Source: Thiomonas delicata
Lineage (GTDB): Bacteria > Pseudomonadota > Gammaproteobacteria > Burkholderiales > Burkholderiaceae_C
Length of the DNA stretch: 64,000 nucleotides
Direction: 5' to 3'
Assembly (NCBI RefSeq): GCF_900088825.1
Contig: NZ_LT592171.1
Span: 398,009-462,008 of the forward strand
The notes under the pieces are model-generated. The model searched no databases. It was not told the origin of the DNA and saw only the letters and a program-made list of their open reading frames with translations. Below, one piece after another: positions 1 to 64,000 of this stretch (positions within the stretch are counted from its first letter, which is position 1; each line of letters opens with the position of its first letter). The position numbers and the translations under genes are program-made.

Positions 1-741
1 CGCCGGCTGGCCGACATCTTCAGTCTGTGGAGCCGGCATTACAGCGTGTTCGAATCGAAATGGCTCAAACCGGTGTTGGTCGCCACGGCCTTTCTCGGTT
101 TGTTCGCGCCGCTGTATTCCGCTGTGTTCCTCATGAACGAGCATGGCATACCGGTGTGGAATTCAGCCGCGGTGCCCATCCTGTTCCTCGCCAGCACACT
201 CGCGGTGGCGGCGTTGGCCGAGATGGCGGTGGTCCCGGCGCTGGCCTGGGCCGTGACGGCCTCGCGCCCCACGGCACAAACCGGCCATCGCCAAACGGCG
301 GCCGTGGCACTGGGTGTATGCCTGGTGACCTGGTATGGCTGGATGTGGTGGCTCGGGCGCTTCGGCACCATCGAGGAGCTGCGTGCGGCCAATTTGTTCA
401 TGGGCCCTTACGCCGCGCCAATCACCTTGAACCTGACCATCATCGGCCTGCTGATTCCGCTTGCCTTGCTGCTTCTGCCTACCGGGCGCAGTTACTGGGC
501 ACAGTTGCTGGCCTTCCTCGGCGCGACCTGGGGCTCGTATGCGATGCGCATCGGCATTGTCATCGGCGGCGAGGCCATCAACAGGAGCGGGGCTGGCTAC
601 TACACCTTTCAATTGAATTTCACAGAGCTCTGGTACACGGGGGTCAGCGTGCTGCTGCTGCTGGGCGCCCTCGCCGCACTGCTGGCAGCCATGCCGCGTG
701 AGGCGCAATCGGCGCCATTCTTCACACCCAAAAAGGTTTGA
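1..741 (+). CDS. NrfD/PsrC-type membrane subunit (TtrC-like), 5' end outside window
   Basis: The frame is open from base 1, so the start lies outside the window and only about 246 C-terminal residues are present. They form about six hydrophobic segments with short polar loops and a short basic tail (FFTPKKV). The gene ends 4 bases before a Tat-exported molybdopterin oxidoreductase, which is followed by a TorD-type chaperone. This is the order of a Psr/Ttr-type respiratory complex, in which the NrfD subunit anchors the enzyme and passes quinol electrons to periplasmic FeS and Mo subunits. An FeS subunit is expected just upstream. Assignment to TtrC rather than another NrfD subgroup rests on the neighbour, not on this sequence. 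Confidence 0.7.
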   Translation, partial: RRLADIFSLWSRHYSVFESKWLKPVLVATAFLGLFAPLYSAVFLMNEHGIPVWNSAAVPILFLASTLAVAALAEMAVVPALAWAVTASRPTAQTGHRQTAAVALGVCLVTWYGWMWWLGRFGTIEELRAANLFMGPYAAPITLNLTIIGLLIPLALLLLPTGRSYWAQLLAFLGATWGSYAMRIGIVIGGEAINRSGAGYYTFQLNFTELWYTGVSVLLLLGALAALLAAMPREAQSAPFFTPKKV

Positions 742-745
742 CATC

Positions 746-3700
746 ATGGACATCTCACGTCGCGGTCTGCTGGCACTGGGTGCCGTTGCCGGCCTGGGGG
801 CAGGCACGCTCGGATTTTCCAAACGCCTGATCGATCTGGTGCCGCTGACCCATCGTGGCCGCAAGGCGCTGCACCCGATCTACGGAAACTCCAACACGCC
901 CGAATGGCTGCATGACGCGGCCAGCGGCAAGCTCGTGCCCAACTCGCAATGGACCCTGCACCACACGGTCGATCTGCAATGCCACAGCGAATGCGGACTG
1001 CGGGTGAAAATCGACCGCAAGACCGGGCGCATCCAACGCATCATCGGCAATCCCTACCACCCCAACACCCTGAGCGAATACACCGCGGTCAATACGCCGC
1101 TGATCGATACCGCGCGCCTGCCCGGCACCGTGTGCGCGCGCGGCAACACCGGCATCCAGTCCACCTACGACCCCTATCGCGTCCTGGTTCCGCTCAAACG
1201 GGTTGGCCCTCGCGGCAGCGGGCAATGGAAGCCGATCCGTTGGGACACGCTGATCACTGAAGTCACCGAAGGGGGCAAGATTTTTGCCGATACCCATGAC
1301 CAGGCGAGCCAAGACCTGGACGTCCTCGGTTTTCGCGGCCTGTACGCCAAGCGCAACGAACCGATGGACCCCAACGCTCCGGAATTCGGCCAGCGCACCA
1401 ACGGCTTTGTGCTGCAAGGCGGCCGCCTGGTGGGCACGCGCATGACGTTCGCCCAGCGATTCGGCAGCACCTTCGGCAGCGTGAACGTGTTCGACCACGT
1501 CAACGAGTGCGAACTCAGCCACCATATCGCCCATCAGCATGTGTTTTCGGGCATCAACATGACCCAGCCCGACGTGCGCGAGGCCAAGTTCATCATCTAC
1601 TGGGGCACGCAGCCCGGCGACGCCAACTTCCCGATGCAGACTCAGGGCAAATACGTGGCCGAAGCCCGATCCAAGCCGGATGGCCTGAAGTATGTGGTGG
1701 TTGACCCCAAGCTGAGTCGCGGCGGCGTGGTCGGCGATCGTGCGAGTTGGCTGCCGATCAAACCCGGCACGGATGGCGCTCTCGCGCTCGCCATGATTCG
1801 CTGGATCATGGACAACCAGCGCTATAACGCGCCCTACCTGTCTTATCCCACCCTGGCTGCGGCACAGGCGGCGGGCGACCTGTCGCACACTGACGCGACG
1901 CATCTGGTGATCGTCGATTCCGGGCATCCCCAGGCACGGCATTTCCTGACGGCCGACGTGGCGGGGTTGGGGGCTTCCCAGGCCAAGGGGGATGACGATC
2001 GCGTGGTGATCGACGCCGCCAGCGGCAAGCCCGCGCAGGCGGCAAGCGCCAAGACCGGACAACTCGACTTTAGCGGGCAGGTCAACGGCGTCGCGGTGAA
2101 AACGGCCTTTCGCCTGCTCAAGGAGGCCGCGCAGGAGCACACCATCGAGCAGTACGCGGCGATTTGCGGCATCGAGCCGCAGCAGATCATGGAGGTGGCG
2201 CGCGAGTTCACCAGCCACGGCCGCAAGGTTGCCAGCACGATGTATCGCGGGGTGGTCAAGCACCCCAACGGCTATTACAACGGCGTGGCGGTGCTGTTGC
2301 TCAATCTGCTGGTGGGCAATATGAACTGGACCGGCGGCTTGACCGCAGGAGGCGGCGGTTATCCCGTCAATAAAGGTCGCTACGACATCGTCGGCGTGCC
2401 GGAGGCCGAGGGCCTGGCCAAGGGGGTGATCATCAACCGCGAGAAGTTCCACTACGAAGACACCAGCGAATACAAGGCTAAGGTCGCCGCGGGCCAGAAC
2501 CCCTATCCGCCCAAGCGGCCATGGTTCCCCCTCAGTTTCGCGATGTACACCGAGACTCTGCCCTCGGCCATCCAGCGCTATCCCTATGGCGTGGACATCC
2601 TCATGTGGCAGAAGGCCACCCCGTTGTACAGCGTGCCGGGCCAAGGCAACCCGGCCTTCATCGAGGCGATGAAGAACCCAAAGAACATCCCTCTCATCAT
2701 CGCCTCGGAAATCGTGGTCGGGGACTCCAGCATGTATGCGGATTACATCGTGCCCGACGTGTCGCACCTGGAGAGTTACGACTTGGTCGACACCTTTCCC
2801 ACCACGCTGACCAAGGGCACGGGCGTGCGCTGGCCGGCGGTCAGCCTGACGTCGAAGACTCCCGATGGGCGGCATGTGTGCATGGAGGAATTCCTGATCG
2901 ACGTGGCCAAGCGCATCGGCATGCCCGGTTACGGCACCAAGGGCATTCCCGACGCGGACGGCAAATACTGGCCTCTCAACCGCCGCGAAGACTTTTACCT
3001 CAAGGCCGTGGCGAATCTGGTCGCCGCCAAGGGCGTGGAGGGTGACGAAGTGCCGGCGGCGACGGCGCAGGAAATCGCGATCACGGCGCTGGGCGACTAT
3101 CACCAGAAATTCGCCGGCACGCTCAAGCCCGAGGAGTGGCCCGTGGTGATGGGTTGCTTGGTGCGCGGTGGCCGCTTCCAGCCCCATACCGGCTCGCGCA
3201 AGGGCGATCAACTGGCTTACCAGTACACCAAGCCCTTGCACTTTTATGCCGAGAAAACAGGCACGACACGCAACAGCATGAGCGGCGCCTATTTCCATGG
3301 CACCACCCGCTGGGTGGAGCCCGCCACGGCAATGGGCAAGCCTCTGGATCAGCTCGACGATCCGAAGGACTGGCCGATGACCATCATCACCATGAAAGGC
3401 GCGCTGCAATCGCATTCACGCCTGGTGTCGAACTACACACTGCGCGAAATCAACCCTGGCAATGGCGTGCACATGGCCGCCGCTGACGCCAAGCGGCTAG
3501 GCATCGAGGACGGCGACTGGATCTGGGTGGTGACCCCCGAAGGCAAGCGCCGGGGCCGTGCCGTCGTGCTCGAGGGCATTCGCCCGGGCGTCATCCTGTT
3601 CGAGGTCGGTTATGGACACTGGGGGTATGGGGCGAGCAACTACCAGGTCGGCGGCAAGCGCGTGATGGGCGATGCGGTACGCCGCGCCGGGATTCACCTC

Positions 3701-3820
3701 AACCCCATCATGCGGCGCGATCCCGACGTGTGGCAGATGTCGCTCATGGATCTCACCGGGGGCAGTGTGGTGTTCTACAACACCAAGGCGCGCCTGGAGA
3801 AAGAGGTTGCCCATGTCTGA
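746..3820 (+). CDS. ttrA: Tat-exported molybdopterin oxidoreductase, tetrathionate reductase TtrA-like
   Basis: This is a 1024-residue DMSO-reductase-superfamily catalytic subunit. The start at 746 gives an N-terminal Tat signal (SRRGLLALGAVAGLGAG), so the enzyme is exported folded to the periplasm. An FeS-type motif lies at C79, C83 and C130, but the first cysteine of the usual C-x2-C-x3-C pattern is missing (Asp76 in that place). C255, in HVNECELSHH, is the likely Mo ligand. The length and the block near PWFPLSFAMYTETLPSA resemble TtrA, which reduces tetrathionate to thiosulfate. A related polysulfide, thiosulfate or arsenate reductase cannot be excluded. It is co-transcribed with the NrfD-like gene (4-base gap) and overlaps the chaperone gene by 8 bases. 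Confidence 0.7.
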   Translation: MDISRRGLLALGAVAGLGAGTLGFSKRLIDLVPLTHRGRKALHPIYGNSNTPEWLHDAASGKLVPNSQWTLHHTVDLQCHSECGLRVKIDRKTGRIQRIIGNPYHPNTLSEYTAVNTPLIDTARLPGTVCARGNTGIQSTYDPYRVLVPLKRVGPRGSGQWKPIRWDTLITEVTEGGKIFADTHDQASQDLDVLGFRGLYAKRNEPMDPNAPEFGQRTNGFVLQGGRLVGTRMTFAQRFGSTFGSVNVFDHVNECELSHHIAHQHVFSGINMTQPDVREAKFIIYWGTQPGDANFPMQTQGKYVAEARSKPDGLKYVVVDPKLSRGGVVGDRASWLPIKPGTDGALALAMIRWIMDNQRYNAPYLSYPTLAAAQAAGDLSHTDATHLVIVDSGHPQARHFLTADVAGLGASQAKGDDDRVVIDAASGKPAQAASAKTGQLDFSGQVNGVAVKTAFRLLKEAAQEHTIEQYAAICGIEPQQIMEVAREFTSHGRKVASTMYRGVVKHPNGYYNGVAVLLLNLLVGNMNWTGGLTAGGGGYPVNKGRYDIVGVPEAEGLAKGVIINREKFHYEDTSEYKAKVAAGQNPYPPKRPWFPLSFAMYTETLPSAIQRYPYGVDILMWQKATPLYSVPGQGNPAFIEAMKNPKNIPLIIASEIVVGDSSMYADYIVPDVSHLESYDLVDTFPTTLTKGTGVRWPAVSLTSKTPDGRHVCMEEFLIDVAKRIGMPGYGTKGIPDADGKYWPLNRREDFYLKAVANLVAAKGVEGDEVPAATAQEIAITALGDYHQKFAGTLKPEEWPVVMGCLVRGGRFQPHTGSRKGDQLAYQYTKPLHFYAEKTGTTRNSMSGAYFHGTTRWVEPATAMGKPLDQLDDPKDWPMTIITMKGALQSHSRLVSNYTLREINPGNGVHMAAADAKRLGIEDGDWIWVVTPEGKRRGRAVVLEGIRPGVILFEVGYGHWGYGASNYQVGGKRVMGDAVRRAGIHLNPIMRRDPDVWQMSLMDLTGGSVVFYNTKARLEKEVAHV

Positions 3821-4481
3821 CACCGCCGAACTGGGGCGCTTGGCCAGCGCCGCGTCGTATCTGCTGCTCAATGCCCCGGATGCGCGGACGCTGGCGGCCC
3901 TGGACGTCGCTGGCGGCAGGGTGCTCGATCTCGACCGCGCCCGCCAGGATTTCTACGATTTTCTGTGTATCCCGCAGTCGGGCTGTTTCCTGCCCCCCTT
4001 CTCCCATGTCCTGAGCCAGGCGCAGGAGACGGCCGAGTATTGGCACTTTCCCACACCGAAATACGACGGCGGCGATGCCCTGCGGCCCTGGTTTGACGCT
4101 GCGGGGTTTGACACAGCGGCACTGCCGGCTGACCCCATCCTGGCCGCCGCCAATCGTCCGTTGGATCACGTGGGGGTCCTGCTGGCCTTTCTTGCGTTGC
4201 TGCTCGATGCCGCCCAGGACAGCGAAACGGATCGCGTGGTACTGGGGGAATTTCTCGGCGAGCACGTCCAGCCCTGGGCCGACACTTTCGCGAACTTGCT
4301 TTGCCAAGCCGAGAGCCCCTACATCGCCTTGCTCGGCACAGCGCTGCAAGATCTGCTCGATGCCGTGCGCGAGGATTACCCGCCCTTGACCCCGCCCCAG
4401 CGTTCCTTGGCGCACAAACGCATTCCGATTCAACCCGCACAGGTCGAAGGTTCTGTCGCATTCCCATCCAGCGCGCAGTGA
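3813..4481 (+). CDS. TorD/DmsD-family Mo-enzyme maturation chaperone
   Basis: This 222-residue, mostly helical, soluble protein starts inside the end of the molybdoenzyme gene (8-base overlap), which implies translational coupling. Chaperones of this family bind the Tat signal and the apo-form of one partner molybdoenzyme and hold it back from export until the cofactor is inserted. The sequence shows the family's early helical region and a central FLPPFSHV segment where relatives carry a proline-rich exposed loop. By position its client should be the TtrA-like enzyme just upstream. Sequence similarity to named TorD proteins is weak by eye, so the call leans on size, composition and context. 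Confidence 0.65.
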   Translation: MSDTAELGRLASAASYLLLNAPDARTLAALDVAGGRVLDLDRARQDFYDFLCIPQSGCFLPPFSHVLSQAQETAEYWHFPTPKYDGGDALRPWFDAAGFDTAALPADPILAAANRPLDHVGVLLAFLALLLDAAQDSETDRVVLGEFLGEHVQPWADTFANLLCQAESPYIALLGTALQDLLDAVREDYPPLTPPQRSLAHKRIPIQPAQVEGSVAFPSSAQ

Positions 4482-4680
4482 TCGAGGGCGGTTTTGTGCC
4501 GATCGCTGCCAGTTGGCGCAGCCTGCAGGCGCGTCCAGAACGTCCGTCAGTGATCGCTGGTTTCGGGCGGTTTGACAAGAAAGCCGAACTTGGACATCGG
4601 CCTTGCTGCCCGGCCTGCGTCGTCTGCAGCCGCGGACGGTTTCCAGGCGGCGGCTGTGTTCCGGGGAACTCCAAAGCCGC

Positions 4681-4707
4681 TTAGCAGTCTCACCCCGCGA
4701 GTGCTAA
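4681..4707 (+). promoter_or_regulatory. CIRCE operator (HrcA binding site) upstream of rpoH
   Basis: TTAGCAGTC (4681-4689), a 9-base spacer, then GAGTGCTAA (4699-4707). The CIRCE consensus is TTAGCACTC-N9-GAGTGCTAA, so there is one mismatch in the left arm and a perfect right arm. The right arm overlaps the likely -10 box, as expected for repression by HrcA. Confidence 0.85.
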
Positions 4708-4710
4708 AAT
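4681..4710 (+). promoter_or_regulatory. Putative rpoH promoter overlapping CIRCE
   Basis: TTAGCA (4681-4686) and TAAAAT (4705-4710) are spaced by 18 bases, a weak -35 and a good -10 for a vegetative sigma factor. The start of transcription would fall about 25 bases before the rpoH start codon. A second TTGACA at 4572-4577 has no convincing -10 partner. Confidence 0.45.
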
Positions 4711-4742
4711 CGCCTTCCAGATCGAGACAGAGGAGTATGAAT

Positions 4743-5663
4743 ATGGCCCAAGTCCAATCCAGCACCCTCACATTGCAACCCGCTGCGGGTGCCGCTTCGT
4801 TCGCGCTCGGCTTTCCGGCCCAGGTGCCCAGCCTTGGGAACCTGGAGTCGTACATTTCCGCTGTTCACCGCATGCCCATGCTCAGCGCCGAGGAAGAGCG
4901 CAAGCTGGCGCTGGCCTGGCGGGAAAAGGAAGACCGCGACGCCGCCGGGAAGCTGGTGCTTTCGCATCTGCGGGTGGTGGTTTCGGTGGCCCGGCATTAC
5001 CTGGGCTACGGCCTGCCGCATGCCGACCTGATCCAGGAGGGGAACATCGGCCTGATGAAGGCGGTGCGCCGCTTCGATCCGGCGCAGGGTGTGCGCCTGG
5101 TGAGTTATGCGCTGCACTGGATCAAGGCCGAAATCCACGAGTACATCCTGCGCAACTGGCGGCTGGTGAAAGTAGCCACGACCAAGGCGCAGCGCAAGCT
5201 GTTTTTCAATCTGCGGTCGATGAAGCAGGGGTTCGACAATTTCCACGAGGCCGAGATCGAATCGGTGGCTGCGGCGCTGAACGTCAAGCGCGCGGACGTG
5301 GTGGAAATGGAGCAGCGCATGGGCGGTGGCGACGTGTCGCTGCAACCCCTCGGCGACGATGGCGAGGAAGTTTACGGTCCCATGGCCTACCTTTCGGACC
5401 GCAGCCACGAGCCGGACGCGGTGCTGGAGGCGCGCAGCCGCGAGCATCTGCAGGTGCATGGGCTGGAGGAAGCGCTGGAGTCGCTGGATGCGCGCAGCCG
5501 GCGCATTGTCGAGTCGCGCTGGCTGGCGGTGAACGACGACGGCTCCGGCGGCAAGACCCTGCACGACCTGGCAGCCGAGTACGGCGTATCGGCCGAGCGT
5601 ATTCGGCAGATCGAGGTACAGGCGATGAAAAAGATGCGCCAGGCGCTGGCAAGCTACGCTTGA
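4743..5663 (+). CDS. rpoH: RNA polymerase heat-shock sigma factor sigma-32
   Basis: The product is 306 residues, close to RpoH elsewhere. Region 2 shows DLIQEGNIGL (95-104), and the diagnostic RpoH box QRKLFFNLR is at 150-158. Region 4 contains a helix-turn-helix ending in ERIRQIEVQAMKKM. It directs RNA polymerase to heat-shock promoters (chaperones, proteases). I chose the ATG at 4743 because AGGAG at 4731-4735 is correctly spaced for it; an in-frame ATG at 4737 is too close. Upstream, a CIRCE element overlaps the promoter, so transcription should respond to HrcA. A strong hairpin follows the stop codon. Confidence 0.95.
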   Translation: MAQVQSSTLTLQPAAGAASFALGFPAQVPSLGNLESYISAVHRMPMLSAEEERKLALAWREKEDRDAAGKLVLSHLRVVVSVARHYLGYGLPHADLIQEGNIGLMKAVRRFDPAQGVRLVSYALHWIKAEIHEYILRNWRLVKVATTKAQRKLFFNLRSMKQGFDNFHEAEIESVAAALNVKRADVVEMEQRMGGGDVSLQPLGDDGEEVYGPMAYLSDRSHEPDAVLEARSREHLQVHGLEEALESLDARSRRIVESRWLAVNDDGSGGKTLHDLAAEYGVSAERIRQIEVQAMKKMRQALASYA

Positions 5664-5688
5664 TGGGCCCCTTCTGAATTGCTTGGCG

Positions 5689-5721
5689 CGAGGGCGCCGT
5701 CGGTATCCGGCGGCGCCCTCG
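5689..5721 (+). terminator. Strong hairpin after rpoH, weak U-tract
   Basis: CGAGGGCGCCG (5689-5699) pairs perfectly with CGGCGCCCTCG (5711-5721) around an 11-base loop. The downstream TTCGTT is only slightly U-rich, so it may act as an mRNA 3' stabiliser or an inefficient terminator. Confidence 0.5.
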
Positions 5722-5853
5722 TTCGTTGGGACGACCGCGGCGTTGCGTCACCCGGCCAGAGGGCGCACGGGCCAGGCCTTGGACGCAATGCAGAATGCCG
5801 GGGACGGGGTCGGACCGCCAACCTTGGCGCACCGGACAGCGAGCGAATACCCC

Positions 5854-7497
5854 ATGATCCTGCGACATCATCATGCTGCGACGACAGGCCGGGCCGATCA
5901 TGCAACCGGATCCGAACAGGGCAGGACTCCGCGGCAGGACGCGCCGCCGCAGACCGACGTGCTCGTCGTCGGCGGCGGCATCAACGGCGTTGGCATCGCG
6001 CGCGACCTCGCCGGGCGTGGGCTGCGCGTCGTGCTGTGCGAGCGCGACGATCTCGCCGCGCACACCTCGTCGTCGTCCACCAAGCTGATCCACGGCGGGC
6101 TGCGCTACCTCGAATACCGCGAATTCGGTCTCGTGCGCAAGGCGCTGCAGGAACGCGAACTGCTGCTGCGCGCGGCGCCGCACATCACGGCCGCGCTGCG
6201 CTTCGTCATGCCGCACGCGCCGCATATGCGCCCGGCGTGGCTGATCCGCCTGGGCCTGTTCCTGTACGACCACCTGGCGCGCCGCGCCTGGCTGCCCGCT
6301 TCCGGGGGGCTGGACCTGCGCCGCCATCCGGCCGGGGCACCGCTGCGGGCCGACTATGCGCGCGGCTTCGTCTATTCCGACGGCTGGGTGGACGACGCCC
6401 GGCTGGTCGCGCTGTGCGCGGTGGACGCCGCCGAGCGCGGGGCGTGCGTGCTCACCCATACCGCCTGCCTGCGCGCCGAACGCGCCGCCGACGCCTGGAC
6501 CGCCACGCTGCAGGGCGAGGGCGGCCCGCCGACGCAGCTCAGGGCACGCGCCCTGGTGAACGCCGCGGGGCCGTGGGCCGAGCGCTTTCTCAAGACCGCG
6601 CTGCACGAGGCCGACGGCGCCGCCCCGCGCGAGCGCGGCGCCTTGCGCCTGGTGCGCGGCAGCCATATCGTGGTGCCGCGGCTGTTCGACCACGACGACG
6701 CCTACATCCTGCAGGCGGACGACCGCCGCATCGTGTTCGCCATTCCCTACGAGCACGACTTCACCCTCATCGGCACCACCGACGTCGAGGTGGACGACCC
6801 CGCCGCCGGTGCGCATGTCAGCGAGGCTGAAATCGCCTATCTGTGTGCCCAGGTCAACCGCTATTTCCGCGCCGCCGTCGAGCCGGCGCAGGTGGTGTGG
6901 AGCTATGCCGGCGTGCGCCCGCTGCTCGAAGATCACGCCGGCGACCCGGCGGCCGCCACGCGCGACTACCGGCTGGAGTTCGACGTTTCCGGCGCGCCGC
7001 TGCTCACCGTCTGGGGCGGCAAGATCACCACCTTCCGCAAGCTCGCCGAACAGGCGGCCGACCGGCTTTGCGCCGCGCTCGGCGAGCCGCGCCCGGCGTG
7101 GACGGCGACCGCCGCGCTGCCGGGCGGCGACCTGGGGGCGTGGATTGGCCCGCTGCGGCGCCCGGACGAGGACTTCGCGCGTTTCGTCGAGGCCGTCGCC
7201 CGGCGCGTCCCATGGCTGCCCGGCGCGCTCGCCCAGCGATACGCCCGCGCCTACGGTTCGCGCATCGACCAGATTCTGCGAGCCGCCGACGCAAGCCAAG
7301 CCGGCGCCTTGCGCGACCTCGGGGAAGAGGTCGCCCCAGGCCTGTACGAGGCCGAGTTGCGTTATTTGCAGCAGGTGGAATGGGCCTGCTGCGCCGACGA
7401 CGTCCTGTGGCGTCGCAGCAAGCTCGGCCTGCACCTCACACCCGCACAGCGCGCCGCCGTGGCGGCATGGTTCGACCGGCAGCAACCCAAGGCTTGA
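5854..7497 (+). CDS. glpD: Aerobic glycerol-3-phosphate dehydrogenase
   Basis: From the ATG at 5854 the product is 547 residues. It has an FAD-binding Rossmann motif (VLVVGGGINGVGIARDLAGR), the substrate-site segment STKLIHGGLRYLEY and the typical DHDDAYILQADDRRIVF and IGTTDVEVDD blocks, followed by the C-terminal helical domain (YGSRIDQIL). It oxidises glycerol-3-phosphate to dihydroxyacetone phosphate at the inner membrane and passes electrons to quinone. The first 35 residues before the FAD motif are low-complexity, so a later start is possible. No glpK, glpF or glpR lies beside it, so here it may serve phospholipid glycerol recycling rather than glycerol growth. Confidence 0.92.
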   Translation: MILRHHHAATTGRADHATGSEQGRTPRQDAPPQTDVLVVGGGINGVGIARDLAGRGLRVVLCERDDLAAHTSSSSTKLIHGGLRYLEYREFGLVRKALQERELLLRAAPHITAALRFVMPHAPHMRPAWLIRLGLFLYDHLARRAWLPASGGLDLRRHPAGAPLRADYARGFVYSDGWVDDARLVALCAVDAAERGACVLTHTACLRAERAADAWTATLQGEGGPPTQLRARALVNAAGPWAERFLKTALHEADGAAPRERGALRLVRGSHIVVPRLFDHDDAYILQADDRRIVFAIPYEHDFTLIGTTDVEVDDPAAGAHVSEAEIAYLCAQVNRYFRAAVEPAQVVWSYAGVRPLLEDHAGDPAAATRDYRLEFDVSGAPLLTVWGGKITTFRKLAEQAADRLCAALGEPRPAWTATAALPGGDLGAWIGPLRRPDEDFARFVEAVARRVPWLPGALAQRYARAYGSRIDQILRAADASQAGALRDLGEEVAPGLYEAELRYLQQVEWACCADDVLWRRSKLGLHLTPAQRAAVAAWFDRQQPKA

Positions 7498-7678
7498 CGT
7501 CAGCGGGCCTGGAACGACGGGCCGCTTGTCGAGGCGCATCGAGGGTCGGGCGACGGGTGCTGGACCCGCGCCACGGGACGGTCCGCACGACATATTCGTA
7601 TTCTGGAAAATCCCCAGTGGCAAGACGTCCGGCGGGTTGCATACTCCCCCCAAATTAAAAAAACCTGGAGGAGCAAGC

Positions 7679-7981
7679 ATGGGAGTTGCATTCGATTTAC
7701 CGTTTTTCATCAACGCGGCAGCCATCGCCGTCATGATCGCGGGCCTGTTCATGGTCCTCGGTCTGCGCAGCAAAATCCCGGGAGGGGCCGTGGGCAAGGC
7801 CTGGCGGGTGCTGACGGGCTTGGTCGTTCTATTCACCGTGGGGTATCTGGGCACGCCGTTTTTCGGTCTCCTGCCGGCCGATTCGGTGCGCATGGTCTTT
7901 GCGCTCATCTTCCTGTTCGGCGCCATCTATGTGGTGGTCACGATTCGGCTCGTGCACCGCATCATCGATGAACTGGCCTGA
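7679..7981 (+). CDS. Small membrane protein of unknown function
   Basis: The product is 100 residues with three hydrophobic segments (about 10-28, 43-63 and 71-92) and short basic loops, so it is an integral inner-membrane protein. The ATG at 7679 has a strong ribosome-binding site (GGAGGAG from 7667) 5-6 bases upstream. It is followed 29 bases later by another gene of unknown function on the same strand, and the two may be co-transcribed. I do not recognise the family. Confidence 0.75.
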   Translation: MGVAFDLPFFINAAAIAVMIAGLFMVLGLRSKIPGGAVGKAWRVLTGLVVLFTVGYLGTPFFGLLPADSVRMVFALIFLFGAIYVVVTIRLVHRIIDELA

Positions 7982-8010
7982 GCGGTCCGCATCCTTGAGT
8001 GGAGCTGACC

Positions 8011-8589
8011 ATGCAACTTGATTCGCTCGATTCGATCCTCGAAAAAACCCCCCTCGGGCGCGACGAACTCGCCACCAACGCGCATCGCCTCACGCCCATG
8101 GTGCGCGGCGTGCTCGTGCTGGTGAACGGCCAGCGCCGCGTCGCGGATCTGCTGGCCTGCGCCAGCGACCGCGCACGCTGGCAGGAAGCCATTTCCATGC
8201 TCCTGGGGCAAGGGTTCGTGCGACCGGTGGAAGGAGTCGACGCCGCAACGCAAGGCGTGACGTCGACTACCCGCTTCCCCGACACGAAGGCGGCGACAAC
8301 CACCCAATTTCCCGCGTCCTTGTTTGCGTCGTCCGAACTGGCCGATGCCGGGGAGACGGGTGAAAGGGACCTGTGCTCCCTGCTTTGCGCGCTGGCCACA
8401 CGGGGTTTCGGCAAGCAGGCCGACAAGCTCGTGCAAAAGCTGCGCGCCGCCGACAACACGCAGGCCGGCCAGCGCGCCGCGGTGGACAGCTGCGTCAAGT
8501 ACATCCGCCTGTTCATCGACGAAAAGAAGGCCGAACCGTTCCGGCGCCGCGCGCAAGACTTGATCGACGACTGGCCCGGAACCGCCTGA
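8011..8589 (+). CDS. Uncharacterised cytoplasmic protein
   Basis: The product is 192 residues. The ATG at 8011 is favoured by GGAG at 8000-8003; an in-frame GTG at 7999 is less likely. Residues about 1-75 (TPLGRDELATNAHRLTPM, LVLVNGQRRVADLLA, LLGQGFVRPV) resemble a small winged-helix-like segment that I associate with betaproteobacterial hypothetical proteins. A threonine- and alanine-rich linker (about 77-110) follows, then a charged helical C-terminal half. No signal peptide or membrane segment is seen, and no function can be assigned. It lies downstream of the small membrane protein and upstream of an exported SCP2-like protein. Confidence 0.7.
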   Translation: MQLDSLDSILEKTPLGRDELATNAHRLTPMVRGVLVLVNGQRRVADLLACASDRARWQEAISMLLGQGFVRPVEGVDAATQGVTSTTRFPDTKAATTTQFPASLFASSELADAGETGERDLCSLLCALATRGFGKQADKLVQKLRAADNTQAGQRAAVDSCVKYIRLFIDEKKAEPFRRRAQDLIDDWPGTA

Positions 8590-8674
8590 GCCCGCTCGCC
8601 CTGGCCAGACCCAAACCAACCCGCTTTTGCCCCGGCCGTGCCTGGCCGGCTTTCAACCCGAGGAGACACAACCC

Positions 8675-9238
8675 ATGCAAGCATTCAACCCCATCTCGCG
8701 CAAGCACCTGGTTCGCGCCGCGCTCACGGCCCTGTTCGCCACCACCGCCGTGACCGCCCAGGCTGCGCCGGTGCTGATGTCGCCGCAGTGGACCGCCAGC
8801 TTCTGCCAGGCCTGGAACCAGACGCCCCAACTCACCGAGGGCCTCGCCGGCGAATGGCTGCATGACGACAAGGGCCGCGGCTACAAGATCGTCGAGATGT
8901 ACCGCACCGACTGCGGCAAAGGTTCCATGGTCGAACTCAAGATCGTGCCCAAGGACGGCAAGGCCTACTGCACCTACGGCGGCGCGCCCAACACCCCGGC
9001 CAATTTCGATGTGGACTTCCTCATGCACGCCAGCACCAAGAACTGGGAGTCCATGGGCAAGGGCGACCCCGGTCCAATGTGGGCGATGATGAGCGGCAAG
9101 CTCGAATTCCAGGGCCCCAAGCTGGTGGCCATGCGCGCCATCAAGCCTTTCGAGAGCTTCCTGCTCATGGTCGGCAAGGTTCCCGGCGACGCCGGCACCT
9201 GCCCGGCGGCCAGCACCCAGACCAGCGCTGCAAAGTAA
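8675..9238 (+). CDS. Periplasmic SCP-2 sterol-transfer-like protein
   Basis: The product is 187 residues with a clear N-terminal signal peptide ending near VTAQAA, so it is exported. The mature part has four cysteines that could form disulfides. Its C-terminal half (MWAMMSGKLEFQGPKLVAM, then PFESFLLMVGKV) matches the helix-strand pattern at the end of SCP-2 lipid-binding domains, where a DP..LM.MMSGK motif is common. The role is probably binding a hydrophobic ligand in the periplasm; the ligand is unknown. A purine-rich ribosome-binding site (GAGGAGA) precedes the ATG, and a rho-independent terminator follows. Confidence 0.65.
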   Translation: MQAFNPISRKHLVRAALTALFATTAVTAQAAPVLMSPQWTASFCQAWNQTPQLTEGLAGEWLHDDKGRGYKIVEMYRTDCGKGSMVELKIVPKDGKAYCTYGGAPNTPANFDVDFLMHASTKNWESMGKGDPGPMWAMMSGKLEFQGPKLVAMRAIKPFESFLLMVGKVPGDAGTCPAASTQTSAAK

Positions 9239-9277
9239 GAACCGGCCATGCCCGGGCGCAAGCGCCCGGACTTTCCG

Positions 9278-9301
9278 AAGCCCGCATGCTGCGGGCTTTT
9301 T
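9278..9301 (+). terminator. Rho-independent terminator
   Basis: AAGCCCGCA (9278-9286) and TGCGGGCTT (9290-9298) form a perfect 9-bp stem with a 3-base loop, followed directly by T residues to 9301. It closes the + strand gene ending at 9238. Confidence 0.9.
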
Positions 9302-9379
9302 GATGGACGATTGTCCATCCAGCCGAACTTGCTGAATGCAGTTGAAGGTCCGCACCGTGCCGCGATTTCGCCCTGGCCG

Positions 9380-10312
9380 TCAGGTTCGAGACGTCACGTG
9401 TTCTTGCTGCGTCTCCCAGGCGGGCTCGCTGCCGATGGCCTGCACGAGATAGTCGATGAAAACCCGAACCTTGCTCGGCAGATGCCGGTGACTGAGGTAG
9501 ATGGCGTACAGGTTCAGCACCAGGGTCTTGTAATCGCTCAGGATCGGCACGAGGGTTCCACGCCGTAGTTCCTTCGCTACCAGGAAAGTCGGTTGCATGA
9601 TGATGCCCCCGCCGGCCACGGCAAGTTCGCGTAGCAGATCACCGCTGGTGGCGTGGACGGCAGGATGGACCCGCACGCGAGTCACCTTGCCGTCGCCATC
9701 GGTGAACGGCCAGTCGTCACCAGCCCACAGGTAGCTGAAGCTCAAGGTTTCGTGTTGCGCCAATTCGGCGGGCTCGGACGGTGTCCCGTGGCGATTCAGA
9801 TACCCAGGCGCTGCGCAGACCACCATGCTGACGGGCGCGATGCGGCGCGCGATCAGGTTCGGATCGAGCCGGCCGGCGATGCGCAGCGCGACATCGACAC
9901 CTTCGTTGGCCAAGTCGACGACGCGGTCGGACAGGTCGATGTCCAGCCGCAACTGCGGATACCGGGCGCGAAATCCAGGCAGCAATGCCGCCAAGCGCAT
10001 CACGCCGAACGATAACGGCGCTGACACCCGCAGTAGTCCGACCGGTTGTGCTGCCCCTTGGGCGGCAATGGTTTCCGCCTCGGCGATCTGCTCCAGGATG
10101 CCGCGGGCGCGGGCACAGAACTCGGCGCCGGCGTCGGTCAGCGAGAGTCGGCGCGTCGTGCGATTCAGCAAACGCGCGCCCAGATGCGCTTCGAGCGCGC
10201 TGACCTGGCGCGTTACGGCCGCATTCGACGTGTCGAGCGCGGCCGCCGCACGCGCAAAACCGCCGGAATCGACGATCTGCAGCAACACCTTCATTGCGTA
10301 AGTGATGTCCAT
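9380..10312 (-). CDS. LysR-family transcriptional regulator
   Basis: The product is 310 residues from the ATG at 10312 (MDITYAMKVLLQIVDSGGFA). The N-terminal winged helix-turn-helix is visible (FARAAAALDTSNAAVTRQVSA ending at about residue 40, then LLNRTTRRLSLTDAG), followed by the LysR effector domain (GLLRVSAPLSFG, DVALRIAGRLDP). It is closest in feel to the CrgA/AaeR-type group that usually controls a divergent redox gene. An F420-reductase-like gene diverges from it, and the shared 132-base spacer holds an AT-rich dyad suited to LysR binding. The effector is unknown. Confidence 0.9.
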   Translation of the reverse strand: MDITYAMKVLLQIVDSGGFARAAAALDTSNAAVTRQVSALEAHLGARLLNRTTRRLSLTDAGAEFCARARGILEQIAEAETIAAQGAAQPVGLLRVSAPLSFGVMRLAALLPGFRARYPQLRLDIDLSDRVVDLANEGVDVALRIAGRLDPNLIARRIAPVSMVVCAAPGYLNRHGTPSEPAELAQHETLSFSYLWAGDDWPFTDGDGKVTRVRVHPAVHATSGDLLRELAVAGGGIIMQPTFLVAKELRRGTLVPILSDYKTLVLNLYAIYLSHRHLPSKVRVFIDYLVQAIGSEPAWETQQEHVTSRT

Positions 10313-10341
10313 GGAGGCCTCATTTTTTATTTCGATTTTCG

Positions 10342-10362
10342 GAAATATCAATTCCATATTTC
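10342..10362. promoter_or_regulatory. Inverted repeat, probable LysR operator
   Basis: GAAATAT (10342-10348) and ATATTTC (10356-10362) form a perfect dyad with a 7-base spacer containing the T-N11-A pattern. It lies in an unusually AT-rich spacer between the divergent LysR and reductase genes. A second small dyad, GATTT-N4-AAATC, lies at 10376-10389. Confidence 0.5.
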
Positions 10363-10444
10363 AGTCTTTTTTTTCGATTTCATCAAATCTACAGTGGAAC
10401 CCATGGATTCCATGCAACCGCATTCCCAATACAAAGGACACATC

Positions 10445-11068
10445 ATGAACATCACAATCGTCGGCTCGGGCAATATGGGTTCAGCGTTCGCCAAGCAACT
10501 CACGCAGGCTGGCCATCGAGTCAACGTGCTTGGCCGCGACGCAGCCAAGGCACAGGCTCTCGCGGCGCAGTACGCGGCGGCGTCGAGACCGCAAACAACG
10601 GTCGACAGCGACATCGTCATCGTCGCGACCGCCTACGCAGAGGCAGTCGCCGCGCTGCGTGCCGCGGGCTTGCGCGCAGGGCAGATCGTCATCGACATCA
10701 CGAACCCGCTGACCGCCGACTACATGGGACTGACCCTCGGTCACGAGACGTCGGCCGCGGAGCAGATCGCCGCGGCGCTGCCCGAGCAGCGAGTGGTCAA
10801 GGCTTTCAACACCGTATTTGCGCAGGTTCTGGCCGATGGCGCAGATTTTGGTCATGGGCAGAGAGTCCCGACGTTCGTCGCCGGGGACGACTTGCAGGCA
10901 AAGGAGAAGGTGGGCGCGCTGGCGCGCTCGATCGGCTTTGAGGTCATCGACGCCGGCGGCCTGCGCAACGCCCGATACCTCGAACCGCTGGCCGGACTGA
11001 ATATCTATCTCGGCTATGGCGCCGGTCTTGGCACCGCGATCGCCCCAACGTGGTTGCGCAAGGCTTGA
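10445..11068 (+). CDS. NADPH-dependent F420 reductase-like oxidoreductase (NAD(P)-binding)
   Basis: The product is 207 residues from the ATG at 10445, which has AAAGGA just upstream. It begins with a Rossmann dinucleotide motif (MNITIVGSGNMGSAFAKQL), then VNVLGRDAAKA in the NADP-selecting position, and VIDITNPLT, VVKAFNTVFAQVL and LEPLAGLNIYL, all typical of the F420H2:NADP oxidoreductase-like family. Betaproteobacteria normally lack F420, so these homologues probably act on another substrate or merely bind NADP. It diverges from the LysR regulator that probably controls it, and a DoxX gene follows 49 bases later, suggesting a two-gene redox operon. Confidence 0.8.
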   Translation: MNITIVGSGNMGSAFAKQLTQAGHRVNVLGRDAAKAQALAAQYAAASRPQTTVDSDIVIVATAYAEAVAALRAAGLRAGQIVIDITNPLTADYMGLTLGHETSAAEQIAAALPEQRVVKAFNTVFAQVLADGADFGHGQRVPTFVAGDDLQAKEKVGALARSIGFEVIDAGGLRNARYLEPLAGLNIYLGYGAGLGTAIAPTWLRKA

Positions 11069-11117
11069 GCTGTCTGCGCATCCGGATTCGACACCGCCCA
11101 CATCACTGGAGACCGTC

Positions 11118-11528
11118 ATGATCAAGACATCCACCACACCCTACGGCGTTACCTTGTTGCGCGTGAGCCTCGGGGTTCTCTTTCTCGCCCATGTCGGGCT
11201 GAAGATTTTCGTGTTCACGATCCCCGGCTTCGTCGCTTACCTCTCCTCGCTCGGCCTGCCGGCTTTGTTCGCGTATGGCGTGATGGCGCTGGAATTTGCC
11301 GGAGGCTTGGCCCTGATCCTCGGCATCTATGCGCCTTGGGTCGCGTTGCCTCTGGCTCTGGAAATGCTCGGCACCATCGTCATGGTGCATGGCGCCAACG
11401 GCTGGCTCTTCACCAACAAGGGCGGCGGCTGGGAGTACCCGGCTTTCTGGGCGGTCAGCCTCGTCGCGCTGAGTCTGCTGGGTGACGGGGCGCTGGCCTT
11501 GCTGCCGGCACGGACGAAGGTGCGCTGA
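11118..11528 (+). CDS. DoxX-family membrane protein
   Basis: The product is 136 residues with four hydrophobic segments and the family's typical features: an early RVSLGVLFLAHVGLKIFVF helix, the GFVAYLSSLGLP loop, and MVHGANGWLFTNKGGGWEYP before the last helix. DoxX-like proteins are inner-membrane proteins of mostly undefined role, often beside redox or stress genes. This one follows the F420-reductase-like gene, and the pair is probably co-regulated by the divergent LysR protein. The ATG at 11118 is preceded by TGGAGA. Confidence 0.85.
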   Translation: MIKTSTTPYGVTLLRVSLGVLFLAHVGLKIFVFTIPGFVAYLSSLGLPALFAYGVMALEFAGGLALILGIYAPWVALPLALEMLGTIVMVHGANGWLFTNKGGGWEYPAFWAVSLVALSLLGDGALALLPARTKVR

Positions 11529-12237
11529 ATCGATCGAGGTTTCCCGCATCCGCGCCAGTCCGAACCTGTCCCAACCACCACTCCTTCCATATAGGCGGAA
11601 GGAACCGCAACCTCTCCGGGCCCGTTGGGGGAAGCCGAACGGACAAGCTTCGAGTTCGGGCAGTGCCCCTTGACCTGCGCCTTCCGTCGCCAAGATGCGA
11701 AGCCGCAAGCACGAGGCCGGGGAGTCTCCGCAGTTTACCCGAGCGGTCGAGATCGTAGTTCTGGCCTTGATCCCAGGCCCCGGTACGAGTCCCGAGCGCG
11801 TGTCTGCCGCGTGCGGCCTCGGCCAGGCCGAATCTTCAGCACCATGGGGCCGGGATGGATGGCTGCCGTGGCCACGGCAAGGCGTATCCGGTTGATGTCC
11901 ATCAAGATTGACGGCGATTTTTGCGCGGAGAATGGCTTCGGATTTTGCGATTCCCGGAAGATGACTTCGCCATGGGCGTGTCCACGATGGTCTGCAAGTT
12001 TGCATGCATGGGCGGCCGGCTTGACCAACTGCGGTTCTCCACCGTGCCGGTTTCGCCCAGGCCGGGTCCGCGCCTCCCCGGGGTCTCGGCCCACCAAGTC
12101 TTCGCCGCCTTTGCGCGCTGGCCCTGGTGGTTCCTTATCGTTGCCTCGCGGCTGGGTCCGAGCACAGCTTCGATTGGACAGCCCGTGCATCGATCGGTCC
12201 CGGCCACCAACACCTGTCTTTGCATCAGAGGTTCGCC
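11529..12237. other. Non-coding or decayed stretch
   Basis: About 700 bases lie between the DoxX gene and the ArsR-type gene. Open frames exist on both strands, but their translations are low-complexity and rich in Pro, Arg and Ser, and match nothing I recognise. The only structure seen is a short repeat at its start that recurs near 21.3 kb and a small CCTTCC/GGAAGG hairpin around 11584-11603. It may be the remains of a lost gene. Confidence 0.5.
11536..11576. repeat. Short dispersed repeat, copy 1
   Basis: GAGGTTTC ... CAGTCCGAACC ... GTCCCAACC also occurs, with a few substitutions and a short indel, at 21268-21314. Read on the minus strand, both copies encode a similar peptide pattern (GWD..FGL.R..ETSI), so the similarity extends beyond one motif. 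Its nature is unknown. Confidence 0.4.
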
Positions 12238-12651
12238 ATGTCAGCGCAATCGATTTCCTTGCGGATGCTGAGCACTCAGCACGCCGCTGAAGATGAAGCC
12301 ACGGATCGGGTGTTCATCCGAACCGCGGAATTGTTCAGCGCCCTGGCCACGCCTTTGCGCCTGCGTATCCTGAGCGCCATTTGCAACCAGGGAAAAAGCG
12401 TCAATGCCATTGTCGAGGCGGTCGACTCGACACAGCCCAACGTTTCACAACATCTCAAAATGTTGTATTCGGCCGGGATCGTGGCGAAGCGCCGGGTCGG
12501 CAATCAGATGGTTTACCGCGTGCGAAGCGAGGATGTGCTTCAGTTATGCCGCGCCGCTTACACGAAGATCGAAACCGAACTGGATGCGCCCAAACCATCG
12601 GGCCGTTCGACGCAATGGGCCGGGCCCATCAAATTGCCCAGTCAATTTTGA
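12238..12651 (+). CDS. ArsR/SmtB-family transcriptional repressor
   Basis: The product is 137 residues. Residues about 27-105 form the ArsR winged helix: ELFSALATPLRLRILSAICNQ, the recognition helix TQPNVSQHLKMLYSAGIV, then the wing KRRVGNQMVYRV. The usual metal site in the recognition helix (ELCVCDL type) is absent; the only cysteines are C49 and C104. The signal may therefore be redox or sulfur-based rather than a metal, but that is inference. It stands alone after a 700-base stretch with no confident gene, and an AhpD-like gene follows 147 bases later, a possible but unproven target. Confidence 0.85.
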   Translation: MSAQSISLRMLSTQHAAEDEATDRVFIRTAELFSALATPLRLRILSAICNQGKSVNAIVEAVDSTQPNVSQHLKMLYSAGIVAKRRVGNQMVYRVRSEDVLQLCRAAYTKIETELDAPKPSGRSTQWAGPIKLPSQF

Positions 12652-12798
12652 GCCGGCGAGAGGCCTGCGTCGGCCTCGGCGGTGTTTCCGACAGGCTTGC
12701 CGGCCAAGGCAAGCGAGCCATTGCGGACCGCGTAGGCTTGCGCGTCATCGCCGCGGCCGCTCCAATGGGGTCCGCGCGACCCCCGGAGCCTCATTCCC

Positions 12799-13380
12799 AT
12801 GACCGAACGCATCAGCCGCTTCCCCGTTCCCGAACTCGCCGACTTGCCCGATGACATCCGTCATCGCATCCTGGAAGTGCAGGAGCGCAGCGGTTTCGTG
12901 CCGAATGTGTTTCTCGCGCTGGCGCACCGGCCGGATGAGTTTCGCGCCTTCTTCGCCTATCACGATGCGCTGATGCTCAAGCCTTCGGGGCTGACCAAGG
13001 GGGAGAAGGAAATGATCGTCGTGGCCACGAGCGCGGCCAACCACTGCCTGTATTGCGTGGTGGCGCATGGGGCGATTTTGCGCATTCACGAGAAGAATCC
13101 GCAGGTCGCGGACCAGATCGCCACGGACTGGAGCAAGGCCGGGTTGAGCCGGCGGCAGCGGGCGATGCTGGCGTTCGCGTGCAAGGTTGCGCAGCAGGCG
13201 CACGCGGTGGACGATGCCGATTTCGCCGCGTTGTATGCCGTGGGGTTCAGCCACGAGGATGCGTGGGACATTGGCGCCATTGCGGCGTTTTTCGCCTTGT
13301 CCAACCGCATGGCCGGTTTGCTGCGCATGATGCCCAACCCCGAGTTCTACATGCTGGGACGGCTGCCGAAGGCAGGCTGA
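12799..13380 (+). CDS. Peroxidase-related AhpD/CMD-family protein
   Basis: The product is 193 residues. It contains the alkylhydroperoxidase signature C-x2-C-x3-H (C83, C86, H90 in HCLYCVVAHG) on the helix after the conserved GLTKGEKEMIVVA segment. AhpD-fold proteins use this CxxC pair and histidine for peroxide or thiol redox chemistry; this subgroup is annotated as peroxidase-related with unproven substrates. The end (LSNRMAGLLRMMPNPEFYMLGR) is typical of that subgroup. It is cytoplasmic and stands convergent with rng, whose stop codon is 15 bases away. Confidence 0.85.
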   Translation: MTERISRFPVPELADLPDDIRHRILEVQERSGFVPNVFLALAHRPDEFRAFFAYHDALMLKPSGLTKGEKEMIVVATSAANHCLYCVVAHGAILRIHEKNPQVADQIATDWSKAGLSRRQRAMLAFACKVAQQAHAVDDADFAALYAVGFSHEDAWDIGAIAAFFALSNRMAGLLRMMPNPEFYMLGRLPKAG

Positions 13381-13395
13381 ACCCCGGACGCGCGC

Positions 13396-14892
13396 CTACA
13401 GCAGCACGATGTCGAACTGGTGCTGCACGTAGGCGGGTTCCACCTGCAGGGCAATGGGCTTGCCGATGAAGTCCGACAGTTCGGCCAGGTGGGTGCTTTC
13501 CTCCTCCAGGAACAGATCGACCACGGCGTTGGAGGCGACGATGCGGAACTCGCGCGGGCTGAACTGCTTGGCCTCGCGCAGGATCTCGCGCAGGATGTCG
13601 TAGCAGGCGGTGCGCGCGGTCTTCACCTGGCCCTGGCCGCCGCAGGTCGGGCAGGGCTCGCACAGCTGGTGGGCGAGGGATTCGCGGGTGCGCTTGCGCG
13701 TCATTTCCACCAGGCCGAGCTGGGAGAAGCCGTTGACGGTGACCTTCACGCGGTCGCGCGCGAGGGATTTTTTCAACTCGTCGAGCACGGCGGCACGATG
13801 CTGGCTGCTTGCCATGTCGATGAAGTCGATGAGGATGATGCCGCCGAGATTGCGCAGGCGCAGCTGGCGGGCGATGGCATGGGCCGCCTCCAGATTGGTC
13901 TTGAAGATGGTGTCGTCGAAATTGCGCGCGCCGACGAAGCCGCCGGTGTTCACGTCCACCGTGGTCATGGCCTCGGTCTGGTCGACGATCAGGTAACCGC
14001 CCGATTTCAGATCCACGCGCCGGCCCAGGGCCTTTTCGATTTCCTCGTCCACGTTGTACTGCTCGAACAGCGGGCGCTCGCCGCGGTAGAGCTGCAGCCG
14101 GGCGCTGACGCGCGGCATGTATTCGGCGGCGAAGGCCTGCAGGTGCTCGAAGTTCTCGCGCGAGTCGATCTGGATGCTGCGCGTGGCGTCGGTGACGAGG
14201 TCGCGCAGCACGCGCTGGGCCAGGCTGAGTTCCTGGTAGAGCAGGGCGGGGGCCTGGCTCTGGCGCACGCGGGCGTCGATCGTGGCCCAGGTTTTGCGCA
14301 GGTAGGCGATGTCGTCGAGCAACTCGGCGTCCGCCGCGTCCTCGGCATTGGTGCGCACGATGAAGCCCATGCTGGCCTGCGCGTCGTGTTGCTGGGCGAG
14401 GGTGGTCAGGCGCTGGCGCAGGGTCTCGCGCAGGGCGGGGTCGTCGATCTTTTGCGAAATGCCGATATGGCTGTCCTGCGGCAGATGCACCAGCAGGCGC
14501 CCGGCCAGGCTGATCTGCGTCGACAGACGCGCGCCCTTGGCGCCGATGGGGTCCTTGATCACCTGCACCAGCAGCGACTGGCCCTCGAACACCAGTTTCT
14601 CGATGGCGACCGGCTGGGCGCCGGCCTTGGCCTCGGCATTGCCCAGCATGCGTTGCCACAGGTCGGCCACGTGCAGGAAGGCCGCGCGTTCCAGGCCGAT
14701 GTCGACGAAGGCCGACTGCATGCCCGGCAGCACGCGCACCACGCGCCCCAGGTAGACATTGCCGGCCAGGCCGCGCTCCAGGGTGCGCTCGATGTGGATT
14801 TCCTGCACCGCGGCGTGGGCGATGAGGGCCACGCGGGTTTCCTGCGGCGTGATGTTGATCAGCAAGTCTTCCTGCAGACCGGTGTTGTTCAT
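13396..14892 (-). CDS. rng: Ribonuclease G
   Basis: The product is 498 residues, the usual RNase G length, without the long C-terminal scaffold of RNase E. Visible are the S1 RNA-binding region with [20 protein letters not shown] (about 45-65), the catalytic core with [19 protein letters not shown] and IILIDFIDM, which carry the Mg-binding aspartates, and the zinc-link CEPCPTCGG. It processes 16S rRNA 5' ends and some mRNAs. Its ATG overlaps the maf stop codon (ATGA), so the two are translationally coupled at the end of the hemF-nadD-rsfS-rlmH-maf-rng array. Confidence 0.96.
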
Positions 14893-15509
14893 ACGGGGAT
14901 TCCAGCTTGTCGCAGCAGTTGCGCGGTTTCGAACAGCGGCAGCCCCATGATGCCGGAGTAGCTGCCGCGCAGATGTTGGATGTAACAGGCCGCGCGCCCC
15001 TGCACGGCGTAGGCGCCGGCCTTGCCGAAGGGCTCGCCGCTGGCCACGTAGTCGTCGATTTGCGTCGGGGTCAGCGCGGCGAAGCGAACCTGGCTCGTGC
15101 TCAGGACTTCGGCCGTGTGCAGGCGCCCGGTGCGGGCCCAGCGCAGCGCCACGGCGGTGAGCACGCGGTGGGCGCGGCCGCTGAGCCGGGCCAGCATGGC
15201 GCGGGCTTCGTCGGCATCGCCTGGTTTGCCCAGAATGCTGCGGCCCAGCGCCACCGTGGTGTCGGCGCACAGGATGGGCGCGTCCGGCAGGCCGCGGCGG
15301 ATCTGGCGCGCCACGGCGGCGTCCAGCTTGAGGCGCGTGACCCGCGTCACATAGGCCGCGGCGGATTCGCCGCGCAGCACCTGTTCCAGCGCTTCGGCAT
15401 CCTCGTCGCTGCCGGGGGCGAGCAGGGCGAAATCCACGCCGATTTGGCGCAGGAGTTCCTGGCGCCGGGGGCTGGCGGAAGCGAGGTCGACACGAGGGCG
15501 TGCGTGCAT
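14889..15509 (-). CDS. maf: Maf-family nucleoside triphosphate pyrophosphatase
   Basis: The product is 206 residues. It shows the Maf N-terminal motif [12 protein letters not shown], the central [14 protein letters not shown] block carrying the catalytic aspartate region, and the [14 protein letters not shown] and [14 protein letters not shown] motifs. Maf enzymes hydrolyse non-canonical or modified nucleotides such as dTTP/UTP or m7GTP to monophosphates; the subfamily specificity cannot be fixed by eye. It overlaps rng by 4 bases. Its start faces the divergent uup gene across about 105 bases. Confidence 0.93.
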
Positions 15510-15614
15510 GTGGGCTTGGCGGTGGGGGACAATCGATCATACCGGGCAAGCGCCCCGGCATGCGGCGGTGGCACAATGCCCGCGCCCTCCACCTCCCCAC
15601 AGACCCTTGCCCCC

Positions 15615-17528
15615 ATGGCCGTTCTCAGCGTTTCCGATCTCAGCCTGGCCTACGGCCACCTGCCCCTGCTCGACCATGCCGCCATGGCGCTGGAGGCGGG
15701 CGAGCGCGTCGGCCTGATCGGGCGCAATGGCACCGGCAAGTCCTCGCTGCTGAAAATCCTCGCCGGACTGGAGCGGCCCGACGACGGCCTGGTGCAGACC
15801 CAGCAAGGCCTGCGCCTGATCTATGTGCCGCAGGAGGCGCAGTTTGCCGCCGAATCCACCGTGTTCGACGTGGTCGGCGAGGGCGTGGCCGAGGCGCGCG
15901 AACTGCGCGCCCGCTACGAGGCGCACGCTGCAGGGGAAGACCTGGACGCGCTGCAAACCCGTATCGAGCTGCTGGACGGCTGGAACTGGGAGCAGCGGGT
16001 AGAGCAGACCCTGCAGCGCCTGCAGTTGCAGGGCGAGGCGCGCATCGGCAGCTTGTCGGGCGGGATGCAAAAGCGCGTGGCGCTGGCGCGCGCCCTGGTG
16101 GCGGCGCCCGACGTGCTGCTGCTGGACGAGCCGACCAACCATCTGGACCTCGACGCCATCACCTGGCTGGAAGGCCTGCTCACCGGGTTTCGCGGCAGCG
16201 TCATGCTCATCACCCACGACCGCGCCTTTCTCGACACGGTGGCCACGCGCATCGTGGAACTGGACCGCGGTCAGCTGCGCAGCTACCCCGGCAATTTCAG
16301 CGCCTACGAGGCCCGCAAGGAACAGGAGCTGGCCGGCGAGGCGGTGGCCGCGGCGCGCGCCGACAAGCTGCTGGCCCAGGAGGAGGTGTGGATCCGCAAG
16401 GGCGTGGAAGCGCGGCGTACCCGCAGCAGCAGCCGCATCAACCGGCTGGAGGCCTTGCGCGCGCAGCGCGCGGCGCGGCGCGAAGCGCTCGGCCGCGTGA
16501 AGCTGGAGGTGGACGGCGGGCAGTCCAGCGGACGCATCGTGGCCGCCCTGGAGGGCGTGAGCAAGCGCTTCGGCGACCGCATCGTGGTGCAGGACTTCTC
16601 CGCCACCATTTTGCGTGGCGACAAGGTGGGCATCATCGGCCCCAACGGCGCGGGCAAGACCACCCTGCTCAAGCTCATCCTCGGGGAATTGGAGCCGGAC
16701 GGCGGCGTGGTGCGCCGTGGCACCCGCCTGACGGTGGCGTATTTCGACCAGATGCGCACCGCGCTCGACCCCGACGCCACGCTGGCCGACACCATCAGCC
16801 CGGGTAGCGAGTGGATCGAGATCGGCGGCACGCGCAAGCACGTCATGAGCTATCTGGGCGACTTCCTGTTCGCTCCGGCGCGGGCGAATTCCCCGGTGAA
16901 GTCGCTCTCCGGCGGCGAGCGCAATCGCCTGCTGCTGGCCCGCCTGTTCGCCCGGCCCGCCAACGTGCTGGTGCTGGACGAGCCGACCAACGACCTCGAC
17001 ATCGACACTCTGGAACTGCTGGAGCAACTGCTGCAAAGTTTCGACGGCACGGTGTTCCTGGTCAGCCACGACCGGCGTTTTCTCGACAACGTGGTGACCA
17101 GCACCATCGTGTCCGAGTCCACGCCCGAACACCCCGGCCGCTGGCGCGAATACGAAGGCGGCGTGCAGGACTGGCTGGTGCAGGCCCAGCGCGCGCGCAG
17201 CCTGGCCGCGGCACAGGCGGGCGGTGGCGGCAAGCGTGGCGAGGCCGCGCGGGCCGAAGCTTTGCAAGCGGCAGCACCGGCCGTGGCGGCGGCACCCGCC
17301 AAGGCCAAGCGCAAGCTGAGCTACAAAGAGCAGCGCGAGTTGCAGGAACTGCCCCAGCGCATCGCCGCCCTCGAGGCCGAGCAGAAGGCTCTGGGCGCGC
17401 AACTCGCCGACCCCGATTTCTACAAGACCGCGCCGCAGCGCGCGGGCGAACTGCAAGCCCGTTATGCCGCGATCGAGGAGGAGATGCTGGAACTCCTCGC
17501 GCGCTGGGAGGCGCTGGAAGCCGCCTGA
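15615..17528 (+). CDS. uup: ABC-F ATPase Uup
   Basis: The product is 637 residues with two ABC ATPase domains and no membrane segment. Domain 1 has GRNGTGKSS, LSGGMQKRVA and LLLDEPTNHLD; domain 2 has GPNGAGKTT, LSGGERNRLL and LVLDEPTNDLD. An alanine-rich linker is followed by a C-terminal coiled coil (KRKLSYKEQRELQELPQRI onward) typical of Uup rather than EttA or YheS. Uup is a ribosome- or DNA-associated ATPase linked to precise excision of transposons and to ribosome assembly. It lies on the opposite strand to the flanking maf-rng and rlmH genes. Confidence 0.9.
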   Translation: MAVLSVSDLSLAYGHLPLLDHAAMALEAGERVGLIGRNGTGKSSLLKILAGLERPDDGLVQTQQGLRLIYVPQEAQFAAESTVFDVVGEGVAEARELRARYEAHAAGEDLDALQTRIELLDGWNWEQRVEQTLQRLQLQGEARIGSLSGGMQKRVALARALVAAPDVLLLDEPTNHLDLDAITWLEGLLTGFRGSVMLITHDRAFLDTVATRIVELDRGQLRSYPGNFSAYEARKEQELAGEAVAAARADKLLAQEEVWIRKGVEARRTRSSSRINRLEALRAQRAARREALGRVKLEVDGGQSSGRIVAALEGVSKRFGDRIVVQDFSATILRGDKVGIIGPNGAGKTTLLKLILGELEPDGGVVRRGTRLTVAYFDQMRTALDPDATLADTISPGSEWIEIGGTRKHVMSYLGDFLFAPARANSPVKSLSGGERNRLLLARLFARPANVLVLDEPTNDLDIDTLELLEQLLQSFDGTVFLVSHDRRFLDNVVTSTIVSESTPEHPGRWREYEGGVQDWLVQAQRARSLAAAQAGGGGKRGEAARAEALQAAAPAVAAAPAKAKRKLSYKEQRELQELPQRIAALEAEQKALGAQLADPDFYKTAPQRAGELQARYAAIEEEMLELLARWEALEAA

Positions 17529-17577
17529 GCGCGGCGGTCCTCGACGCCCACACGCCATGCCAGGCCGCAACTCCACC

Positions 17578-18018
17578 ATGCAAGAACTTCGCGACATCGA
17601 TCTGCGCACCGACATCGCCGCCCGCTGGTACGTCAAGCACGAGCGCGTGCAGGTTCGCTTCGCGACGCAGGACGGCGAACTCGCCAGCCGCGAAGGCCCC
17701 AACCGCTACCGTTGCGGCGACGCGCTCGTCACCGGTTCCACCGGCGATTCGTGGAGCGTTTCGCGCGCGCGCTTCGACGCCCGCTACACGCCCGCCGAGC
17801 CGGGCATGGAGGGGCGCGACGGGCTTTACCTCAACCGGCCGATCCCGGTGCTGGCGCGGCGCATGACCGCGCCGTTCACCATGGCCCGCAGCGCCGGCGG
17901 CGACGTGCTGCGCGGCAAGGCAGGCGACTGGGTGCTGCAGTATGCGCCGGGGGATTACGGCGTGGTCGAGCAAGAACGTTTCGCCAAGGTCTATCGACCC
18001 TGCGACGCTCCGGTCTGA
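17578..18018 (+). CDS. PGDYG-motif protein of unknown function
   Basis: The product is 146 residues from the ATG at 17578; an in-frame ATG at 17557 would add seven residues. It is soluble and has the motif YAPGDYGVVEQERFAKVY near its C-terminus, the signature that names the PGDYG family. An RYRCGDALVTGSTGDSWSVSR block precedes it, and the overall look suggests a small beta-rich domain. It starts 50 bases after uup and is probably co-transcribed with it. No enzymatic motif is evident. Confidence 0.75.
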   Translation: MQELRDIDLRTDIAARWYVKHERVQVRFATQDGELASREGPNRYRCGDALVTGSTGDSWSVSRARFDARYTPAEPGMEGRDGLYLNRPIPVLARRMTAPFTMARSAGGDVLRGKAGDWVLQYAPGDYGVVEQERFAKVYRPCDAPV

Positions 18019-18063
18019 CACGTCCTTGCGGTTGCCGGGGCGGTCCGCGTGCCGTGCGCGCGT

Positions 18064-18534
18064 TCAGGCGCGGTGATACGGATGCCCGGCCAGCAGGCTG
18101 TGCGCGCGGTACAGCTGCTCGGCCAGCAGCACGCGGGCGAGGCCGTGCGGCAGGGTGAGGTCGGACAGGCGCAGCAGGTTCTCGGCGCGCTGCTTGATGC
18201 GCGGCGCCAGCCCGTCGGCGCCGCCGATGAGCAGGGCCACGTCGCGTCCGTCCTGCCGCCAGCGCTGCAGTTCGGCGGCCAGGGTGGCGGTGGTGTGGCG
18301 CTGGCCGCGTTCGTCCAGCGCCACGAGGCGGCAGCCTTGCGGCAGCGCGGCCTCGATGCGCTGGGCCTCGCGCTCCATCACGGTGTCGGCATTCGTGTTG
18401 GAGCCGCGTGCTTCGGCGCGGATTTCCTTGAGCACGAGCGGGGTCTCGGGCGGGAGGCGCTTGGCGTAATCGGCATAAGCCTCGTCCACCCAGCGCGGCA
18501 TGCGCTGTCCCACGGCGAGCAGCCAGAGTTTCAT
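18064..18534 (-). CDS. rlmH: 23S rRNA pseudouridine-1915 N3-methyltransferase
   Basis: The product is 156 residues, the family length. It has the SPOUT knot with the loop LLIGGADGLAP (the usual GG..G), the SDLTLPHGLARVLLAEQLYRA SAM-binding stretch, and a GHPYHRA C-terminus. RlmH methylates Psi1915 of 23S rRNA in helix 69 on the assembled 70S ribosome. It lies downstream of rsfS on the same strand, as in most Betaproteobacteria. Confidence 0.96.
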   Translation of the reverse strand: MKLWLLAVGQRMPRWVDEAYADYAKRLPPETPLVLKEIRAEARGSNTNADTVMEREAQRIEAALPQGCRLVALDERGQRHTTATLAAELQRWRQDGRDVALLIGGADGLAPRIKQRAENLLRLSDLTLPHGLARVLLAEQLYRAHSLLAGHPYHRA

Positions 18535-18594
18535 CCCGTCAGGGTGTTGCCCGCGGACTGGTATGGATGTGGCCCGCGCGGCATGCGCCAGGCG

Positions 18595-19311
18595 TCAGGA
18601 TGCCGACTTCTTCGCCGGGGCGCGCCGCACGGCCGTGGTCTTGCCGCCCGCGGCGGAGCCGCTGCCGGTGTTGCGCTTGCGCGCGGCGGGGGCCGGGCTG
18701 GCCGAGGCGCTCGCCGTGGTGCGCGGCTTGGCGCGGGAGCGGGATGCTGAGACGCTGGCGTCGCCCGCGCTTGTCGTGGACGTGGTGCCCGGCCAGGCAC
18801 TGCGCTTGGCGGGCGTCTTGCGTGCGGCGGGGGCGGCGCCGGTCTTGCCGGTGCGTGACGTCGTGGCACGTGGCTTGGCCGCTGGCGCCTTCTTGGCGAC
18901 CTTTTTCGCCGCGGGTTCCGCGCCGGCGCTACGTGCGGCGACCGCCGCGGCCGCAGCCACGGCGTCTTGTCGCGCCTTGAGGTGGACGCTCTTGCCGCCC
19001 CAGATGTCTTCGAGCTTGTAATAGGCGCGGATGACGGGCTGCATGATGTGCACGACCGCATCGCCACAGTCCACCAGCACCCACTCGCCGCTGCCTTCGC
19101 CCTCGGGGTTTTTCACCGTGCCGCCGGCGGCGCGCACGCGGTCGCGCACGCTGGCGGCGAGGGAGCGGGTCTGGCGGTTGGAGGTGCCGCTGGCGACGAT
19201 GACGCGGTCGAACAGGCTGGTGAGAGCCTCGGTGTTGAACACCTGGATGTCCTGGGCCTTGACGTCTTCCAGGGCGTCGACGATGGTGCGTTGCAGCTTA
19301 CGAATGTCCAT
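18595..19311 (-). CDS. rsfS: Ribosomal silencing factor RsfS with long basic C-terminal tail
   Basis: Residues 1 to about 112 are a complete RsfS (DUF143) domain: ALEDVKAQDIQVFNT, DRVIVASGTSNRQTRSLA and GEWVLVDCGDAVVHIMQP, ending in YYKLEDIWGG. RsfS binds uL14 on the 50S subunit and blocks subunit joining in starvation. Unusually, about 125 further residues follow, made almost wholly of Ala, Lys, Arg, Pro, Ser and Thr with repeated AAKK, PAKK and ARK motifs, like a histone H1-type or phasin-like tail. RsfS is normally only 105-140 residues. The start overlaps the nadD stop by 14 bases. Confidence 0.93.
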   Translation of the reverse strand: MDIRKLQRTIVDALEDVKAQDIQVFNTEALTSLFDRVIVASGTSNRQTRSLAASVRDRVRAAGGTVKNPEGEGSGEWVLVDCGDAVVHIMQPVIRAYYKLEDIWGGKSVHLKARQDAVAAAAAVAARSAGAEPAAKKVAKKAPAAKPRATTSRTGKTGAAPAARKTPAKRSAWPGTTSTTSAGDASVSASRSRAKPRTTASASASPAPAARKRNTGSGSAAGGKTTAVRRAPAKKSAS

Positions 19312-19942
19312 GCGGGGTGGGGTTGGAATAGAGGTGGTGGTCTTCAATATAGCGCGCCACATCGCCGGGCACGAGGCCTGCCAATGGTTTGCCTTGGGCG
19401 ATGCGTTCGCGCACGCGGGTGGCGGAAAGGTCGATGGCGTCCATCCGCAGGCGATGCAGCCGGTGCCCGTCGCGCGCCAGCGCGTCGAGCAGGGCGGGGG
19501 GGGCGTCGTCGGCGTGGCCGGGGCGTCGCGCCACGGCGATGTCGACCCGCGCGGCAATGTCTTCCCAGCCGTTCCAGGTGATGAGATTGGAGAGCTGGTC
19601 GGCGCCGAGAATGAAGACGAAATCGGTGTCCGGATGCGTGGCCTGCAGTTCGTGCAGGGTGTCGATGGTATAGCTCGGGCCCTGGCGCCGGAGTTCGAGG
19701 TCGCAGGCGAGCAGCCCGGCCCGGCCTTCGATCGCCAGTTGCACCATGGCTTTGCGCTGCGCCGGCGAGGCCGCCAGTGGGTCGCGTTGCCAGGGTTCGC
19801 CGGCCGGAATCAGCCACACGGCGTCGAGCCCCAGTTCCTGGCGCGCGCTGTGCGCCAGCTCGAGGTGGGCGCAGTGGATGGGGTCGAAGCTGCCGCCGAG
19901 CAGGCCGATGCGTGCCCGATGCGCCTTGGCTTGCCGGTTCAC
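19298..19942 (-). CDS. nadD: Nicotinate-nucleotide adenylyltransferase
   Basis: The product is 214 residues from a GTG start at 19942 that overlaps the hemF stop (GTGA). The nucleotidyltransferase motif [15 protein letters not shown] is at about residues 14-28, [14 protein letters not shown] is in the middle, and the second ATP-binding motif SATRVRERI is near the end. It adenylates nicotinate mononucleotide to deamido-NAD, the penultimate step of NAD synthesis. It is tightly coupled to hemF before it and rsfS after it. Confidence 0.95.
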
Positions 19943-20853
19943 GCTGCGGCGGCCCAGTCGCGGGGCTTGAGAAAGACCTCGTACAGCCTGGCCTCGGGCG
20001 TGCCGGGCGCCGGGTGCCAGTCGTAGCGCCATTTGACGATGGGCGGCATGGACATGAGGATGGACTCGGTGCGCCCACCCGACTGCAGGCCGAACAGGGT
20101 GCCGCGGTCCCACACCAGGTTGAACTCGACGTAGCGGCCGCGCCGGTAGGCCTGAAAATCGCGTTCGGTCTCGCCGTAGGGCAGCGCGCGGCGGCGTTCG
20201 ACGATGGGCAGGTAGGCGTGCAAAAAAGCGTCGCCGGTGGCGCGCATCAGCGCGAAGCCCCGCTCGAAGCCGCCTTCGGCGAAGTCGTCGAAGAACACGC
20301 CGCCGATGCCGCGCGGCTCGCTCCGGTGCTTGAGAAAGAAATAGTCGTCGCACCAGGTCTTGAAGCGGGGGTAGTAGCCGGGGTCGAGAGGGTCGAGCGC
20401 GGCCTTGCAGGTGCGGTGGAAATGCGCGGCGTCGTCCTCGAAACCGTAGTAGGGCGTGAGGTCCATGCCGCCGCCGAACCAGGCCGCTTCGGGTTTGCCT
20501 GCGGGCTTGGCCACCAGCATGCGCACATTCATGTGCACGGTGGGGACATAGGGGTTGCGCGGGTGCAGCACGAGCGACACCCCCATGGCCTCGAAGGGGG
20601 CTCCCGCCAGTTCGGGCCGGTGCTGGGTGGCCGAAGGAGGGAGCTTCTTGCCCCGCACGTGCGAGAAATTGCAGCCGCCGCGCTCGAACAACCGGCCTTC
20701 CTCGATCAGACTGGTCGCGCCGTCGCCCTCCAGCGGCCCGCCGGCCGGGCGGGTCCAGGCGTCGCGCAGGAAGGGTTTGCCGTCGGCGGTTTCCAGCGCG
20801 CCGAGAATGCGGGTTTGCAGATCGAGCAGATAGCTTCGGACGTCGTCGTGCAT
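19939..20853 (-). CDS. hemF: Oxygen-dependent coproporphyrinogen III oxidase
   Basis: The product is 304 residues. Diagnostic HemF blocks are present: [62 protein letters not shown] and [20 protein letters not shown]. It converts coproporphyrinogen III to protoporphyrinogen IX using O2 in haem synthesis, which implies aerobic growth. It is the first gene of the leftward array hemF-nadD-rsfS-rlmH, with 4-base overlap to nadD. Its start faces the HyuAB-type gene across about 500 bases. Confidence 0.96.
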
Positions 20854-21348
20854 GGTGAGCCGTTCGGGGGTGAAAACCGAATTGTCCAACAGACGGGAGC
20901 CGGCATGCGTCATCGCCGTCAGGCACGATTTGCGGTTGTCATCGGCCGCGCCGTCACCGCAGGCAGCGGAACGGGCGGATGACGCATGGAAACGCCGGCC
21001 TCGGATGCCACGGCGCCATCGGCGAACGGCGCCGTCCTGCGCATTGCGTTGCGCGTTGACGAACCGGGCGGGAATGACGGCAACATCGACTCCATCGCGC
21101 CTCGAGTACAGGAGTGCGATCAAGGGGCCATTGGCTTCAGCGTCCTTCCCGGTTGTGATGACCGTGCTACTTTTGCGCAACACACGCTGGCACGCACGCG
21201 AGAATCGGCCAGCCCGGGTCTCTCCTTGCTGCCTCGTCTGCGTCCTTTCACCGGCCGATTGATGATTGATGTTTCGCCAATTCGGGGCAGTCCGAACCCT
21301 TCCCCGTCCCAACCCTCCCCACGCATGGGGAATTTTTCTTTCAAGAGC
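20854..21348. other. Intergenic region between divergent hemF and the HyuAB-type gene
   Basis: About 500 bases hold no gene I can support. An open frame continues upstream from the HyuAB-type gene, but its translation is not family-like. The right part carries copy 2 of the short dispersed repeat. Promoters for both neighbours must lie here, but none is convincing by eye. Confidence 0.5.
21268..21314. repeat. Short dispersed repeat, copy 2
   Basis: GATGTTTC ... CAGTCCGAACC ... GTCCCAACC matches the copy at 11536-11576 apart from scattered substitutions and a 6-7 base insertion. It lies just before the start of the HyuAB-type gene. Confidence 0.4.
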
Positions 21349-24300
21349 ATGACGACCACCGATCAACGCTGGCAATTCTGGATCGACCGCGGAGGCACTT
21401 TCACCGACATCGTCGCCAAGCGTCCGGATGGCTCGTTACTGACGCACAAGCTGTTGTCGGAGAACCCGGAGCAGTACCGCGATGCCGCGGTGGCTGGCAT
21501 CCGCCAACTGCTCGGGTTGTGGCCCGGAGAGCGGATCTCGCCGGCCTTGGTCGAGTGCGTGAAGATGGGCACCACGGTGGCGACGAACGCCCTGCTCGAA
21601 CGCAAGGGCGAGCCGGTGCTGCTGGTGACCACCACCGGATTCCGCGACGCGCTACGCATCGCTTACCAGAACAGGCCGCGGCTGTTCGACCGCCAGATCG
21701 TCCTGCCCGAGCTGTTGTACGCCGAGGTGATCGAGGCCGACGAGCGCGTCGGCGCGTACGGCGAGGTGGTGCGGGCGCTGGACGAGGCGGCCTTGCGCCG
21801 GCAACTCCAGGCGGCGTTCGACGCCGGCCTGCGCGCCGTGGCCATTGTGTTCATGCACGGCTGGCGCTACACGGCGCACGAGCGGACGGCGGCGCGCATC
21901 GCGCGCGACATCGGCTTCACCCAGGTGAGCGCCTCGCACGAAACCAGTCCGCTGATGAAATTCGTCTCGCGCGGCGACACCACGGTGGTGGACGCCTATC
22001 TCTCGCCCATCCTGCGGCGCTACGTCGACCAGGTCGCCGCCGAGATGCCCGGGGTGCGGCTGCTGTTCATGCAGTCCAGCGGCGGGCTGGCCGAAGCGCA
22101 TGCGTTTCGCGGCAAGGACGCCATTCTGTCCGGGCCCGCAGGGGGCATCGTCGGCATGGCGCGCACCGCGGAGCAGGCCGGGCATGGCCGGGTCATCGGC
22201 TTCGACATGGGGGGAACCTCGACCGACGTGTCGCACTACGCCGGCGACTACGAGCGCGCGTTCGAGACCCAAGTGGCCGGCGTGCGCGTGCGCGCGCCGA
22301 TGATGAGCATTCACACCGTGGCGGCAGGCGGCGGCTCGATCCTGCATTTCGACGGGGCGCGCATGCGCGTGGGGCCGGATTCGGCCGGCGCCAACCCGGG
22401 GCCGGCCTGCTACCGGCGCGGCGGTCCCTTGACCGTGACCGACGCCAACGTGATGCTGGGCACCATCCGCGCCAAGTACTTCCCGGCGGTGTTCGGCCCT
22501 CACGCCGACCAGCCGATCGACGAGGAAGTGGTGCGTGTGCGATTCGCCGCACTGGCCGCGCGCATCACCCACGAGAGCGGCAGGCCGCAAACGCCCGAGG
22601 GCGTGGCCGAAGGCTATGTGGACATCGCGGTGCAGGCCATGGCTGGCGCCATCAAGCGCATCTCGGTGGCGCGCGGCTACGACGTCACGCGCTACACCCT
22701 GCAGTGCTTCGGCGGCGCCGGCGCCCAGCACGCCTGCCGCGTGGCCGACGCCCTCGGCATGCAGAGCGTGTTGATCCATCCGCTGGCCGGCGTGCTGTCG
22801 GCCTACGGCATGGGGCTGGCCGACCAGACCGTGATGCTGGAGCGCAGCGTGGAGGCGGTGCTCGATGCGGAGGCGGTCCAGCGCATCTGGCCGCTGCTGG
22901 CCGAATTGGCGGCGTCGGCTCGTGCGCAATTGACGGATCAGGGGGTGGCGCCCGAGCGCATCGCCGTGGTCGAGCGCGTGCATCTGCGCTACGAAGGCAC
23001 GGACTCGGCCTTGCAGGTCGAGGCCTCCACGGCCGCCGCCATGCGTGCGGCGTTCGAGCAGGCCTACCTCCGGCGCTTCGCCCATCGAATGCCGCAACGA
23101 CCGCTGGTGATCGAGGCGGTTTCGGTGGAAGTCGCTGGAAGGGGCGATGTGGTGGGCGCACTCGCGCCCGCGGACGAAACGCCGGGCCCGGCCCCGATAC
23201 ACCGCCGCGTTCGCCTTTACGGCGGCGGGGTCTGGCACGATGGCGCACTGGTCCTGCGCGATGCCTGCCGGCCCGGCCAGCATGTGGACGGCCCGGCCAT
23301 CCTCGCCGAGGCCAACACCACCATCGTGGTCGAGCCCGGCTGGTGTGCCCGCATCACGGCGGCAAACCACATCGAGATGCGGCGCCAGGCACCACGCACC
23401 GGCGCGCGGCGCCTGGCCACCGAGGCCGATCCGGTGATGCTCGAGGTGTTCAACAACCTGTTCATGAACATCGCCGAGCAGATGGGGGCGCAACTGCAGA
23501 ACACGGCCGTCTCCGTCAACATCAAGGAGCGCCTGGACTTTTCCTGCGCGCTGTTCGACGCGCAGGGCCAGCTCATCGCCAATGCGCCGCACATGCCGGT
23601 GCACCTGGGGTCGATGGGCGAGAGCATCCACACCGTGATCCGGGAAAACGCCGGCCGCTTGCGTGCCGGCGACGTGTACATGCTCAACGACCCCTACCAC
23701 GGCGGCACCCACCTTCCCGACGTCACCGTGGTCACCCCCGTCTTCGACGATGCGGGCGAGCGGCTGCTGTTCTTCGTCGCCTCGCGCGGGCATCATGCTG
23801 ACATCGGCGGCGTCACGCCGGGTTCGATGCCGCCGTTCTCGACCCGCATCGACGAGGAAGGCGTGGTGATCGACAACTTCAAGCTCGTCGAGGGCGGACG
23901 CCTGCGCGAGGACGAAACCCTGGCCCTGCTGCGCAGCGGGCCTTGGCCGGCGCGCAATCCGCAGCAGAATCTGGCTGACCTCAAAGCCCAGATCGCGGCC
24001 AACGCCAAGGGCGCCCAGGAGCTGCGGCAGCTGGTGGCCGAGCATGGTTTGGCGGTGGTGCAGGCTTATATGGGCCACGTGCAGGACAACGCCGAGCGCT
24101 CGGTGCGCCGGGTCATCGGCGCCTTGCGCGACGGCGCCTACACGCTCGAGCTCGACAACGGCGCGCGTATCCGGGTGGCTTTGCGCGTGGACCGCGAGGC
24201 CGGCAGCGCCGTGATCGATTTCAGCGGCACGTCGCCGCAGCAGCGCAACAACTTCAACGCGCCCAAGGCGGTCACGATGGCGGCCGTGCTCTATGTGTTC

Positions 24301-24990
24301 CGCAGCCTGGTGGGCGACGACATCCCGCTCAACGCAGGCTGCCTCAAGCCGCTGCGGGTCATCGTGCCGCCCGGCTCGATGCTGGATCCCGCGCCTCCGG
24401 CTTCGGTGGTGGCCGGCAATGTGGAAACCTCGATGTGCATCACCAATGCCCTGTTCGGCGCCCTGGGCATGCAGGCCGCCAGTCAGTGCACCATGAACAA
24501 CTTCACCTTCGGCAACGAACGTCACCAGTACTACGAAACCATCGCGGGCGGATCGGGGGCCGGGGTCGCGCTGGACGCGCAAGGGCGCGTCACGGAGGGC
24601 TTCGACGGAACCTCCGTGGTGCAGACGCATATGACCAACTCGCGCCTGACCGATCCGGAGGTGCTGGAGTTCCGCTATCCGGTGCGGCTGGAGAGCTACG
24701 CCATCCGCGCCGGATCGGGCGGCGCAGGGCGCTGGAAGGGCGGCGACGGCGGCGTGCGGCGCATGCGTTTTCTCGAGGCCATGACGGCGTCCATCCTGTC
24801 CAACGGACGCCGGGTGCCGGCCTTCGGCATGGCCGGCGGACAGCCCGGCGCCCTGGGGATCAATCGCGTCGAGCGCGTCGGCGGTGAGGTCGAGATGCTG
24901 GGCCCGATTGCCAGCGTCGCGATGCAGCCGGGCGATGTGTTGGTCATCGAGACCCCGGGGGGAGGCGGATTCGGCGATCCCGGCAACTGA
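21349..24990 (+). CDS. Fused hydantoinase A/B protein, ATP-dependent 5-oxoprolinase type
   Basis: The product is 1213 residues. The N-terminal HyuA half has the actin-like ATPase motifs [16 protein letters not shown] and [13 protein letters not shown]. The HyuB half starts near residue 694 ([20 protein letters not shown]) and includes [27 protein letters not shown] and ETPGGGGFG at the end. The fused A-B order and length match 5-oxoprolinase, which opens L-5-oxoproline to glutamate with ATP in glutathione turnover. ATP-dependent N-methylhydantoinase shares the fold, so a hydantoin substrate remains possible. The start at 21349 is chosen over 21325 because AAGAG precedes it; neither site is strong. 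Confidence 0.88.
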
Positions 24991-25036
24991 ACCCAGCAGG
25001 CCCCGGGGCAATCCGAGCCGGCTGCTGGTGGGTTCA
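24988..25036. terminator. Inverted repeat containing both stop codons of convergent genes
   Basis: TGAACCCA (24988-24995) pairs with TGGGTTCA (25029-25036), and AGCAG/CTGCT inside extends the stem. Each outer arm contains the TGA stop of one of the two convergent genes. There is no U-tract, so it may act as a shared 3' hairpin rather than a classical terminator. Confidence 0.45.
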
Positions 25037-26650
25037 GCGCTGGGCCTGGGCGACCTTCACGTCGCGCCTGTAGGAGTTTCTGGCGGCGTAGTGCAGCGGG
25101 CGCTTGTCGATCCGCCGTTTGGCGACACCGGGCTTGCGTCGCCTGTCGCGCTCGGCGACAAGCTGCTCATGCTGCTTGAACACAGGGCGTCTTGAATAGA
25201 CGACGATGACCGAACGTGGGCGGAAACGTCCGTCTTCCGCAATGTGGTTCCAGCGCGCGACTTCCAGCGCACTCAGCCCGTAGCGGCGCGCGACGGTGCG
25301 CGGCGTGTCGTACGCGCCGGCGATGAGGCGCTGTCGCCGGCCCGGCGGGATGTCGGGCGCGAGGGCCAGCACGGCGTTCTCGACCGTGTGCTTGCTGACG
25401 TCGCGGTCGTCTTGCGGCGGTCGGGGAATGAGCAGTGTGGAGCCCGCACGAACCAGTTTGCGCGGCGGGATGTCGTTCACGTCGCGCAGCGTGGCTTCGG
25501 TCAGGTGAAGCCTGCGGGCGATTTGGTAGGGCGTCGACGTGGCATGCACGACATAGGTGGTCCACGTCGAGAGCTGGCCGGTGTAGTCGGCCACGGCCTG
25601 CTCGAAAGCATTGGCGTTGTCGTAGGGCAGCAGGATCCTGGGCTTCGTGGCGGCCAGAATCACGGGCTTCTTGTACGCCGGGTTGAGCGAGCGGAACTCC
25701 TTGACCGTGATCCCCGCGAGCTTGGCCGCGAGCGCGACGTCGATGTCCTGGGTGATGGTCACCGGCTTGAAATAGGGGTGATCCGGCACGTCGGGCAGGG
25801 TGATGCCGTATTTCGCCGGGTCGGCGATGATGTCCTTGATCGCCTGCAGCTTGGGGTAGTAGTTGCGCGTTTCGGCCGGCATGTTCAAGGCGCCGTAGCT
25901 GATGGGCAGGGCCCTGGCCTGGTTGGCGGCGATGGCGCGTTGCACGCCGCCTTCGCCCCAGTTGTAGGCGGCCAGCGCCAGCCTCCAGTCGCCGAACATG
26001 TCGTGCAGCTTGGTCAGGTAATCCAGCGCGGCCTTGGTGGAGGCCATGATGTCGCGCCGGTCGTCCTGGAACATGTTCTGCTGCAGGTTGAAGTGCTTGC
26101 CGGTGGACGGAATGAACTGCCACATGCCCGAGGCCCTGGCCGACGACAGCGCGTCGGGGTTGAACGCGCTTTCCACGAACGGCAGCAACGCCAGCTCGGT
26201 GGGCAGATGCCGCCGCTGCACTTCCTGCACGATGTAGTACAGGTATTTGCGCGAGCGCTCGGTCATGCGGGCCACGTAGTCAGGCCGCGTTGTGTACCAC
26301 TGCACGGCCTGCTGCACATAGGGCTGCATGGCCGGGCCATCCATATTGGGGATGGCAAAGCCTGCGCGGATGCGCTGCCAGATGTTGGCATAGAGGACTT
26401 CGGCATGGTCGGCCGCCTGTTGCGCGGCCTGCATTTCCATTGCGTCGTCGCGGGCGATTTGCTCGGGACTCGGTGGGGTGGCGACGGGGGCTTGCGCCGC
26501 GGCGGATTCTTGCGCCGCCGTCGCGACAGGGTTGACGGCGGGGGATGCGACCGAGGCGCTGGGAGAGGATGGAGGGACTGCGGCACAACCGGCTGCGGAC
26601 ATGACCGCGGCAACCAGCAGGAAGAGTTTCAAACGTCGCAATCGATGCAT
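25034..26650 (-). CDS. mltD: Membrane-bound lytic murein transglycosylase D (LysM)
   Basis: The product is 538 residues with a lipoprotein signal (lipobox ending at C22, MSAAGC). A Pro/Ala-rich linker precedes the SLT domain, whose catalytic glutamate sits in ALLPFVESAFNPDALS, followed by ASGMWQFIPSTGKHFNL and LAAYNWGEGGV. C-terminal LysM-like repeats (YVVHATSTPYQIARRLHLT, and a degenerate one near DTPRTVARRYGLSALEV) would hold it on peptidoglycan. It cleaves glycan strands to 1,6-anhydro products at the outer membrane. It follows gloB by 10 bases, the common gloB-mltD pairing. Confidence 0.94.
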   Translation of the reverse strand: MHRLRRLKLFLLVAAVMSAAGCAAVPPSSPSASVASPAVNPVATAAQESAAAQAPVATPPSPEQIARDDAMEMQAAQQAADHAEVLYANIWQRIRAGFAIPNMDGPAMQPYVQQAVQWYTTRPDYVARMTERSRKYLYYIVQEVQRRHLPTELALLPFVESAFNPDALSSARASGMWQFIPSTGKHFNLQQNMFQDDRRDIMASTKAALDYLTKLHDMFGDWRLALAAYNWGEGGVQRAIAANQARALPISYGALNMPAETRNYYPKLQAIKDIIADPAKYGITLPDVPDHPYFKPVTITQDIDVALAAKLAGITVKEFRSLNPAYKKPVILAATKPRILLPYDNANAFEQAVADYTGQLSTWTTYVVHATSTPYQIARRLHLTEATLRDVNDIPPRKLVRAGSTLLIPRPPQDDRDVSKHTVENAVLALAPDIPPGRRQRLIAGAYDTPRTVARRYGLSALEVARWNHIAEDGRFRPRSVIVVYSRRPVFKQHEQLVAERDRRRKPGVAKRRIDKRPLHYAARNSYRRDVKVAQAQR

Positions 26651-26660
26651 CCTGTCGTCC

Positions 26661-27437
26661 TCAAAAATCGTTTTTCCACTGGCGCAGCAAGGTGAACGCC
26701 TCGACCCGGTCTGCCGGCGCATGTCCCGCGTGCGCGGCAAGACTGGCGAGAACCTCGGGCTCGCCCACGCGCAGGAAGGGATTTACGCGCAGTTCCTGAC
26801 CCAAGGTGCTCGGCAGGGTCGGCAACTGCTCGGCACGCTGGCGCGAGCACCATTGCGCATAGGCCTGCACGGACGGGTTGCCGGGTTCCACCCGCCGCGC
26901 GAATTGTAGGTTGCCGAGGGTGTACTCATGCGTGCAGTACACCCGGGTAGCGGCCGGCAGGCGGCTCAAGCGGTCGAGCGAGGCCAGCATTTGCGCGGGC
27001 GTGCCTTCGAACAGGCGGCCGCAGCCGGCGGAGAACAGCGTATCGCCGCAGAACAGCAAGGGCTCGCCCGGCCCGCCTCCGGCGTAGTAGGCGATATGCC
27101 CCAAGGTGTGGCCGGGGACGTGCAGGACTTCGAAGTCGAGTCCGAGTTCCGGCACGGCGACGCGATCGCCGTCGCGCAGCGGATGGGATATGCCGGGAAT
27201 CGCCTCGCTGGCCGGACCCCAGACCGGGACGCGCGCGTCGGCCAGAAGTTCGACGATGCCGCCGGTGTGATCGGCATGATGGTGCGTGACTAGAATGCCT
27301 GCGAGTTCCAGCCCTTGCGCCTGGCAGGCCGCGAGCACCGGGCCGGCGTCACCCGGGTCCACCACCAGCGCGTGATGCGCGTTGTGGATCATCCAGATGT
27401 AGTTATCCCGAAAGGCGTGCAGCGCGACGATATGCAT
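26661..27437 (-). CDS. gloB: Hydroxyacylglutathione hydrolase (glyoxalase II)
   Basis: The product is 258 residues. The metallo-beta-lactamase motif THHHADHTGG, then HVPGHTLGH and FCGDTLFSAGCGR, give the dinuclear metal site, and the C-terminal end (NPFLRVGEPEV) matches glyoxalase II. It hydrolyses S-lactoylglutathione to lactate and glutathione in methylglyoxal detoxification. Its ATG at 27437 shares the palindrome ATGCAT with the start of the divergent methyltransferase gene, leaving no room for a normal promoter between them. Confidence 0.95.
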   Translation of the reverse strand: MHIVALHAFRDNYIWMIHNAHHALVVDPGDAGPVLAACQAQGLELAGILVTHHHADHTGGIVELLADARVPVWGPASEAIPGISHPLRDGDRVAVPELGLDFEVLHVPGHTLGHIAYYAGGGPGEPLLFCGDTLFSAGCGRLFEGTPAQMLASLDRLSRLPAATRVYCTHEYTLGNLQFARRVEPGNPSVQAYAQWCSRQRAEQLPTLPSTLGQELRVNPFLRVGEPEVLASLAAHAGHAPADRVEAFTLLRQWKNDF

Positions 27438-28343
27438 GTGAGTCCCGAAGTCAGCGCGAGTATAAGTCTCGACCATTGGCTGAAAACCCCGAGCGGGCGC
27501 TATGTGCTGAACTGGGAGCAGGCGCAGATGGACCGCATCGTGGCGGACATTTTCGGCTTTCATGCCGTCCAACTCGGGCTGGCGCCGCTGTCTGCCCTCG
27601 CCCACAATCGCATGCCGCATCGCTGGCTGGCGCAGGGAGCGCCGATGCAGTCCGACGCCGGCCATGGCCGGCGCCTGCTGTGCCAGCCCATCGCACCGTC
27701 CGAGCCCTCGCCGATTTATAGCGATCCGCAAATTCTCACCGCGGCGGCCACGCGCGACGAGGGCGCCGCATCGTCCGGCGAGGTGCAAGGGCATGGAGCC
27801 GTGGGCGGCGAGACCGAGGCGCTGGTCTGCGATTTCACGGATTTGCCGTTCGCCACCCAGAGTCTGGATCTCGTCGTGCTTCCGCACACGCTCGAGGAGG
27901 TTTCCGATCCGCATGCCTGCCTGCGCGAGGTCGATCGCGTGCTCGTCGCGGGAGGGCAGGTCGTCATCGCGGGGTTCAATGTCGTCAGCCTATGGGGTGC
28001 AAGGCAGGCCCTGGGACGTTTGGGCGGGCCGTTGTTTCTGCCGCAGCGCGGCGAGTTCATCTCGCCCCGTCGCGTACGGGACTGGTTGCGTCTGCTGAGC
28101 TTCGAGGTCACCGCGGGGCGCTACGGCTGCTACCGGCCCGCCGCCTGCACCCAGGTCTGGCTGGATCGCTGGCGTTTCATGGAAAAGGCCGGTGACCGTT
28201 GGTGGCCCATGCTGGGCGCGGCGTATGTGCTGGTGGCGACCAAGCGGGTGCGCTCCATGCGCTTGGTCGGCAAGCTGTGGCAGGGCCAGCACAAGAAGGC
28301 CAGCGTCGCGCGGCCGGTGGCCCACAGCCGTCGTCTGCCCTGA
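27432..28343 (+). CDS. SAM-dependent methyltransferase of unknown substrate
   Basis: The product is 303 residues. The N-terminal segment [37 protein letters not shown] is divided here only by position (about 12-49) and is typical of a betaproteobacterial family always found beside gloB and rnhA. The methyltransferase core is degenerate at motif I but shows [40 protein letters not shown] and [16 protein letters not shown]. The ATG at 27432 overlaps the gloB start; a GTG at 27438 would avoid overlap. It leads a probable methyltransferase-rnhA-dnaQ run on this strand. Confidence 0.82.
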
Positions 28344-28371
28344 TATTTCTTTTCATCACCCACCCACCGTC

Positions 28372-28830
28372 ATGAATTCCCACACCATCAGCCATGTGCA
28401 TGCCTACACGGATGGCGCCTGCAAGGGCAACCCGGGGCCGGGGGGCTGGGGCGTCCTGTTGCAAGCCGGAAGTTCGCGCAAGGAGCTTTTCGGCGGTGAA
28501 GCGCAAACCACCAACAACCGCATGGAACTGACGGCGGCCATCATGGCGCTCGAAGCCCTGCGCAAACCTTGTGACGTGCAGTTGTTTACCGATTCCCAGT
28601 ATGTGCTCAAGGGCATGACCGAGTGGCTGCCCGGCTGGAAGGCGCGCGGCTGGAAAACGGCGGATCGCAAGCCGGTGAAGAATGTCGATCTCTGGATGCG
28701 CCTGGAAAAGGCCCTTGCGCGGCACAAGGTGACATGGGTGTGGGTGCGCGGCCACAATGGCGACCCCGGCAACGAAGCCGCGGACGCGCTGGCCAACCGC
28801 GGCGTGGACAGCGTGCTCAGCGCCGCTTGA
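28372..28830 (+). CDS. rnhA: Ribonuclease HI
   Basis: The product is 152 residues. The catalytic carboxylates are visible: [16 protein letters not shown] (first Asp), [13 protein letters not shown] (Glu), [10 protein letters not shown] (Asp) and [15 protein letters not shown] (His and last Asp). It cleaves the RNA strand of RNA-DNA hybrids during replication and at R-loops. It lies between the methyltransferase gene and dnaQ, an order conserved in Burkholderiales. Confidence 0.96.
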
Positions 28831-28872
28831 GCCGCGCGCCCTTCTCCGACAAACCCAGCCGCCTGCCATCCC

Positions 28873-29583
28873 ATGACACGCCAGATCATTCTCGACACCG
28901 AAACCACGGGTCTCAACCCCGCTGCCGGCGATCGCATCATCGAAGTGGCCGCCGTCGAATTGGTCAAGCGCAGGCCCACGGGCGCGCATTTCCAACGCTA
29001 CGTCAACCCGCAACGTCCCAGCCATCCGGACGCCTTGCGCGTGCATGGCCTGACCGAAGAATTCTTGTCCGATAAGCCCTTGTTCGGCCAGATTGTCGGG
29101 GACCTGCTCGAGTTCGTGCGCGACGCCGAGGTCATCATCCACAACGCGGCCTTCGATATCGCGTTTCTCGATGCCGAACTGGACCGCCTGGGGCTGCCGC
29201 CTTTCTCGGGACATTGCGCCGGAATCACCGACTCGCTGGCCTTGGCGCGCGCACAGTTTCCCGGCAAATTCAACAGCCTTGATGCGCTTTGCAAACGGTT
29301 CGGCGTGGACAATACCCGTCGCACCCTGCACGGCGCGCTTCTGGACGCAGAACTGCTGGCCGAGGTCTATGTCTGGCTGACCCGTGGACAGGACAGCCTG
29401 GTCATTGATCTCGATGACGCCGAACGGGAGTTGGACGCCCAGCCGATGGACCTGTCTGGTCTCGATCTGCCCGTCCTCGCGGCAAATGCGCAGGAGTTGG
29501 CCGCCCATGACGCGATTCTCTCGGCGCTGGACAAGGCCTGCAGCAAAGGCGCAGTCTGGAGAGCCGGCATTTCGGACTTGTAA
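28873..29583 (+). CDS. dnaQ: DNA polymerase III epsilon subunit (3'-5' proofreading exonuclease)
   Basis: The product is 236 residues. The DEDDh motifs are clear: ILDTETTGLNP (Asp, Glu), IIHNAAFDIAFLDAEL (Asp) and HGALLDAELLAEVY (His, Asp). The C-terminal region is the segment that binds the alpha polymerase subunit. It begins 42 bases after rnhA and is likely co-transcribed. A weak hairpin and then tRNA-Val follow. Confidence 0.95.
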   Translation: MTRQIILDTETTGLNPAAGDRIIEVAAVELVKRRPTGAHFQRYVNPQRPSHPDALRVHGLTEEFLSDKPLFGQIVGDLLEFVRDAEVIIHNAAFDIAFLDAELDRLGLPPFSGHCAGITDSLALARAQFPGKFNSLDALCKRFGVDNTRRTLHGALLDAELLAEVYVWLTRGQDSLVIDLDDAERELDAQPMDLSGLDLPVLAANAQELAAHDAILSALDKACSKGAVWRAGISDL

Positions 29584-29592
29584 TGCACGAAT

Positions 29593-29607
29593 CCCGCTTC
29601 GGGTTTT
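29593..29607 (+). terminator. Weak terminator after dnaQ
   Basis: CCCG-CTT-CGGG followed by TTTT, a 4-bp stem. It is short, but positioned between dnaQ and the tRNA promoter. Confidence 0.35.
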
Positions 29608-29632
29608 GAGGCTCAGATTTTTTTGCCTATGG

Positions 29633-29638
29633 CATAAT
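29633..29638 (+). promoter_or_regulatory. Likely -10 box of the tRNA-Val promoter
   Basis: CATAAT with a GC-rich segment (GCGG) after it, 10 bases before the tRNA 5' end. No well-spaced -35 is evident; TTGAGG at 29606 is 21 bases upstream. Confidence 0.4.
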
Positions 29639-29647
29639 TAGCGGTTT

Positions 29648-29722
29648 GGGTGGTTAGCTCAGCGGTAGAGCACTGCCTTCACACGGCAGGGGCCACAGGT
29701 TCGATCCCTGTACCACCCACCA
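29648..29722 (+). tRNA. tRNA-Val (anticodon CAC)
   Basis: 75 bases with a full cloverleaf. The acceptor GGGTGGT pairs with ACCACCC, the D-arm is GCTCAGCGGTAGAGC, the anticodon stem CTGCC/GGCAG encloses the loop TTCACAC (anticodon CAC), and the T-arm is ACAGG-TTCGATC-CCTGT. CCA is encoded. It reads GUG valine codons. Confidence 0.97.
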
Positions 29723-29747
29723 GACGATCCCAGAAAAACGTTGCAAG

Positions 29748-29779
29748 AAAACGGCCTCGCAGCGAGGCCGTTTTCTTTT
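29748..29779 (+). terminator. Rho-independent terminator after tRNA-Val
   Basis: AAAACGGCCTCGC (29748-29760) and GCGAGGCCGTTTT (29762-29774) form a perfect 13-bp stem, followed by CTTTT. Strong. Confidence 0.92.
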
Positions 29780-29952
29780 GCGGCTCGCCTATCAAGATCT
29801 CGGGAATTGGGTCGTCAAACCTTCACACATCCTTGTTTGACCCCGCGACGGTTTTGATTCTGAAGCGACATGAACTTGGGTGCGCAAATTTTTGATCTTG
29901 CGTGTATTTTTAGCCTTTGTTAGGCTGTGAGCCATTCTGCAAGAACACCATC

Positions 29953-31113
29953 ATGCCCCAGACTTCACGATCCAGTTGGCCGCAAAAGGGGCTTTTGACC
30001 ATGATGGTGGCCTGTGCCCTGTTCTTGCTCGGCGCGTGTGAAGCGCTCGCGGCAAGCCGCGAGCAGTCCGCGACGGATTCCGGCGCCACGCTGCGCCACG
30101 ACTCCGCGAAGCGGGTCGTCGTGAGGAAGCATGTCTTGAAAAGGCGTGCGGCGCCCCACCCAAAGATTGTGACGAGGCGGCACAAGGTGCGCGTGGCCTC
30201 GGTGTCGCGGCGCACGTCGCGGCATCTGCCTGTCAAGGCCGCCCGCTTGCCGGAAACTCAACGGGTTGCGCGAGAAGGCAATATGTCGATGGACCCGATC
30301 GCGCTTCGCTCCGGTTCCGCACTGGTGGTGGACGAGCAGAGCAACCAGGTCTTGTTGAGCAAGAACGCTGACGATGTCAGGCCGATTGCGTCGCTCACGA
30401 AACTGATGACGGCGGCGGTCATTCTCGATGCGCATTTGCCGATGGATCAGATCATCGAGATCACGGACGACGACATCGACACACTCAAGTGGAGCAGTTC
30501 AAGGTTGCGCCCCGGCATGAAGCTCAGCCGCGAGGAGCTGCTCAAACTGGCCCTGATGTCCTCAGAGAACCGGGCCGCGCACGCCCTGGCGCGCACCTAC
30601 CCCGGCGGCATGGACGCGTTCATGCAGGCGATGAATCGCAAGGCCGCCGAATTGGGCATGACGCACACGCACTACCTCGATCCAACGGGGCTGTCGCCGC
30701 AGAACGAGTCGACCGCGCATGATCTGGCCATCCTGGTGAAGGCGGTCTATGCCTACCCGCTGATCCGCGAATTCTCGACGCACCCGAAGAGCACCGTGGA
30801 TGTCGGCAATCGCGAGTTGAAATACCGCAACACCGATCACCTGATCTTCAACAGCGGCTGGGACATCCTGTTGCAGAAGACGGGCTATATCAACGAAGCC
30901 GGCCATTGCCTCGTGCTCAATACCGTGGTTCAGGGCCGCAAGGTGATCGTGGTCTTGCTTGACGCCTGGGGCAAGTACTCGCACTTCGGCGATGCGGAGC
31001 GCATTCGAAGCTGGATCGAGCGGTCGGGGCGTACGGTGCTCACCCGCACCGAATCAAGCTCGGTCGATGCCGATTCCCCGGCGCGCCTGGTGCATAGCTC
31101 GGTCAGCGAATAA
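29953..31113 (+). CDS. pbpG: D-alanyl-D-alanine endopeptidase (PBP7-type)
   Basis: The product is 386 residues. Catalytic motifs are S147-L-T-K150 (SLTK), S204-E-N206 and a later KTG (LLQKTGYINEAG), as in the PbpG/PBP7 group that cuts D-Ala-meso-DAP cross-links. An N-terminal export signal ends either at a lipobox (LLGAC, C29) or after ALAA. Residues about 50-100 are an unusually Lys/Arg/His-rich linker (VVVRKHVLKRRAAPHPKIV) not typical of the family. It is periplasmic, stands alone and has no obvious operon partner. Confidence 0.93.
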   Translation: MPQTSRSSWPQKGLLTMMVACALFLLGACEALAASREQSATDSGATLRHDSAKRVVVRKHVLKRRAAPHPKIVTRRHKVRVASVSRRTSRHLPVKAARLPETQRVAREGNMSMDPIALRSGSALVVDEQSNQVLLSKNADDVRPIASLTKLMTAAVILDAHLPMDQIIEITDDDIDTLKWSSSRLRPGMKLSREELLKLALMSSENRAAHALARTYPGGMDAFMQAMNRKAAELGMTHTHYLDPTGLSPQNESTAHDLAILVKAVYAYPLIREFSTHPKSTVDVGNRELKYRNTDHLIFNSGWDILLQKTGYINEAGHCLVLNTVVQGRKVIVVLLDAWGKYSHFGDAERIRSWIERSGRTVLTRTESSSVDADSPARLVHSSVSE

Positions 31114-31226
31114 GGCGGGCTGCGAGCCCAGGCCCGGCGCACGCAAACCAGGGCCGAAGCGCAGCCCGCGGACACGCGGATAGCCCACGCGCCCCGGTCT
31201 GCACTGTCCTGCCGACAAGGAACGGA

Positions 31227-32033
31227 TTACAGCCGCCGCGAAACGGATGCGCTGTTTCTCGGGCGGTAACCCAGGGCAGCCGAGATCGTGACCGCAGTGT
31301 CGATAACCTTGCCGAGCCAGTCCTCCTGCAGGCGATCCGCCGGCGCGGACAGCGACAATCCGGCCACCAACTGCCCGGAGTCGTCATAGATCCCGGCGGC
31401 CATGCAGCGCACGCCGAGTTCGAGTTCCTCGTTGTCGCGCGCGTAGCCCATTTGCCGCACGCGTGCCAGTTCGGCTTCGAGCTGCGCCGCATTGGTGATG
31501 CTGTTGCGCGTATGGCCGACCAGTCCGGTGCGCATGGCATAGGCTTTCACGCGCTGCGGGTCTTCTGCGGCGAGAAACAGCTTGCCCACCGAGGTGAGAT
31601 GGAGCGGGGCGTGACCGCCGACGGTGCGCACCACCTGCATGCCCGATCGTTCGCTGTAGGTCCGTTCGATATAGACGATCTCGTCGCCCTGGCGCATGCT
31701 GAGATTGACCGGCTGGTGCGTGAGCCTGTGCAATTCGCGCATCGGGCCCAGTGCCACATCGCGGACATTCAGGCGCGCTTTCACCAGGTTGCCCAATTCC
31801 AGCAGACGCATGCCGAGTTGGTAGATGCCCGGCTCGCAGCGGTCGATCAGCCGCCCGGTGGCCAGGTCGTTCAGAATGCGGTGCGCGGTGGATGGATGCA
31901 GGCCGGTGCGCTCGGCGATGGTCTTCAGCGGCATGGGCTCCGAATGGGCGGCCAGTACATCGAGAATGGCAAACATGCGCTCGATCACCTGGATGGCGGG
32001 TTGATCGCGAGTTGTTTTCTGAACGGCGCTCAT
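31227..32033 (-). CDS. IclR-family transcriptional regulator
   Basis: The product is 268 residues. The N-terminal winged helix-turn-helix (FAILDVLAAHSEPMPLKTIA, then GLHPSTAHRILNDLATGRLI) is followed by the IclR effector domain (VYIERTYSERSGMQVVRTVG, LHLTSVGKLFLA, GVRCMAAGIYDDSGQLVAGL with the conserved Cys). It diverges from lutAB across a 120-base spacer, so it most likely controls lactate or glycolate utilisation, though lut operons elsewhere are usually under GntR-type control. The effector is not known. Confidence 0.92.
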   Translation of the reverse strand: MSAVQKTTRDQPAIQVIERMFAILDVLAAHSEPMPLKTIAERTGLHPSTAHRILNDLATGRLIDRCEPGIYQLGMRLLELGNLVKARLNVRDVALGPMRELHRLTHQPVNLSMRQGDEIVYIERTYSERSGMQVVRTVGGHAPLHLTSVGKLFLAAEDPQRVKAYAMRTGLVGHTRNSITNAAQLEAELARVRQMGYARDNEELELGVRCMAAGIYDDSGQLVAGLSLSAPADRLQEDWLGKVIDTAVTISAALGYRPRNSASVSRRL

Positions 32034-32153
32034 GGTGCTGCATTTTAGATGGCGAAAACCAGGGCTGTCATCCGGAATCTCGCCATGGGTGCGCGAACCT
32101 CGATTCAAGGCCAAGTCTTGCCCTGCAGCAAAGCGCGCGCCGATAATGCTTCG

Positions 32154-32897
32154 ATGAAACCAAAAGTGGGCTTGTTCATCACCTGCCTGGCTGACAGCAT
32201 GCGGCCCTCGATTCCCTGGGCTGCGGTACGGCTGCTGGAACATGCGGGTTACGACGTCGAGGTGCCGATGGCGCAAACCTGTTGCGGGCAACCGGCCTAC
32301 AACGCGGGGGACGCGCGCAACGCCAGGCTGCTGGCGCAGAAATTCCTCGACGAGTTCGAGGGCTTCGATTACGTCGTCGCCCCATCGGGCTCCTGCATGG
32401 GCACGCTCAAGACGCATGACGCCGACTTGTTCAACGGGCACGCCGACTTGTTGCGCCGCTACGAGCGCTTGCAGCCGCGCCTGTACGAGCTCACCGATTT
32501 CCTCGTCAATGTCGCACGATTGCGCAATCTGCCCGGTAGCAGCAAGGGCCGCATGACCTATCACGACAGCTGCGCCGGCTTGCGCGAACTCGGCGTCCAG
32601 CAACAGCCGCGCGCCCTGCTGGCGCTGCAACCTGGCGTCGAGCTGGTGGAGATGGATCAATGCCAGCAATGTTGCGGTTTCGGCGGAACCTTCGCGGTGA
32701 AATACGGCAATATCTCGGCGGCCATCGCCGATGAGAAGTGCGCGCATATCCACGCCAGCGGGGCGGAGGCCGTCGTCATGGGCGATCTGGGCTGCATGCT
32801 GCATATCGAGGGCAGGCTGCGCCGCACAGGCGACTTGCACACCCGCGTTCTGCATATCGCCGAAGTGCTCGCCGGCACATCCGAGGAGGATGTCTGA
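32154..32897 (+). CDS. lutA: L-lactate utilisation FeS protein LutA/LldE
   Basis: The product is 247 residues with two cysteine-rich CCG domains: TCCGQPAYN and, in the second half, HDSCAGLRELG with CQQCCGFGGTFAVKYG. These bind FeS or haem-disulfide-reductase-type clusters. LutA works with LutB and LutC to oxidise L-lactate to pyruvate. The stop overlaps the lutB start by one base (TGATG), indicating coupling. The ATG at 32154 is preceded by a weak site only. Confidence 0.93.
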   Translation: MKPKVGLFITCLADSMRPSIPWAAVRLLEHAGYDVEVPMAQTCCGQPAYNAGDARNARLLAQKFLDEFEGFDYVVAPSGSCMGTLKTHDADLFNGHADLLRRYERLQPRLYELTDFLVNVARLRNLPGSSKGRMTYHDSCAGLRELGVQQQPRALLALQPGVELVEMDQCQQCCGFGGTFAVKYGNISAAIADEKCAHIHASGAEAVVMGDLGCMLHIEGRLRRTGDLHTRVLHIAEVLAGTSEEDV

Positions 32898-34306
32898 TGC
32901 AAGTACAGAGCATGCATTTCAAGGCCAGGGCCGGCGAGAAGCTGGCCGACCAACGCCTGCAGCAAAATCTGAAGAAGCTTTCGACCAAATTCGTTTCCGG
33001 GCGCGCCGCTGCGGTGGCTGCCTTGCCCGAGTTCGACGACATTCGTGCGGCGGCCGTGGCCCGGCGCAATCATGCGCTGGCCGAACTGGACGTCTGGCTG
33101 GAGCGGTTCGAAGCCGAGGCCAGGCGCCGCGGCGCCACCGTGCTCTGGGCCCAGACCCCTGCCGAGGCTGCGCAACTCGTGGTGGACATCGCGCGCAGGC
33201 ACGGCTGCAAATCGGCCATCAAATCGAAGTCCATGGTGACCGAGGAGATGGGGTTGAACGCCGCCCTGCATCAGGCTGGCGTGGCCGTCACGGAAACCGA
33301 TCTGGGGGAGTACATCCTGCAGATCAACGACAACGAGCCGCCATCTCACATCATCGCCCCTGTGGTGCACAAGGACAAGGAGCAGATCGCCGATTTGTTC
33401 GAGCGCGTGCATCACAAGCCGAGAAAAACGGAAATCCCGGACATGACCCGCGAGGCGCGCGAAGTGCTGCGCGAAAAATTCATGCAGGCCGACATGGGGA
33501 TGAGCGGCGGTAATTTTCTCATTGCCGAGACGGGTTCGGTGGCGGTTGTCACGAACGAAGGCAACGAGGGCATGTGCACCATTCTGCCGCGCGTGCATGT
33601 GGCCATCACCGGGATCGAGAAGGTCCTGCCCACGCTGGAGGACTTCGCCGCCGTGCTGCGCCTGCTGCCGCGCTCGGCGACAGGCCAGGCCATCAGCAAC
33701 TACGTTTCGCTACTCACAGGGGTGCGTGGCGCGACCGAGCCGGATGGTCCCGAGCATATGTACTTCGTCCTGCTCGACGGCGGCCGCAGCGAATTGTTGG
33801 GCGGGGAATTTCAGGACATGCTGCGTTGCATCCGTTGCGGCGCCTGCATGAACCATTGCCCGGTCTACCAGAAGGTTGGCGGCCATGCCTATGGCTGGGT
33901 GTACCCGGGGCCGATGGGGTCGGTGCTCACCCCCAATTATGTCGGCCTGGAGAACGCGCTGGATCTTCCGCATGCCGCGACCTTGTGCGGCCAGTGCCAG
34001 GTGGTGTGCCCGATGAGCATTCCGCTGCCGGACTTGTTGCGCAAGTTGCGCGAGAAGCAGTTCGAGCGGAACCTGCGGCCCTGGGCCGAGCGGCTGATGC
34101 TGCGTGCCTGGGCTTATGCCGCGCTGCATCCGCGGCTCTATCGGCCCGCGAGCGCAACCATCGCGTGGTTGCTGGCGCGCCTGGGTGGTTCGGGCGGGCG
34201 CATCGAGCATGTGCCGATGGCTTCGGGCTGGAGCCGCTACCGTGACATGCCGGCACCCCCGGGAGGCTTGTTCCGCAGTCAATTCGCGCGGCGCGGGCCT
34301 CGTTGA
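32897..34306 (+). CDS. lutB: L-lactate utilisation FeS protein LutB/LldF
   Basis: The product is 469 residues. The N-terminal two-thirds is the LutB/LUD domain (SAIKSKSMVTEEMGLN, LGEYILQINDNEPPSHI, MGMSGGNFLIAETGSV). Two ferredoxin-like sites follow: CIRCGACMNHCPVYQ (near residue 312) and CGQCQVVCPMSIPLPDLL. The extra C-terminal stretch after about 400 is basic and helical. It forms the lactate-oxidising complex with LutA. The third subunit LutC would normally follow but does not; pagP lies downstream on the other strand. Confidence 0.93.
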   Translation: MQVQSMHFKARAGEKLADQRLQQNLKKLSTKFVSGRAAAVAALPEFDDIRAAAVARRNHALAELDVWLERFEAEARRRGATVLWAQTPAEAAQLVVDIARRHGCKSAIKSKSMVTEEMGLNAALHQAGVAVTETDLGEYILQINDNEPPSHIIAPVVHKDKEQIADLFERVHHKPRKTEIPDMTREAREVLREKFMQADMGMSGGNFLIAETGSVAVVTNEGNEGMCTILPRVHVAITGIEKVLPTLEDFAAVLRLLPRSATGQAISNYVSLLTGVRGATEPDGPEHMYFVLLDGGRSELLGGEFQDMLRCIRCGACMNHCPVYQKVGGHAYGWVYPGPMGSVLTPNYVGLENALDLPHAATLCGQCQVVCPMSIPLPDLLRKLREKQFERNLRPWAERLMLRAWAYAALHPRLYRPASATIAWLLARLGGSGGRIEHVPMASGWSRYRDMPAPPGGLFRSQFARRGPR

Positions 34307-34340
34307 CCCCGTCGCGTCGCGACGGCCGCCTCGGCAATGT

Positions 34341-34910
34341 TCAGTGGAAGGCGTAGCGGGCGAAAAAGAAGGCCACGTTGCCGTTGTTCAGGGTGTTGCT
34401 GACCTTGGGCAGGAAGGTTCCGTAGAGCGTGAAGCGGCCGTAGCTTACCGACAGCAGGGGTAGGGCGATCGGGAAGGGGATGTTGTTGAAGATGTCGGCG
34501 CGCGAGGTGATGCCGGCGGTGTAGCCGGCGCCGAACTTGAGCTTGCCCACGGGGTTCCACAACCACTGCTTGGTGTACCCCACCACCGGTTCGGCGTTGC
34601 GGTGCGAGTCCGAGAAGACCATGGCGTAGACCATTTGGTCGTTGCCGTTGGCGTCCACCAGGTGCTTGCCCCAGCCCAGGCCCCAGGCATGGCTGTTGAG
34701 GGTGGCGCGCTTGGCGGCGGTGTAGGTGCTGGGGTCGTGCCAGGTGTAGCCGGAGACGAACAGGTCGGAGTTGCCGTGGTCGTAGATGTTGGTGAGGTTC
34801 TGGCCGACGCCGTCCGCCCAGTTCTGCGCGGACCCCAGGACGGACGCCTGGCTGACGGGGGCCAGCATCGAGATGGCTGCGAGTAAAACGGCGAGAAGCG
34901 TGGAGCGCAT
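34341..34910 (-). CDS. pagP: Lipid A palmitoyltransferase
   Basis: The product is 189 residues with a signal peptide ending near SQAS. The mature protein is an outer-membrane beta-barrel of PagP type: YTWHDPSTYT holds the catalytic His58, and FSDSHRN holds Asp101 and Ser102, matching His33, Asp76 and Ser77 of the E. coli enzyme. Conserved strands follow (GYTAGITSR, PFPIALPLLSVSYG, NNGNVAFFFARYAF). It transfers palmitate from phospholipids to lipid A, which strengthens the outer membrane under stress. It seems monocistronic. Confidence 0.9.
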   Translation of the reverse strand: MRSTLLAVLLAAISMLAPVSQASVLGSAQNWADGVGQNLTNIYDHGNSDLFVSGYTWHDPSTYTAAKRATLNSHAWGLGWGKHLVDANGNDQMVYAMVFSDSHRNAEPVVGYTKQWLWNPVGKLKFGAGYTAGITSRADIFNNIPFPIALPLLSVSYGRFTLYGTFLPKVSNTLNNGNVAFFFARYAFH

Positions 34911-34934
34911 GGGAGTCGGTGCGGCGAAGCTTAT

Positions 34935-35687
34935 TTATTGTGAGGTGGCGGATTCTATCCACTGCCCATGGCTAAAAATCTGGTTCGGACGGAAGCGCGA
35001 CTTGTAGGCCATTTTCTCGCTCGCGGCGATCCAGTAGCCCAGATAGGCATGAGGCAGCTGCATGGCGCGGGCTTGCATGATCTGCCACAACACGCTGTAA
35101 GTGCCGTAGCTGGCACCCGCGTCATCGGGTTCGTAGAAGGTGTAGACGGCCGACAGGCCGTCGGACAGCAGGTCGACGATCGACACCATTTTGAGCGGGC
35201 CGCGTTCGCCGTCTCTGTCGGGTGGGGCCCGGAACTCCACCAGCCGGGTATTGACCCGGCTTTGCAGCAGGAACTGGGTGTATTGGTCGATGCTGTCCTG
35301 GTCCATGCCGCCGCCCGCGTGCCGGCGGGCCTGGTAGCGCAGGTAGAGCTGGTAATGCTCGGGTACGAAACCCAGCTTGAGCACGCTGGCCTGCAGATCG
35401 GCGTGCCGTACCCAGGCCCGGCGCTGTGCGCGGTTGGGGGCGAAGCGCAGGGCCAGCACACGTAGGGGGATGCAGGCTTTGCAGTCGTCGCATTGCGGCC
35501 GGTAGGTGAACAGTCCGCTGCGGCGGAAACCCGCTTGCACCAGGCTGGTGTAGACCTCGGCATGGATGAGGTGGCTGGGCGTGGCCACCTGGGAGCGCGC
35601 CTGACGCCCGGGCAAGTAGCTGCAGGGGTAACCGGCAGTCGAATAGAACTGCAGCGCGGTGAACGGGAGTTCTTTCGGATGGGTCAC
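34935..35687 (-). CDS. bpt: Aspartate/glutamate leucyltransferase
   Basis: The product is 250 residues from a GTG at 35687 that overlaps the aat stop (GTGA). The N-terminal cysteine pattern [13 protein letters not shown] and [16 protein letters not shown] is that of the ATE1/Bpt family, and the C-terminal GNAT-like part has [12 protein letters not shown] and [20 protein letters not shown]. It adds leucine to N-terminal Asp or Glu, making proteins substrates for ClpS-ClpAP. With aat it forms the N-end-rule transferase pair. Confidence 0.95.
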
Positions 35688-36430
35688 AGCCAGGGAGCGC
35701 AATCGCGTTGAAACTGCGACCAATCATACCGCCACGAGGCAGGGCCTTGCGCCTGGCTGGACTGCTCCAGCGCGCGCATGAACGCATCCCGCGGCCAGGG
35801 GCGCGCACCCATGTTGGCGAGGTGGGCGGTTTGTTGCTGGCAGTCGATGGGGCCGATGCCGTGCCGCAGGCAAAAGCCGCAGAGCGCCATCAGCAGGAGC
35901 TTGGAGCCGTCGTCCACCCGCGTGAACATCGACTCGCCGAACACCATGCCGCCAAGCGAGACGCAATACAGGCCGGCGACCAGTTCGTCGTCGCGCCACA
36001 GTTCGAAGCTGTGGGCCAGGCCCTGGGTGTGCAGGGTGCAGTAGGCGTCGACGATGGCCGGCACGATCCAGGTCTGCTCGGTGTCGCGCCTGGGCGCGGC
36101 GCAGGCCTGCATGACGGCGCGAAAGTCGCTGTCCGTGCGCAATGCCAGGCGCGCCTCGCGCAAATGCCGCCGCGCCGACTGCCGTAACGAGCGGCGCACC
36201 TTGAGTTCGGCCGGCACCAGCACCATGCGCGGGTCCGGCGTCCACCATAGCGGGGGCTCGTCGGCGCCGAACCAGGGGAAAACGCCCTGGGCATATGCGG
36301 CCTGCAGGGTTTTCGCATCCACCCGCCCGCCCACGGCGAGCAGGCCCGGGTAAGGAGCATCGTTCGGAAGCGCCTGCTCGGGCGGCGGAAAGCGATCCCC
36401 GGGACGCAGGCGGGCAAGGGTCCAAGTCAT
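35684..36430 (-). CDS. aat: Leucyl/phenylalanyl-tRNA-protein transferase
   Basis: The product is 248 residues. Family blocks are [59 protein letters not shown] and [15 protein letters not shown]. The enzyme transfers Leu or Phe from aminoacyl-tRNA to N-terminal Lys or Arg, creating primary N-degrons for ClpS. It is translationally coupled to bpt downstream by a 4-base overlap. Confidence 0.96.
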
Positions 36431-36567
36431 GGTGGTGGTGAAGGCCTCGACGTGAAGGCGGACGAATTGCGGGGACCGGTATTGAGTCGCCGGTCATGCG
36501 GTATTCTCGCCTTGGCAGGGCAGCACAAGGGTTGCCCGCTTCAATTTGACCCCAGACGAAAGTTCGC

Positions 36568-37095
36568 ATGTCTCTTTTCCAACTTGGCGCGCTCGGCCCC
36601 GAGGTCGCCTCTGGCGTGTTCGTCGCCGATTCCGCGTGTGTCGTCGGCCGCGTGCGCCTGGCGGCCGGGGCGAGCGTGTGGTTCAGCGCCGTCTTGCGTG
36701 GGGACAATGAACCCATCGACATCGGCGAAAACAGCAATGTCCAGGACGCGGCGGTGCTCCATACCGACCCTGGTTTCCCGCTGACGGTCGGCGCGGGGGT
36801 TTCGATCGGCCACCAGGCCATGCTGCATGGTTGCACGGTGGGCGATGGCAGCCTGATCGGTATCCATGCCGTGATCCTGAATGGCGCGCGCATCGGCCGC
36901 AACTGCCTTGTTGGGGCCGGCGCCCTGGTCACCGAGGGCAAGACTTTCCCCGATGGTTCGCTCATCATCGGTTCACCCGCGCGCGTCGTGCGCGAACTCA
37001 CGCCGGAACAGATTGAACAGATGCATCGCAACGCGCTGTCCTATGTGAACAAGGCGGCCCGCTACCGTGCCGAATTGGAGCCGGTGCGCCCATGA
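36568..37095 (+). CDS. Gamma-carbonic anhydrase family protein
   Basis: The product is 175 residues built of left-handed beta-helix hexapeptide repeats ([38 protein letters not shown]). The metal-binding histidines are in VLHTDPG and [14 protein letters not shown], as in YrdA/CaiE-type gamma carbonic anhydrases. Whether it hydrates CO2 or has another role is unproven for this subgroup. It forms a cytoplasmic trimer by analogy. Its stop codon lies inside the first unit of the 78-bp tandem repeat that leads into hslO. Confidence 0.92.
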
Positions 37096-37481
37096 GCCCA
37101 TCGCCATGCCGCCCGAAGATGGGCAAAGCCCCGCTTGGCGGGGTCGCGCGCAGCGCGGGGGTGCTCTCCATGAGCCCATCGCCCGGCCGCCCGAAGATGG
37201 GCGAAGCCCCGCTTGGCGGGGTCGCGCGCAGCGCGGGGGTGCTCTCCATGAGTCCATCGCCCGGCCGCCCGAAGATGGGCGCAGCCCCGCTTGGCGGGGT
37301 CGCGCGCAGCGCGGGGGTGCTCTCCATGAGCCCATCGCCCGGCCGCCCGAAGATGGGCGCAGCCCCGCTTGGCGGGGTCGCGCGCAGCGCAGGGGTGCTC
37401 TCCATGAGCCCATCGCCCGGCCGCCCGAAGATGGGCGCAGCCCCGCTTGGCGGGGTCGCGCGCAGCGCGGGGGTGCTCTCC
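37092..37481 (+). repeat. Five tandem copies of a 78-bp GC-rich unit between the gamma-CA gene and hslO
   Basis: Units begin at 37092, 37170, 37248, 37326 and 37404, each exactly 78 bases, with no spacers and only a handful of differences between copies. Each begins ATGAGCCCATCGC or close to it and contains the small palindromes CCCCGCTTGGCGGGG and GCGCGCAGCGC. Because 78 is 26 codons, reading frames stay open through the array in several frames, and one runs directly into hslO. The repeat is continuous with the upstream stop codon and ends 2 bases before the hslO ATG. Confidence 0.97.
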
Positions 37482-37483
37482 AG

Positions 37484-38422
37484 ATGAACGATACCTTGCT
37501 CAAGTTCATGCTCGGCGCGGGTCATGTGCGCGGCGTGATCGTGCGCCTGCAGTCCAGCTGGGCAGAGATGCGCAGACGACGCCGGCATGCCGCCGTGGTG
37601 CAGGGCCTGCTCGGGGAGTTGACGGCGGCCTCCGCGCTGCTCGCCGGCAGCCTGAAATTCGATGGCACCCTGATTCTTCAAATCCAGGGCGACGGCCCGC
37701 TGCGGCTTGCGGTGGCGGAATGCCAGCCCGATTTCGGCCTGCGCGCAACGATGAAAATCGAGGGCCTGATCGAGCAGGAGGCGAGCTTGCGGGAACTGGC
37801 GAACGCGCACGGCATGGGGCGCTGCGTCATCACGCTCGATCCGCGCAAGCAACTCCCCGGTCAGCAGCCCTATCAGGGCATCGTGTCGCTGGCCGATGCC
37901 GAAGGCCGGGGGCTCGACAGCCTGACCCAAGTGCTGGAGCAGTACCTGGCCCGATCCGAGCAGATTCCCTCCTGGCTCATGCTCGCGTCGGACGAGCAGG
38001 CATCGTGCGGCTTGCTTCTGCAGCGCATGCCGGATACGGGCGGAAGCGCTGGCGCCGCCGCCAACCAGGCCGAGGCGGACGAGGATTTCTCGCGCGCCAT
38101 GCATCTGGCCTCGACCCTGGGGCGCGAGGAACTGCTGCGCGACAGCCCCGAGGACCTGCTGCGCAAATTGTTCTGGCAGGAAGAGCCGCGCATTTTCAAT
38201 CCGCAGTCGCCGCATTTCCACTGCACCTGTTCCAAGCTGCGCGTGGCCGACATGCTGCGCATGCTGGGGCGCGATGAAGTCGAGTCCGTGCTCAAGGAGC
38301 AGGGCGAGGTGGACGTGACCTGTGAGTTCTGCGGCGCACGCTATGGTTTCGATCTCGTGGATGCGGCCCAGCTGTTCCGTCCGGAGATCAACCAGCCGCC
38401 CGTGCCGACCCAGCGGCAGTAG
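37484..38422 (+). CDS. hslO: Redox-regulated chaperone Hsp33
   Basis: The product is 312 residues. The zinc-binding redox switch is C247-x-C249 (HCTCSK) and C280-x2-C283 (TCEFCGARY), with the N-terminal Hsp33 core (VRGVIVRLQSSW, LTAASALLAGSLKFDGTLILQIQGDGP). Oxidation and heat release zinc and activate its holdase function in the cytoplasm. The ATG at 37484 is preceded not by a normal leader but by the 78-bp repeat array, which is open in the same frame and could append an N-terminal extension or set translation by RNA structure. Confidence 0.95.
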   Translation: MNDTLLKFMLGAGHVRGVIVRLQSSWAEMRRRRRHAAVVQGLLGELTAASALLAGSLKFDGTLILQIQGDGPLRLAVAECQPDFGLRATMKIEGLIEQEASLRELANAHGMGRCVITLDPRKQLPGQQPYQGIVSLADAEGRGLDSLTQVLEQYLARSEQIPSWLMLASDEQASCGLLLQRMPDTGGSAGAAANQAEADEDFSRAMHLASTLGREELLRDSPEDLLRKLFWQEEPRIFNPQSPHFHCTCSKLRVADMLRMLGRDEVESVLKEQGEVDVTCEFCGARYGFDLVDAAQLFRPEINQPPVPTQRQ

Positions 38423-38440
38423 TTCGCCGTCCCCGCGGCG

Positions 38441-38788
38441 TCAACGCCGTGGGGCGGGCTTGGCGGCGCCAGGCATGGGTTGGGATGCGATCGGCGCCGG
38501 CGGCGGCATCGGACTCGATGCCGGCAGGATCTGCACGAAGATCTCGTCGGGTTTGACCATCCCCATCTCGCGCCGTGCGCGGTCCTGCACCGCCTGCATG
38601 CCGTGGCGCAGGTCGCGGGCTTCGTCTTCCAGCCGTTGGTTCTGTTCCCGCGCCTGTTCGTTGGCCTGGTATTGGGCGTCCAGGTTGGCGCGCAGCTGGC
38701 GCACCTGCGGCCAGCTGCGTTCGCCAAACCAGAGCGGCCACTGCAGCAGCAGCAGCACGGCCAGGAGAACCAGAGTGACCCAGCGCAT
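38441..38788 (-). CDS. ftsB: Cell division protein FtsB
   Basis: The product is 115 residues from the ATG at 38788; an in-frame ATG at 38815 would add nine. A single N-terminal membrane segment (VTLVLLAVLLLLQWPLWFG) is followed by a periplasmic coiled coil (QVRQLRANLDAQYQANEQAR) and RREMGMVKPDEIFVQ, the conserved FtsB end. The last 25 residues are proline-rich. FtsB links FtsL and FtsQ in the divisome. It lies 44 bases after eno, the common eno-ftsB pairing. Confidence 0.92.
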   Translation of the reverse strand: MRWVTLVLLAVLLLLQWPLWFGERSWPQVRQLRANLDAQYQANEQAREQNQRLEDEARDLRHGMQAVQDRARREMGMVKPDEIFVQILPASSPMPPPAPIASQPMPGAAKPAPRR

Positions 38789-38832
38789 CGCCCAAGCTTG
38801 CGAGAGCACAGGCACGACGGTCGATGCCGCGT

Positions 38833-40155
<1,323 letters not shown>

Positions 40156-40443
40156 TCAGGCGCCTTGCACCAGGATCATGCGCATCAGCGCGGCGCCTTC
40201 GCGGGCCTGGCGCGCTGCGCCGTATTCGGGGGAATCGTAAAAGCGGCGCGCCGTGTCCAGGTCGGGAAATTCGAGCACCACCACGCGTCCGGGTTGCCAA
40301 GGACCTTCCAGGGTCTCGACCGCACCGCCGCGCACGATGGGTTTGGCGCCATAGGCCTGCATGGCGATGGACGACAGGGTGCGGTACTGCGCGTATTGGA
40401 TTGGGTCGGTGACGTCGACGTCGGCGATGATGTAGGCGGCCAT
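40156..40443 (-). CDS. DUF1330 family protein
   Basis: The product is 95 residues. It has the dimeric alpha-beta-barrel pattern of DUF1330: MAAYIIADVDVTDPIQYAQY, a GGAVETLEG turn, VVVLEFPDLDTARRFYDSPEY and a final LMRMILVQGA strand. The fold is shared with small mono-oxygenases and cofactor-free enzymes, but no activity is established. It sits between kdsA (13 bases) and eno (39 bases), a conserved position in related genomes. Confidence 0.9.
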   Translation of the reverse strand: MAAYIIADVDVTDPIQYAQYRTLSSIAMQAYGAKPIVRGGAVETLEGPWQPGRVVVLEFPDLDTARRFYDSPEYGAARQAREGAALMRMILVQGA

Positions 40444-40456
40444 GAGCGGGTTTGAA

Positions 40457-41299
40457 TCAGTGCAGCAGGTTTTCGAGATAGCCACGGCGCTTGACCACCG
40501 CATCGATGTCCTTCAGATCCTCCAGCATGGCGCGCATATGCCGCAGCGGCATGGCATTGGGCCCGTCGGACAGAGCTTTCTCCGGGTCCGGATGGGTCTC
40601 GGCGAACAGCCCGGCGATGCCAGCGGCCACCGCCGCGCGCGCCAGGACCGGGACGAATTCGCGCTGCCCGCCGGACTTGTCGCCCATGCCGCCGGGTTGC
40701 TGCACCGAGTGGGTGGCGTCGAACACCACGGGGCAGCCGGTGTCGCGCATGATGGCCAGGGCGCGCATGTCCGACACCAGGGTGTTGTAGCCGAAGCTCA
40801 CGCCGCGTTCGCAGGCCATGATGCGCTGGTTGCCCACCGCGCGCGCCTTGTCGACCACGTTCTTCATGTCCCAGGGCGCGAGGAACTGGCCTTTCTTGAT
40901 GTTGACCGGCAGGCCCATACGGGCCACGTTCTGGATGAAATTGGTCTGCCGGCAGAGGAAGGCCGGGGTCTGCAGCACGTCCACCACCGCAGCCACCTCG
41001 GCCAGCGGCGTGTCCTCGTGCACGTCGGTGATGACGGGTACGCCGAGCTGCCGCTTCACCTCCGACAGGATGCGCAGGCCCTCATCCATGCCCAGCCCGC
41101 GGAAGGACTGGGCCGACGAGCGGTTGGCCTTGTCGAAGGACGACTTGAAGATGAATGGAATGCCCAGATCCTGGCAGATGGCCTTGAGCTCCCCCGCGGT
41201 GTCGATGGCGAGCTGCTCGCTTTCGATGACGCAGGGGCCGGCGATGAGGAACAGCGGCTTGTCGGGGCCGACTTCGAATCCGCACAGTTGCATGGCCAT
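40457..41299 (-). CDS. kdsA: 3-deoxy-8-phosphooctulonate synthase
   Basis: The product is 280 residues; a start at Met3 (41293) is also possible. Family motifs are [52 protein letters not shown] and THSVQQPGG. The enzyme condenses phosphoenolpyruvate and arabinose-5-phosphate to Kdo-8-phosphate for lipopolysaccharide. It starts 3 bases after pyrG and is clearly in the same operon, with eno supplying phosphoenolpyruvate downstream. Confidence 0.97.
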
Positions 41300-41302
41300 G
41301 CC

Positions 41303-43929
<2,627 letters not shown>

Positions 43930-43951
43930 CGAAGGTCCGGATGGGAGGCTG

Positions 43952-46553
<2,602 letters not shown>

Positions 46554-46561
<8 letters not shown>

Positions 46562-47586
46562 TTGATGATAAATTGTCTAATATTTTCGGAGTTTGTCTAA
46601 TACGCTGAGGCGGCTGGGCCACTGTAGTCTCGAACTGTCGCAGGTACCGCAGGGTCATCGCCATCGTGCTGTGGCCGCCGAGCGCCTGTGGGTCCAGCCC
46701 CTGCTTCTTGGCGTCCGTGAGGCATTTGGCGCGGATGTCGTGCGGCGTCGTGTCATTGACTCCGGCTTTTTCAGCCGCCAGCTTGTACATGTCGTACGCC
46801 GTCTTGTAGGCGTACTTTTTCCCCCGCGCACGGTGCACAGGATCGTCTCCCCACGTATCTTTCGAGGCAGCGCTGCAGCCGCGTCCAGCGCCTCGCGAAG
46901 GTCGGGAGTCATCGCGATCAGGACCTTCTTGTCGGTCTTGTCTTGCTGCACGAACACACCTTCATCGGACACGTCTGCGTGCGTCATCGACAGCACGTCC
47001 TCGATGCGCTGGCCGGTGAGATACATCAGGTCGAGCATGACCCGCAGATCGGGGCTACCGCACTCCCAGATCGCTCGGTACTCTGCGTCCGACACGTACC
47101 TGCCACGCCTCGCCTCGGCCAGCCGGGGAATGCCCACGCAAGGGTTCGAGTCGACGTAGCCATGAGGTAGTCCGTATTCGAAAATCTGGCAAAGCACCGC
47201 GATTCTGCGGTTACACATATTGGGGGTTTTCGCCCAAGCGATCTGAGCCTGCTTGATGTGCGCGGGCGTGATGTCGCGAGGGTCCGCATCGCGGAACACC
47301 TCGAGCAGCTTGTTCTTGACGATCGTGTACTGCTCGACCGTGTTCGCAGACTTGCCGTGCAGGATGCGTGAGGCATCGCCGCATTGATGAGCTCGATCAT
47401 CCTCCCAGATCCGCTCGTTTTTGTCCTGGAGGCGACCAGGTCGGCGTGCATCACGAGGGCTTTGTGCAGGTCGTCGCTAAGGCGTGTCCACTTGTTGCCT
47501 TTCACGTACCAGTACGCCCCATGCTTGAGATACATGCACGGGGGCAGCATCGACTGCTTTTTTCGGGGTTTTGCCATAGCTCGCAT
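46554..47586 (-). pseudogene. Phage/island tyrosine integrase, interrupted by two frameshifts
   Basis: Three consecutive reading frames give one integrase. The N-terminal part (from the ATG at 47586: MYLKHGAYWYVKGNKW) runs to about 47370. The core-binding and catalytic part (AHIKQAQIAWAKTPNMCNRR, then YLTGQRIEDVLSM with the first Arg) ends near 46825. The third part carries HDIRAKCLTDAKK and LGGHSTMAMTLRYLR (His, Arg, His and the Tyr nucleophile). The second shift lies in a T5-C5 run (46816-46825), so a one-base indel or sequencing error is enough. If both shifts are errors, all catalytic residues are present. It starts inside the DUF4224 stop (TGATG) and runs into mutS. Confidence 0.88.
46573..46601. 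repeat. Two direct TTGTCTAAT repeats at the mutS/integrase junction
   Basis: TTGTCTAAT occurs at 46573-46581 and 46593-46601, exactly 20 bases apart, within the last codons of the integrase and immediately upstream of mutS. The position, at the integrase end facing the chromosome, fits an attachment-site or integrase arm-binding region. Confidence 0.45.
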
Positions 47587-47813
47587 CATAGGTGGAGAGT
47601 CGGTTCTTTCTTGGGCCGGAGCGCCTTGGCCACGGCCGCGCCGTTGGCGCCAAGCAGCGACTCGATGACAACGGCGTGCACGCGAGGCCACGCGTCACGC
47701 GCGACGATGTGCGGGATGCCCTGCGACTTCAGCCAGCGCGCGATGGCGTCCGGGCGCTTCAGCCCTGTGAGGGCGCACAGGTCTTCGCGCGACAGTAGCG
47801 GTAGGGTTGACAT
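47586..47813 (-). CDS. DUF4224 family phage protein
   Basis: The product is 75 residues: LLSREDLCALTGLKRPDAIARW, then LKSQGIPHIVARDAWPRVHA. This is the DUF4224 pattern, a small winged-helix or excisionase-like protein typically encoded directly before phage integrases. It is coupled to the integrase by a TGATG overlap. By analogy it may help direct integration or excision; this is not shown here. Confidence 0.8.
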   Translation of the reverse strand: MSTLPLLSREDLCALTGLKRPDAIARWLKSQGIPHIVARDAWPRVHAVVIESLLGANGAAVAKALRPKKEPTLHL

Positions 47814-47849
47814 GCTGCTGAAACGTGTCGAAAGGGAGCACCACCGCGG

Positions 47850-48188
47850 GTGCGACCTACACCACAGTCAGCCCCCTACTTTCAAAGCCCCCAGCCTGCC
47901 CGATGCCCACTTACGACGCCACGGGAAACGGAGGTGCTGTCCTGGCTTTCCAAGGGGAAGACTAACCGCGATATCGGCGACATCCTTGGCATGAGCCCGC
48001 GCACTGTGAATAAGCACCTTGAGCATGTATTCAAAAAGCTTGGTGTGGAAACCCGTGCCGCGGCTGCAGCGCTGGCCAGCAGCGGGCATTGGGTGGTTGA
48101 TGCCGAGGTCGAGACGCCTACGGGCACGTCGTCATGGCCGACAAGGCAGCGCGATCCTGCCAACTCTGGTTTGGATGAATGGAAGTGA
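47850..48188 (+). CDS. Orphan LuxR/GerE-type DNA-binding protein
   Basis: The product is 112 residues from a GTG at 47850, with GGGAG about 12 bases upstream. Residues about 20-75 are a complete LuxR-type helix-turn-helix: LTTPRETEVLSWLSKGKTNR, then DIGDILGMSPRTVNKHLEHV and FKKLGVETRAAAA. There is no receiver or autoinducer domain, so it is either a stand-alone GerE-like regulator or the surviving C-terminus of a larger response regulator. It diverges from the DUF4224 gene in the accessory region. Confidence 0.65.
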   Translation: MRPTPQSAPYFQSPQPARCPLTTPRETEVLSWLSKGKTNRDIGDILGMSPRTVNKHLEHVFKKLGVETRAAAAALASSGHWVVDAEVETPTGTSSWPTRQRDPANSGLDEWK

Positions 48189-48583
48189 CCCTGGTGGTCG
48201 GGTCCCAAATGAGATGGAGCGAAGGACCTGTCTCGAAACTCCGAACCTGAGTCATTGTGTTAGGCAAGTGGGTCACGGAAGTATGCATTTGGTAATCCCA
48301 GGTCGTGCCGCGTGGAGTTTTCCGTCGGGAAGTTCGCATCGCGCGGCGCCGGGCACGGCGCTGCCAACTTGCTGATGAAGGGTGGCGGCGGGTTGACTGT
48401 GAGCGCTACTTACCCTACTTACCGACTTGGTTGTATCAGAATGCAGTGGGCCAAACTTGGGGTGTATGCCGGCCCGATACCCGACGGCTTCCCACACTGG
48501 GCGGCTGGAATGGCACCTTAGCGGATCCGGTCAGCATGGCGATGGTCGTGGCCGGCCATCGCTCGGTGCAGAGACTCAATGAC
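48189..48583. other. No supportable gene
   Basis: About 395 bases with lower GC and no recognisable product on either strand. Short open frames are present but lack ribosome-binding sites and family features. It is likely decayed island DNA. Confidence 0.5.
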
Positions 48584-48907
48584 TTACCCATTGACCGGGG
48601 AACCTGCCACGTAGGCATACACGGGATGGTTGATCATGCCGGCAGGGGCTAGGCGCTCGAGATTGACGCGGGCGTCATCGGCATGCGGGCCGTCGAACTC
48701 GTAGGCGAAGCTTTTGCCGTGATCCTTGAACTCGATGCTGTGACCCCATTTCGCGTTGATGGAGTCGGTGTTCGGGGTGATCGTGACGACGCGGCTGGCG
48801 ACGGAATCGGGCACCGGGGTGCCAAGTAGCCGAGCGGGTATGGCGGCTTGCGCGCTCACGGCAGTGGCGAAGCCGGCAATGGCGAGAAGGGCTGAGAATT
48901 TGTTCAT
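48584..48907 (-). CDS. CzcE-like periplasmic metal-binding protein
   Basis: The product is 107 residues. The ATG at 48907 has GGAG upstream. A signal peptide (MNKFSALLAIAGFATAVSAQA) is followed by a small beta-sandwich domain: LLGTPVPDSVASRVVTITPN, INAKWGHSIEFKDHGKSFAY, EFDGP and LAPAGMINHPVYAYVA. This layout matches the CzcE family, whose members bind Cu(II) and other heavy metals in the periplasm. No resistance operon is adjacent, so it may be a stray component carried by the island. Confidence 0.65.
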   Translation of the reverse strand: MNKFSALLAIAGFATAVSAQAAIPARLLGTPVPDSVASRVVTITPNTDSINAKWGHSIEFKDHGKSFAYEFDGPHADDARVNLERLAPAGMINHPVYAYVAGSPVNG

Positions 48908-49263
48908 GATCAACTCCAGGAAAGTGGGGCCAGGCCCCGGTTGCTGAACACCGCGGTATCGAAAGCATCGCGGACGAATGCAGTGTTCGCCTGGTGCCTT
49001 AAATCAAACTTAGGGGAGTATTGCGCCGGATGCTGTCATGGGTATGCATGCAATGGTTTGCCGAAGGCTGCAAAACGCGCTACGCCCCTTGATTTTGTGG
49101 GGGCGCGACGCATTGCGCGTCAGCGCGGTGTCGGGAGCTAACCGGATGACCAGCATGCGCAGTTCATCGTCATGCGCAGAACCGTCAAGAGCGCGCTACC
49201 AGGCGAGGAGGCGTGTCAACACGGCTGATCTACAGACCGAAGCGGCTCAAGCTGACTCGACGC
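48908..49263. other. No supportable gene
   Basis: About 355 bases between the CzcE-like gene and the PhyH-type gene. No coding frame with family features, tRNA or strong hairpin is seen. The promoter of the CzcE-like gene should be at its left end. Confidence 0.5.
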
Positions 49264-50031
49264 TCAAGCACGTGATATCGCTTTGATCCAACCTTTCGAC
49301 CTGTAGCGCAGCTTTTGCGTCAAAGTTCGTGGTGTGGCAAATTGCAGGATCCATGCGGTGCGTTGCTGATCGGAGGTGTTCGGACCGCTGCCATGCAGAA
49401 GCCGCGGATGGTGGAGGATGGCACCACCGCAGGCGATGGGCACGTCCATCGCGGCCGATTCATCGAAGCCGGTAGCCATGACGTAGTGGGTGTCGGCCTT
49501 GCCAGGAATGATCTGGTGCTCGAAATTCTTGCCGCCATGGGTCCCCGGGATGTAACGCATGGCGCCACCCATGAGTGGCACGTCAGCCATTGGAATCCAG
49601 AAATGGACGCGGTGGGTGTTGCGGTAGGGCTCTCCCTTTTCGTAATAGGTGTCCTGGTGCCAGCGCGTGCCCGCGCCGATGCCTGCAGTCTTGCGAATGA
49701 CGTGGTCGAAAACGAATTCCATCGGCATGCCAAGGAGATTGGCGGCATAAATCTCACACAGCTGGAAGACTTCGCTTGCCATGAGGCGAGGTTCAAGCTG
49801 CGCGGTTCCGAGGATTTCGACCGACGTCGCACGATCATCGTCCCGCAGCTGAGTCCAATCGTCGGGGCCTGACGCGATTTTTTCCATCAATAACGCATCA
49901 AGAAGACGCTCAACTTCCGCGATCGCCTCCCGGCGAAAAAGACCAGGCACGGCGAGATAGCCAAGCTGCTTCCAGGCCGTTCGGTCATCGCTGGTCGGTA
50001 GAGGTAATGACGTAGGCACGGTAATCCTCAT
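49264..50031 (-). CDS. Phytanoyl-CoA dioxygenase (PhyH) family Fe(II)/2-oxoglutarate enzyme
   Basis: The product is 255 residues from the ATG at 50031. The iron site is RWHQDTYYEKG (His-x-Asp) with the distal His in ILHHPRLLHGSGPN and the 2-oxoglutarate-binding Arg in QQRTAWILQF. An N-terminal helix bundle (WKQLGYLAVPGLFRREAIAE) is typical. PhyH-like enzymes hydroxylate small molecules or natural products; no neighbour points to a substrate. It lies in the accessory region with degraded genes on both sides, so it may be a transferred orphan. Confidence 0.85.
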   Translation of the reverse strand: MRITVPTSLPLPTSDDRTAWKQLGYLAVPGLFRREAIAEVERLLDALLMEKIASGPDDWTQLRDDDRATSVEILGTAQLEPRLMASEVFQLCEIYAANLLGMPMEFVFDHVIRKTAGIGAGTRWHQDTYYEKGEPYRNTHRVHFWIPMADVPLMGGAMRYIPGTHGGKNFEHQIIPGKADTHYVMATGFDESAAMDVPIACGGAILHHPRLLHGSGPNTSDQQRTAWILQFATPRTLTQKLRYRSKGWIKAISRA

Positions 50032-50189
50032 GAGATTTCTGTTTGGGTCGGCTTTGCGTCTCGGGGTGCGAGCGTGATGCGTCGCAATAACTGGACCAAG
50101 CGGCGGCCTTTTCATGTGGGGTTTAGAAGATCTTCGTGTCTGGTTCGCTGTCTTAGCGTATCAAACTTGGTGCGGTCAGCACGGGTATT

Positions 50190-50625
50190 GTGCGAAGCAG
50201 CGCTGGCGTTCATCGGCGCAAGCCAGGCGTTGTGCAGGACTGCGCGCGCGACATGATCGCTGCGCACACAGGTCTGAAGGTGTGACCTATGTTCAGGACG
50301 GATACTTCTCTGCCGCACAGACGGACGCTGTCTTGCGGCATGAGCGCAGTCGCAGGCGCGATTGGTTTTCGTGGCCATGGGCGTGCCCCGGCAGGAGCAG
50401 TTCATCCACAAGCATGGCGATGAATTGGGCGCCACGGTGCGCCCTGGCGTCGGAGCCTTGTTCGATTTTTTCCGGCTCGATGCTGCGGGCGCCATGGCTT
50501 GTGCGCAGGCTGGGGGAGCTTACGGTCTGATGATGGAGCCGCGCCGCCTGTTCAGGCGGTAGGTACTGGGTAACCCACAATTCCTCGCCCGTGTCATGTG
50601 GCGACGCATGCGGAGTCGCATGGCC
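50190..50625 (+). pseudogene. Decayed WecG/TagA/CpsF-family glycosyltransferase remnant
   Basis: Pieces of one protein appear in shifting frames: ALAFIGASQALC, then MIAAHTGLKV, QDGYFSAAQTDAV, then VFVAMGVPRQEQFIHKHGDE, PGVGALFDFF, SMLRAPWLVRRLG, and finally MMEPRRLFRR with a GNPQFLARV-like stretch after a stop. These are the order and motifs of the C-terminal half of WecG/TagA UDP-sugar transferases, which act in exopolysaccharide or teichoic acid synthesis. At least three or four frameshifts and the missing N-terminus make it non-functional. Confidence 0.75.
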
Positions 50626-50930
50626 TTGACCCAAGGTCCACTCTCGGGCTGATCGTGCGGTACGTCCGGGCGATTCGTTGGGGGACGTCTACGCCAGACA
50701 TGTCGAATTTGTGTAATTGTCGAGAAATTTCCTGGATATTTGCCAAATGATGTAGGAAATTTCCTAGAAGAAATCCATCATCTACCTACCCAAGCATGAT
50801 CATTCCTACTCGTACGATTCGATACTTCTGAGTTTCTGTTCCAACTCGCCCTGTTGACGCACTTAGGTCGATGATCGCGTTGACCGATTTGGCGAGACAG
50901 CTATTCAGTGCGCGTCTCCAAGGATTTCTC
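50626..50930. other. AT-richer leader region of the downstream exported protein
   Basis: About 305 bases with no gene. The GC content drops, and two AAATTT-centred elements, described separately, lie about 165-210 bases before the next start codon. This is probably promoter and leader DNA for the gene at 50931. Confidence 0.5.
50724..50766. promoter_or_regulatory. Two helically phased AAATTT-centred elements, possible operator
   Basis: GAAATTTCCT lies at 50724-50733, and the perfect 14-bp palindrome TAGGAAATTTCCTA at 50753-50766. The AAATTT centres are 32 bases apart, about three helical turns. They lie upstream of the exported-protein gene at 50931 in otherwise GC-rich DNA. The binding protein is unknown. 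Confidence 0.4.
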
Positions 50931-52073
50931 ATGCGCCATTTCTTGCGTGTTTCTGTTTTTTTTCTGGTATCAGCTACGAGTTCTTGTGGCGGGGGTGGCA
51001 CCAACACGACTGCCGCTGCCCTAAGCGGCAACGATGCTTACGCCGCCACCGTAACGAGCGCGGCGAGCGCTGGCAGCGGAACTCCAGCAGCGGCAGCTCC
51101 GGCGTCATCACTCTACCGTGTGTTCTCACCGCAGAGTTTTTGGTATCAACCCATTCCGGCCAATGCGCCACTGAATCCCAATTCGGCAGCCTACGTCCAG
51201 AACCTGGTGAGTCAGGTCCAGACCTACTACGGCAACGTCAACCTCAACACCACCAATTACGCCAGCCCGATCTACTTCGTCCAGACCGTCGGTGGCTCGT
51301 CCTCGGTGACTTGGGTCAATGGCACGCCTGTCTATCCGGTCAGCAAACGGGTGAACGTCGGATTCTGGGATTGCCAGAATAAGGGTTGGACCGATCCGAA
51401 CCTGGTGGCGCAGTGGCAAGGGGTACCGATTCCGGCGGGTGCGACGCCTGCGGGAGGAACCGACAGCGAAATGTCCATCTACGACCTCAGCACGCACACG
51501 CTGTGGGAATTCTGGGTTACACGCCAGGTCAACGGTCAGTGGCAGGCCTGCTGGGGCGGGCGGCTGCAGAACACGGATCAGAACATCGGGGCCTTCCCCA
51601 ACCCTTACGGGACCACCGCAACCGGGCTGCCCTTCATCGGCGGCGAGATCTCGGCCGAGGATCTGGCCGGTGGGTCGATCAACCACGCCATGGGCATCTC
51701 GCTCGTCAACGTGGAGAACTGGAACATTTTCTCTTGGCCAGCCACCCGCTCGGATGGCCATAACCCGACCAACGTACCGAACCTGATTCCCGAAGGCACG
51801 CGTTTGCGGCTGGACCCGAGTGTGAACGTTGACGCGCTGAACCTCACTCCGGTCGGCCGCATGATCGCCAAGGCGGCGCAGACCTACGGCTTCGTGGTCT
51901 GGGACAAGGCCGGCGCACTATCACTGCGTATGGTCAACCCTGCCAGCTACAAGCCCGCTGGAATGACCGACCCCTATCCTGCGTTGTTCGGCGGCCTGCC
52001 GTCCTATCAGGTTCTGCAGAATTTTCCCTGGAACAAGCTGCAGGTGATGCCCAACAATTACGCCAAACCCTGA
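50931..52073 (+). CDS. Exported protein of unknown family, probable lipoprotein
   Basis: The product is 380 residues. The ATG at 50931 follows AAGGAT; an in-frame ATG at 50871 would add 20. An N-terminal signal (FLRVSVFFLVSATSSCGGGG) has a possible lipidation Cys at 19, then an Ala/Thr-rich linker to about 65. The globular part has conserved-looking blocks (SPQSFWYQPIPANAPLNPNS, VPIPAGATPAGGTDSEMSIY, LWEFWVTRQVNGQWQACWGG, NHAMGISL and PEGTRLRLDPSVNVDALNL) that I associate with uncharacterised secreted proteins in actinobacteria and other phyla. Function is unknown; a glycan-related role is suggested only by the nearby glycosyltransferase remnant. Confidence 0.75.
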   Translation: MRHFLRVSVFFLVSATSSCGGGGTNTTAAALSGNDAYAATVTSAASAGSGTPAAAAPASSLYRVFSPQSFWYQPIPANAPLNPNSAAYVQNLVSQVQTYYGNVNLNTTNYASPIYFVQTVGGSSSVTWVNGTPVYPVSKRVNVGFWDCQNKGWTDPNLVAQWQGVPIPAGATPAGGTDSEMSIYDLSTHTLWEFWVTRQVNGQWQACWGGRLQNTDQNIGAFPNPYGTTATGLPFIGGEISAEDLAGGSINHAMGISLVNVENWNIFSWPATRSDGHNPTNVPNLIPEGTRLRLDPSVNVDALNLTPVGRMIAKAAQTYGFVVWDKAGALSLRMVNPASYKPAGMTDPYPALFGGLPSYQVLQNFPWNKLQVMPNNYAKP

Positions 52074-52085
52074 GCGCCTTGCCCC

Positions 52086-52349
52086 ATGGCCGGTGAGCGC
52101 CTTTGGGTTCCGGCGACCAATCTGGGCGACAGCGCCGTGCTGTTGCCGCTTGCCTTGGTCATCCTGGCCTGGATCAGTCCGAGCGCCTGGCGGCTCAGCT
52201 CTGCTCTGGGGGGCTTGCTCGCCGCAGATATGGTCCTTGTGGCGCTGACCAAGATTGCTTGCATGGGATGGGGTTTGCATCCTCCTGCAATTGCTGCAGC
52301 CTACGGAGGATGCTTGAAGATTGCGCGACCACCGTCCACGAACCGTTAG
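52086..52349 (+). pseudogene. N-terminal fragment of a PAP2-type membrane phosphatase
   Basis: The open frame is 87 residues. Residues 11-62 (TNLGDSAVLLPLALVILAWI, then ALGGLLAADMVLVALTKIAC and MGWGL) resemble the first two membrane helices of PAP2-like proteins of the exopolysaccharide type, which continue into a GISGHA catalytic block. That block is absent here and the frame changes to unrelated sequence. It lies 12 bases after the exported-protein gene. It is probably truncated and inactive. Confidence 0.45.
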
Positions 52350-52408
52350 GAGACACGCATGTGCTGACCTGCTGCGAGGCGTTCGTCGACCAGGGGCAGC
52401 AAGCGCGT

Positions 52409-53098
52409 TTAGTCGAAAGCCCACGCTTCGGGCAGCGCGATGGTTTGCCTCTCGCGCCACGGCAGGGTGCTATGCAGGATGCGGCCGTCGTCCTCTGCGA
52501 TCACTCCATAGGAGATCTCGAAGTCGGCGAGCCGCCTCAATTCCTCAACGGTTGCCCGGCCAGTGGCCAGACTCGCCCAGAGCTCCCGGCTTTGCGTGGC
52601 GTCCATTGCGCGAGGTCGGATCAGCATGAAACGCCTGCCTGAGCGCAGCCAGAGTACTGGGCCTTCCGCACTGCGACTTCGGGCAACCCAACCCGTCTGA
52701 TCGCTGGCCGGCTCGCGTTCCCAGCGCTCGGCGTAATCCGCCTCGACGCCGTATTCGTCGATGGCGTCCAAGGTGGACGCGAAGGCCATGCAGCCCAGGT
52801 CGCGCCGGCCGCTGGGATGGTAGTCGAGTTGGCGCAGCCATTCGCACGTGTCCCCCTGCACCTGGGTAATGCCGGCGAAGCCCTCCTGGCGCAGCAGGCC
52901 GAGCAGTTCGTCGTGGCTGCAATCGTGCACGGATCTACGTCCCTCGCATGGCGGCCGATCGGCCGGAATGCGCAGGTCGGCGTGCCACTGCGCGGTCTGC
53001 ATCCACAGCACGAGGGTGGTGTCGTCGCGCAGACCCGGCGCGGTCAGCAGGGTGCGGCGCCACAGGCCCTGGTAGTGCGGAGGGACGGTGTACGACAT
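52409..53098 (-). CDS. Small protein of unknown function, possibly HRI1-like, last gene of the riboswitch operon
   Basis: The product is 229 residues without signal or membrane segments. The start (MSYTVPPHYQGLWRRTLLTA) and blocks TTLVLWMQTAQWHADLRIPA, FAGITQVQGDTCEWLRQLDY, RRDLGCMAFASTLDAIDEYG and DFEISYGVI suggest a beta-barrel, lipocalin-like fold. I associate this pattern with the HRI1 family, but only tentatively. Its ATG at 53098 shares bases with the stop of the metallo-hydrolase gene, so it is translationally coupled and belongs to the same operon. Confidence 0.8.
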   Translation of the reverse strand: MSYTVPPHYQGLWRRTLLTAPGLRDDTTLVLWMQTAQWHADLRIPADRPPCEGRRSVHDCSHDELLGLLRQEGFAGITQVQGDTCEWLRQLDYHPSGRRDLGCMAFASTLDAIDEYGVEADYAERWEREPASDQTGWVARSRSAEGPVLWLRSGRRFMLIRPRAMDATQSRELWASLATGRATVEELRRLADFEISYGVIAEDDGRILHSTLPWRERQTIALPEAWAFD

Positions 53099-53880
53099 CA
53101 GTCGTGGAATTCGGGGAAGTGGCGCAGGCTTTTCCAGAACGCCAGATCGTGATTGGGCCACAGCATGGCCTGCTCGCGTGCGGCCAGGGCCTTGAGTTTG
53201 CGGATGCTGGCGATGGCCTGGTCCTCGCGGTCCTGCCAGCAGATGCCGGGGGCGACTTCGTCGCGCAGGTTTTCCTCCAGATCGGCGGCGTCGCCGCAGA
53301 GGATCACGGGGGCGCCGCGTGGCAGTTCGACCCATAGCGACATATGGCCGGCGGTGTGCCCCGGGCTGGAGATGGCGCGCACGCCGGGAAGAAGATCGTA
53401 TTCGCCGCGCATGGTTTTCCAGCGGTGATCACCGGCGAAGTCGTCGGCGAAATAGGCGGGGTCCAGCCCGCTGCGCGCGGCTTGCATTTCGTCGTGCTGC
53501 ACGTGCACCTCGGCGCCGCACACCTCGCACAGGCCGCCGGCGTGGTCGAAGTGCAGATGGCCGAGGAAGACCACGTCGATGTCCGCCGGGCTCAGACCGA
53601 GGCGCGCCAGATGGCTGGGCAGGCGCTGGTCCTCGCGCATGTCGGGGGCGCCGAAGGCGAAGGTCTGCGGGTCGTAGTGGCGCGCGCGCTGCGTGGGGTC
53701 GACGATCTTGCCGTAGTCGCAGCCGACGTCGTAGAGGATGCGTCCCTGCGTGGTCTCGATGAGGTAGGCCAGGATGGGGGCTTCGATGATTTCGCCTTGC
53801 CCGCGATGGCGGGTGGAGATGGACTTGTCGTAGCGGTGCGTGGCGGTGAGCAGCGGCCACATGCGCAAAACCTGGGTCAT
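53098..53880 (-). CDS. Metallo-beta-lactamase-fold hydrolase (lactonase-like)
   Basis: The product is 260 residues. The dinuclear zinc motif is GHLHFDHAGG, with further ligands in SSPGHTAGHMSLWV, CGDAADLEENL and a late PNHD. The organisation resembles N-acyl-homoserine lactonases of the AiiA/AttM group, which open lactones. In this operon a role in opening a ring or hydrolysing an ester or amide of a catabolic intermediate is more likely than quorum quenching; that is inference from context. It overlaps the amidase gene upstream by 4 bases and the last gene downstream by 1. Confidence 0.85.
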   Translation of the reverse strand: MTQVLRMWPLLTATHRYDKSISTRHRGQGEIIEAPILAYLIETTQGRILYDVGCDYGKIVDPTQRARHYDPQTFAFGAPDMREDQRLPSHLARLGLSPADIDVVFLGHLHFDHAGGLCEVCGAEVHVQHDEMQAARSGLDPAYFADDFAGDHRWKTMRGEYDLLPGVRAISSPGHTAGHMSLWVELPRGAPVILCGDAADLEENLRDEVAPGICWQDREDQAIASIRKLKALAAREQAMLWPNHDLAFWKSLRHFPEFHD

Positions 53881-54548
53881 GGGGATTCCTGGGGCAGGGT
53901 GTCGATGGCCCCGGCGAGCTCCGCGCTGGTATGCACGCTGCCGAAGATGCCGCCTTCCACCGTCACCATGTCCAGCGCGGCCTGGTGCAAGGCGGGGAAA
54001 GCCGAGGCGCAGGCGTCGCCGGCGAGGCGGCAGCGGTAGCCGAGGTCCGTCGCGGCGCGCAACGTCGAGTGCACGCAAACCTCGGTGGTCACGCCGCACA
54101 GCACCAGTTCGTGGATTCCCTGCGCGGCGAGGATCTGCTGCAGATCGGTTTGGTGAAACGCGCTGTAACCGGGTTTGTCCACCACGGGTTCGTCGGCCCG
54201 GGGGGCGAGTTCATCGACGATGCCGTGGCCATGTTCGCCGCGCACCAGCAGCCGGCCCAGCGGGCCGGGCGTGCCGATGGGGGCGCCGGCGCGGGCGGCG
54301 CGTTGTTGCTTGGTGGACGGGCAGTCGGAAAGGTCGGCGCAGTGGCCTTCGCGGGTATGGATGACGAGCAGACCCCGGCGCCGCGCGGCGTGCAGCAGGC
54401 GCTGCGCGCCAGGGATGGCCGCGCGCAGCAGGGCAGTGTTCAGCCCGGCGTGGGCGGCGTAGCCGCGCGGGTCGAGAAAGTCGCGCTGCATGTCGATGAC
54501 CAGCAGCGCGGTGTCGCGGCCAAGCGGCATGGGCGCGAGATCGGACAT
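53877..54548 (-). CDS. Isochorismatase-like cysteine amidohydrolase, biuret hydrolase (BiuH)-like
   Basis: The product is 223 residues. The catalytic triad is Asp19 (VIDMQRDF), Lys125 (VVDKPGYSAFH) and Cys158 (GVTTEVCVHS). The stretches VIHTREGHCADLSDCPSTK and GTPGPLGRLLVRGE match the BiuH subgroup more closely than nicotinamidase or N-carbamoylsarcosine amidase. Members release ammonia from ureido or carbamoyl groups (biuret, ureidoacrylate, carbamoylsarcosine). Here the substrate could be a ureido product made from a guanidino compound. It is one base from creatininase and overlaps the metallo-hydrolase gene by 4 bases. Confidence 0.85.
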   Translation of the reverse strand: MSDLAPMPLGRDTALLVIDMQRDFLDPRGYAAHAGLNTALLRAAIPGAQRLLHAARRRGLLVIHTREGHCADLSDCPSTKQQRAARAGAPIGTPGPLGRLLVRGEHGHGIVDELAPRADEPVVDKPGYSAFHQTDLQQILAAQGIHELVLCGVTTEVCVHSTLRAATDLGYRCRLAGDACASAFPALHQAALDMVTVEGGIFGSVHTSAELAGAIDTLPQESP

Positions 54549-54549
54549 C

Positions 54550-55317
54550 TCAGTCGGCGAACTCGCCGCGGATGGCGGCGACCAGGCGTTCGGTCAGTTC
54601 CTGCGACATGGTCGCGCCCTTGGCCGCGTCGGCGCCGCGCGCGGACGACAGTACGCCCGACGGCGGCACCCATTGCGGGCGCGGCGGATAGGTGTCGTAG
54701 GGCGGGAAATGCGCGGGTCCGTCGTCCGGCAGCAGGTCCATGCGCACCAGTTCGGGGTGGTGGTGCAGCATCAGCGAGGTTTCGATGACGGCGGCGTGCT
54801 CCAGCGCGAATCCGGGGAAGCCGTCTGGGAACACGCGCGCCAGGGTCTGCTCGGTGAGGAAGTCCCAGTATTCCAGGCGCATGACCCGCAGCGGGCAGGC
54901 TGGGCCGAGTTCGCGCAGCGCCAGGTCGATGCCTTCGGTGACGAACCACTGGTTCTCGTAGTGCCCGACCACCACCACCAGCTTGCGCACGCCGTGGCGG
55001 GCCAGTTCGCGGATGACGTCGCGGGTGATCTGGATCAGGCTGGACGCATCCAGGCTGGTGGTGCCGGGGAAGTGCTGGCCGCCGCCGCATTTGGGCTGCG
55101 ACTTGTAGCCATAGCTCAGCGCGGGCGCGACGATGCCGTCGATGCGCGCGGCGACGCCGGCCGACACCGCGGTGGCGAGCAGCGCGTCGGTGCCTAGCGG
55201 CAGGTGCGGGCCGTGTTGTTCGAGCGCGCCGCAGGGCAGGAACACCACCGGGCTGTCTTCGGCGATGCGGTCGCGGTAGGCGATCCAGCTCATGCGGTCC
55301 ATCATCACGGGGTTCAT
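54550..55317 (-). CDS. crnA: Creatininase (creatinine amidohydrolase)
   Basis: The product is 255 residues. It retains the creatininase metal ligands Glu33, His35 and Asp44 (ALEQHGPHLPLGTD) and His119 and Glu121 (VVGHYENQWF), matching Glu34, His36, Asp45, His120 and Glu122 of the Pseudomonas enzyme. Trp151 (LEYWDF) and His174 (EHAAVIETSLM) are also kept. YGYKSQPKCGGG and QHFPGTTSLDA are nearly identical to authentic creatininase and are not general features of the wider family. It should hydrolyse creatinine or a related cyclic guanidine to the open guanidino acid. It is coupled with the amidase gene in a riboswitch-controlled operon. Confidence 0.88.
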   Translation of the reverse strand: MNPVMMDRMSWIAYRDRIAEDSPVVFLPCGALEQHGPHLPLGTDALLATAVSAGVAARIDGIVAPALSYGYKSQPKCGGGQHFPGTTSLDASSLIQITRDVIRELARHGVRKLVVVVGHYENQWFVTEGIDLALRELGPACPLRVMRLEYWDFLTEQTLARVFPDGFPGFALEHAAVIETSLMLHHHPELVRMDLLPDDGPAHFPPYDTYPPRPQWVPPSGVLSSARGADAAKGATMSQELTERLVAAIRGEFAD

Positions 55318-55354
55318 GCCATCGTCCTTTCTTGGTCGTGTTGCGCCGTCGCGT

Positions 55355-56110
55355 TCAGGCCATCAGCGCCCCGCCGTTGGGGCTGAGGGTCTGGCCGCAG
55401 TAATAGCTGGCGTGCGGGGAGGCGAGGAACACGGCGGTGGCGGCGATTTCCTCGGGTCGCCCCACGCGGCCCATCGGCACGTCGGCTTCCTTCGCCGCCC
55501 AGGCCGCGCTCATCTGGTCCAGCGCCAGCATGGGGGTGTCCACCGGCCCAGGCGCGATGGCGTTGATGCGCACCGTCGGCGCGAACTCGCGCGCCAGCGA
55601 GCGTGTGAGGGTGATGACCCCGGCCTTGGCCGCCGTGTAGGCGGTGAACCCGGCGCGGCCGAGGTAGCCGAGTTCCGACGCCACGTTGATGATGCAGCCG
55701 CCGCCGCGGCGCAGCATGGCGGGCAGGGCAGCCTGGCAGCACAGGAACACGGACTTGAGGTCGGTGGCCAGGACGTGATCCCATTCCGACTCGCGCATGT
55801 CCAGAAAGGGTTTTTCAAGCAGGATGCCGGCGTTGTTGACCAGGATGTCGACAACGCCGTGGCGTTGCAGGCAGGCGTCCATCATGCCGCGCACCGCGGC
55901 GCCCTGCGACACGTCGGCCTCCACCGCCCAGGCCGATCCACCCGCAGCGGCGATCAGCGCCACGGTTTCATCCGCCAATTCGGCGCGACCGAGATGGTTG
56001 ACGATGACCGTCGCGCCCGCCTCGGCCATGGCCACGGCGATGGCGCGGCCGATGCCGGTGGTGGCGCCGGTCACCAGCGCGGTTCTGCCCGAGAAATCGT
56101 CGTCGCGCAT
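55355..56110 (-). CDS. Short-chain dehydrogenase/reductase
   Basis: The product is 251 residues of classical SDR type. The NAD(P) motif is TGATTGIGRAIA near residue 14, NNAG follows, then INVASELGYLGRAGFTAYTAAKAG, which holds the catalytic Ser, Tyr and Lys, and IAPGPVDTPML. An Asn-His rather than Asp after the second strand (VIVNHLGRAE) suggests NADP preference. It may oxidise an alcohol made by the neighbouring desaturase/hydroxylase or reduce a carbonyl intermediate. It lies between the desaturase (5 bases) and creatininase (37 bases) genes. Confidence 0.9.
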   Translation of the reverse strand: MRDDDFSGRTALVTGATTGIGRAIAVAMAEAGATVIVNHLGRAELADETVALIAAAGGSAWAVEADVSQGAAVRGMMDACLQRHGVVDILVNNAGILLEKPFLDMRESEWDHVLATDLKSVFLCCQAALPAMLRRGGGCIINVASELGYLGRAGFTAYTAAKAGVITLTRSLAREFAPTVRINAIAPGPVDTPMLALDQMSAAWAAKEADVPMGRVGRPEEIAATAVFLASPHASYYCGQTLSPNGGALMA

Positions 56111-56115
56111 GCGCT

Positions 56116-57126
56116 TCAGACCGCCGTGAGGAAGGACACGCCCACCGCGCCGTAGAAATCCTGGGCCTTGTCCGCGCCGGTCGTGACCACGCCGTAGTCG
56201 TCGCTGAGCACGCGCTGCACGCGGTGGCGGTGAAAGCCGCGCAGCAGGCCGGCCATGGGCAGAACCTGGGTGCCGTCGTCCGCATACAACTCGCGGTGCA
56301 GCGTGGGAAGGCGGTACCAGGGCACCGTCGGTTTTTCGTGGTGGGCGTTGTGGTAGCTGAAGTTCAGCAGCAGCAGGTTGAGCCAGGGGTGCCCCAGCGA
56401 AACCAGATTGGAATAGGTGTTGTGCTGCTCGTAGTCGTGATCGCGCACCTTGTCGTTGGGAATGCTGCCGCCGGTGAGCACGGCGAAGGCGTCGTAGGTG
56501 TGCTGGTAGGCGTCGGCGAAACGCAGCACGGTGACGAACAACAGGTAGGCGACGAAATACAGCAGCACCGCCTTGGGCGAAACCCAAGCCAGCGCGGCGA
56601 AGAACGCCAGGCGCACGGCCAGCACGGCCAGGATGCGCCTGCGCCCCGCCGCGCGTTCCGGGGCGATGAAGGGCAGCAGCATCACGTAGGCGCGCATGAT
56701 GAATTCGACCGCCGGGATGTAGGCCCACTCCAGCGCCAGCACCAGCGCGCGCACCCACGCTGGGGCCTCGCGCAGGAAGCGCTTGTAATCGAAGGTGATG
56801 ACGTCGGCGCGGTCGATGTGGTGGCGCATGTGCTTGCGCCGCAGGTCGGCGAAGGGTGCGTAGCAGCTGCCGTTGATCCAGCTCATCACCGTGCCGCCGC
56901 GCTGGTTGGCGGCGTTGGATTTGAAGATCGCGCCATGCGCGAATTCGTGCAGGAAATAGGCGGAATAGGTCAACGCATGCGCGAGCAGCAGCACGCCCAG
57001 GGCGTTGAGCCACCACGCCTGCGCGACCAGCAGGCCCACGCCCGCGAGATAGCCCGCGGCCATGTGGCCCAGGGCAAGGATGTTGGGAACGGCGCCGTCG
57101 TCGTAGCGGAACAGGGTGCTGGCCAT
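56116..57126 (-). CDS. Membrane fatty-acid-desaturase-family di-iron oxygenase
   Basis: The product is 336 residues with several membrane segments and the three histidine boxes of integral-membrane di-iron enzymes: HEFAH (near 65), RKHMRHH (near 100) and NFSYHNAHHEKP (near 265), plus an extra DHDYEQHNTYSN. The family includes acyl desaturases and hydroxylases acting on alkanes and small ring compounds. A lipid desaturase would be out of place in this nitrogen operon, so oxidation or hydroxylation of a small guanidino compound is a reasonable hypothesis. It is the second gene of the operon, 82 bases after the binding-protein gene. Confidence 0.85.
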   Translation of the reverse strand: MASTLFRYDDGAVPNILALGHMAAGYLAGVGLLVAQAWWLNALGVLLLAHALTYSAYFLHEFAHGAIFKSNAANQRGGTVMSWINGSCYAPFADLRRKHMRHHIDRADVITFDYKRFLREAPAWVRALVLALEWAYIPAVEFIMRAYVMLLPFIAPERAAGRRRILAVLAVRLAFFAALAWVSPKAVLLYFVAYLLFVTVLRFADAYQHTYDAFAVLTGGSIPNDKVRDHDYEQHNTYSNLVSLGHPWLNLLLLNFSYHNAHHEKPTVPWYRLPTLHRELYADDGTQVLPMAGLLRGFHRHRVQRVLSDDYGVVTTGADKAQDFYGAVGVSFLTAV

Positions 57127-57208
57127 GGTGGTCTCCGAGCTTGGCTCCCGGCGTGGCGCGCAGCAGCGGCCGAGCCGCCTCACGCGCCACCGAGGCAACG
57201 CTTTCTCG

Positions 57209-58216
57209 TTATTTGGCGAGCTCCATCACGAACTTGGCATCGAAGGTTTCGGCGATGGGGGGAACGCTGCTGATCTGCTTCTTGCCCATCAGCACCTTGC
57301 CGATCACCGGGCCGCTGCCGTAGAGCGAGGTGGTCGCGGTGGACTTGGTGAAGGTCTTCACCATGCCGGCCAGCGGAATGTTGAACACGCCCGACATCTG
57401 GTCCTTCACGTCCTTGGCCGAGATGCCCATGGCTTTGCCGATGATGGCATCGGCATCGTCCGGGTCGGACTTCATGTAGGCCAAACCTTCCAGATAGGCC
57501 TGGATGGTGGCCTTGACCTCTTTCGGATGCGCGGCGATGTAGGCCTTGTTGAACACCAGCACGTCGGTGATCAGGCCCGGGGCGTCCTTGGACGAGAACA
57601 CGACGTGGAATTTCTTGCCGCCGCCCATGGCGACGATCTGCGACAGGCTGGGTTCATAGGTCACGCCGATCGGGATGCCGCCCGAGGCCATGGCCGCGGG
57701 CACCTGCTCGGGGGTCATGCTGATGGACTGGATGTCCTTTTCGCCCATGCCGTTCTTCAACAGCGCGTAGGACAGCAGGAAGTCCGAAGGCGACAGCGGG
57801 TTGTAGCCGATCTTCTGGCCCTTGAACTGGCTGATCTTGGTGATGTCCGTCTTGGCGACGATGGCGTCGGCGCCGTTGGAGTAGTCGATCGGCATCACCA
57901 CCTGGAGATGCAAGCCCTTGGCGTCGGAGCCGATGACCTGGTCATAGGTGAGCATGCCGCCGTCGACGGCCTTGCTGGCGATGGCCGAGGGGATCAGCGC
58001 CGGATCGTTGAAGTTCTGCAGCTTGGCGTCGAGGCCGTATTTCTTGAAGAAACCCTTCGCCGCGGCGACGTAGAACGGACCGTAGCCGATCCAGACCACG
58101 GTGCCGATGTTCATGGTGGACTCGGCCTGGGCGACTTGCACGCCCGACACGGTGAGGGAGGCGAAGGCGGCAAGGCTTGCGAGGGTGCGCAAGGCGACTC
58201 TGCGGGCGAACGGCAT
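57209..58216 (-). CDS. ABC transporter solute-binding protein, NMT1/SsuA/TauA type
   Basis: The product is 335 residues with a signal peptide ending at QVAQA-ES. The mature protein opens with the NMT1-like pattern IGTVVWIGYGPFYVAAAKGFF, KKYGLDAKLQNF, then KAVDGGMLTYDQVIG and FKGQKIGYNPLSPSDFLL. This family brings in nitrate, sulfonates, riboflavin or pyrimidine precursors, and is also a frequent gene behind guanidine-I riboswitches. No permease or ATPase gene follows. It is the first gene behind the riboswitch, with the Shine-Dalgarno GGAG at 58228-58225, 8 bases before the ATG. Confidence 0.92.
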   Translation of the reverse strand: MPFARRVALRTLASLAAFASLTVSGVQVAQAESTMNIGTVVWIGYGPFYVAAAKGFFKKYGLDAKLQNFNDPALIPSAIASKAVDGGMLTYDQVIGSDAKGLHLQVVMPIDYSNGADAIVAKTDITKISQFKGQKIGYNPLSPSDFLLSYALLKNGMGEKDIQSISMTPEQVPAAMASGGIPIGVTYEPSLSQIVAMGGGKKFHVVFSSKDAPGLITDVLVFNKAYIAAHPKEVKATIQAYLEGLAYMKSDPDDADAIIGKAMGISAKDVKDQMSGVFNIPLAGMVKTFTKSTATTSLYGSGPVIGKVLMGKKQISSVPPIAETFDAKFVMELAK

Positions 58217-58269
58217 GGTTGAGGCTCCGGATGTGAGGGTTGAGAACGGGCACGGAAGAAAGCGGTGAC

Positions 58270-58372
58270 GACGCTTTTCTCCCGGGCTTTTATCCCTCCG
58301 TGGAGCCTCCAGGGGAGGCCGGGCGGCTCTCGGACCAGACGCTTCGCGAAGAAGCCGGAACCCTAGCTGCCC
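58270..58372 (-). promoter_or_regulatory. ykkC-family RNA, guanidine-I riboswitch
   Basis: On the minus strand, in order, are CUAGGGUUCCGG (58366-58355), GGUCCGAGAG (58336-58327) and GGGAUAAAAGCCCGGGAGA (58296-58278). These are the three most conserved blocks of ykkC RNAs, in correct order and spacing, with hairpins between them (GCUUC/GAAGC and GCCUCC-CCU-GGAGGC). It lies 54 bases ahead of the binding-protein ATG. GAGGCUCC at 58309-58302 is exactly complementary to the Shine-Dalgarno region GGAGCCUC at 58228-58221, giving a possible translational switch. Gene content (transporter, creatininase, amidase) favours guanidine over the ppGpp or PRPP subtypes; the ligand is not proven. Confidence 0.88.
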
Positions 58373-58620
58373 TGTCAAACGCAAAACAACAATTGGCGAT
58401 CAACCACCAATTCCGTGCAGCTCCAACTATGCAAGGAGCGTGCCTGGGGCGGCGCCACAGGCCCTGGGGTCTTGGCTCGGCCCCACGCTGGCGCGAGGGG
58501 CGCTGGGGCGGCAGCACGGTCGTGTCTTGGTGCAAAAGTCTTGGTGCAAAAGGCACCAGTTTGGGACATAGGGCACCGCACCGCGCCATGCCGGGCCGCG
58601 TGTGATTTGTCGCGCCCAGA

Positions 58621-59013
58621 TCAGTCCCGCCGCGCCACCATGTCGATCTCGATCCGCGCGCCCTTGGCCAGCCCCGACACGCCGACGCAGGTCCGCGCCG
58701 GCCGCCTCCCGGCGGGAAAGTAGCTGGCGTACACGCGGTTCATCGCGTCGTAGTCGGCGTCGAAATACAGCAGGAACACGCGCACCGACACCACATGCGC
58801 CAGCGTCAGCCCGCAGCCTTCGAGCACCGTGGCGAGATTCTTCATGACCTGGTGCGTCTGCGCCTCGATGCCCTCGGGGTAGGCCGAATCCAGCGTGGTG
58901 CCGCTGAACGGCATCTGCCCCGTGAGGAAGACCCAGCCATCGGTTTCGACGGCATGGCTGAAAGGCGCGACCGGGTCGGGCGCGCCGGGGATCATGTGAA
59001 AGACAGGTGGCAT
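58621..59013 (-). CDS. RidA family protein
   Basis: The product is 130 residues of the YjgF/YER057c/UK114 trimer family. Visible are FSHAVETDGWVFLTGQMPFSG, VMKNLATVLEGCGLTLAHVV, and RPARTCVGV with the conserved Arg that binds imine or carboxylate ligands. RidA proteins hydrolyse reactive enamines or imines, and relatives act in pyrimidine and uric-acid-type catabolism. It lies upstream of the riboswitch operon on the same strand, separated by a 250-base spacer plus the riboswitch, so it is related in theme but not in the same riboswitch transcript. Confidence 0.88.
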   Translation of the reverse strand: MPPVFHMIPGAPDPVAPFSHAVETDGWVFLTGQMPFSGTTLDSAYPEGIEAQTHQVMKNLATVLEGCGLTLAHVVSVRVFLLYFDADYDAMNRVYASYFPAGRRPARTCVGVSGLAKGARIEIDMVARRD

Positions 59014-59173
59014 GGGGAAGGTCCAGGTTCAAGGCAATGCCGGCCGGACGGCTCGGTGTCGCCGGATCATAAGGAGCCATGTTGCAGCGGCACAAGAGTC
59101 GCCCGTTGCGGTTCGGGCGATCTGCGATGAGCCTTCCAGAGGTGCGCCGCACAAGGCGTTCGGCCAGGCTGCG

Positions 59174-60427
59174 TGTTGATTCATTTCCAAAACTGGGCCA
59201 TTTGGGGACGCGTTCACGTTGAAATCTGAGCCACGTTGCCGCTCTATCGTGCTGAGTTTTTCAGCACAGGGGAGCAGGAGTGATCAACGTGAGCACATTG
59301 AGCAAGTTGCGCCGCCTCGTGCTGAGGCAGGACGTGTCGGTGCGCGAGGCCAGCCGCAGGCTGGGCATCTCGCGCAACACAGCCACCAAGTGGCTCAAAG
59401 ATGGTCAGATGACCGAGCCCAGATACCCTCAACGGGTGTCAGGTCCCAGCATCCTGGATCCGTACAAGGAGCAGTTGAGCCAGTGGCTCAAAGCCGATAG
59501 CCATCGCAGCAAACGCGATCGGCGCGGGATCAAGGCGATGTTTGAAGCGCTGCGGGCGCAGGGCTACAGCGGCAGCCGGGGGCCGGTGTACACATTTGCC
59601 CAGCGCTGGCAGCAAGAGCAAGGCAACGCGGCACGCGGCGCGGGGTTTATACCGCTGAGCTTCGAGTTGGGCGAGGCGTTCCAGTTCGACTGGAGCTGCG
59701 AGTACCTCTTCATCGGTGGGCTGCGTCGCCGCCTGGAGGTGGCACACACCAAGCTGGCGGCCAGTCGTGCCTTCTGCCTGGTGGCGTACTACAGCCAGGC
59801 GCACGAGATGCTGTTCGATGCGCACGCGCGCGCGTTCGCTCTCTTCGGTGGCGTGCCCCGGCGGGGCATCTACGACAACATGAAGACGGCGGTGGACAAG
59901 GTCGGCCAGGGCAAGCAGCGCAGCGTCAACGCGCGCTTTGAGGCCATGACCGGGCACTATCTGTTCGAGCCGGAGTTCTGCAGCCGGGCCGCCGGCTGGG
60001 AGAAGGGGGTCGTCGAGAAGAACGTTCAGGATCGGCGCAAGGACATCTGGCGCGAGGCCAGTGAACGGCGCTGGGGATCGCTTGGCGAGTTCAACGACTG
60101 GTTGCAGCAGGCCTGTGTGAAGGCCTGGGCCGAGATGAGCCACCCTGAATGGACGCAGCTCACGGTGGCCGATGTCTGGCAGGACGAACGGGTTCGCCTC
60201 ATGCCCAACCCCCGAGCGTTTGATGGCTATGTGGAGCAGCCGGTTCGGGTCTCTGCCACTTCGCTGATCCACTTCCAGCGCAACCGCTATAGCGTGCCGT
60301 GCGAATGGATCCACGCGGTGGTCAGCTTGCGGGCCTATGCCGATGGTCTGCTGGTGGTCGGGCCTGACGGGCGACAGGTGCGCCTGGCGCGCAGCTTCGA
60401 GCGGGATCAGACGCTCTACGACTGGAT
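59174..60427 (+). mobile_element. Truncated IS21-family element
   Basis: The left end is placed near TGTTGATTC at 59174, followed by AAACTGGGCCATTTGG and TTCACGTTGAAATCTGAGCC, short motifs of the type found at IS21 termini; the exact end is uncertain. The element carries most of istA but is cut at 60426-60428 by the IS3-family element. The 3' part of istA, istB and the right end are missing from the window. Confidence 0.75.
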
Positions 60428-60446
60428 GAACCGCCCCGGGTTTTGA
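59280..60446 (+). pseudogene. IstA transposase of IS21 family, C-terminally truncated
   Basis: 388 residues remain of a usual 500 or so. The N-terminal helix-turn-helix (VREASRRLGISRNTATKWLK) and the DDE catalytic core (FQFDWSCEYLFIGG with the first Asp; GGVPRRGIYDNMKTAVDK with the second; GWEKGVVEKNVQ with the Glu) are present. The protein ends at QTLYDW and then runs into six residues encoded by the left end of the inserted IS3 element. Without its C-terminus and istB the transposase is expected to be inactive. Confidence 0.9.
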
Positions 60447-60454
60447 GGAGGCTC
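60426..60454 (+). repeat. Left terminal inverted repeat of the IS3 element
   Basis: It starts GATGAACCGCCCCGGGTTT and continues with TTGAGGAGGCT. It matches the right repeat except at two or three positions near the inner end, and it supplies the stop codon of the truncated istA. Confidence 0.85.
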
Positions 60455-60476
60455 CAACCTTTGAGAAGATGGAGCC

Positions 60477-60800
60477 ATGAACAAGACGAACAAGTTTTCC
60501 CCCGAAGTGCGCGAGCGCGCGGTACGCATGGTGCAGGAGCACCGAGGCGAGTACCCCTCGCTGTGGGCCGCAGTCGAATCCATGGCCCCCAAGATTGGCT
60601 GCGTGCCACAGACGCTGCTGGAGTGGGTCAAGCGCGAGGAAGTCGATACAGGCCAGCGCGACGGCCTGACGAGCAGCGAGCGTGAACGCCTCAAACAACT
60701 CGAGCGCGAGAACAAGGAATTGCGCCGGGCCAATGACATCCTCAAAGCGGCGAGTGCTTTTTTCGCCCAGGCGGAGCTCGACCGCCGTTTGAAGAGTTGA
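60477..60800 (+). CDS. IS3-family transposase OrfA
   Basis: The product is 107 residues: a helix-turn-helix ([20 protein letters not shown], then [18 protein letters not shown]) followed by a leucine-zipper-like coiled coil ([20 protein letters not shown]). OrfA binds the element ends. It overlaps orfB by 4 bases. A T6 run at 60757-60762 (GCTTTTTTCGCC) is a candidate -1 slippage site for making an OrfAB fusion; the orfB frame is open back to that point. Confidence 0.92.
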
Positions 60801-61702
60801 AGCGATTCATCGACCAGCACCGCCCCATGCACGGGGTCGAGCCCATCTGCAAAGTGCTGCAGATGGCCCCGTCGTGTTACTGGCGCCATGCCGCGCGTCA
60901 TCGCAACCCCGAGTTGCGCAGCGCCCGTGCTCAGCGCGACGATGCGCTGGCTGCCGACATCCAGCGTGTGTGGCACGCCAACTGGCAGGTGTATGGAGCT
61001 GACAAGGTTTGGTTGCAGATGAACCGCGAGGGCAACCGGGTGGCGCGCTGCACGGTCGAGCGGCTGATGAAACGCCTGGGGCTGCAGGGTGCGCGGCGGA
61101 GCAAGAAGGTGCGAACCACGGTCCCCGACACTTGCACGCCGTGTCCGCAGGACCACGTCAACCGGGTGTTCAAAGCCGAGCGACCCAACCAGCTCTGGGT
61201 GTCGGACTTCACCTATGTGAGCACCTGGCAGGGCTGGCTGTACGTGGCGTTCGTCATCGACGTGTTTGCCCGACGCATCGTGGGCTGGCGCGTGAGCACA
61301 TCCATGCAGACCGATTTCGTGATGGACGCGCTGGAGCAGGCTTTGTACGCGCGTCGGCCCGCTGCCCATGCCTTGGTCCACCATTCGGACAGAGGCGTGC
61401 AATACGTCAGCGTCAAGTACACCGAACGCTTGGCGCAGGCAGGCATCCAGCCCTCCGTGGGCAGCAAAGGAGACTCCTATGACAACGCCCTGGCCGAGAC
61501 CATCAACGGGCTGTATAAGGCCGAATTGATTCACCGCCGCGGACCCTGGAAAACCAGGGAAGCCGTCGAACTGGCCACCCTGCAATGGGTGCACTGGTTC
61601 AACCACACCCGACTGCTCAAACCGATTGGGGGTATCCCTCCGGCAGAAGCTGAGGCAAACTACTGGCGCCAACAAGCCAGTCAACACGCCATTCCGGCAT
61701 GA
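60797..61702 (+). CDS. IS3-family transposase OrfB (DDE integrase core)
   Basis: 301 residues are counted from a TTG, but the frame is open further upstream and is probably reached by frameshift from orfA. The DDE residues are in [20 protein letters not shown] (Asp), [11 protein letters not shown] (Asp) and [20 protein letters not shown] (Glu). The N-terminal [18 protein letters not shown] block is typical of the IS51-like group. All catalytic features are intact, so the element may still transpose. Confidence 0.94.
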
Positions 61703-61714
61703 CTTAAACCAACT

Positions 61715-61743
61715 AGCCTCCACGAAACCCGGGGCGGTTCATC
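61715..61743 (-). repeat. Right terminal inverted repeat of the IS3 element
   Basis: The reverse complement reads GATGAACCGCCCCGGGTTT then CGTGGAGGCT, pairing with the left end at 60426-60454. Confidence 0.85.
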
Positions 61744-62658
61744 GACGTGCTTCCCCGGCTTTCGGCGAACGCGAAGTTCGCGGGCCGCGTTTTCGGCAGC
61801 AACGCCGCCACCTGGTGGGGCTTTCATTACAGCGAGCTGCTCACCGAGCCCAAGCCGCGCGAGGTCGTCACGATCTACGAGATCGACTGCAGCCACGGCC
61901 ACGGAGCCTGCGCGCACGCGGTCTACAACTACCGCTGGACGCCGCAGCGCGATCCCAGCGGAGTGGTGCATCCCACCATCGACTATCCGGGCATTCCTGT
62001 CGACCGCGGCAGCATCGTCGAGAACCACGACGTGCTGAAGAACGTGAAGATCCCGGTGCGCCCGCATTTCGGCGTGATCGCGGTGGCGCCGCGCGAGGTC
62101 GGCATGGTCGACTCGATCCCGCCGGCCTATTTCGGCGGCAACATCGACAACTGGCGGGTGGGCAAGGGGGCGAGCGTCTATCTGCCGGTCGGCGTCGAAG
62201 GTGCCTTGCTGTCGGTGGGCGACCCGCACGCCTCGCAGGGCGACTCGGAGCTTTGCGGCACGGCCATCGAATGCTCGCTCACCGGGGTGTTCCAGATCGT
62301 GCTGCACAAGGCCGAAACCTTGCATAACGAGCCCTATGCCGACATCGACTACCCGCTGGTGGAAACCGCGGACGAATGGGTTCTGCACGGCTTCAGCCAT
62401 CCGGACTATTTCACCGAGTTCGGCGACAAGGCCTGCAGCGCGATTTACGAGAAGTCCTCCATCGATCTGGCCATGCGCGACGCGTTCCGCAAGACACGGC
62501 GGTTCCTGATGACCTCGCAGGGCCTGAGCGAGGACGAGGCCATCTCGCTGATGTCGGTCGCCGTGGATTTCGGCATCACCCAGGTGGTCGACGGCAACGT
62601 CGGCGTTCACGCCATCGTTCGCAAGGCTTTGTTCGGGGCCGGGGTTTCCCAGGTTTGA
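61744..62658 (+). pseudogene. Acetamidase/formamidase, N-terminal part lost
   Basis: About 304 residues remain, starting mid-domain right at the IS3 end (IDVLPRLSANAKFAGRVFG). Later blocks are intact: GFHYSELLTEPKPREVVTIY, VRPHFGVIAVAPREVGMVDS, PPAYFGGNIDNWRVGKGASV and VGDPHASQGDSELCGTAIE, all typical of FmdA/AmdA amidases that release ammonia from formamide or acetamide. Relatives are usually 400-450 residues, so roughly the first 100-150 are missing. A GTG at 61747 could restart translation, but the truncated enzyme is probably inactive. It fits the nitrogen-scavenging theme of the region. Confidence 0.85.
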
Positions 62659-62704
62659 GGCCGCGTGTTGCGGGCTTGCCGGCGGGTATCCGTCGGTCCT
62701 TCGC

Positions 62705-64000
62705 TCAGACCCCGACGGCCGCGCCATCGCTGCGCGGATCTGCGGCGCCCTCGATGCGCCCGTCGGGGTGGCGCACCAGGGCGCCGGCGTGGCCCATGGT
62801 GTCGCTGAAGGCCTGGTCGAGCACCTCGACGTCGTGGCCGGCGTCCCGCAGGGCCTGCACCAGCGCGGGGTCGAAGCGGTTCTCCAGTTTCAGGTTCGTG
62901 CTGACATCGCCCCAGGTGCGGCCGAGCAGCCAGCGCGGCGCGCTGATGGCCTGCTGCAGGGGTTGGCCGTAGCGCGCATAGCGCGTGAACACGGCGGCCT
63001 GCGTTTGCGGCTGGCCTTCGCCGCCCATGGTGCCGTAGGGCATGACGCGGCCGTCGTCGAACAGGGCCAGGGCAGGGTTCAGCGTGTGGAAGGGTTTGCG
63101 CCCGGGTTCGAGGGCGTTGAGGTCGGCCGGGTCGAGCGAGAAGCTGATGCCGCGGTTCTGCCAGGTGATGCCGGTGTCGCGCAGCACGACGCCGGAGCCG
63201 AATTCCCAGTAGATGCTCTGGATGAAACTCACGGCGCGGCCTGCGCGGTCGATGGCGCCCATCCAGATGGTGTCGCCGGGTGCGGCGGGCTCGGGCCAGG
63301 GCAGGGCGGTGCGCATGTCGATGTCGGCGGCGAGCGCGTCGAGCGCGGCGTCGCCGAGGTGGCGGGCCGGGTCGCCGGGCACGCGGCGCGGGTCGGTGAC
63401 CACCTGGTTGCGCACGCGGAAGGCGCGCTTGGTGGCCTCGATGAGGCCGTGCAGGTGCGCGAAACCTTCGCCTTCGGCCACGCCAAGGCGCTCGTAGAGG
63501 CCGAGGATCATCAGCGATGCCAGCCCCTGCGTCGATGGCGGCAGGTTGTAGACGGTGGCGTCGCGCAGGCGCACGGACAAGGGCGTGACCTCCTGCGCCA
63601 TGTAGGCCGCGAGGTCGGCGGTGCGCACGGGGCTGCCGATGCGTTCGAGTTCGGCGCCGATGCGCCGTCCGAGTTCGCCGCGGTAGAAGCCATCGAGCCC
63701 ATGCGCGGCCAGGCTTTGCAGGGTTTCGGCCAGGGCCGGTTGGCGCAGGATGTGGCCGGGCGCTGGCGGTGCGCCGTGGACGAGGAAAGCGTCGGCGAAG
63801 CCAGGCGCATCCTTCAAGCCATCGAGCTTTTGCCGGGTCAGTTCGGCCTGGCTGGTGGTGACGACCACGCCGTCGCGGGCATGGCGGATGGCGTCGCGCA
63901 GCAGCCGCTCCAGGGGCAGCGCCTGGCCACCCCAGGCGCCGGCGACGTCAAGGGCCTTGGCCCAGCCGCCGACGGTGCCGGCGACGGTGAGCGCGGCCTG
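62705..64000 (-). CDS. Gamma-glutamyltransferase-family Ntn-hydrolase, oxamate amidohydrolase (HpxW)-like, 5' end outside window
   Basis: The frame is open to base 64000, so the N-terminus lies beyond the window; about 431 residues are present. The autoprocessing and nucleophile threonine is in APGDTIWMGAIDRAGRAVSF. IQSIYWEFGSGVVLRDTGIT, FSLDPADLNALEPGRKPFHT and YGTMGGEGQPQTQAAVFTRY follow, and the end EGAADPRSDGAAVGV is typical. These blocks resemble HpxW-type enzymes, which hydrolyse oxamate in allantoin catabolism, more than true gamma-glutamyltranspeptidase. The substrate is not proven. It is convergent with the truncated acetamidase gene. Confidence 0.85.
   Translation of the reverse strand, partial: QAALTVAGTVGGWAKALDVAGAWGGQALPLERLLRDAIRHARDGVVVTTSQAELTRQKLDGLKDAPGFADAFLVHGAPPAPGHILRQPALAETLQSLAAHGLDGFYRGELGRRIGAELERIGSPVRTADLAAYMAQEVTPLSVRLRDATVYNLPPSTQGLASLMILGLYERLGVAEGEGFAHLHGLIEATKRAFRVRNQVVTDPRRVPGDPARHLGDAALDALAADIDMRTALPWPEPAAPGDTIWMGAIDRAGRAVSFIQSIYWEFGSGVVLRDTGITWQNRGISFSLDPADLNALEPGRKPFHTLNPALALFDDGRVMPYGTMGGEGQPQTQAAVFTRYARYGQPLQQAISAPRWLLGRTWGDVSTNLKLENRFDPALVQALRDAGHDVEVLDQAFSDTMGHAGALVRHPDGRIEGAADPRSDGAAVGV

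What the first reader, a model, noticed from the sequence alone, without database searches (positions are those of the whole stretch)
57209..58372. Guanidine-I (ykkC) riboswitch heading an ABC binding-protein operon
Three conserved ykkC blocks occur in the right order on the minus strand (CUAGGGUUCCGG, GGUCCGAGAG, GGGAUAAAAGCCCGGGAGA) 54-150 bases before the first operon gene. This RNA class senses guanidine (subtype 1) or nucleotides such as ppGpp and PRPP (subtype 2). The downstream transporter, creatininase and amidase genes favour guanidine. It predicts that the whole seven-gene operon is induced by guanidine.
Basis: partly seen in the sequence, partly recalled or inferred. Interest (0 to 1): 0.9.

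Follow-up and report, generated by a model that had tools for sequence, protein, structure and literature searches.

The report
Guanidine-switched operon predicted to release guanidine
A guanidine-sensing RNA switch controls a conserved, uncharacterised set of bacterial genes that looks like a machine for stripping side groups off larger guanidine compounds so that their nitrogen can be used.

Summary
The riboswitch is real: Rfam Guanidine-I, 86.5 bits (cut-off 63), 58377-58277 minus, no competing riboswitch family. As a riboswitch it is ordinary; the operon under it is not.

The genome's second Guanidine-I switch heads the textbook guanidine carboxylase operon. The window operon is a separate, recurrent part of the guanidine regulon: binding protein, membrane di-iron hydroxylase, SDR, creatininase, biuret-hydrolase-like enzyme, metallo-hydrolase and a protein of unknown function. 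Of 80 fetched hydroxylase loci, 67 have a Guanidine-I switch upstream; of 31 genomes of the order with the hydroxylase, 30 have Guanidine-I.

The last protein resembles MgdL, the N-(hydroxymethyl)guanidine lyase published in 2025: the catalytic D-x-R is invariant in operon copies, and homologues stand behind carboxylase and a 2-OG dioxygenase as published. I predict oxidative N-dealkylation of an N-alkylguanidine, most likely methylguanidine, to free guanidine, with a di-iron enzyme in the role of MgdH. An extension upstream to creatinine is bolder inference. Binding, induction and enzyme activity are untested.

The parts
58277..58377 (-). Guanidine-I riboswitch aptamer
   Evidence: RF00442 86.5 bits, cut-off 63; covariation
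58217..58276 (-). Leader between aptamer and start codon; its Shine-Dalgarno segment GGAGCC can pair with GGCUCC of the aptamer (predicted translational platform)
   Evidence: Fold of the leader; mean pairing probability 0.85 against 0.49 with shuffled aptamer for this leader, 44 of 64 leaders above 0.5 against 6 of 64 control means; no terminator-like site here
57209..58216 (-). SBP2, NMT1/SsuA-like periplasmic binding protein, 335 aa
   Evidence: Pfam NMT1; below the NCBIfam equivalog cut-offs
56116..57126 (-). FAD, membrane di-iron hydroxylase of the fatty-acid-desaturase superfamily, 336 aa
   Evidence: Pfam FA_desaturase 128.3 bits; histidine boxes in 89 of 89 copies; model weakly like AlkB
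55355..56110 (-). SDR-family dehydrogenase, 251 aa
   Evidence: Pfam adh_short_C2
54550..55317 (-). CRN, creatininase-family amidohydrolase, 255 aa
   Evidence: TIGR04448 360.2 bits, cut-off 235; Phe in place of a Trp of the P. putida enzyme
53877..54548 (-). IHL, biuret-hydrolase-like cysteine hydrolase, 223 aa
   Evidence: NF050097 239.2 bits, below cut-off 370; nearest solved chain 6xjm biuret hydrolase
53098..53880 (-). MBL, AiiA-like metallo-hydrolase, 260 aa
   Evidence: Pfam Lactamase_B; AiiA model 136.3 bits, below cut-off 375
52409..53098 (-). HYP, homologue of the N-(hydroxymethyl)guanidine lyase MgdL, 229 aa, with D41-x-R43
   Evidence: Profile and pairwise matches to carboxylase-operon homologues; confident mostly-beta model

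Best explanation
When free guanidine is present, a Guanidine-I riboswitch turns on a seven-gene operon that feeds the guanidine carboxylase pathway. The operon releases guanidine from a larger N-alkylguanidine, most likely methylguanidine. SBP2 captures the substrate; the membrane di-iron enzyme hydroxylates the carbon next to the guanidine nitrogen; the MgdL-like protein splits the product into guanidine and an aldehyde (formaldehyde for methylguanidine). SDR, creatininase-like, biuret-hydrolase-like and metallo-hydrolase enzymes handle related substrates or products. Shown by computation: riboswitch class, operon, its recurrence with Guanidine-I, homology of HYP to proteins in the published MgdL position with the catalytic pair kept. 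Inferred: the hydroxylase reaction, the substrate, use of the ABC permease and ATPase of the other operon, induction by guanidine, translational control.
For: RF00442. Second Guanidine-I switch on the carboxylase operon. Tail-to-tail neighbours in G013 and G021. Guanidine-I upstream in 67 of 80 hydroxylase loci; 30 of 31 hydroxylase genomes have Guanidine-I against 21 of 368 without it. HYP resembles proteins that follow carboxylase and a 2OG-FeII dioxygenase in L123 and L124, 37% and 32% identity; the L124 copy has D49 and R51, the published catalytic residues (PMC12508155 section 8). D-x-R in 54 of 54 operon copies, but in 3 of 10 copies without guanidine genes beside them. Model like a beta-barrel protein, as reported for MgdL.
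Against: No activity shown; the published MgdL sequence was not at hand. HYP is absent in 6 of 50 hydroxylase loci with enough sequence. 13 of 80 loci lack an upstream Guanidine-I switch (Rfam on seven of them found none). The carboxylase locus L123 showed no Guanidine-I with my model. The roles of MBL, IHL, CRN and SDR are unexplained by simple demethylation. Fisher's test ignores relatedness.
Confidence: 0.6

Rival explanations
1. Extension: a creatinine-to-guanidine pathway. The hydroxylase makes creatol, the SDR oxidises it to creatone A, the creatininase-family enzyme opens the ring to creatone B, the biuret-hydrolase-like enzyme releases methylguanidine and oxalate, and hydroxylase plus MgdL-like lyase demethylate methylguanidine to guanidine.
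For: CRN passes the creatininase cut-off; CRN and SDR occur together in 40 of 50 loci and both are absent from the other 10; some operons carry two hydroxylases. The route creatinine-creatol-creatone A/B-methylguanidine is described, with unclear enzymes (PMC11970497, passages). A genus relative has an oxalate/formate antiporter behind a Guanidine-I switch. That oxalate is the other product is recalled.
Against: A Trp of P. putida creatininase is Phe or Tyr in 56 of 56 CRN copies. IHL occurs without CRN in 6 of 50 loci. The antiporter was not found in 55 further stretches behind Guanidine-I switches.
Confidence: 0.22
2. The operon makes or degrades a longer guanidino compound (for example guanidinobutyrate or arginine-derived), with MBL as lactonase; the lyase releases guanidine from that compound rather than from methylguanidine.
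For: MBL is nearest to lactonases; the hydroxylase has a very weak match to the arginine hydroxylase GntB (22.4 bits, cut-off 380).
Against: MgdL is reported to be narrow for N-(hydroxymethyl)guanidine (PMC12508155 section 8); MBL is below the lactonase cut-offs; no amino-acid genes in the operon.
Confidence: 0.15
3. The aptamer is a ykkC subtype 2 switch for ppGpp or PRPP.
For: None found; the subtypes share much of the core (recalled).
Against: Guanidine-I is the only riboswitch hit; core shared with carboxylase-linked switches; operon linked to guanidine genes.
Confidence: 0.03

Closest known systems
Guanidine-I (ykkC subtype 1) riboswitch, RF00442
   Same: Full-length match above cut-off with covarying helices.
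   Different: Heads an operon other than the carboxylase, guanidinase or exporter operons named in the review sections read (PMC12186494). The leader suggests translational rather than terminator control.
Vreelandella boliviensis mgdH-mgdL methylguanidine demethylation (PMC12508155)
   Same: Guanidine-I control; MgdL-like protein with D-x-R; linked to the guanidine carboxylase pathway.
   Different: Hydroxylase is a membrane di-iron protein, not a 2-OG dioxygenase; separate operon with extra SDR, creatininase, ureide-hydrolase and metallo-hydrolase genes.
Pseudomonas putida creatininase (1j2t)
   Same: Full-length match, above the NCBIfam cut-off, metal and catalytic positions kept.
   Different: Phe or Tyr in place of one Trp in 56 of 56 operon copies.
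Biuret hydrolase (6xjm, 6azo)
   Same: Nearest solved relatives of IHL, E 1.6e-59.
   Different: Below the biuret hydrolase cut-off.
AlkB-type membrane di-iron hydroxylases
   Same: Histidine boxes, helical model, weak fold match to FtAlkB (E 0.15, probability 0.99).
   Different: No sequence match among solved structures at E<=1; the two better fold hits are subunits of chloroplast motor complexes, whose identity I did not resolve.

Membership tests
Guanidine-I riboswitch | Covariance-model score above the gathering score | tested here: met
   86.5 against 63
Guanidine-I riboswitch | Selective binding of guanidine | not testable with these tools
   Needs in-line probing
MgdL, N-(hydroxymethyl)guanidine lyase | Sequence homology to MgdL | tested here: inconclusive
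   37% and 32% identity to proteins in the published position; the published sequence itself was not compared
MgdL, N-(hydroxymethyl)guanidine lyase | Catalytic Asp-x-Arg pair | tested here: met
   D41, R43; 54 of 54 operon copies; 55 of 55
MgdL, N-(hydroxymethyl)guanidine lyase | Beta-barrel fold | tested here: met
   Mostly-beta model, pLDDT 94.4; best match 3rby, then lipocalin-like chains
MgdL, N-(hydroxymethyl)guanidine lyase | Lyase activity | not testable with these tools
   Assay needed
MgdH, methylguanidine hydroxylase | 2-OG/Fe(II) dioxygenase family | tested here: not met
   The operon's oxygenase is FA_desaturase; it may work like MgdH but is not one. The PhyH gene at 49264-50115 is unrelated to the L124 dioxygenase
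Membrane di-iron hydroxylase/desaturase superfamily | Pfam FA_desaturase and histidine boxes | tested here: met
   128.3 bits, cut-off 29.7; 89 of 89
Guanitoxin arginine hydroxylase GntB | NF041365 score | tested here: not met
   22.4 against 380
Creatininase | TIGR04448 score | tested here: met
   360.2 against 235
Creatininase | Trp at the aligned position of 1j2t (W174, number recalled) | tested here: not met
   F in 49 and Y in 7 of 56 copies
Biuret hydrolase | NF050097 score | tested here: not met
   239.2 against 370
AiiA-type lactonase | NF045699 score | tested here: not met
   136.3 against 375

The most novel reading that the evidence does not exclude
A widespread Guanidine-I regulon encodes an enzymatic route from creatinine through methylguanidine to free guanidine, using a membrane di-iron hydroxylase, an SDR, a modified creatininase, a ureide hydrolase and an MgdL-type lyase. 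It would be an enzymatic source of the methylguanidine and guanidine whose natural origin is described as unresolved.
Probability: 0.22. Interest if true: 0.85.

Novelty: new variant of a known kind. Interest (0 to 1): 0.62.

Why it matters
The natural sources of guanidine and of methylguanidine are named as open in the 2025 review (PMC12186494) and the MgdH/MgdL paper (PMC12508155). This operon recurs in beta- and gammaproteobacteria and Acidithiobacillus and ties an oxygenase of a different family to a guanidine-releasing lyase under a guanidine sensor. It names seven genes to assay, including a protein of unknown function with a clear predicted activity. If the creatinine extension holds, it links vertebrate nitrogen waste to bacterial guanidine use.

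Tried and rejected
Rejected: a ppGpp/PRPP subtype; the PhyH dioxygenase at 49264-50115 as a local MgdH (no similarity); a terminator platform (none between aptamer and start codon; the one minus-strand terminator-like site, 58412-58391, lies upstream of the aptamer); the oxalate/formate antiporter as a regular regulon member (not found on the switch's strand in 55 stretches). Led nowhere: promoter scan (0 found); hydroxylase against solved structures (0 at E<=1); HYP profile against solved structures (3 chance hits); HYP against Pfam (weak HRI1 hits in 6 of 20 members); a convincing role for MBL.

Corrected on the way: the first riboswitch alignment mixed strands and was replaced; the L126 copy of HYP was misframed, and read again it keeps D-x-R. 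Rows left out of counts: one search used copies above length and identity limits (CRN 56, IHL 60, MBL 50, HYP 55, FAD 89 rows); the MBL columns and several IHL columns that I had listed were not the catalytic ones and are not used; one search counted gene sets only in the 50 of 80 loci with at least 9 kb from the start of the first hydroxylase gene to the locus end; one search used 64 leaders. The hydroxylase scan found 177 relatives and returned 80; the other 97 were not seen.

Papers. PMC12508155: abstract, sections 4, 8, 10 and passages. PMC12186494: abstract, section 4 part 1 of 2, sections 6 and 7. PMC11410670, PMC3775425, PMC11970497: passages. The others in listings: start of abstract only. 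The 2017 Guanidine-I paper is not held. That the operon is undescribed rests on searches of an open-licence library; subscription papers were not searched, and older ykkC gene lists may name single genes.

Full report
Observation. The ykkC blocks are present. Guanidine-I matches 58377-58277 minus over its full length at 86.5 bits (cut-off 63), and no other riboswitch family appears even at E up to 10. An alignment of 44 matches from relatives shows covariation beyond shuffled and slid controls.

Anatomy. Seven genes follow on the minus strand: SBP2 57209-58216, di-iron hydroxylase FAD 56116-57126, SDR 55355-56110, creatininase-family CRN 54550-55317, biuret-hydrolase-like IHL 53877-54548, AiiA-like MBL 53098-53880 and HYP 52409-53098, which has no Pfam or NCBIfam match at E<=0.001. 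The operon has no permease or ATPase gene. The genome's second Guanidine-I switch (C4:1902578) heads binding protein, permease, ATPase, UAAP1, UAAP2, urea(guanidine) carboxylase and allophanate hydrolase, the known assimilation pathway (PMC12186494 section 6).

Conservation. Among 60 genomes (the own one included) 11 had Guanidine-I. In the same-genus G013 and G021 the window operon and the carboxylase operon stand tail to tail, each with its own switch; in G020 and G003 the contigs are broken but the tail-to-tail junction is seen (L025, L028). In this genome the two are on different contigs.

A profile of the hydroxylase found 177 relatives in the species-genome collection; the best 80 were fetched. 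In 67 of 80 a Guanidine-I switch lies within 3 kb upstream of the first hydroxylase gene; the gap from switch to the SBP2 match has a median of 126.5 bases and a range of 45-1846 (66 loci). Of the other 13, six lie directly behind carboxylase or allophanate hydrolase genes on the same strand, one is tail to tail with them, three lie beside guanidine-type ABC genes, and three start at contig edges. Rfam on seven of the 13 found no switch. The fullest order is SBP2-FAD-SDR'-SDR-(FAD2)-EamA-CRN-IHL-MBL-HYP-permease-ATPase. In 50 loci with enough sequence, CRN and SDR occur together in 40 and are both absent in 10, and HYP is present in 44.

In a draw of 399 genomes of the order, the hydroxylase (E<=1e-60) is in 31, Guanidine-I in 51, both in 30; Fisher p 2.5e-30, without correction for relatedness. 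HYP is in 31, 20 of them with the hydroxylase; the 11 others have no Guanidine-I match. I also read 55 stretches behind Guanidine-I switches not placed before such a hydroxylase gene: 43 hold UAAP or carboxylase genes, 5 only a cSBP-type binding protein, with or without further ABC genes, 2 an SBP2 operon without the hydroxylase, 2 a more distant hydroxylase (41-42%), and 3 none of my query genes.

The key protein. PMC12508155 (abstract, sections 4, 8, 10) shows that MgdH, a 2-OG dioxygenase, and MgdL, described as a beta-barrel with catalytic D49 and R51, demethylate methylguanidine. A profile of 20 HYP proteins hits 7 of 369 genomes of the class. In two of these, L123 and L124, the homologue follows urea(guanidine) carboxylase and a 2OG-FeII dioxygenase, the published order; in L124 allophanate hydrolase follows after further genes, and in L123 it was not seen within the stretch. 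The L124 copy has D at 49 and R at 51. A second copy in the same genome as L124, L125, also follows a 2OG-FeII dioxygenase. Identities to the window HYP are 37% (L123) and 32% (L124). The window HYP has D41-x-R43, kept in 54 of 54 operon copies; of 10 copies without guanidine genes beside them, 3 keep it (L122, L134, L135) and 7 do not (L129-L133, L136, L137). Its AlphaFold model (pLDDT 94.4) is mostly beta and matches YLR301w best, E 3.5e-5.

Other enzymes. The hydroxylase keeps its histidine positions in 89 of 89 copies. Its model (pLDDT 78.0) has best hits to subunits of two chloroplast motor complexes (E 1.3e-4 and 2.7e-4), then AlkB. CRN passes the creatininase cut-off but has Phe or Tyr for a Trp of the P. 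putida enzyme in 56 of 56. IHL and MBL are below the cut-offs of their nearest named families.

Mechanism. The simplest reading is oxidative N-dealkylation: the di-iron enzyme hydroxylates the alkyl carbon, the MgdL-like lyase releases guanidine, and the carboxylase pathway takes it up; guanidine sensing drives both operons. The leader suggests translational control: the mean probability that the SD pairs with the aptamer exceeds 0.5 in 44 of 64 leaders, against 6 of 64 with shuffled aptamers (means 0.65 and 0.32), and no terminator-like site follows the aptamer in the window. With the aptamer held folded, the SD is still mostly paired elsewhere in the model, so the ON state is not explained by this computation.

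Bolder reading. Creatinine is oxidised through creatol, creatone A and creatone B to methylguanidine, with unclear enzymes (PMC11970497, passages). Hydroxylase, SDR, creatininase fold and ureide hydrolase fit these steps in order, and one genus relative has an oxalate/formate antiporter behind Guanidine-I. Against it stand the altered CRN residue, IHL without CRN in 6 of 50 loci, and the absence of the antiporter elsewhere.

Verdict. The riboswitch is an ordinary member of a known class. The operon is a recurrent guanidine regulon that my searches of an open-licence library did not find described, with a predicted oxygenase of a different family for guanidine release.

Noticed in passing
L024:9330-10826 (minus), genome G021: A third Guanidine-I switch in a same-genus genome heads an oxalate/formate MFS antiporter (TIGR04259 410.4 bits, cut-off 335), followed by a gamma-glutamyltransferase gene.
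   Followed up: partly
window 59280-60446 and 60755-61702: Two transposase-like genes, one with an integrase core and an ALIL pseudoknot (RF01497), lie upstream of the operon; a 383-base stretch 97.65% identical lies behind allophanate hydrolase of the carboxylase operon (L003), so insertion sequences may have helped to separate the two operons.
   Followed up: partly
window 62708-63868: A gamma-glutamyltransferase gene that matches only model positions 138-518 of 518 in its open frame; the first part is missing or in another frame.
   Followed up: no
window 58621-59016: An L-PSP/Rid family gene directly upstream of the riboswitch on the same strand, also present at the same place in L021.
   Followed up: no
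L022:4039-4974: SDR and creatininase genes appear fused by a deletion in G058.
   Followed up: no
L143, L161, L177, L188 and L127: Guanidine-type ABC operons with a creatininase-fold protein and type III glutamine synthetase behind the ATPase.
   Followed up: no
L190, L191: Guanidine-I switches followed by a xylose-isomerase-like TIM-barrel gene and a more distant hydroxylase of the same superfamily.
   Followed up: no
L125:8805-10300: A second HYP copy behind a 2OG-FeII dioxygenase, followed by ABC transporter genes and without carboxylase genes nearby; perhaps another N-alkylguanidine.
   Followed up: no
L022 and L023: The 35 kb between two Guanidine-I switches in G058 holds further biuret-hydrolase-like genes and a carbamate kinase.
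   Followed up: no
window 58412-58391 (minus): A hairpin with a T-rich tail directly upstream of the aptamer, of unknown meaning.
   Followed up: no
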